Shown here: positions 1-25,492 of the stretch, in pieces
Layout of the letters: every line of letters starts with the position of its first letter
Position numbering within the stretch: the stretch's first letter is position 1
Virus record (IMG/VR): IMGVR_UViG_3300024518_001460
Span: 1-25,492 of that record
DNA: 25,492 nucleotides
Strand: one strand, 5' to 3'
DNA from: a virus
Made by a program: the position numbers and the translations under genes
The notes under the pieces: model-generated
Seen by the model: only the letters and a program-made list of their open reading frames with translations
The model's database searches: none
Told to the model about the DNA's origin: nothing

Positions 1-4
1 TCAC

Positions 5-202
5 TCATGACGCCATCCCCAGCAGAGCAAACACCATTCCTATCAGGGCCAGCCATGCCAGAATGCCAAGGCCGATCCAGATGGCGGCGCATACCCTGAG
101 GCTCAAACGCTCGTCGTCACGCTCGAAGGTGCTGGTGGCGCCAGCATGGTGCATGTGTAGGCCGTACATGCGGCGGGTGGTGGCTTTACTTAGGCCGGCC
201 AT
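5..202 (-). CDS. Small single-pass membrane protein (65 aa)
   Basis: Last gene of the leftward operon. The first 35 residues are basic and histidine-containing (KATTRR, HMHHAG), followed by RDDERLSLR. Residues about 38-60 form one strongly hydrophobic stretch (AAIWIGLGILAWLALIGMVF) that ends almost at the C terminus, so a tail-anchored single membrane span is likely. Its ATG lies inside the end of the upstream gene with a 13-base overlap, which fits coupled translation. I do not recognise a family. Position in a small early operon next to a repressor would fit a host-takeover, superinfection-exclusion or holin-like role, but that is inference only. A second in-frame-independent stop follows at the very window edge, so the end is secure. 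Confidence 0.65.
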   Translation of the reverse strand: MAGLSKATTRRMYGLHMHHAGATSTFERDDERLSLRVCAAIWIGLGILAWLALIGMVFALLGMAS

Positions 203-444
203 GCCATTTCCTCCGCTTCGCCCCCAGCCAATTCACGCCATTCGGTGGGGCACACCAAATTGCCCGCAGGTGTCGGGAAATATTTGTCTGGCGTGAATAC
301 AGACGTGCAAAAAGTGTTGTCTGGGTGGACCATGCCGTTATGCGAATACCCTCGCGTTGCCCGAACAGGCTGGTCCATTCTCGGGTTTCTGACTTCTATT
401 ACCTTTTGGTAAGGAGCCGCCGCTATCGGTTGCCAAGCGCTCAT
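190..444 (-). CDS. DUF551-like phage protein (84 aa)
   Basis: The protein opens with the signature SAWQPIAAAPYQKVIEV, close to the WQPIETAPKD motif that starts DUF551 proteins of phages. It ends in a conserved-looking CPTEWREL segment, where DUF551 proteins usually carry a W-x-P tail. Function of DUF551 is unknown. The ATG at 444 overlaps the TGA of the preceding gene (ATGA), so the two are translationally coupled. A second, clearer DUF551 module is carried on the opposite strand at 2525-2953, so this phage has two versions of the fold. Family call is moderately sure because the middle of the protein (MDQPVRATRGYSHNGMVHPDNT) is unlike typical members. Confidence 0.65.
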   Translation of the reverse strand: MSAWQPIAAAPYQKVIEVRNPRMDQPVRATRGYSHNGMVHPDNTFCTSVFTPDKYFPTPAGNLVCPTEWRELAGGEAEEMAWPA

Positions 445-725
445 AGCGCACCTGCCCAGCGCTCTTGACGCTCGTGCTCGGCCGTCTCGCGGCGTTTTTG
501 TTCGATCTCGCGGGCAAGCTCGTTCAGATCCACAGAGCCGCTATATGGGAATGGTGTTTCCGCTTGGCATTCGTACAGCGTCTTTACGTATTCCATATCG
601 CTGCCCATAACGCCGTCGAGCAATTCAAGGGCGGCGTCGTCCGAATTGTCGTGGCACTCGGCAACCTTGTAGCCTTTAGTGCGGTGCTGGTAGATATTGA
701 CCCAGTCTTCAGTTTTGCGGGCCAT
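441..725 (-). CDS. Hypothetical phage protein (94 aa)
   Basis: Second gene of the leftward operon, four bases after the previous gene and overlapping the next by ATGA. The protein is hydrophilic and acidic. The N-terminal half (EDWVNIYQHRTKGYKVAECHDN) looks like a small beta-rich domain. The C-terminal third (ELAREIEQKRRETAEHERQERW) is a charged helix of coiled-coil type, suggesting self-association or a partner protein. I do not recognise a family and can see no catalytic motif. Coding status rests on operon packing, strand agreement with its neighbours and the tight overlaps. Confidence 0.7.
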   Translation of the reverse strand: MARKTEDWVNIYQHRTKGYKVAECHDNSDDAALELLDGVMGSDMEYVKTLYECQAETPFPYSGSVDLNELAREIEQKRRETAEHERQERWAGAL

Positions 726-729
726 GGGA

Positions 730-972
730 TCAGTCCTCTTCGGGCGCCGGCAGTGCCAGGCCGTCCAGCACGTCGGCAGTCATTTTCTCGGCAACGTCCT
801 GGCTGGCTCGCACAATGGCGTTAGCGCAGACGGATATGATCTGACGCGACGTTTCCTCGTCTAGCGGTAGGGCGACCTCGCCATACGGGCCGGTAAATTC
901 CACCTTGCCGGATAGCTGGCCTTTGTCCTTGCCCCATTCGCTGCGGCGAATGAATAGCTTTTCGAGCTGCAT
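730..972 (-). CDS. Conserved phage hypothetical protein, first gene of leftward operon (80 aa)
   Basis: The start is placed at the ATG at 972 (protein MQLEKLFIRRSEW...) rather than the TTG at 990. On the minus strand a GGAGAAAGGA Shine-Dalgarno-like stretch lies 6 bases ahead of that ATG and would be inside the gene if the TTG were used. The pattern LFIRRSEWGKDKGQLSGKVE, then a glycine/proline turn, an LPLDEE segment and a helix that ends in TADVLDG, resembles a conserved small protein found in early operons of proteobacterial phages; its role is unknown. It is the first gene after the leftward promoter, with a leader of about 35 nt. The acidic C terminus (PAPEED) has no motif. Confidence 0.8.
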   Translation of the reverse strand: MQLEKLFIRRSEWGKDKGQLSGKVEFTGPYGEVALPLDEETSRQIISVCANAIVRASQDVAEKMTADVLDGLALPAPEED

Positions 973-1013
973 GACTTGTCCTTTCTCCAATTTGCGTTTG
1001 CCGTACTCACCAT

Positions 1014-1042
1014 ATTATAGCAACCCGTTATTTAATCAATAG
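1014..1042 (-). promoter_or_regulatory. Leftward promoter with extended -10
   Basis: Read on the minus strand, a perfect TATAAT (1019-1014) is preceded by TGC, giving an extended -10 element (TGCTATAAT). The hexamer 17 bases upstream (CTATTG, 1042-1037) is a poor -35, which an extended -10 can tolerate. Transcription would start near 1007 and reach the ATG at 972 after about 35 nt. It would drive the four leftward genes. Confidence 0.65.
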
Positions 1043-1050
1043 ACAATTGA
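1036..1050. promoter_or_regulatory. Candidate operator (inverted repeat between divergent promoters)
   Basis: TCAATAGACAATTGA is an inverted repeat with 5-base perfect arms (TCAAT/ATTGA) and a 5-base centre. It overlaps the -35 of the rightward promoter and lies beside the weak -35 of the leftward one, where a Cro/CI-like protein would block both. A second short palindrome, AACCCGTT, lies at 1022-1029. Binding by the adjacent repressor is inferred. Confidence 0.45.
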
Positions 1051-1075
1051 CTTTTATTTCTGCCGCCCTTATATT
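1047..1075 (+). promoter_or_regulatory. Rightward sigma70-type promoter for the repressor gene
   Basis: TTGACT (1047-1052) and TATATT (1070-1075) are separated by exactly 17 bases, one mismatch each from consensus. The expected transcription start is about 1082, one base before the ATG at 1083, so the first gene would be read from a leaderless mRNA. Confidence 0.7.
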
Positions 1076-1082
1076 CCAAGCC

Positions 1083-1310
1083 ATGGAAAATCGCATGGAA
1101 ACTTTTCGCGACGTCATCGACGCTTGGCCACGGCAATATATGCTGGCTAAAGACGTCGGCCGCACAGCCGCAAATGTGAGTTTGTGGCGGACACGAGACA
1201 ACATTCCGCCCGCATACTGGCTGACGGTGATCGAAGCGGCCCGGAATCGGGGAATTGCTGGCATCGATTTGCCGACTTTGGCGGCCATGGCCGAGAAGGG
1301 CCGGAAATGA
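1083..1310 (+). CDS. Cro/CI-like repressor with carph-isopro-type HTH (75 aa)
   Basis: Residues 5-60 (ETFRDVIDAWPRQYMLAKDVG, then TAANVSLWRTRDNIPPAYWLTVIEAARNRG) match the short Cro-like helix-turn-helix family in which the recognition segment leads to xxW..RD.IP..YW, often labelled the carph-isopro domain. Such proteins act as phage DNA-binding switch regulators. The start is taken at the ATG at 1083. The longer reading that begins with TTG at 1047 would use the promoter -35 box as a codon, so it is rejected. The alternative ATG at 1095 also lacks a Shine-Dalgarno. The gene is divergent from the leftward operon, and its stop overlaps the ATG of a 27-aa ORF (ATGA). Confidence 0.8.
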   Translation: MENRMETFRDVIDAWPRQYMLAKDVGRTAANVSLWRTRDNIPPAYWLTVIEAARNRGIAGIDLPTLAAMAEKGRK

Positions 1311-1390
1311 CGGCGGCGTATGCCCACGCGCCGCTTAGGCGGGGCGGCTTCCTCCAATTGGCCGCCCCGCCGCTTATGAGGCCGCCATGA
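1307..1390 (+). CDS. 27-codon linker ORF between repressor and RusA genes
   Basis: This short reading frame starts at an ATG that overlaps the repressor stop (ATGA at 1307-1310) and ends at a TGA that overlaps the RusA start (ATGA at 1387-1390). It fills the whole gap without a spare base. The peptide is basic and proline/alanine rich (MTAAYAHAPLRRGG... ending LMRPP) with no recognisable domain. An 11-bp GC-rich hairpin lies inside it. The simplest reading is a translated spacer that carries ribosomes from the repressor to the resolvase gene. A functional peptide cannot be excluded. Confidence 0.4.
   Translation: MTAAYAHAPLRRGGFLQLAAPPLMRPP
1338..1371. other. GC-rich hairpin inside the 27-codon ORF
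   Basis: GGCGGGGCGGC (1338-1348) pairs perfectly with GCCGCCCCGCC (1361-1371) across a 12-base loop. There is no U-tract after it, so it is not a classical terminator. It sits 15 bases before the RusA start codon and would be melted by ribosomes reading the linker ORF, which could make RusA expression depend on upstream translation. Confidence 0.5.
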
Positions 1391-1743
1391 CCTCCTTTCT
1401 GCTACCCATGCCGCCAAGCGTTAACGCGCTGTATGCCAATGCCGGCAAGCGCGGGCGAGTAAAAACGGCCGCTTATAGAACCTGGATTGACGAATGCCAG
1501 TGGGCCGGCGGCTTTATGAAAGAACCGCCCGTGCACGTCGCCGGCCAAGTCGCGGTCTGCTACCGGATTCCCTGGCCGAAGGACAAGCGCAGGCGGGATA
1601 TAGGAAATCTCGAAAAGCCGCTGAGTGATATGCTCGTCCGCCTTGGCGCGATTGAAGACGACAGCAAGATCGTGGATCTGCACTTGGTGTATGGCCCGGC
1701 TAACGTTGAGGGCAAGGTGTTGGTGGAGATCCGGCCGGCATGA
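1387..1743 (+). CDS. rusA: RusA-family Holliday junction resolvase (118 aa)
   Basis: RusA proteins are small dimeric, magnesium-dependent nucleases that cut four-way DNA junctions during phage recombination and replication. The N-terminal PPSVNALY motif (9-16), the basic RIPWPKDKRRRD segment and the DIGNLEKPLSDMLVRLGAIEDD block (71-92) match the family, and the length is usual. Of the three acidic residues known to be essential in E. coli RusA (D70, D72, D91), the first and last correspond to D71 and D91/D92 here. The middle one is replaced by Gly (D-I-G-N-L-E-K), with Glu76 nearby. A GAGG ribosome site lies 5 bases before the ATG, and the stop overlaps the next ATG (ATGA). Confidence 0.92.
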   Translation: MTSFLLPMPPSVNALYANAGKRGRVKTAAYRTWIDECQWAGGFMKEPPVHVAGQVAVCYRIPWPKDKRRRDIGNLEKPLSDMLVRLGAIEDDSKIVDLHLVYGPANVEGKVLVEIRPA

Positions 1744-1913
1744 AAATCCTGATCACCAAAGGCGACGGGCTGAAGGGCAAGACTGCCGATGCCGAATTGG
1801 TATGGGAGGACCTGCCAGGCTGCCGCGCTGAAATGTGGGAGTTTGAGCTAACCGGAATCGGCTACCTATGGCCGAAAGATTGGGCGCGAGCCTGGGAGGA
1901 AAACGATGGCTGA
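1740..1913 (+). CDS. Hypothetical protein (57 aa)
   Basis: A 57-codon gene between rusA and the DnaA-like gene. It starts in an ATGA overlap with the RusA stop and overlaps the next gene by 8 bases. The peptide begins MKILITKGDGLKGKTADAEL and contains five tryptophans, with an acidic WEDLPG turn and a C-terminal DWARAWEE helix. This is unlike random reading in GC-rich DNA. I do not recognise a family. The tight overlaps on both sides and the absence of any other frame covering this interval support it as a real gene. Function unknown. Confidence 0.75.
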   Translation: MKILITKGDGLKGKTADAELVWEDLPGCRAEMWEFELTGIGYLWPKDWARAWEENDG

Positions 1914-2319
1914 GACATATAGATTTCCAAAGGGTGTTGAGGTTGGCTTGTCCGACACTAAAATCGCGCAGGCCGCCGAGATAGGGCGGCGGATCGCGGA
2001 ACAACGTCTTGCGCCGCTGAGGGTGAAAACCGGGATCATTCTAGCCATTGTGGAGGCGGCATTCGAGCTGCCCGACGGGGCAATTAAAAGCAAAACCCGG
2101 ACATACAAGACTGTCCGCCCACGCCAGATTGCCTATTGGCTGGCCCGCGAAACTCTAGGGTATTCATTTCCCCGCATCGCCCTTTGCCTGGATCGGCACC
2201 ACTCGTCCGTCATGCAGGGCATTAAAACATTGGAAAAACACATGGAAATCGACCGCTGTCTGCGCGAAACATGCGAGGAATTGCGCAGTGCGGTGCTCGC
2301 CTTGATAGAGGACGAATGA
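1906..2319 (+). CDS. DnaA domain IV-like DNA-binding protein (137 aa)
   Basis: The C-terminal half (about 70-112: RPRQIAYWLARETLGYS, then FPRIALCLDRHHSSVMQGIK) matches the helix-turn-helix of DnaA domain IV, whose signature in bacterial DnaA is RDHTTV followed by a basic helix. Here the signature reads RHHSSVMQGIKTLE. There is no AAA+ ATPase domain, so the protein can bind DNA but cannot form the ATP-driven initiator filament. The N-terminal 65 residues are helical with no clear motif. Such proteins occur in phage early regions and could mark the phage origin, recruit the host helicase machinery or compete with host DnaA. The first codons overlap the previous gene by 8 bases. Confidence 0.85.
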   Translation: MAETYRFPKGVEVGLSDTKIAQAAEIGRRIAEQRLAPLRVKTGIILAIVEAAFELPDGAIKSKTRTYKTVRPRQIAYWLARETLGYSFPRIALCLDRHHSSVMQGIKTLEKHMEIDRCLRETCEELRSAVLALIEDE

Positions 2320-2528
2320 TGTCGGACAAAACACCCAGAGGTGTTGATTATTGTGGCCATGACGGTGCGATTAGGATGGCGACGGCGACCCGCGAATACT
2401 GGCGCAAGGAGGGGGTGAAAATCCGCACTAAGGTTGTCCTATACGGCCAGGCCGGCTGGGGGGTGCGGTCGAATATTTCCTTTGTCGGCGTCGAAATGTT
2501 TGTCGGTGATCGGGCGGTGCTGGGATGA
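2316..2528 (+). CDS. Hypothetical protein (70 aa)
   Basis: The start is at the ATG that overlaps the stop of the DnaA-like gene (2316; a second ATG follows at once at 2319). A longer reading from 2271 would lie wholly inside the upstream gene. The peptide (MMSDKTPRGVDYCGHDG... with AIRMATATREYWRKEGVKIR in the middle and VVLYGQAGWGVRSN near the end) looks like a small alpha/beta protein. No family is recognised. It overlaps the next gene by four bases (ATGA). Being packed into the chain of coupled early genes is the main support. Confidence 0.7.
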   Translation: MMSDKTPRGVDYCGHDGAIRMATATREYWRKEGVKIRTKVVLYGQAGWGVRSNISFVGVEMFVGDRAVLG

Positions 2529-2953
2529 CAGAATTATTGAATTGTCCATTCTGTGGTGGCAAGGCCGCGCCGTACCAAGAATTTCCGCAAGAAAAGTGGG
2601 CGCGCATACTGTGCGAGTGCGGCGCTTGCGGGCCGGACGTGCGCACCGGCTATCAGGAAGTGGGATGGCAAGAAGACGCGGCACGCGAATGGAACACCCG
2701 CGTCGATCTCTGGCAGCCAATAGAGACGGCGCCAAAGGACGAGACGCTAATTTTATTTGCCATGGCGAGCGGCGTTGTTTGGCAGGGCTATTGGAAACTC
2801 GCGCGTGAATTACAAACCCCGCACGGCGCGGTTTTGGAAGAGGCCGGCTGGACACGCTTCAACTGTCTTGACCACGGGTTGGAGCCCGTCAAATGGCAGC
2901 CCATGCCAAGCCTGCCCACAGCACAGCAAGAGGGCAATAACGCCCAAGACTAA
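2525..2953 (+). CDS. Lar-like zinc-ribbon fused to DUF551 (142 aa)
   Basis: Two modules are joined. Residues 4-58 (LLNCPFCGGKA..., CECGACGPDV..., ending AAREWNTR) match the Lar restriction-alleviation family. Its CPFCGG and CxCG pairs probably bind zinc, and its AxxxWNxR tail is typical. The E. coli Rac prophage Lar protein modulates type I restriction. Residues 62-130 (LWQPIETAPKDETLILF, a WQGYW segment, then VKWQPMPSLP) match DUF551, whose role is unknown. The two are often neighbouring genes in phages, and here they are one reading frame. A plausible job is protection from host restriction, inferred from Lar only. It overlaps the preceding gene by ATGA. Confidence 0.88.
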   Translation: MTELLNCPFCGGKAAPYQEFPQEKWARILCECGACGPDVRTGYQEVGWQEDAAREWNTRVDLWQPIETAPKDETLILFAMASGVVWQGYWKLARELQTPHGAVLEEAGWTRFNCLDHGLEPVKWQPMPSLPTAQQEGNNAQD

Positions 2954-2969
2954 CCCGGAAGGAAAACAA

Positions 2970-3209
2970 ATGTCAGATCAGCCTATTGCTCGCACGTCAA
3001 AAGGCCTTGTCGATGCACTATTCGATAGCATTGATGCGCTGAACAAAAAGGAAATCGACGCTGAACATGCCCGCGCCGTGGCACTGTCCGCCAAGGCTAT
3101 TGTCGGCGTTGCTACGTTTGAACTTGGCGTTCGAAAGTTCGAGCGGGAGATTGACACCGGCCCGGCAATTATCGAGTCGCTACGGGTGGATGCGCTGCCT
3201 GCGGCATGA
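2970..3209 (+). CDS. Conserved early phage protein (79 aa)
   Basis: A strong ribosome site (GGAAGGAAAA) precedes the ATG at 2970, one of few clear ones in this region and placed after a 16-base gap, so this gene can start translation on its own. The protein is mainly helical: TSKGLVDALFDSIDALNKKE, then AEHARAVALSAKAIVGVATFEL. This pattern resembles small proteins found beside replication genes in proteobacterial prophages. Function is not known and there is no catalytic motif. A longer reading that begins at 2757 lies inside the Lar-DUF551 gene and is a shadow. The stop overlaps the next ATG. Confidence 0.78.
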   Translation: MSDQPIARTSKGLVDALFDSIDALNKKEIDAEHARAVALSAKAIVGVATFELGVRKFEREIDTGPAIIESLRVDALPAA

Positions 3210-3469
3210 AAATCTATACGCCGCTAACGGCATCGCTTGTCCCGCTTTATCCGGTCACTTGTCCGGTATGCGACGCAGCCATTGGCGCCCTCTACCGTCA
3301 CGGCCTATCACTTAGGCCACATGTGCAGGAGTGTACCAAGCGGTGCGATCAGCTTTGGAGGTTTGGTTATGGCAGGGCGCATTGGCGCGCTCTGCCGGCC
3401 GACCTGCGACAAATACAGCTAGCAGCGGGGATGTTGGATTATGAATCTAGACAAATTGGGACTTCATAG
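3206..3469 (+). CDS. Small CxxC-containing hypothetical protein (87 aa)
   Basis: The protein begins MKIYTPLTASLVPLYPVTCP and carries CPVC followed by H32, H39, C43 and C47 (RHGLSLRPHVQECTKRC). This could make a small zinc-binding knuckle. The C-terminal half (HWRALPADLRQIQLAAGML) is helical. No family is recognised. It starts in an ATGA overlap with the upstream gene and overlaps the next gene by 29 bases. The long overlap is unusual here, but both reading frames have credible protein sequence, so I keep both. Confidence 0.65.
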   Translation: MKIYTPLTASLVPLYPVTCPVCDAAIGALYRHGLSLRPHVQECTKRCDQLWRFGYGRAHWRALPADLRQIQLAAGMLDYESRQIGTS

Positions 3470-4358
3470 CCACGTCCTGCCAGCCTTGAACAGGCTGGCA
3501 GATGATGAATATGGCACTCGCAATCCGTCAGATGTGATTTACAACGCTTTATCGGCCACTGTTTTTGACTGCCGCAATATAGATATTCAGTTTATGCGTG
3601 ATACAGGTCAGGCAGCAATGGAGGAAATGGAGGCGCTAAAGCAGAAAGTTCGTCTGCCGTTTCCTGTTTGCTGGTTTGAGTTTGGCGGCGAAACCGCGGT
3701 CCTGGCCAGCGAGACGCACATCTATATACCTAATGATTTACAAGCAGATCTAGACGAACACCCAGCGGGAGACCCGGACGTAATCGTCGTTGAAATACTG
3801 GAATTTAGCGGCTGGTCCCAACCAAGCGACTATTTGGGCGATTGGGATTCAGACGGCCCGGTTGGTGATTTTTCAAACGGCTTCGACATGACCTATGATC
3901 CAAGCGGTGAACGAGAGGACGGGCCGCCGTTCTTCGAGGTTATTAATGGCGACAGTGACGACCTTCCGCTTGAAATGGGCGCGGAACATATCATCGGCGC
4001 GCTGACGCTACTCAACGAAAAGTTGGTATCCGCCATTATCGTGCCTGATCCAGCGGTACAACTAAGCCGCGCCAGAGCAAGGCGCGGGCGACTTCCGGTA
4101 TCGTCCGAGCGGAGGATCTTGCAAATCAATGCCCCAGCCATTCTGCGGGCCGTTAATCGGACGGGCGGAAGCCACGCCTCGCCCCGTCTGCACTGGCGGC
4201 GCGGCCATTGGCGAACGTATGGCAGAGGACGGGACGCCGAGCGCCAAACATGGATCAATCGCTGTTTGGCGGGCAATCCAGATATTGGAATGATCAGCAA
4301 GGATTACCGGCTTATATGGCAACTGCCAATGCTTGACCAAGCCGCCCAGGACAAGTAA
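3441..4358 (+). CDS. Conserved phage hypothetical protein (305 aa)
   Basis: Largest early protein of unknown role. The N-terminal two-thirds is acidic (many D/E, for example DYLGDWDSDGPVGDFSNGFD) and looks globular. The last 100 residues contain a conserved-looking segment, GGSHASPRLHWRRGHWRTYG then RCLAGNPDIGMISKDYRL. I recognise this as the C-terminal signature of phage proteins of proteobacteria, in which HxRRGHxR is followed by a VGNPxxGxIxxDY-like tail. The biochemical role is unknown; the basic histidine-rich block would suit nucleic-acid contact. The A/T-leaning codon use of the first half differs a little from its neighbours. The gene ends just before the only long non-coding leader in the early region. 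Confidence 0.8.
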   Translation: MNLDKLGLHSHVLPALNRLADDEYGTRNPSDVIYNALSATVFDCRNIDIQFMRDTGQAAMEEMEALKQKVRLPFPVCWFEFGGETAVLASETHIYIPNDLQADLDEHPAGDPDVIVVEILEFSGWSQPSDYLGDWDSDGPVGDFSNGFDMTYDPSGEREDGPPFFEVINGDSDDLPLEMGAEHIIGALTLLNEKLVSAIIVPDPAVQLSRARARRGRLPVSSERRILQINAPAILRAVNRTGGSHASPRLHWRRGHWRTYGRGRDAERQTWINRCLAGNPDIGMISKDYRLIWQLPMLDQAAQDK

Positions 4359-4453
4359 GATTGCAATCGTGCGCGGCGGGCTTGGTTTGATCCACCTTGC
4401 CCACCGTGATTCCCTCCGGGGGCACCCGCCCGCACGTTTTTAGAGGGAATGCT
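4359..4453 (+). promoter_or_regulatory. Structured leader with two mutually exclusive hairpins before the replication genes
   Basis: This 95-base gap holds three elements. First, a perfect 10-bp palindrome, GATTGCAATC (4359-4368). Second, a long hairpin: 4369-4380 pairs with 4425-4435 over 11 bp with one bulged C, followed by GTTTTTA, as in an intrinsic terminator. Third, ATTCCCTC (4409-4416) pairs perfectly with GAGGGAAT (4443-4450), which contains the Shine-Dalgarno of the next ORF; an inner CGGG-GGCA-CCCG hairpin (4417-4428) would stack on it. The second and third cannot both form as simple nested helices. This is the architecture of an attenuator or a translation switch; the trigger is unknown. 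Confidence 0.55.
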
Positions 4454-4552
4454 ATGTCTAAAAACCCAAGTATTTCTAAGAAAAACCGCGCCATTGTTTG
4501 CGAAAGATACGATGGGCATTGGGGGAATTATGGCGAGGTGGCGCGCCGATGA
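4454..4552 (+). CDS. 32-aa leader ORF coupled to the replication gene
   Basis: ATG at 4454 with GAGGGA 6 bases upstream, and a TGA at 4550-4552 that overlaps the start of the DUF1376 gene (ATGA). The peptide begins MSKNPSISKKNRAIVC and continues ERYDGHWGNYGEVARR. It is basic and has no known domain. Because its ribosome site is one arm of the 4409-4416/4443-4450 helix, translation of this short ORF, and through it of the replication protein, could be switched by the leader RNA. Either a true small protein or a coupling leader peptide is possible. Confidence 0.6.
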   Translation: MSKNPSISKKNRAIVCERYDGHWGNYGEVARR

Positions 4553-5304
4553 ATTTACGCCCCTGGTACAAGAGATACCCGGCCGATTTTATTGCCGGCA
4601 CGCTGGCGCTGACCCTTGAACAAAAGGGCGCCTACAGCATTGTGCTGGATCTCATGTACGACCAGGGCGGGCCTATTCCAGACGATCCAAAATGGATTGC
4701 CAGGGTATGTGGATGCTCTGTCCGCAAGTGGAAAGCCATTCGCCAGATCCTAATAAATCACGGCAAGATTGAGGCCGAAAATGACGTGCTGATTAATTTT
4801 CGCGTCGAAAAAGAAGCCGAAAACAGCGCGAAAGAAGCGCGAAAACTTGCTGAAAATGGTGCGAAAGGTGGTTTAAAACGAGCTGAGAATTTAACCAAAG
4901 TCAATGGAAACAGTCATTTAGCCAAAAAAGGGCTACCAAAAACAGCCAAGCATACTAGAAGCCAGAGTCCAGAGACTAGAAAAGAAAAAGAATACAAAGA
5001 AAAAGAATTTGACGAATTTTGGGCGGCATACCCTCGGAAGGTTGGCAAGGGCCAAGCTCGAAAAGCCTACGCCACGGCATTGAAGACAACCGATGCTGCA
5101 ATTCTACTCACTGCCGTTCAGCGGATCCCGAAACCTGAAGACATGGAATTTTTTCCGCATCCATCAACATGGCTCAATGGCGAGCGCTGGCTGGACGAGA
5201 CCGGGCCGTCAGAGAACGGCGAAGATACCTATGATGACTTCAAGGCGGCTGCAAAAGAACACACTGCTGATCTGCTGCGACAGATGAAGGAAACAATGGA
5301 ATGA
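4549..5304 (+). CDS. DUF1376/YdaU-type phage replication protein (251 aa)
   Basis: The first 85 residues (NLRPWYKRYPADFIAGTLAL, then EQKGAYSIVLDLMYDQGGPI and WIARVCGCSVRKWK) match DUF1376, a winged-helix-like domain at the start of phage replication-initiation proteins. The C terminus (EFDEFWAAYPRKVGKGQARK and FPHPSTWLNGERW) is the typical tail of lambda-O/DnaT-like phage replication proteins that load helicase. A lysine/glutamate-rich linker of about 75 residues joins them. The ATG at 4549 is chosen because it overlaps the upstream stop and begins the conserved domain; the TTG at 4498 only adds shadow sequence. The linker DNA holds an 11-bp repeat array. Confidence 0.88.
   Translation: MNLRPWYKRYPADFIAGTLALTLEQKGAYSIVLDLMYDQGGPIPDDPKWIARVCGCSVRKWKAIRQILINHGKIEAENDVLINFRVEKEAENSAKEARKLAENGAKGGLKRAENLTKVNGNSHLAKKGLPKTAKHTRSQSPETRKEKEYKEKEFDEFWAAYPRKVGKGQARKAYATALKTTDAAILLTAVQRIPKPEDMEFFPHPSTWLNGERWLDETGPSENGEDTYDDFKAAAKEHTADLLRQMKETME
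4815..4913 (+). repeat. Nine-unit 11-bp periodic array, candidate replication origin
   Basis: Cutting the sequence every 11 bases from 4815 aligns the units AGCCGAAAACA, GCGCGAAAGAA, GCGCGAAAACT, TGCTGAAAATG and GTGCGAAAGGT, followed by four weaker units. GAAA occurs at 4819, 4830, 4841, 4852, 4863 and 4907; the register positions 4874, 4885 and 4896 hold TAAA, GAGA and CAAA. A further GAAA at 4807 is offset by one base. The period is not a multiple of three, so a repeated peptide cannot explain it. A purine-rich, A-rich stretch follows to about 5030. Iterons inside a replication gene followed by AT-rich DNA are the layout of the lambda O-gene origin. Confidence 0.5.
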
Positions 5305-5756
5305 GCCAGCCAGACAACACAATTGGCGAGCCTATTTTTCAGCCGGAATTAACGGGCGACAGGCTGCGCGATCAGGATGCAATCGACTGGTTTGAGTTCT
5401 GCGGCAAGCTGGTTGATCATAATAGCAAATTTTATAACACTTGGATGGAAAACCGCTGGCGACGCGCTGACAAAAAAGCGGGCGGCCAGGGCAGAGACCG
5501 CAAGGACTCGGCAGTAAAGGCCGAGGCGCACCATGGAGCAATCTACATTCGCTGCCCGTCAAAAGCCTGGGCACACCACATGCGGGAAGCCATGACGACG
5601 GACATCCGCGGCTTGACACACCGAAAGCTGATAATCCTGGCGCCTGGTGGGCGACCGAAAAAGCCAGTTACGGAAGCTGAAAAGCTGGCGGCCGAGGAGA
5701 TCCTACGGCAATACCAGGCACGGAAGGGCGTGCAACCGATTTTGGAGGAGTTTTGA
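5301..5756 (+). CDS. Hypothetical protein downstream of the replication gene (151 aa)
   Basis: Overlaps the replication gene by four bases (ATGA), so the two are coupled. The middle region is strongly basic (NRWRRADKKAGGQGRDRKDS and KAWAHHMREAMTTDIRGLTH). The C-terminal 30 residues are a charged helix (EAEKLAAEEILRQYQARKG). No family or active-site motif is recognised. Its place suggests a replication or DNA-binding accessory, for instance a loader partner, but this is inferred from context and charge alone. The gene has one credible start. Confidence 0.72.
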   Translation: MSQPDNTIGEPIFQPELTGDRLRDQDAIDWFEFCGKLVDHNSKFYNTWMENRWRRADKKAGGQGRDRKDSAVKAEAHHGAIYIRCPSKAWAHHMREAMTTDIRGLTHRKLIILAPGGRPKKPVTEAEKLAAEEILRQYQARKGVQPILEEF

Positions 5757-5761
5757 CAACC

Positions 5762-5971
5762 ATGAGCAAGCGGGATGAAGTGGAGAAGGCGATCTGCTGT
5801 CCGGGCGGCTGTCGCCATAGCGATACGTGCGGGTCACATAATTCCGCAGAAGAGGCCCGCGCCGCTATCGGGGCCCTGATGGAGCCGAGCGAGGCGATGT
5901 TGGAAGCGGGAATGGCGGTAATGCCGACGCACGCAGTTTGGCAAGCCATGCTGAAGGCGGCAGAAGAATGA
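5762..5971 (+). CDS. Small cysteine-containing protein with WQAMLKAA tail (69 aa)
   Basis: A perfect GGAGGAG ribosome site (5744-5750) lies 11 bases before the ATG at 5762. The TTG at 5753 is only two bases from that site and is less likely. The N-terminal part carries CCPGGCRHSDTC, a possible metal-binding cluster. The rest (EEARAAIGALMEPSEAMLEA, ending AVWQAMLKAAEE) is helical, and this ending is repeated 385 bases downstream in another frame. No function is known. Similar short proteins ending in (V/T)WxAMLxAA are common in phages of alphaproteobacteria. Confidence 0.72.
   Translation: MSKRDEVEKAICCPGGCRHSDTCGSHNSAEEARAAIGALMEPSEAMLEAGMAVMPTHAVWQAMLKAAEE
5939..5961 (+). repeat. 23-bp direct repeat, copy 1
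   Basis: A 23-base segment that begins TGGCAAGCCATG is identical to 6324-6346. Here it is read in frame as WQAMLKAA at the end of the 69-aa protein. Confidence 0.85.
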
Positions 5972-6339
5972 ACACCACCGCAGACACAGCAGAGCGGTAT
6001 CCCTGCGAGAAATGCCACGCGCCCACTAAGGACGGCATTTACCGAAACGAAGCATTGCTTGCGGCGCACGCAGAGATCGAGCGGCTACGCCAGCAATGGG
6101 AGCATTTTCAAGAGTTAGTTCAAAAGCACGCAGACGAACAGGACGCCGAGATAGCGGCGGCGTCTCAGGCATTAATTGTCCAGGAAGCCGTCCACAGGGA
6201 AGAAGCCGAGCGGCTACGCAAGCTAGTTTTCACCTACGGCGAAATGCCATTCCCGTGCCACGACTTTATGACAGCCGACGAATGGGAGCAGATTTGCGCC
6301 ATTGTGGCTCTGCAAAGTCCACATGGCAAGCCATGCTGA
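5968..6339 (+). CDS. Zinc-finger/coiled-coil phage protein, possibly frameshifted at its end (123 aa)
   Basis: The start overlaps the upstream stop (ATGA). It opens MNTTADTAERYPCEKCHAPT, where CEKC may bind metal. A long charged helix follows (AHAEIERLRQQWEHFQELVQ and EEAERLRKLVF), probably a coiled coil. It ends QSPHGKPC at 6339, but a reading frame shifted by -1 would end ...TWQAMLKAALEEIE at 6365. That end overlaps the next ATG exactly as all other genes here do, and matches the tail of the previous gene. The present stop therefore looks displaced by a frameshift, a recombination join or a base-call error. Function unknown. Confidence 0.65.
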   Translation: MNTTADTAERYPCEKCHAPTKDGIYRNEALLAAHAEIERLRQQWEHFQELVQKHADEQDAEIAAASQALIVQEAVHREEAERLRKLVFTYGEMPFPCHDFMTADEWEQICAIVALQSPHGKPC

Positions 6340-6346
6340 AGGCGGC
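6324..6346 (+). repeat. 23-bp direct repeat, copy 2
   Basis: Identical to 5939-5961. The frame that would again give WQAMLKAA ends at 6365, overlapping the next start codon. The annotated upstream gene passes through it in another frame and stops at 6339. Confidence 0.85.
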
Positions 6347-6361
6347 GCTGGAGGAAATCGA

Positions 6362-6553
6362 ATGACAGACATCAAGCCATCCGATCTGGCCTGTCCTGCC
6401 TATGAATGGACTCACGTAAAATATGTCCAAGGCCGCAATGTTGGCTGTCAAGGGCGGCATATGACCGAAGATGAAAGGGCCACAGTTGGGCATTGTATGG
6501 AGTTTTGCGGCTCGGATGAGTGCGCTGTTTTGTGCGACGAGGATAAGACATGA
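6362..6553 (+). CDS. Small cysteine-rich hypothetical protein (63 aa)
   Basis: The ATG at 6362 follows GGAGGAAATCGA, a good ribosome site. The longer reading from 6302 has no good start and is not used. The protein (MTDIKPSDLACPAYEWTHVK, then GRNVGCQGRHMTEDERATVG and CMEFCGSDECAVLCDED) has six cysteines and two or three histidines in 63 residues, so it probably binds metal. I do not recognise a family. The stop overlaps the next ATG (ATGA). Confidence 0.65.
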   Translation: MTDIKPSDLACPAYEWTHVKYVQGRNVGCQGRHMTEDERATVGHCMEFCGSDECAVLCDEDKT

Positions 6554-6717
6554 ACACCACTGCAAACATAGTAGAGCGGACAGAGACAGACAGGACGTTA
6601 CATAAAGGCATGCGCCTAGATGAGGAATGGCTTGGCTTTAAAATAATTTACACAGTGTCGCTTTGGTTGGTTTATCAAGAATCGAAACGAAAGGGAGGAG
6701 ACAGAGCCCCTGATTGA
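6550..6717 (+). CDS. Hypothetical protein with duplicated N terminus (55 aa)
   Basis: Starts in an ATGA overlap. The first 30 bases match the start of the 123-aa gene at 5968 in 26 of 30 positions, and all four differences are transitions. The peptides begin MNTTANIVER and MNTTADTAER. The rest (MRLDEEWLGFKIIYTVSLWL, then VYQESKRKGG) is unlike that gene and has a short hydrophobic stretch too brief to be a sure membrane span. The DNA is more A/T-rich than its surroundings. This may be a remnant left by recombination between the two start segments, or a true small gene. Confidence 0.5.
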   Translation: MNTTANIVERTETDRTLHKGMRLDEEWLGFKIIYTVSLWLVYQESKRKGGDRAPD

Positions 6718-6748
6718 CGAGCCAGCCCGAAAGGAATAGCATTTAACC

Positions 6749-6892
6749 ATGAGTGCAAACTCAGACCAATCGCGCAGGATACCGGGCCCCGGCTCCCGCC
6801 TGCCGTGCCGTCGGGCCAAGCCGGCGTCCTGCTTAGCTCTGCAAAGCGGGGCTGCGATGGCCCGACGCGCACCTATGCTGGAAGTTGGGTAG
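6749..6892 (+). CDS. Doubtful small ORF before the methyltransferase gene (47 aa)
   Basis: ATG at 6749, stop TAG at 6890-6892 directly before the ATG of the next gene. The peptide is basic and low in structure (MSANSDQSRRIPGPGSRLPC, then RRAKPASC) with no domain. The only ribosome-site-like stretch (AAAGGAA) is 14 bases away. It could be a linker ORF that delivers ribosomes to the methyltransferase gene, or simply a leader. I list it with low confidence because the 175-base interval would otherwise be empty. Confidence 0.35.
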   Translation: MSANSDQSRRIPGPGSRLPCRRAKPASCLALQSGAAMARRAPMLEVG

Positions 6893-8107
6893 ATGGCCGC
6901 ACCAAAGCGTAATGCCATGAGGCAGATCGAAACGCGCCGGCTGGAAAGCCTGATTCCCTATGCCAACAACGCCCGGACTCATTCGGACGAGCAGATCGCG
7001 CAGATCGCCGCCAGTATCAAAGAGTTTGGCTGGACCAACCCAGTCCTGGTAGACGGTGATAACGGCATCATAGCGGGCCATGGGCGCGTTCTGGCAGCGG
7101 AACGGCTGGGAATGGACGAGGCGCCTTGCATTGAGCTGGACGGCCTGAGCGAGGCCCAAAGGAAGGCCTACATACTTGCAGACAACCGCCTGGCCCAAAA
7201 CGCCGGCTGGGACAACGATCTACTTCGCATCGAGCTAAACGGCCTCGAGGCCATGGACTTTGATCTAAGCCTGATAGGCTTCGGTGAAGACGACTTGGCC
7301 AACCTGATGAATGATCCGGGCGAGGGGCTCACAGATCCCGACGCTGTCCCGGACATCCCTGAAGACCCGGTAACGCAACTCGGCGACGTGTGGCTGCTCG
7401 GCAAGCACCGCCTGGTATGCGGTGACAGCACAAACGCGGACGACGTGGACGCGGCATTGATAGGGCGTCGTGCTGATGTGTGTTTGACCGATCCGCCGTA
7501 TGGCCTTGGCGAAGGCAAGGAAAGCGGGAAAAATGACTATCATGGCTATGAAGATACAAGAGAAAATTTAGAGGCAATTGCAGCCGATTGGCTTGCGCTG
7601 GCCAGGGCCCACTCGGAGGCTGTTGTTTTTTCGCCTGGGGTGACTAACCAGTGGCTATATCCAGAACCAGACTGGGTGTTTTGTTGGTTCTATGGTGGCG
7701 GCCAGCTTCGATCGTCTTGGGGGTTTAACTGCTGGCAGCCTTTCTTGTGTTATGGAAAAGACCCGTCATTGGCGTCTGGAAACGGCGGAAGGCCAGACGC
7801 TGTTGATATGAACGTGCCAGCAAACGCCAAGGATATTGACCATCCATGTCCTAAGCCGGTCAAGCTGTGGGAGTGGTTGGCAAAACGTCTTGTTTTTAGC
7901 CCTAACGCGGTATTGTTTGAACCGTTCTCGGGGAGCGGCACGACAATTATTGTGGGCGAGATGCGCGGAATATCAGTTGCGGCCATTGAGCTAAGCCCTG
8001 CATACGTAGATGTTGCAGTGCAACGATGGCAGGACTTCACCGGAGCACAAGCAACACTAGAGGCGGACGGAACATTATTCCCGTCTATAAAAGCCAATGC
8101 CGCGTAA
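6893..8107 (+). CDS. ParB-like nuclease/DNA methyltransferase fusion (404 aa)
   Basis: Residues 8-110 are a ParB/Srx-type domain (RLESLIPYANNARTHSDEQI, GHGRVLAAERLG, ADNRLAQNAGWD). Then comes an N6-adenine or N4-cytosine methyltransferase core with DPPY at about 200 (catalytic motif IV) and FSGSGTT at about 345-351 (the S-adenosylmethionine site). The catalytic motif comes first, as in the beta class. Such fusions are common phage proteins thought to methylate phage DNA against host restriction. The core (7621-7920) is 51% GC against 60% for 7141-7440 by hand count, suggesting a swapped module. ATG 6918 (MRQIETRR) is a possible alternative start. It overlaps the next gene by 11 bases. Confidence 0.9.
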   Translation: MAAPKRNAMRQIETRRLESLIPYANNARTHSDEQIAQIAASIKEFGWTNPVLVDGDNGIIAGHGRVLAAERLGMDEAPCIELDGLSEAQRKAYILADNRLAQNAGWDNDLLRIELNGLEAMDFDLSLIGFGEDDLANLMNDPGEGLTDPDAVPDIPEDPVTQLGDVWLLGKHRLVCGDSTNADDVDAALIGRRADVCLTDPPYGLGEGKESGKNDYHGYEDTRENLEAIAADWLALARAHSEAVVFSPGVTNQWLYPEPDWVFCWFYGGGQLRSSWGFNCWQPFLCYGKDPSLASGNGGRPDAVDMNVPANAKDIDHPCPKPVKLWEWLAKRLVFSPNAVLFEPFSGSGTTIIVGEMRGISVAAIELSPAYVDVAVQRWQDFTGAQATLEADGTLFPSIKANAA

Positions 8108-8450
8108 AAAGGCAGGCGCACCAACGTTTAAGCCAACGGACCGGGACCGAGAACTCGTCAAAATCCTGACTGCTGGCGGCGTTCCGCAAGAGCGCATTGC
8201 CATGGGCATGGGCGAGAAGGGCATTGATCCGAAGACATTGCGTAAGCATTTCCGCCAGGAACTAGATCAATCGTCCGTATTCGCTGACGCCATATGCATT
8301 GGGGAACTGCAGAAAAAGATACGCAGCGGCGACACCACGGCAATGATCTGGTGGACAAAAACCCGTATGGGCTGGAAGGAAACCAACGTCAACGAGCACG
8401 CGGGCGCCGTAACCCTGCGGACAATCTACGAGAACGAGCCGAAGAAATGA
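8097..8450 (+). CDS. Putative terminase small subunit (117 aa)
   Basis: The N-terminal part (KPTDRDRELVKILTAGGVPQ, ERIAMGMGEKGIDPKTLRKH) is a helix-turn-helix of the kind found directly before large terminase genes. The second half (AICIGELQKKIRSGDTTAMI then TKTRMGWKETN) matches the oligomerisation-like part in which AAIFWLKxRxGW is typical. Small terminases recognise the packaging site and regulate the large subunit. The gene overlaps the methyltransferase gene and lies next to the large terminase, which supports the call. No cos or pac site can be seen by eye. Confidence 0.8.
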   Translation: MPRKKAGAPTFKPTDRDRELVKILTAGGVPQERIAMGMGEKGIDPKTLRKHFRQELDQSSVFADAICIGELQKKIRSGDTTAMIWWTKTRMGWKETNVNEHAGAVTLRTIYENEPKK

Positions 8451-8497
8451 AGCTGTACGATTTCAACTGGGTAACACGCCGCAGCACAAGTCATTGA
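8447..8497 (+). CDS. 16-codon coupling ORF before large terminase
   Basis: Starts in an ATGA overlap with the small terminase stop and ends with a TGA that overlaps the TTG start of the large terminase (TTGA at 8494-8497). The peptide MKLYDFNWVTRRSTSH has no known role. The TTG has no Shine-Dalgarno, so ribosomes finishing this mini-ORF probably supply initiation. Its existence as a peptide is unproven. Confidence 0.4.
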   Translation: MKLYDFNWVTRRSTSH

Positions 8498-9867
8498 CTG
8501 ACATCACCCGCCATATACGCCACTACCAGGCACCGCTACACAAATTCATGGTGCAGGGCGGCAAGCGGGCGATAGAGATAGCCCACCGACGCTGGGGCAA
8601 GGATGAAGTGGCCCTCGCGGCGACATGCGACCTGGCAATGCAGCGTCCAGCCACATACTGGCATTGCCTCCCTGAGTACGAGCAGGCCCGCAAGGCGATC
8701 TGGGCCGCAGTCAACCCGCACACTGGCAAGCGCAGGATTGACGAGGCATTTCCCGACGCCATTCGCAGCGGCAAGGACGAGCAGGGCATGTTTATCAAGC
8801 TTGTCAACGGCTCGACGTGGCAGGTAATCGGCTCGGATCGGTACAATGCCCTGGTGGGCGCTGGCGTGGCCGGCGTGGTGTTTTCCGAATGGGCGCTGGC
8901 TAACCCGTCAAGCTGGGGCTACATCAGCCCGATGATGCGGGAAAACGATGGCTGGGCGATGTTTATCACCACGCCGCGGGGAAGAAATCACGCTACGACA
9001 ATGATGGACTATGCGCTGAAGACGCCAGGCTGGTTTGCCGAGACATCGACCGCACTAGACACTGAGCTTTTCAGCAGCGAAGAGCTTGCCGAGATCAAGG
9101 GCGAGTATATCGGCCTGTATGGCGAAGACTTCGGCACGGCGCAATTCGAGCAGGAATACCTCTGCAATCTGGACGCCGCTGTTTTGGGAAGCTACTACGG
9201 CGGGGAGATAGCCAAGGCGCGGCGTGAAGGCAGAATCCGGCCTATTGATCACGATCCTGAATTGCCGGTGACGACGGTCTGGGATATCGGCTGGACCGAC
9301 GATACCTACATCCTGTTTTGCCAGATGCTGATGGGCGAAGTCAGGGTGATCGACACCTATCACAACAGCGGCATGGATCTGGCCCACTACGCAGACATTC
9401 TGGCCGGCAAGGACTACAAATACGCCCGGCACTGGCTGCCGCACGACGCGCAGGCCAAGACGCTCGCGGCGGCCGGCCGGTCGGTCTACGAGCAGCTAAC
9501 GACGGACCACGGGTTGAAGCACGTCGAGATCCTGCGCAATACCAACACCGAGCAGCAGGGCATCATCGCGGCCAGGAAGCTATTCGATCGGATCTGGATA
9601 GATGACAGCCAGGAGCATTTCCTATCGGCTGTCGGCCAATTCCGCCGGGAATGGGATGACGACAAGAAGATGTTTCGTGATCGGCCGGTGCACGACTGGA
9701 CAAACCACGCCGCCGATGCGCTAAGGTATCTTGCCTGGGTTTGGATGGAGCCGCCGAAGCCGGAAGAAAAGCCGGCCGTCAGGGGCATAACCATCGGCGG
9801 GCCGTCGACGCTAACGATGAATGATTTGCTGGATATAGTGAAGCGGCGGCGAGAGAGGGTGGATTGA
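8494..9867 (+). CDS. terL: Terminase large subunit (457 aa)
   Basis: The motor ATPase and headful/cos nuclease that pumps DNA into the prohead. The Walker A region is HRRWGKD (31-37), the GKD form seen in a phage-specific branch instead of GKT/S. Walker B is GVVFSE (127-132), and a TTPRG coupling motif follows at 159-163. The C-terminal RNase H-like nuclease has VWDIGW (D264), PHDA (D318) and NHAADALRYL (D408). Length is normal. The start is the TTG at 8494, which is coupled to the mini-ORF before it; the frame is open further upstream (to about 8455) without a better start codon. The stop overlaps the next ATG. Confidence 0.93.
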   Translation: MTDITRHIRHYQAPLHKFMVQGGKRAIEIAHRRWGKDEVALAATCDLAMQRPATYWHCLPEYEQARKAIWAAVNPHTGKRRIDEAFPDAIRSGKDEQGMFIKLVNGSTWQVIGSDRYNALVGAGVAGVVFSEWALANPSSWGYISPMMRENDGWAMFITTPRGRNHATTMMDYALKTPGWFAETSTALDTELFSSEELAEIKGEYIGLYGEDFGTAQFEQEYLCNLDAAVLGSYYGGEIAKARREGRIRPIDHDPELPVTTVWDIGWTDDTYILFCQMLMGEVRVIDTYHNSGMDLAHYADILAGKDYKYARHWLPHDAQAKTLAAAGRSVYEQLTTDHGLKHVEILRNTNTEQQGIIAARKLFDRIWIDDSQEHFLSAVGQFRREWDDDKKMFRDRPVHDWTNHAADALRYLAWVWMEPPKPEEKPAVRGITIGGPSTLTMNDLLDIVKRRRERVD

Positions 9868-10097
9868 TGTTTACTGATTATAACGAAATGTGGCTTTCGT
9901 GGCGCCCTGTGCAAACCGCGTTGGGACGGCGGTGGCTATGCTTCGTAAATAGAACCACAAGCTACAATTTTAGCGGCGGTAGCGATTGGCTGATATACAA
10001 ATATTCAGACTTGCCGCCGCCTACGGGAGACTACGTCTCGAACGCACCGCATGGCTGTCATCATGAGAGCAAAGACAGAAGCTTGTTTGACATCTGA
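9867..10097 (+). CDS. Hypothetical protein between terminase and portal (76 aa)
   Basis: The ATG at 9867 shares a base with the terminase stop (TGATG) and has an AGAGAGGG ribosome-site-like stretch upstream. The peptide (MFTDYNEMWLSWRPVQTALG, ending in PHGCHHESKDRSLFDI) is rich in aromatic residues and looks beta-like. No family is recognised. The gene is less GC-rich than terminase and portal, which may mean it is a late insertion. The 57 bases between it and the portal gene hold a ribosome site and a short GCGCA/TGCGC hairpin. Confidence 0.6.
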   Translation: MFTDYNEMWLSWRPVQTALGRRWLCFVNRTTSYNFSGGSDWLIYKYSDLPPPTGDYVSNAPHGCHHESKDRSLFDI

Positions 10098-10121
10098 TTT
10101 TCAGGCATAATCCGCCCCGTC

Positions 10122-10135
10122 GCGCAGTGATGCGC
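10122..10135. other. Short hairpin before the portal gene
   Basis: GCGCA (10122-10126) and TGCGC (10131-10135) form a 5-bp stem with a GTGA loop, 20 bases before the portal start. No U-tract follows. It may tune portal translation or be incidental. Confidence 0.3.
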
Positions 10136-10154
10136 CGCGAAACCGAGGCCATGC

Positions 10155-12479
10155 ATGAATGACATAGCCGCCCAAACCGGGACCGTAGAGGAAGTCAAGG
10201 ATCTCGGGACCGGACCAGATGCCGTTGTCAAGCGCTGGGTCATGGAGCTTGATCTTGCCGACAAGCAAGAGAAAGACTGGCGGCACGATGCCGGCGACGT
10301 TTACCAGCGGTATAGGGACGAGAAGGACAGCGGACGGTCAACGTCCGGCTCGCATACAATCCCCGGCTCGTCTTCCCGCCATTCCGCCTCCAACCGCTAC
10401 AACATTCTTTATTCCAACGTACAGACCATCACGCCGGCCCTTTTCGGCGCCTCGCCCTCGCCTGATGTCCGTCGCCGGAACCGCGAGAAAGACAAAACCG
10501 GCGGGGTAATCGCCCAGGTGCTTGAGCGGGCGCTGAGCTACACCATGGACGAAGGCGAGTATGATCGCTTCCTAAAGCTTGGCATCAAGGATCAGCAGCT
10601 GGGTGGGCGCGGTATTTGCAAGATCGTCTACAAGCCGTATTTCCAGTCAACGCAGGACGAGGGCGGGGAAGCCTATGACGACTTGGCATATGAAGAAGTC
10701 GTATGGGAGCATGTGAATTGGCAGGACTTCCGGCGCGGCCCCGGCAGGACGTGGGAAGAGGTAACCTGGATTGCCTTCCGTACTACGATGACGAGGACGC
10801 AACTGGTCAAGGCGTTTGGCGAGAAGATCGGCAATGCGGTTGAGCTGGATTACACGCCTATCGAGTCGCAAGGCAACGATGACGATGAGCTGGACCCGTC
10901 GCTGGCCGATAGCTTCAAGCGAGCCAGGGTGTGGGCGGTTTGGGACAAGGACGAGCGCCAGGTTGTTTTCATCTCGAAGACCTATGATAAATCGCCGCTG
11001 AAGACTGAAGACGACCCGATGGGCCTGAAGGGCTTTTTCCCGATCCCGCGCCCGCTCTATGCGACGGACAACACGGACAGCCTAACGCCGGTCGAGCCTT
11101 ATCGATACTACCGCGAGCAGGCGGAAGAGCTTGACGTGGTGACCAAGCGAATTGCCATGATTGTTGAAGCCTGCAAGGTCGCCGGCATTTATGATAGCCG
11201 CCTGTCTAGCGCAATGCGCGGTCTTCTGGAATCTGGGGAGGCTCGGCTAGAGCCGGCCGAAGACATCCTCACCTTGTCGCAGGTCGGCAGCGGGTTGGAA
11301 AACGCTATCTGGCTATGGCCGGTTGATCGTATCGCAGAAGCACTGGTGCATCTCTACACCCAGCGTGAGGCCATCAAGCAGACCATTTACGAGATTACCG
11401 GCATAGCCGATATCATGCGCGGCTCTACCGCGGCTTCGGAGACGCTCGGCGCGCAGCAGTTGAAGGCGCAATTCGGCACCATGCGGCTGGACGACTCCCG
11501 GGACGAGGTGAAGCGATACGGGCGGGATATGGTGCGCCTGGCGGCCGAGGTTATTTCCGAGCGGTTCCGTCCGGAGACGCTGGAATTGATGACGCAGGTG
11601 GAATTGCCGACTGCCGAGGAAAAGGCGGTGGCGCAACAGCAGGCACAACAGTTGCGGGCACAGCAGCAGCCTATCCCGGAGAAACTCAAAAAGACGCTGA
11701 CCGATCCTACTTGGGACGAGTGCATGGAGGTATTGCGGTCTGACAAACAGCGCACCTATCGGGTTGATATCGAGACGGACGCGACGGTTGCCGGCGACGA
11801 GGCGGCGGACAAGAAGGCCGTTACCGAATTGCTTAGTGGCATTGCCACATTCATCCAACAGGCCGGGCCCGCGGTGAAAGAGGGCTACATTCCGCTTGAG
11901 GCAGCCAAGGCTATTCTAATGACGGCGGTGCGCAAGTTTAAGATGGGCCGCGAGGTTGAATTCGCCCTGGATATGATCGGCGAGGAAGACGATGGGGAAG
12001 AGCAAACGATAGACCCGGCCTTTGCCCAGGCGCAGGAGCAGATGCAAGTCTTGATGGAGCAGAATCAGGAACTGCAGGCGGCCGCACAGCAAGCCGACGC
12101 CCAGGCCGCGCAGGCTCAAGATCAAGCTGCGCAGGCCAATGATGCCGTGACCAGGGCCGGGGCCGATATTGCCCGCGAGCGGAAGATTATCGAGCGCGAG
12201 TTCCAGGTGAAGGTTGACGAGCTGGCCGTGAAGGACCGCGCAATGGCCGTGCGGGAGAAAGAGCTTGCGGCCATGGAGGCGACGGACCCGGCGCTAAAGG
12301 CCGAGATCGAGCGGCAGATCGAGCAAGACAAGCTGGCCCATCAAGCTGAGGAAAAAATGCGCGATAGGCAGGTCGATCTGGTGAAAGCCATCATCAGCAA
12401 ATCCGGTGGCGAGGGCGATATAGAAGCGCTGGCGGACGATGCTTTCCGCGAGGCCACTGAAATACTGGCGGACGAATGA
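10155..12479 (+). CDS. P22-type portal protein with long C-terminal helical domain (774 aa)
   Basis: The portal is the dodecameric ring at the head vertex through which DNA passes. The stretch RYNILYSNVQTITPALFGAS (about 75-100), the segment GIKDQQLGGRGICKIVYKPY and the DVVTKRIAMIVEACKVAGIYDS region match portals of short-tailed phages of the P22/BPP-1 type. Residues about 618-750 are very rich in Q, A, E and K (EQMQVLMEQNQELQAAAQQA and later heptad-like stretches). They should form a long coiled coil, like the helical barrel on the inner side of the P22 portal. GAGG lies 6 bases before the ATG at 10155. It lies between terminase and scaffold, as in many podoviruses. Confidence 0.9.
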   Translation: MNDIAAQTGTVEEVKDLGTGPDAVVKRWVMELDLADKQEKDWRHDAGDVYQRYRDEKDSGRSTSGSHTIPGSSSRHSASNRYNILYSNVQTITPALFGASPSPDVRRRNREKDKTGGVIAQVLERALSYTMDEGEYDRFLKLGIKDQQLGGRGICKIVYKPYFQSTQDEGGEAYDDLAYEEVVWEHVNWQDFRRGPGRTWEEVTWIAFRTTMTRTQLVKAFGEKIGNAVELDYTPIESQGNDDDELDPSLADSFKRARVWAVWDKDERQVVFISKTYDKSPLKTEDDPMGLKGFFPIPRPLYATDNTDSLTPVEPYRYYREQAEELDVVTKRIAMIVEACKVAGIYDSRLSSAMRGLLESGEARLEPAEDILTLSQVGSGLENAIWLWPVDRIAEALVHLYTQREAIKQTIYEITGIADIMRGSTAASETLGAQQLKAQFGTMRLDDSRDEVKRYGRDMVRLAAEVISERFRPETLELMTQVELPTAEEKAVAQQQAQQLRAQQQPIPEKLKKTLTDPTWDECMEVLRSDKQRTYRVDIETDATVAGDEAADKKAVTELLSGIATFIQQAGPAVKEGYIPLEAAKAILMTAVRKFKMGREVEFALDMIGEEDDGEEQTIDPAFAQAQEQMQVLMEQNQELQAAAQQADAQAAQAQDQAAQANDAVTRAGADIARERKIIEREFQVKVDELAVKDRAMAVREKELAAMEATDPALKAEIERQIEQDKLAHQAEEKMRDRQVDLVKAIISKSGGEGDIEALADDAFREATEILADE

Positions 12480-12784
12480 TGCGACTGCCAGACGTACAAT
12501 ACCATGGTGACGAGCTGTTATACCGTCGCGGCGAGCGGGAAGAGCCGCCGCTGCCCACGGCCCGCCTGTGGTCGCAGACGCAGCAGGAGATCGAGGCAAT
12601 CCGCGAGACCGTTGCGAAGGCCGCCGCTGCGCCCCGGGAGCTTGTTTATGGAGAGGACGGCGAGGTTAGCGGCTGTGTTGTCCATTGCGACAATCCAGAT
12701 GGCGACCCATTGCTTGCGGCCCTGACGGCGCCCGTGAGGGTTATCCGTGAGAATGGGCGGATTGTCGGTAGCGAGGCGGCATGA
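12476..12784 (+). CDS. Hypothetical protein after the portal (102 aa)
   Basis: Overlaps the portal stop (ATGATG; either ATG can serve) and overlaps the next gene by ATGA. The N-terminal part is helical (ARLWSQTQQEIEAIRETVAK). The C-terminal part (ELVYGEDGEVSGCVVHCDNP, then VRVIRENGRIVGSEA) reads as two beta-hairpins with Gly-Glu-Val turns, a pattern common in small phage proteins that carry variable annotations. No catalytic motif. It may be a minor virion protein or chaperone for the fibre that follows, inferred from position only. Confidence 0.7.
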   Translation: MMRLPDVQYHGDELLYRRGEREEPPLPTARLWSQTQQEIEAIRETVAKAAAAPRELVYGEDGEVSGCVVHCDNPDGDPLLAALTAPVRVIRENGRIVGSEAA

Positions 12785-14007
12785 CTGTTGAAATTCCCGA
12801 TCTGCCTGAAGCAACGGATCTTGATAGCGCATTCCTGACTGGCTACCAGGGTTCTACGGACGAGCGGTTTCCGGCCACGTTATTCTGGCCTGCTACCACT
12901 CAGACGGTAACGCTGCTGACCGGCAACGATTTCGGCCAGGCACAAACCACCACATTCGCGCCGGCCAGCGCGTCCGATGCTAATGTTTTTGCTCAGACGG
13001 GCAAGGTTACATATTCCGTTTCGGCCGACCAGAGCGGCGCCGGCCATCTTGGCGGGCAGCTTGGCTACGTTGATGTTCTGGACGGCCAGGATTCCGCCCT
13101 CATTCTAGGCATTGAAGGCAAGGTCGATAATGGCACGGGGACCATGGATTTCGGCGTGCCGATGTTGTCGCAAGTCAGCAAAAACGACGGCACAATTACA
13201 ACCTTGCTCATGCAGAGGGGCCAGTTGGTAGAAAACGACGGGACCATTGGGACATATATTGGAAATTCGTCGGTCGTTGATGCCAATGCGGGGGCGATTA
13301 CCACATATTTGGCGCACAGCTTCAGTGTAACGAGCAATGCCGGGACTATTGGCACGCTGGTTGGGTCGCATTTCCCCGATTTGTCCGGTATTTCAAATAT
13401 TACGCTCAAGTATTCGCTCCTGAATCAGGATATAGATGCCCGGCTTGATACTGTTGGCCAAATGGTAAGTGCCAGCCGTCAAGAAGTGGGATCGTCGCAC
13501 CCTGGGCTAGCTGGCAGCCGTTATTATCATCCCTATGGCACAACGGCGATGTCGTCATCAGCCATCGTAGCCAATTTCATGTATGCAATTCTTTTTGAGT
13601 GTCCGCAACGAACGACATTTACTCGTATTGGCGTAGAGGTTACGGCATCCGCTGCAGGCAATGCGCGTCTTGGCATATATAAATTTGTCGATGGTTTTCC
13701 CACGGATTTAGTCGTAGCGGCGGCGGAGATCGACGTGTCCACTACCGGGATTAAGGAACCAACAATTTCGGCGACGTTGGAGGCGGGATTCTATTGCTTG
13801 ACGATTTTCTCTGATGTCACCCCAACGATTGACTGGGTAACCGTGCACGGGGTGGCTGGTAAATTTGGCTCTACCGTAAATGGGATACTTGATTCTTATG
13901 GCGTCCGCAGCCTGGCTTATACAACACTTCCCGCCACATTCGGCGCGTTCTCGCTGGCCAGTTTAAGCGGCACTCAGGTGCCTGATATCTGGTTGCGTGA
14001 GGTGTAG
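12781..14007 (+). CDS. Fibre-like virion protein with 17-residue repeats (408 aa)
   Basis: Residues 118-197 contain a repeated turn, NGTGTM, NDGTITT, NDGTIGT, NAGAITT and NAGTIGT, with the glycines at 120, 137, 154, 171 and 188, exactly 17 apart. This suggests a beta-solenoid shaft. The C-terminal domain (about 245-408; RYYHPYG..., FECPQRTTFTRIGVEVT, AGNARLGIYKFVDGFP, LEAGFYCLTIFSD) resembles the head domain found at the end of many phage tail or head fibres. The N terminus (MTVEIPDLPEATDL) is probably the attachment part. A fibre gene between portal and scaffold is an uncommon place. Receptor binding or head decoration are both possible. Confidence 0.75.
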   Translation: MTVEIPDLPEATDLDSAFLTGYQGSTDERFPATLFWPATTQTVTLLTGNDFGQAQTTTFAPASASDANVFAQTGKVTYSVSADQSGAGHLGGQLGYVDVLDGQDSALILGIEGKVDNGTGTMDFGVPMLSQVSKNDGTITTLLMQRGQLVENDGTIGTYIGNSSVVDANAGAITTYLAHSFSVTSNAGTIGTLVGSHFPDLSGISNITLKYSLLNQDIDARLDTVGQMVSASRQEVGSSHPGLAGSRYYHPYGTTAMSSSAIVANFMYAILFECPQRTTFTRIGVEVTASAAGNARLGIYKFVDGFPTDLVVAAAEIDVSTTGIKEPTISATLEAGFYCLTIFSDVTPTIDWVTVHGVAGKFGSTVNGILDSYGVRSLAYTTLPATFGAFSLASLSGTQVPDIWLREV

Positions 14008-14010
14008 ACG

Positions 14011-14493
14011 ATGGCGCATTTCATCCAGCAGGGAACGGGTCTTTTCTATATCCAGCAGACGGAGCGCCATGCTTACGTCACTATTGGCCATGTGGCCCCT
14101 GTCTCGACGGGCGGCGGCGGCGGAGCAGGGCGATACCGTGGTGGCGCTAGGCGTGCACGGCGTCGTGGCGAGAAAGTCATCTGGCATGACGACTGGGTAA
14201 GGGCGCAAGAGGAACTGACGCGGGTTAAGGCCAAGCCGGAGGAATTGCAGGCGGCTGTTGTCGAGGCCGTCGAGGCGTTGGAAGAGGCCGCGCCCGAATT
14301 GGGTGTTGTCGCCGAGGCGCAGGAGATTATTGCCGAGGCGGGTCGGGAGCTTGACGGCATAGCAGAGCGACTGGCCAGCCTGGAATCGCTTGACGCCATT
14401 CTGCTGGCTTATTTCGCATTGCAGATGGACCGGCAACGGGACTTCCGCCGAGAGCAGGACATTGCCGCGATGTTGGTGCTGGGGATCTTATGA
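14011..14493 (+). CDS. Virion-region hypothetical protein with Gly/Arg linker and coiled coil (160 aa)
   Basis: Three parts are visible: a short N-terminal beta segment (AHFIQQGTGLFYIQQTERHA), a Gly/Arg-rich linker (STGGGGGAGRYRGGARRARR) and a long acidic helix (EELQAAVVEAVEALEEAAPE) likely to be a coiled coil. The basic linker could touch DNA or the negatively charged inner capsid. No family is recognised. It lies just after the fibre-like gene and overlaps the next gene by ATGA. Confidence 0.7.
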   Translation: MAHFIQQGTGLFYIQQTERHAYVTIGHVAPVSTGGGGGAGRYRGGARRARRRGEKVIWHDDWVRAQEELTRVKAKPEELQAAVVEAVEALEEAAPELGVVAEAQEIIAEAGRELDGIAERLASLESLDAILLAYFALQMDRQRDFRREQDIAAMLVLGIL

Positions 14494-14816
14494 GCAAGTA
14501 CAAACAGAATTTTGACAGCATTGCCTGGGCGTCGGACCCAGACGCCCCATTGCCGCGCCGCCGGCGCCCACGGGCATCAAGCTTTCCGAGGCCTGCCATA
14601 GCCAGTGATTATGAGGCCTATGACTGCCCCATCACAGGGCGGACAATCGACGGCCGCCGCGAGCATGAGGCCAACCTTGCCAAGCATGGCTGCCGCATTC
14701 TGGAGCCCGGCGAGCACGAGCAGACCAAGAAAATAGGGCGCTCTCGGATCAATGCGGAGATGGATGCCGCGATTGACAAGGCGGCGGACGCAGTGGCGCA
14801 CGAGTTTGATTTGTGA
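14490..14816 (+). CDS. Small conserved phage protein with a C..H/C pattern (108 aa)
   Basis: After a basic N terminus (LPRRRRPRASS) comes AYDCPITGRTIDGRREHEAN, then LAKHGCRILEPGEHEQ. I recognise the arrangement CPxTGxxIxGRREHxxNLxxHGCRxLEPGE from proteins encoded beside the scaffold/capsid genes of proteobacterial phages. C, H and C could hold zinc. The role is unknown. The last 30 residues form an acidic helix (INAEMDAAIDKAADAVAH). It is followed by a 66-base gap with the scaffold ribosome site. Confidence 0.75.
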   Translation: MSKYKQNFDSIAWASDPDAPLPRRRRPRASSFPRPAIASDYEAYDCPITGRTIDGRREHEANLAKHGCRILEPGEHEQTKKIGRSRINAEMDAAIDKAADAVAHEFDL

Positions 14817-14882
14817 TAAGAAATTGTAAGGCCCGTCGTGAGACGCGCTGATCCCAGTGCCGAAAGGCCAGATGGAGGTACG

Positions 14883-15929
14883 ATGGAACCGGAAGTTTCG
14901 CAAGAAGAGCCGAATCTTGACGAGTTCATGGCCGCCGAGTTTGACAAGCTAGAGGCGGCTGACGAGACGCCAGTAAATCCTGTTGCCGAGACCGAGCCGG
15001 TTATCGGCGAGACAGACGAGATCCCCAAGGAAGCCGCGCCCGACGAGGCAGCGCCCCTGGAGACAGAACCAACCGCCGAGAAAGACGCCGAGGATAGCGA
15101 ACCCGCTGAGGCCATCGCTGCCCCGATGTCGATGTCAGCGGAGGACCGTGAGAAGTTCGACGCGCTGCCACCCGAGAGTCAGAAATGGCTATCGGATCGT
15201 GAGCAACAGCGCGAGGCGGACTATTCGCGGAAAACAACCGAACTCGCGGAACGAGGGAAGAGCTACGACCGGCTGGAACAGGTCATAGCGCCCCGACGTC
15301 CTGGGTTTGCGGTGGACGGGATGGATGATGCAACGGCTGTGAGCCAGTTGTTCGCCCTTTCCGACATGGCAAGCCAGGATCTGTTGGGCTTTACGCGCTA
15401 TCTGTTCAATGCCCGTGGCGTCCCGCTATCCGCTCTCACTGAACCCAGCGCGGGAGACATCCCCGCTGATCCACAAATGATGGCCTTGCAGCAACGTATG
15501 CACGGTCTCGAAAATCATTTAACGCAACAGCAAGCCCAGGCCGAAGATAGGCAGGCCAACGCCAACCAGGCAATCATCGGTGAGTTCGCGGAAAAACACC
15601 CGTACTATGCCGAATTGACCCCGGCCATGGTCCCGCTTATTCCGGTATTGCGCGACCAGCACCCGGAATTGCCGCATCAAGACATTCTCAAGCGGGCCTA
15701 CAACATGGCCGCTGCTGATAATGCCGATGTATCGGCGAAAATCGCGGCTGACAATCGCAAGCAGACCGAGGCGGCGCGGCATGCGCTGGCCAAGAAGCGG
15801 GCGGACGAGGCAAAGAAGGTGGCGGCGGGCAATGTCGCTCCCATCGGCGCAGCGCCGCAGGCAAGGGGCCAGTCTCAAAGCGTGGATGAATTTATCGGGA
15901 ACCTGTACGACGAGGTTGCGAGCGCGTAA
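14883..15929 (+). CDS. Scaffolding-type protein (348 aa)
   Basis: A highly acidic, proline/alanine-rich N terminus (about residues 1-80; ESQ, DEAAPLETEP) is followed by helices (REKFDALPPESQKWLSDREQ and SRKTTELAERGKSYDRLEQV), a long glutamine-rich coil (MMALQQRMHGLENHLTQQQA) and a basic helical tail (ARHALAKKRADEAKKVAAGN). This composition, and its place directly before the major capsid gene, is typical of podoviral scaffolds that guide capsid assembly. The ATG at 14883 is chosen because GGAGGT lies just upstream. A GTG at 14838 would give a longer N terminus but would put that ribosome site inside the gene. Confidence 0.85.
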   Translation: MEPEVSQEEPNLDEFMAAEFDKLEAADETPVNPVAETEPVIGETDEIPKEAAPDEAAPLETEPTAEKDAEDSEPAEAIAAPMSMSAEDREKFDALPPESQKWLSDREQQREADYSRKTTELAERGKSYDRLEQVIAPRRPGFAVDGMDDATAVSQLFALSDMASQDLLGFTRYLFNARGVPLSALTEPSAGDIPADPQMMALQQRMHGLENHLTQQQAQAEDRQANANQAIIGEFAEKHPYYAELTPAMVPLIPVLRDQHPELPHQDILKRAYNMAAADNADVSAKIAADNRKQTEAARHALAKKRADEAKKVAAGNVAPIGAAPQARGQSQSVDEFIGNLYDEVASA

Positions 15930-15947
15930 CAGGAAAGGGCCTGCAAC

Positions 15948-16928
15948 ATGGCTTCCCCTAACAGCTCGTTTACTGAAATCAGTGCCATTACCTACCGGCA
16001 CTTCAAGGATCGGTATCTTGCCGATAACGTGTCCAACCACACCGCCTTGCACCAACGCCTGACCGAGCGTGACCGGGTTGATAAGATCGCGGGCGGCTGG
16101 GAAATCCAAGTGCCACTCGATTACGCCGAAAACGGCACATACCAGCGTTATTCCGGCTATGACACCCTGTCGATTGCGCAGTCGGAAGTCTTCACGGCGG
16201 CCAACTTCGCCTGGAAGCAAATCGCCATCAATGTGGTCGCCTCCGGTCTGGAAATTCGCCAGAACACCGGCAAGGAGGGCCTTATCAAGCTTGTCAAGAA
16301 CAAGCTGAAAAATGCCATGCGGACGGCCGGGAATAACTTCTCGTCCGATCTGTATTCCGATGGCACCGCTGCAAACCAGATTAACGGCATGCAGACGATG
16401 GTGGCGGACGCGGCCGGCGATACGATTGGCGGCATTGACTCCACCAACTTCACCTTCTGGGAGCGCAAGCTGCAATCGGCGGCGGCGCCTCTGCAGGGCG
16501 GCGGCGCGGTTACTGTTGATGCCACGACCATGGAAGACCAAATGATGCTGCCGCTATGGCTGGCGTTGACCCGGAATAACGACATGCCGGATTTGGTGGT
16601 AATGGACGATACCTACTTCACATTTTTCGAGGCCGGACAGACCAGCATCAAGCGGTATACCAACTCGACGGATCTGAACGCGGGCGCGACGTCCTTGAAG
16701 TACAAGGGCGCCGATGTCGTCTACGATTCCTCGGCCGCCGGCATGCCTGATGCGCACGGATATTTCTTGAACACCGACTATTTGGGGATTTGCTGCCATC
16801 GGGACGCCGACTGGACGGAAGTACCCGAGAAAACGTCGGTCAATCAGGATGCCCAGGTTTTGCCGATCATCTGGCAGGGCAATCTGACCTGCTCTAACCG
16901 CTCGCTTCAGGGCGTGATGAAGGCCTAG
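15948..16928 (+). CDS. Major capsid protein (326 aa)
   Basis: Directly after the scaffold, with an AGGAAAGGG ribosome-site stretch. The sequence (SSFTEISAITYRHFKDRYLA, ALHQRLTERDRVDKIAGGWE, YQRYSGYDTLSIAQSEVFTA, FAWKQIAINVVASGLEIRQN, PDLVVMDDTYFTFFEAGQTS) matches the major capsid proteins of short-tailed phages that form an HK97-fold shell. Length is normal for the group and no cleaved prodomain is evident, in line with a separate scaffold. Codon use is strongly GC3-rich and regular, as expected for the most expressed gene. Identification is firm at family level; I cannot name a specific phage match. Confidence 0.9.
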   Translation: MASPNSSFTEISAITYRHFKDRYLADNVSNHTALHQRLTERDRVDKIAGGWEIQVPLDYAENGTYQRYSGYDTLSIAQSEVFTAANFAWKQIAINVVASGLEIRQNTGKEGLIKLVKNKLKNAMRTAGNNFSSDLYSDGTAANQINGMQTMVADAAGDTIGGIDSTNFTFWERKLQSAAAPLQGGGAVTVDATTMEDQMMLPLWLALTRNNDMPDLVVMDDTYFTFFEAGQTSIKRYTNSTDLNAGATSLKYKGADVVYDSSAAGMPDAHGYFLNTDYLGICCHRDADWTEVPEKTSVNQDAQVLPIIWQGNLTCSNRSLQGVMKA

Positions 16929-16947
16929 AAAGAGAAAGGAGCCATTC

Positions 16948-17448
16948 ATGGCTTATCAAGTTACGGATACGGTGATCGGCAATCAGGCGATTGCGACCAC
17001 TTCAACCACGCAATTGCATCCTGTTGGGACAATTGTACGGGCAAAAGATTCGACTTATGGGGAGGGCGAGTTCATCTATCTGATTGGCGTCGCCTCCACC
17101 ATCGTCGGCTCGATTGTCAGCTATACGGACGGCGATACGCTCGTCGGCCAGACTGCCCTTGCTACAACGACCGTTACCAAGGGCGAGCCGCTCGCGGTGG
17201 CGATGTCGGCGAATGTCGCGGCTGCCTACGGCTGGTATCAGATCAGCGGCGTGGCTGTCATGGGCAAGGCCAATACCCTGTCCGTGGCCCCTGACGTCGA
17301 TATTGCGATTGCCTCTGGCCTGGTTATCGCGGCGGCCACCACTAACCGTGTATCTGGCGCGGTCACCAGCATTACGGCATCGGCGAAAACCGATGTCATT
17401 ACGGTGCCGGTTCTGATTGATCGGCCTCGCGGGCCGGGTGTGGCCTAG
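16948..17448 (+). CDS. Capsid decoration/cement-like protein (166 aa)
   Basis: An AAAGGAG ribosome site lies 7 bases before the ATG. The protein is almost wholly beta-strand with Gly, Ala, Thr and Val: GEGEFIYLIGVASTIVGSIV, GEPLAVAMSANVAAAYGWYQ, then VAVMGKANTLSVAPD. This layout (FIYLxGVASTxxGxxV, then AVAMxxVxxxxYGWYQxxG) is that of small proteins encoded just after the major capsid gene in many phages and thought to stabilise the shell. It fits the cement protein position in BPP-1-like phages. Direct evidence of function is not available from sequence. Confidence 0.75.
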   Translation: MAYQVTDTVIGNQAIATTSTTQLHPVGTIVRAKDSTYGEGEFIYLIGVASTIVGSIVSYTDGDTLVGQTALATTTVTKGEPLAVAMSANVAAAYGWYQISGVAVMGKANTLSVAPDVDIAIASGLVIAAATTNRVSGAVTSITASAKTDVITVPVLIDRPRGPGVA

Positions 17449-17458
17449 GAGTAAAGAT

Positions 17459-18844
17459 ATGGCGGCGCCGAAAGACGAAATCATGCAGATGGAGTATCAA
17501 AATCCGCATGCTTCGGCGCCGCTGTTTCTGCCTGTCCTGGTTATGTGCAACACGCCGAACGAGGAAATAAGGCACAACGTCACGACTAATTCGGCGCTTG
17601 ATCTGGAATGGCTCAAGGTCGAGCCGGAGCACGATGGCGTGGCGGTTATGATCGGCGGCGGCGGCTCCGTGGCGGACTACATAGCCGAGATCAAGGATTT
17701 GCAGCACCACGGTGGCGTTGTGTTTGCGATGAACGCGGCTAGCAAGTGGGCGCGGGAACACGGCGTTGACGTTGATTATCAGTGCATCATCGATGCCAAG
17801 GAAGAAACCTCGACTCTGGTAGACCCCGAAGCCAGGGGCCACCTGTTTGGATCGCAATGCCACCCCAAGACCGTGGACGCCGTGCTATGGCCGATTATTT
17901 GGCATGTAGAGTCCGGCAGCATTGAAGACTATTTCCCGCCCGAGAAGGTCGCGCGTGGCGGCTACGCCCTATTGGGCGGTGGCGCGGGCGTTGGCAACAG
18001 CGCGGTGGTCGCAGCCTATGCGCTGGGGTTCCGGGAGTTTCATATATTCGGCTTTGACAGCTCTCACCGTGATGGCAAGTCCCACGCCTACGAGCAGCCA
18101 ATGAATACGTTTATTCCCAATACGCAGGTCAGGTGGGGGGACCGGACATTCACTGCCAGCGTTGCCATGAAGGTGCACGCCGAGCGGTTTCAGGTGACAA
18201 GTCAGAAGCTCAAGCAACTGGGCTGTAATTTCACTCTGTACGGCGACGGCTTGTTACAGACCATGTATCACACCAAACCAGAGAATCTTAGGGAGCGGGA
18301 CAAGTATCAGACCCTATGGCAGTTTGACGCCTACCGAGCGCATTCTCCCGGGCTGCGCTGTGTGCCTGCATTTCTTGAGCAGTGCAGGCCCACTCAGGGC
18401 GATATCGTCATAGATTATGGCTGTGGTAGTGGCAAGGCGTCTGTCGAGCTTGCCCGCCTGGGCCATGATGTTTTTCTGGTTGATTTCACAGATAATTGCC
18501 GGGACGCAGAGGCGGTTGGATTGCCCTTCCTTGAATGGGATTTGAGCCGCGCCCTGCCGGTATCTTCGCCATTTGGCTTTTGCTGCGATGTCATGGAGCA
18601 CATGCCACCCGAGCAGGTGCCCGTCGTGTTGGGCAATATCATGGCCGCGAGCGATGAAGTGTTTTTCCAAATATCCACCATTCCCGACAGCATGGGCGAG
18701 CTGATCGATCATGAACTGCATTTGACGGTCATGCCGCATGAGTGGTGGCGCTCTGCGCTTGATTTCTTTGGCGATATCGCCTGGGAGGACGAGGGCGAGA
18801 TTGCATCAATGTTTCATGTGAAACGGAGGAATACAGATGGTTGA
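17459..18844 (+). CDS. DUF115 (MptE-like)-SAM methyltransferase fusion (461 aa)
   Basis: Residues 60-270 are DUF115/MptE-like: VAVMIGGGGSVADYI, FAMNAASKWAREHGVDVDYQ, then GGGAGVGNSAVVAAYALGFR and HIFGFDSSH. Relatives include a pterin pyrophosphokinase and flagellin glycosyltransferase (Maf) proteins. Residues 305-460 are a class I methyltransferase: VIDYGCGSGKASVELARLGH (motif I), VDF at the acidic end of strand 2, CDVMEHMP and HLTVMPHEWW. Together they suggest transfer and methylation of a sugar-like or nucleotide-linked group on a virion or host surface component. Substrate is unknown. Sitting between decoration and virion genes suggests late expression. Start ATG 17459 has AGGAG upstream. 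Confidence 0.8.
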   Translation: MAAPKDEIMQMEYQNPHASAPLFLPVLVMCNTPNEEIRHNVTTNSALDLEWLKVEPEHDGVAVMIGGGGSVADYIAEIKDLQHHGGVVFAMNAASKWAREHGVDVDYQCIIDAKEETSTLVDPEARGHLFGSQCHPKTVDAVLWPIIWHVESGSIEDYFPPEKVARGGYALLGGGAGVGNSAVVAAYALGFREFHIFGFDSSHRDGKSHAYEQPMNTFIPNTQVRWGDRTFTASVAMKVHAERFQVTSQKLKQLGCNFTLYGDGLLQTMYHTKPENLRERDKYQTLWQFDAYRAHSPGLRCVPAFLEQCRPTQGDIVIDYGCGSGKASVELARLGHDVFLVDFTDNCRDAEAVGLPFLEWDLSRALPVSSPFGFCCDVMEHMPPEQVPVVLGNIMAASDEVFFQISTIPDSMGELIDHELHLTVMPHEWWRSALDFFGDIAWEDEGEIASMFHVKRRNTDG

Positions 18845-19475
18845 GATGTTGCCCGAGGAGCGGGCTGCGTTCCATGTCAAATTCTGGCTGACTGAAACGG
18901 AGGACCGCGAGGCGACGATTAAGCAGGGCAGCCCAGCTTGGCAGGATGTCGAGATGGTGACAATCACCATGCCCGGTGGCCGGCACACCCATAACAAGGA
19001 AATCACAGACGGGCTGTTGCATGAATGGCAATACGGCGACAACATGCGCAAGCAGCCGGCGCCGTTTGCCTTCCATGCTTATCGAGAATGGAAGGCCGGC
19101 CGCGAGGCGCCGGTTAACGGCACTGACTTGAAAAACTGGCCTGGCGTCACGCCCGCGTCGTTGCGGGCCTGCCGGGCGGTCGAGGTTTTGAGTGTCGAGG
19201 ATCTGGCCGGCGCGAATGCCGATACCCTGCAGCGGATTGGCCTTGGTGCCGTGGCGCTGCACGAGAAGGCGAAGGCGTATCTGGCGGCGGCGACGGACAA
19301 CCAGGCCAGCGAGCAGATCGCCGCTATGAAATTGCAGCTCGATAACATGGAGGCAGCCATTCAAAAGAAGGACGGGCAGATTGCCGAGCTGATGGGGCGA
19401 TTGGAAAACCCGCCGGAAGACGAGCCCGCTCCGAAAAGGCGGGGCCGGCCACCAAAAGAGGAAGAGGCAGCATGA
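18837..19475 (+). CDS. Virion-region protein with HhH-like segment and AT-hook-like tail (212 aa)
   Basis: GGAGG lies 7 bases before the ATG at 18837, and the gene overlaps the methyltransferase by 8 bases. Residues 1-90 (AAFHVKFWLTETEDREATIK, PGGRHTHNKEITDGLLHEWQ) look globular. Residues about 115-145 (ACRAVEVLSVEDLAGANADT, LQRIGLGAVALHEKAKAYL) read like a helix-hairpin-helix found in DNA-contacting proteins. A coiled coil follows (QIAAMKLQLDNMEAAIQKKD), then KRRGRPPKEEE, an AT-hook-like core (RGRPP). DNA or capsid contact is plausible; the exact role is unknown. Confidence 0.72.
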   Translation: MVEMLPEERAAFHVKFWLTETEDREATIKQGSPAWQDVEMVTITMPGGRHTHNKEITDGLLHEWQYGDNMRKQPAPFAFHAYREWKAGREAPVNGTDLKNWPGVTPASLRACRAVEVLSVEDLAGANADTLQRIGLGAVALHEKAKAYLAAATDNQASEQIAAMKLQLDNMEAAIQKKDGQIAELMGRLENPPEDEPAPKRRGRPPKEEEAA

Positions 19476-19660
19476 AAGCCGAATTTTATGACGACGGCGA
19501 CGTGGTGATGGTGAGGATCGAGACGGACCCCTCGACGGCACACCGCGCGGTCGCTACATCCCAACATAAGGTGCGATATGCCGCCGCATGGAAGGCATAC
19601 GAGGCCGCGAAGGCGCCGGCCGAAGAGCCTAAAAAGCGTCGCCGCGGAAAAAGGGACTGA
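19472..19660 (+). CDS. Small basic-tailed hypothetical protein (62 aa)
   Basis: ATGA overlap with the preceding gene. The N-terminal half (MKAEFYDDGDVVMVRIETDP) is beta-like; the C-terminal half is alanine/lysine-rich and ends EEPKKRRRGKRD. It resembles small capsid-associated proteins that share a PKRRGRP/KKRRR tail with their neighbours. The similar basic tails of this protein and the one before it suggest a shared partner, perhaps packaged DNA. Function not known. Confidence 0.65.
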   Translation: MKAEFYDDGDVVMVRIETDPSTAHRAVATSQHKVRYAAAWKAYEAAKAPAEEPKKRRRGKRD

Positions 19661-19663
19661 GCC

Positions 19664-20362
19664 ATGACGCTGCTCTCGATGGTGCGCGAGGTCTGCGACA
19701 AGGTAAACCTTGTGCGGCCGTCCGTGGTCATCGCGTCAAACGACGAAAACATCCGCATTCTGCTGGCGCTGGCCCAAGAGGAAGGGCAGGAGCTGTTGGG
19801 GCGGTATCCCTGGGAAATAACGCAGGCCGTGGCCACCCACACCACCCTGGCGGCACAATTGCAGGGCGTAATGACGACGATTGCGCCTGGTTTCAAATAT
19901 ATCACCAACAAGACGTTTTGGGACCGCACGCTTACCCAGCCGGTTTTGGGGCCGCTATCGCCGCTGCAGTGGCAGCACTGGATTGCCAGAACGACCACGG
20001 GGCCCTATTCCAAGTACAGGATCAGGGCCGGTAATTTGTATGCTTATCCCGCGCCGGTTGCCGGTAGTACATGGGCCTTTGAATATCAAACGACATATTT
20101 CTGCCAATCCAGCGGCGGGACGGATCAGTCCGCATGGGCGGCCGATGATGATGTCGGAGCGCTGGATGAAAACCTGATGCGGCTTGGCATCATCTGGCGC
20201 TTCAAGGCCCGGGCCGGTCTGGATTATGCTGAGGATTACCGCATTTATGAGCAGAAACTGGCTCAAGCCATGGCGCGGGACGGCGGCAAGGAATCGCTCG
20301 ACATGACTGGCGCGGGGCCGGCCACGGGCATTTATACGCCTGAAGGCAGTTGGGCGCTATAG
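19664..20362 (+). CDS. Head-tail adaptor (P22 gp4-like) (232 aa)
   Basis: The start of the protein (LLSMVREVCDKVNLVRPSVV, ENIRILLALAQEEGQELLGR, YPWEITQAVATHTTLAAQ) and the middle (YITNKTFWDRTLTQPVLGPL, QWQHWIARTTTGPYSKYRIR) match the family that binds below the portal in short-tailed phages and seals the DNA channel. Length is normal for the group. The end (GAGPATGIYTPEGSW) is conserved-looking. The gene starts four bases after the previous stop and lies upstream of the nozzle-like gene, as expected for a connector component. Confidence 0.82.
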   Translation: MTLLSMVREVCDKVNLVRPSVVIASNDENIRILLALAQEEGQELLGRYPWEITQAVATHTTLAAQLQGVMTTIAPGFKYITNKTFWDRTLTQPVLGPLSPLQWQHWIARTTTGPYSKYRIRAGNLYAYPAPVAGSTWAFEYQTTYFCQSSGGTDQSAWAADDDVGALDENLMRLGIIWRFKARAGLDYAEDYRIYEQKLAQAMARDGGKESLDMTGAGPATGIYTPEGSWAL

Positions 20363-20374
20363 GAGGAGATGCTG

Positions 20375-20536
20375 ATGCCGGTCAAGAAATCAGGCGGCGG
20401 CTATAAATACGGCGATAGTGGCAAGCTGTATAAGGGCAAGGGCGCCAAGGCCAAGGCCGCCAAGCAGGGCCGTGCGATCAAGGCCAACCAGGCGATGACG
20501 CGGGCGCTCTCGGGCAATAAGCATGGTTACGTTTAA
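20375..20536 (+). CDS. Small lysine-rich virion protein (53 aa)
   Basis: A perfect AGGAGG (20361-20366) lies 8 bases before the ATG at 20375; the ATG at 20369 is too close to that site. The peptide (MPVKKSGGGYKYGDSGKLYK, then GKGAKAKAAKQGRAIKANQA) is very basic. The pattern YKYGxxGKxYxGKGAKAKAAKQxRAI is familiar from tiny proteins encoded beside tail/connector genes of podoviruses. It may contact DNA or bridge connector proteins; this is unproven. It overlaps the next gene by 14 bases. Confidence 0.82.
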   Translation: MPVKKSGGGYKYGDSGKLYKGKGAKAKAAKQGRAIKANQAMTRALSGNKHGYV

Positions 20537-21326
20537 CGATCTCCACTGGTGGTTGGCGGCGGCCAAGAAATACTTTGACGGTAACCCGGCCGGCACGCTG
20601 CCCGTGGTGCATAAATTTGGCCGTGCGCCCGATGGAGTGCAGACCACCCTTACGGACATTTGGGACCGGGCGGATGCCACGCCGACGCAATCGGTATGGA
20701 CGGCGCCAACGCAGGCCAGGGTGCATGCCATTGTTTCGTCTTCCACCAGTGACGATGGCGATCCTGCTGGCGTTGGCACTAGGACGCTTAGCGTTTACGG
20801 CCTGACGGATTGGGATACCGCCGAGGTGTCCGAGACAATCACGATGAACGGCACGACGCCGGTCAATACCGCCAATTCCTATGTGATTATCCACCGCCTG
20901 CGCGTGCTGACATCCGGCGCGACAAGCCGTAACGTCGGTACGATCACCGCAACGGCGGCGACGGATGGGACGATCACGGCGGTAATACTGCCCAACAACG
21001 GGTCAACGCAAATGGCGATTTATGGCGTGCCGTCCGTTCAAACCCTATACATTGAGTGCATCACGGCGAGCGTCCAGAAATCATCCGGCGCTGCTCGTCA
21101 TGTGGTTATCCAGGTGCTTTGCAATCCTGAGCCCGACAGCCAATTGACGTCTTTTGGCATGATCGAGCAATATGGTTTGCAGTCCACGGGTTCATCGTCG
21201 GTGCCGTGGACTCTCCTTCCGCCGCTGCCGGTTCCCGGTCCTTCCATTATTAAAATCGCTGCCCTGGCGAGCGCCAACGATCTTGATATGACGGCCCGCT
21301 TCTCTGGAACATTGGTGACAAACTGA
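20523..21326 (+). CDS. Virion structural protein, probably tail or head fibre (267 aa)
   Basis: A mostly beta-strand protein with many Thr, Ser and Gly. The segment TRTLSVYGLTDWDTAEVSET, ITMNGTTPVNTANSYVIIHR then NVGTITATAATDGTITAVIL and MAIYGVPSVQT recalls phage proteins with the YGLDxDWxxxxEtitmNGTtxVxT pattern, found near connectors and often labelled fibre or tail proteins. The N-terminal FNDLHWWLAAAKKYFDG helix could anchor it. The gene lies between the adaptor and the nozzle-like protein. Exact position in the particle cannot be told from sequence. Confidence 0.7.
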   Translation: MVTFNDLHWWLAAAKKYFDGNPAGTLPVVHKFGRAPDGVQTTLTDIWDRADATPTQSVWTAPTQARVHAIVSSSTSDDGDPAGVGTRTLSVYGLTDWDTAEVSETITMNGTTPVNTANSYVIIHRLRVLTSGATSRNVGTITATAATDGTITAVILPNNGSTQMAIYGVPSVQTLYIECITASVQKSSGAARHVVIQVLCNPEPDSQLTSFGMIEQYGLQSTGSSSVPWTLLPPLPVPGPSIIKIAALASANDLDMTARFSGTLVTN

Positions 21327-22870
21327 TGCTTGCCCCGCTGAAAAACAATTCCCGCAAGACGGCATCGGCCCGAAGCGGCTCCGCCCAGGCGCCGATTAAG
21401 GGCTGGAATGCCAAGGACGCGCTGGCCAATATGAAGCAGGACTTCGCTGTTGAGCTGGAGAATTTTTTCCCCAATTTGACGGACGTGGAATTGCGCGGCG
21501 GCTATGCGTCTCATAGCACAGGTAATGGATCCGGCGCGGTGGAAACGCTGGTCGAGTATGCCGGCCCGGCAACGCACAAGCTGATTTCCGCTGCGGGCAC
21601 GGTAATCTATGACGCCTCGGCGGCGGGCGCGGCGTCCTCGATAGCTACAGGCAAGACCAACGCCCGCTGGCAAACGACGATGATGGGCACCTCGGCCGGC
21701 AACTATCTGTATATGGTCAACGGGGCGGACGCGCCGATTTATTACGACGGCTCCAGCTTTACCACGCCATCATTGACGGGCGTCACGGCGACGGAAATTA
21801 TCGGCGTTACCGTCCACCAAAGGCGGCTGTTTTTTACCTTCACGGACTCTCTGTTGTTTGGCTACATAGCACCGGCAGCGGTGGCGGGGGCGGTCTCCAC
21901 CTTCGATCTTGCCCCATTATGCTCCAAGGGAGGGACTCTTCAAGCATGCGGAAGCTGGACTCGTGACGGCGGCTCGGGCCCTGATGACGTGTTTGTTGCC
22001 ATCACTTCCGAGGGCGAGGTTATTCTGTATTCCGGCAATGATCCGGGCGACGTTACCGCCTGGGGCTTGGTCGGGGTGTTTTCCATTGCCAAGCCGATAG
22101 GCCGCCGCTGCATGGAAAAAGTCGGCTCTGATCTGGTCGTCATCACCCAGGACGGCGCGATTTCCCTGGCGCCGTTTCTGCCCATCGATCAGGTTGGCAG
22201 CCGGGGCAAGGCCCTATCGGCAAATATCGTTAACGCCTTCCTGGAAGCCACTGCTTCGTACGGTTCCACCTACGGCTGGCAGTCGCTACATTACCCTGCA
22301 GGATCCTACGCGCTATTCAACGTGCCGGTCTCCACCACGGTCGCGCACCAATATGTGGTCAATACTCAAACCGGCGCCTGGTGCAAATTTACTGGGCAGA
22401 ATGCGGTTTGCTGGTCGCTCTACAACGGCGATCTGTATTTCGGTGCACAGGCTGGGGGGATTGTCTACAAGGCCAACAGCGGCGTTTCGGATGCCGACAC
22501 CAACATCAACTGGAAAATCCGGCCCGCATTCTCAAACTACCGAAAGCCCGGCCACAACAAGGCATTCAACCTGCTACGTCCGCACTTCACCTCGAATGGC
22601 TCGCCCGCCATCGCGCTGGATTTTAATGTCGATTTTGACGATAGCCAGGTGGCGAGCACGCCGACGCCGGCCGTGCTGGACGCGGCGACGTGGGACACCT
22701 CGAAATGGGATCAGGCCAATTGGGCCAACACGCAGCCGATTGCGCGCTGGCATGTAATCCGGGGCTTTGGTGAATATGGCTCTCCTACGATCAGCGGCGC
22801 GAGCAAGGACCTGACAATTACATTCACCGCCTATGATGTCATCTGGCAACCGGGGAGCGCCGCGATATGA
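21326..22870 (+). CDS. Tail nozzle-like beta-propeller protein (514 aa)
   Basis: The protein (KGWNAKDALANMKQDFAVEL, ENFFPNLTDVELRGGYASHS, TVHQRRLFFTFTDSLLFGYI, FVAITSEGEVILYSGNDPGD, YVVNTQTGAWCKFTGQNAVC) shows repeated beta strands in the style of P22 gp10/T7 gp12-type nozzle proteins that close the short tail. An early NAKD and ENFFPNxxxxxxRxGY signature is typical. The C terminus (WDTSKWDQANWANT, RWHVIRGFGEYGSPTI) is a small beta-sandwich. It starts directly on the stop of the previous gene (TGATG). I call it a nozzle by family style and gene order, not by a proven match. Confidence 0.8.
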   Translation: MLAPLKNNSRKTASARSGSAQAPIKGWNAKDALANMKQDFAVELENFFPNLTDVELRGGYASHSTGNGSGAVETLVEYAGPATHKLISAAGTVIYDASAAGAASSIATGKTNARWQTTMMGTSAGNYLYMVNGADAPIYYDGSSFTTPSLTGVTATEIIGVTVHQRRLFFTFTDSLLFGYIAPAAVAGAVSTFDLAPLCSKGGTLQACGSWTRDGGSGPDDVFVAITSEGEVILYSGNDPGDVTAWGLVGVFSIAKPIGRRCMEKVGSDLVVITQDGAISLAPFLPIDQVGSRGKALSANIVNAFLEATASYGSTYGWQSLHYPAGSYALFNVPVSTTVAHQYVVNTQTGAWCKFTGQNAVCWSLYNGDLYFGAQAGGIVYKANSGVSDADTNINWKIRPAFSNYRKPGHNKAFNLLRPHFTSNGSPAIALDFNVDFDDSQVASTPTPAVLDAATWDTSKWDQANWANTQPIARWHVIRGFGEYGSPTISGASKDLTITFTAYDVIWQPGSAAI

Positions 22871-23325
22871 CGCAACTCGTCTTTGACCGCGATGACTTTT
22901 TTGCTCAGTGGGCCGAGACGGCCTATCCGGCCTGTGCTCCCTTGGCCAGACCGCTGACGACAATCGGCATGGTGACCGGCGACGGGGCGGCTATTCTTGG
23001 CGCGGCGGTGTTCCACAATTTCCGCGGCCACGATGTGGAGGTGACGCTTGTCTGTGCCGACCCTCGTTGGGCCACGCCCGGCAATGTCAGGGCGATTTTG
23101 CATTATCCATTCAAACAGCTTAAAGTGAAGCGACTGACCGCTATCACCAGTAAAACCAACAAGCGGGCCAGGAGGCTGCTGACCGGGCTAGGGTTTCATC
23201 TCGAAGGTGTCCACCCTTACGCCGGATCAGATGGCAGGGCCGCCATCACCTACGGAATGTATCACGACGATGCAAGGAAGTGGTTAGATGGGAAAGAAGA
23301 GCCCCTCCGCGCCGACGCCGCCTGA
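22867..23325 (+). CDS. GNAT-fold acyltransferase-like protein (152 aa)
   Basis: Strands and helices follow the GNAT order: AILGAAVFHNFRGHDVEVTL (strand pair), then ATPGNVRAILHYPFKQLKVK and RLTAITSKTNKRARRLLTGL, with GFHLEG at the end. NKRARRLLTGLGFHLEGV is the typical last helix-strand of GNAT proteins. The acetyl-CoA P-loop Q/RxxGxG/A is not clear, so it may be a structural GNAT-like protein, as known beside tail genes of podoviruses. It starts in an ATGA overlap and overlaps the next gene by 38 bases. Substrate unknown. Confidence 0.75.
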   Translation: MTQLVFDRDDFFAQWAETAYPACAPLARPLTTIGMVTGDGAAILGAAVFHNFRGHDVEVTLVCADPRWATPGNVRAILHYPFKQLKVKRLTAITSKTNKRARRLLTGLGFHLEGVHPYAGSDGRAAITYGMYHDDARKWLDGKEEPLRADAA

Positions 23326-24370
23326 TCCCGCCGCAACCGCTGCAGCGCAGGGCACGATAAATCGCGATACCGCCGTCGCGCAGGCGCAGCTCAATATGAT
23401 CGACGAGTTTACGCCTTACGGCTCGTCCGTTTTTTCCAAGATCGGGGCACCCTCAAGTCCCGTTGCCGTCCCTGGCGGGGCTCCCTCCCCCCCTGCCGGG
23501 ACGGCCCCTCGCTATGTTGATCCACGAGCTAAATTTGACGAGTATGCGCCGTTGATTGATCCCAATGCTGGACGCGGGCCAGGCATGCCATCGACGGCTG
23601 GAGTAGTTTCGACTCCCGAGGATATTCAGCGCTGGCGGCGCACCATCACGCTCTCGCCTGAGCAGCAGGCCATTCTTGACAGCCAGAACGCCATCTCGGG
23701 CGATCTGAATCAATTGGCCCTTAGCCAGATAGGCCGGGTGAACGAGGCGACGGCAACGCCGTTTTCATTCGAGGGCATGCCCGCCGCGCCGGTAGCGGAT
23801 GCGAATGCCCGGCAACAAGTAATCGATGCTCTGTATGGCGATTTCACTTCGCGGCTGGATCCTCAATTCGAGGAAAACCGCAGACGGCTGGAAACGCAAC
23901 TGGTTAATGAGGGGCATTCGCGTGGCGGCGATGCCTATACGGCGGAGCTGGACCGCTTTGGACGGACGCGCAACGATGCTTACAGCCAGGCCATGCGATC
24001 AGCGGTACAGGGGGGCGGGGCGGAGCAATCCCGGCTGTTTGGCTTGCAGGGCGCAGCCAGGGAGCGGGCCATTCAAGAAGCATCGTTTTTGCGCAATCTG
24101 CCACTGAATGAGGTTTCCGCCTTGATGGGCGCGGGGCCCGGCATCAGCCTGCCGCAATTCGCCCCGGCGCCGCAGACGGGGATACAGCCTGCTGACATCA
24201 CCGGGCCTACCGCGCTGCAATATCAGGGGCAGTTGAATAACTATAATCAGCAATTGGGCGCCCGGAACGCGGCGATGGGCGGGTTGTTTGGCCTGGGCGG
24301 GTCGGCGCTTGGCGGCTTCCTGGGCGGGCCTGGTGGCGCGGCGCTTGGAGGGAGGTTGTTTGGTGGCTAA
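23288..24370 (+). CDS. Internal virion/tail protein (360 aa)
   Basis: Begins MGKKSPSAPTPPDPAATAAA, then TINRDTAVAQAQLNMIDEFT, a start that recurs in podoviral virion proteins placed just after the nozzle-like gene. The middle (PQFEENRRRLETQLVNEGHS, DRFGRTRNDAYSQAMRSAVQ) is helical, and the last 40 residues form a glycine-rich, hydrophobic end (GGLFGLGGSALGGFLGGPGG). Such ends are seen in proteins ejected into the host envelope. An AAGGAAG site lies before the ATG at 23288. Role as internal or ejection protein is inferred from these features. Confidence 0.75.
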   Translation: MGKKSPSAPTPPDPAATAAAQGTINRDTAVAQAQLNMIDEFTPYGSSVFSKIGAPSSPVAVPGGAPSPPAGTAPRYVDPRAKFDEYAPLIDPNAGRGPGMPSTAGVVSTPEDIQRWRRTITLSPEQQAILDSQNAISGDLNQLALSQIGRVNEATATPFSFEGMPAAPVADANARQQVIDALYGDFTSRLDPQFEENRRRLETQLVNEGHSRGGDAYTAELDRFGRTRNDAYSQAMRSAVQGGGAEQSRLFGLQGAARERAIQEASFLRNLPLNEVSALMGAGPGISLPQFAPAPQTGIQPADITGPTALQYQGQLNNYNQQLGARNAAMGGLFGLGGSALGGFLGGPGGAALGGRLFGG

Positions 24371-25492
24371 AAGCATCTCATTTACCGGCAGGGGCCGCCA
24401 ACCGCTCGGTGGCAGCCGCATTCAACGGGATTATGCGACCGATCCGCGCCGCTTGCTGGCGCAAAGCCTGATGCAGACCGGATCTAGCACGGCGCCCGTA
24501 CAGTCCATGACGGAAGGCCTCGCCAGGGCGCTCTCAGGCGGCCTGGGCGGGTATTTCGCCGGTCAGGCACGTCAAGACATGAAAAGCCGAGAACAGGCCC
24601 AGGCGAGCGAAATGGCGGCTGTGTTGGGGGGCTATGGCGCACAGCCCTGGACACCGCCCGCAGGGGAGTCGATTTATGCTTCCAAGGAGGATGCTGACGT
24701 GGGCGGCGCGGTGGTTTCACCAGAGCTGGCTGCTTCTCGTGAGACGGTTGGCGGCATGGCGGGCGCTCTGGCAGCCATGCCAGCACCACAAAGCGAAGGC
24801 GCGCAACAGATGCTGATGGCCCTGCAAGGCCAGGACGCAGAACGGAAGTATGCGGCCAACTTGCTGGCCGGGCAGCGGGCCTATGACAGGGGGCTTCGAA
24901 GAGATCAGTATGCGCGGGAGGATATAGTTAGGGAAGATGAGCAGGCCGCTGCGCAGAATTTGGCAACGGCCAAGGCAGGTAGAGATGCGGGGAAATTTGG
25001 CACGCCGTATGCCGTGGCTGACCCCAATTCATCTACAGGCTACGCATTGCAACGAACTAACCAGAAAGGCGATGTGGAAACGCTGGGTGAGGCGAAGCCG
25101 CCGCGCAAGTATTTTGATCCTGATGCCGAGAAAAACAAGGCAAAATACAAGGGTACTCGGGATCGGTATGAGACGGCCAACACCCAAGTGGCCGAGGCCG
25201 ACCAAGTTGCCTCACACGTCGCGCAGATGCTCGATCTGGTCGGCAAGGTCAACAGCGGCACCCTTGCCGGCACCAAGCTCGCATTCAGAAAACTAGGCGC
25301 TGCTATCGGCTGGAATGTGGATGTGTCGGCAATAGCAAATGCCGAGACGATGCAGTCCAAAGGCATGGACTTTATTCTGGAGCGCATCCAGAAAACCAAG
25401 GGCGCAATCTCTGAGAAGGAGATGGCCGCGTTTAAGGCGGCGAGTGCGGGCCTGGGCAACACCGCAGAAGGCAACCGGCTGATACTGGCCTT
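24363..25492 (+). CDS. Internal/ejection-type virion protein, cut by window end (at least 376 aa)
   Basis: The frame is open from GTG at 24363 to the last base with no stop, so only the start is present. GGAGGGAGG lies upstream and the start overlaps the previous gene by 8 bases. The protein starts VAKSISFTGRGRQPLGGSRI, then DPRRLLAQSLMQTGSSTAPV. It has a glycine/alanine region (LARALSGGLGGYFAGQARQD) and charged helices (RQDMKSREQAQASEMAAVLG). The last part seen (ISEKEMAAFKAASAGLGNTA) recurs in DNA-ejection and internal core proteins of podoviruses. The full length cannot be judged. Confidence 0.75.
   Translation, partial: MAKSISFTGRGRQPLGGSRIQRDYATDPRRLLAQSLMQTGSSTAPVQSMTEGLARALSGGLGGYFAGQARQDMKSREQAQASEMAAVLGGYGAQPWTPPAGESIYASKEDADVGGAVVSPELAASRETVGGMAGALAAMPAPQSEGAQQMLMALQGQDAERKYAANLLAGQRAYDRGLRRDQYAREDIVREDEQAAAQNLATAKAGRDAGKFGTPYAVADPNSSTGYALQRTNQKGDVETLGEAKPPRKYFDPDAEKNKAKYKGTRDRYETANTQVAEADQVASHVAQMLDLVGKVNSGTLAGTKLAFRKLGAAIGWNVDVSAIANAETMQSKGMDFILERIQKTKGAISEKEMAAFKAASAGLGNTAEGNRLILA

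Follow-up and report, generated by a model that had tools for sequence, protein, structure and literature searches.

We analysed a stretch of 25,492 bases, an IMG/VR virus record (hereafter, the window), around a leader that lies in a rightward run of genes extending on both sides of it. This run comprises a repressor-like ORF preceded by a promoter-like site, rusA, a gene for a small protein with a DnaA C-terminal domain, a Lar-like gene and an ORF of 305 aa, which is followed by the leader hairpin with its U-tract, a putative ORF of 32 aa and a replication gene (Table 1). A terminase-like gene is found 3' of the replication gene, as is a 404-aa protein in which a ParB-like N-terminal domain is fused to a DNA methyltransferase domain (6893-8107). 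The leader had been described as the only sizeable gap in the early region; this proved incorrect, since a second gap of 76 nt (1311-1386), between the repressor-like ORF and rusA, contains a longer perfect hairpin. The latter (1338-1371) has GC-rich arms of 11 bp (GGCGGGGCGGC and GCCGCCCCGCC) and a 12-nt loop with TTCCTCC, without a T-run, and its position recalls that of a nut- or put-like antitermination site.

Table 1. Genes, sites and predicted RNA structures of the early region, in window coordinates.
Feature	Coordinates	Strand	Remarks
Promoter-like site	1047-1075	+	Consensus scan, 10/12
Repressor-like ORF			phrog_35; behind promoter-like site 1047-1075
rusA	1387-1743
DnaA C-terminal domain gene	1906-2319		Small protein
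Lar-like gene	2525-2953
305-aa ORF	3441-4358	+	Early gene 5' of leader
Promoter-like site TTGACC-17-TAAGAT	4333..4361	+	Consensus scan, 9/12; weak
Helix 1, Y-shaped GC-rich terminator-like hairpin	4368..4436	+	Outer stem 4368-4380/4425-4436
Inner hairpin of helix 1	4398-4409/4415-4424	+
Early alternative hairpin	4372-4381/4399-4408	+	Excludes helix 1; candidate antiterminator
U-tract TTTTT	4437..4441	+	Completes predicted intrinsic terminator
Helix 2	4409..4450	+	Appears in predicted folds only if the RNA ends near 4453-4460
Perfect hairpin GTTTTTAGA/TCTAAAAAC	4436-4444/4457-4465	+	9 bp, 12-nt loop
Long-range helix with G-U pairs	4404-4416/4521-4533	+	13 bp; takes helix 2 left arm
Ribosome site GAGGG of 32-aa ORF	4443..4447	+
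Putative 32-aa ORF, MSKNPSISKKNRAIVCERYDGHWGNYGEVARR	4454..4552	+
Replication/primosomal protein (DUF1376)	4549..5304	+	PF07120 5.7e-21; phrog_9327 7e-50
Terminase-like gene			3' of replication gene

As originally predicted, 4369-4380 (GTGCGCGGCGGG) pairs with 4425-4435 (CCCGCCCGCAC), C4374 being bulged. One more pair, C4368-G4436, extends this stem (helix 1) to 12 bp, and TTTTTA follows directly. We compared the hairpin with shuffled sequences in tests that, here and below, each bear on one feature chosen after viewing the sequence and give uncorrected p-like figures to be read as guides: the fold of 4366-4442 (-38.7 kcal/mol, z -3.73) was equalled by 0 of 200 shuffles, and that of 4359-4436 with its end paired (-38.1) was matched by 2 of 500. 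In addition, helix 1 is the strongest closing structure at any of the 47 T5 runs on the two strands of the window. The combination of helix 1 and T-run is thus beyond chance. On the plus strand, the second-best terminator-like element is GCCGTCTCGCGGC GTTTTTG at 481-500, where it is unclear which strand is coding.

The arrangement is that of an intrinsic terminator, a stable GC-rich stem that ends at a U-tract, and it begins about 10 nt past the stop codon of the 305-aa ORF, a usual place for a terminator, among co-oriented genes (the repressor-like ORF, rusA, the DnaA C-terminal domain gene and the replication gene). Unlike most intrinsic terminators, it has a branched loop region of 44 nt between its outer arms, larger than usual and closed by inner stems, and only five U; it is also absent from a standard short-loop terminator scan (loop of 3-8 nt, which is typical but not obligatory), and these three points count against the assignment. 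On balance, the sequence makes it likely that 4368-4441 is an intrinsic (Rho-independent) terminator within a rightward early operon, predicted to act in vivo by limiting or delaying expression of the replication genes. Polymerases transcribing the early genes would mostly halt at the U-tract; a read-through fraction, or a modified, antiterminated polymerase, would go on to transcribe the 32-aa ORF and the DUF1376 replication gene, whose expression would thereby be limited or delayed, and the read-through RNA would be translated from an ordinary ribosome site. We infer that read-through sets the dose of the replication gene. Since the terminator-like hairpin stands directly 5' of this gene, transcription into it probably needs read-through, antitermination or an unrecognised downstream promoter. 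The promoter-like site at 4333..4361 would start RNA near 4368, on the 5' arm of the hairpin itself; promoter-like sites in the region are as numerous as expected from shuffles, so this one is weak.

Terminators ahead of replication genes have precedents. In the lambda pR operon, tR1 and tR2 lie 5' of O and P. Both terminators belong to the pR replication region (PMC3985674), and mobile elements such as Tn916 silence replication functions through terminators combined with antitermination (PMC11658703). The leader resembles tR1 and tR2 in its place in a rightward early operon, upstream of a replication initiator gene; the likeness is positional only, as neither a nut-like site nor an antiterminator gene was identified here.

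The 32-aa ORF overlaps the replication gene by ATGA at 4549, as had been noted, and this overlap is real because the replication protein start at 4549 agrees with its homologs (MNLRPWYKRYPADF). The ORF itself has neither a family match nor a homolog in our searches, and its codon-position values (0.45/0.48/0.48) show no clear bias, though it is short. The replication gene carries its own ribosome site, GAGGTGG, which forms a duplex of -11.5 kcal/mol with the 16S tail, versus -6.9 kcal/mol for the site of the 32-aa ORF; in one local fold the unpaired probability of the replication gene's site averages 0.63, and in another fold GCGAGG is unpaired. An AT-rich stretch midway through the replication gene contains AAAGAAAAAGAAT twice in identical form, 15 nt apart from start to start (4981-5008); the two copies possibly mark an origin inside the gene, as in lambda O.

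The original prediction proposed a two-state leader in which a second helix, either competing with helix 1 or as a pseudoknot, hides the ribosome site of the 32-aa ORF and so gates the coupled replication gene. The complementarity is there: 4409-4416 (ATTCCCTC), enclosed by helix 1, matches 4443-4450 (GAGGGAAT) perfectly over 8 bp, the right arm includes GAGGG, and this is the longest match of its kind when the 29 gene starts of the window that we examined are compared. Its length is nonetheless marginal, for 35 of 2000 upstream shuffles do as well (about 2%), or 635 of 2000 if G-U pairs are allowed, and matches of this kind of at least 8 bp occur at 48 of 3625 window positions. With an event of about 2% and 29 gene starts examined, one 8-bp case is unsurprising, and the complementarity behind helix 2 is probably fortuitous. 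A role for it as antiterminator is ruled out by the order of transcription: its right arm comes after the U-tract, so a halted polymerase never makes this arm, and helix 2 can act only in RNA already read through.

For an RNA spanning 4359-4453, the states with helix 1 and with helix 2 differ little in energy (-38.7 versus -40.4), but this near-equality arises because the RNA is cut at 4453. When RNAs starting at 4362 were folded without pseudoknots, helix 2 pairing was 0.881 for an end at 4453, 0.438 at 4460, 0.001 at 4465 and 0.000 at 4480, 4520 and 4560; it did not exceed 0.001 for ends at 4465-4480 and 4520-4600, and its maximum past 4465 was 0.018, at 4500. As a pseudoknot, the inner-hairpin loop UUCCC (4410-4414) could possibly pair with GGGAA (4445-4449), a 5-bp duplex predicted at -5.4 kcal/mol before loop costs. 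Pseudoknot-free folding, transcription order, chance and stronger competing pairings all go against the two-state leader; the replication gene's own good ribosome site and the lack of homologs of the 32-aa ORF add to this, and we hold gating by helix 2 to be very unlikely.

A comparable layout is found in the IncI-alpha plasmid ColIb-P9, where a pseudoknot upstream of the repZ ribosome site in repY-repZ is needed for translation and is blocked by antisense RNA (PMC8383071). Both systems couple a short ORF to a replication initiator gene and may involve a pseudoknot, whereas the pairing proposed here would hide the short ORF's own site.

The first reading of the leader had overlooked three pairings that compete with helix 2 (the early alternative hairpin, the 9-bp perfect hairpin and the long-range helix of Table 1). 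The loop of the 9-bp hairpin contains both the ATG of the 32-aa ORF and the GGG of its ribosome site. The window has six distinct perfect hairpins of at least 9 bp, this one included, and its predicted pairing is 0.99 in RNAs ending at 4465-4470 and lower in those ending later. The long-range helix is equalled in 19 of 500 shuffles and 5 of 422 window tiles. By the measure of chance, both are modest events.

The early hairpin is of another kind, as it forms from the 5' arm of the terminator. Prefixes ending at about 4408-4432 fold most stably into this hairpin, which has to open before the terminator can form, over a barrier of about 11 kcal/mol (findpath). If there is a switch at this locus, the early hairpin is a better candidate for it than helix 2. 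In such an attenuator the early hairpin would occupy the terminator 5' arm and let transcription continue, until a factor (an antisense RNA, a protein or a ribosome finishing translation of the 305-aa gene) tipped the RNA to termination directly before the ribosome site of the replication gene. This is how rep leaders of the pT181 and pIP501 type are laid out, with a terminator immediately ahead of the rep ribosome site and an antisense RNA that switches it (PMC8383071, PMC5435934). The leader shares with them a terminator hairpin abutting a ribosome site, here with predicted termination 2 nt before it, and a predicted early hairpin that uses the terminator 5' arm. It differs in that the ribosome site follows the U-tract and lies outside the terminator stem, and in that a 32-aa ORF intervenes, in a phage. 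Furthermore, a consensus scan of 4100-4900 found no minus-strand promoter-like site for an antisense RNA, so only the likeness of layout to pT181-type leaders stands. An early fold as stable arose in 144 of 1000 loop shuffles; its presence is thus no sign of selection, and no homologous leader turned up in the collections searched. An attenuator is unlikely, if less so than gating by helix 2.

We searched for relatives of the leader at several levels. No covariance model of the known RNA families in Rfam, such as riboswitches and leaders, matched at the gathering score or with E values as high as 5; DNA searches of annotated phages, plasmids and the record itself returned only the leader's own sequence, and a pattern scan of IMG/VR for helix 1 returned nothing. 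The same scan for helix 2 followed by ATG returned 34 contigs, none of which had a matching replication gene or leader similarity past the helix, which indicates that such matches arise widely. Neither the replication protein alone nor the 305-aa ORF found relatives as an anchor. An alignment of three replication protein sequences, in contrast, recovered 40 viral loci from IMG/VR and 10 genome loci from a species-level genome set, and the leader is absent upstream of these relatives; it was not found with terminase relatives either. In 38 of the relatives' loci the replication gene mostly overlaps the preceding gene or is within about 11 nt of it, a few having gaps of 73-169 nt, and no terminator-like stem was detected within 250 nt upstream of the replication gene in any of the 38. 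At one of the recovered loci (L171), where the replication proteins share 89% identity across 19 compared residues, a gene similar to the DnaA-like gene of the window directly abuts the replication gene, without a leader. Many of the relatives belong to alphaproteobacteria or their phages, and host conditions may alter folding.

As far as the collections show, the leader would then be specific to this phage lineage. A conserved role is unsupported, given 0 of 38 loci with a stem, and the absence of a leader from the relatives weighs slightly against a regulatory element conserved with the replication module; this absence fits a terminator acquired locally. It could also be argued that nothing here is functional, and that the leader is a GC-rich non-coding remnant beside a degraded gene, the 32-aa ORF being the tail of a lost gene that once overlapped the replication gene. 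In many relatives a full gene indeed runs into the replication gene or stops just short of it, leaving no gap, and the 32-aa ORF lacks homologs and, short as it is, clear codon-position bias. A hairpin with U-tract so well beyond chance in both shuffle tests is difficult to reconcile with this, and we judge a mere remnant even a little less probable than gating by helix 2. Least credible of all would be a lineage-specific dual-control leader, in which the terminator gates transcription while, in read-through RNA, 4404-4416 shifts among three partners (the inner hairpin of the terminator, the 32-aa ORF's ribosome site and a site 5' of the replication ribosome site), tuning the protein dose without antisense RNA.

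The proposal that the leader gates the replication genes survives in part: the terminator-like hairpin lies directly upstream of them, while a two-state switch draws no support from folding, chance or the relatives. As terminators ahead of replication genes are already well known, this one teaches little of general import. A working terminator would mark the point at which an uncultured phage restrains its replication genes, and it would help both the annotation of this phage and the search for its antitermination system.
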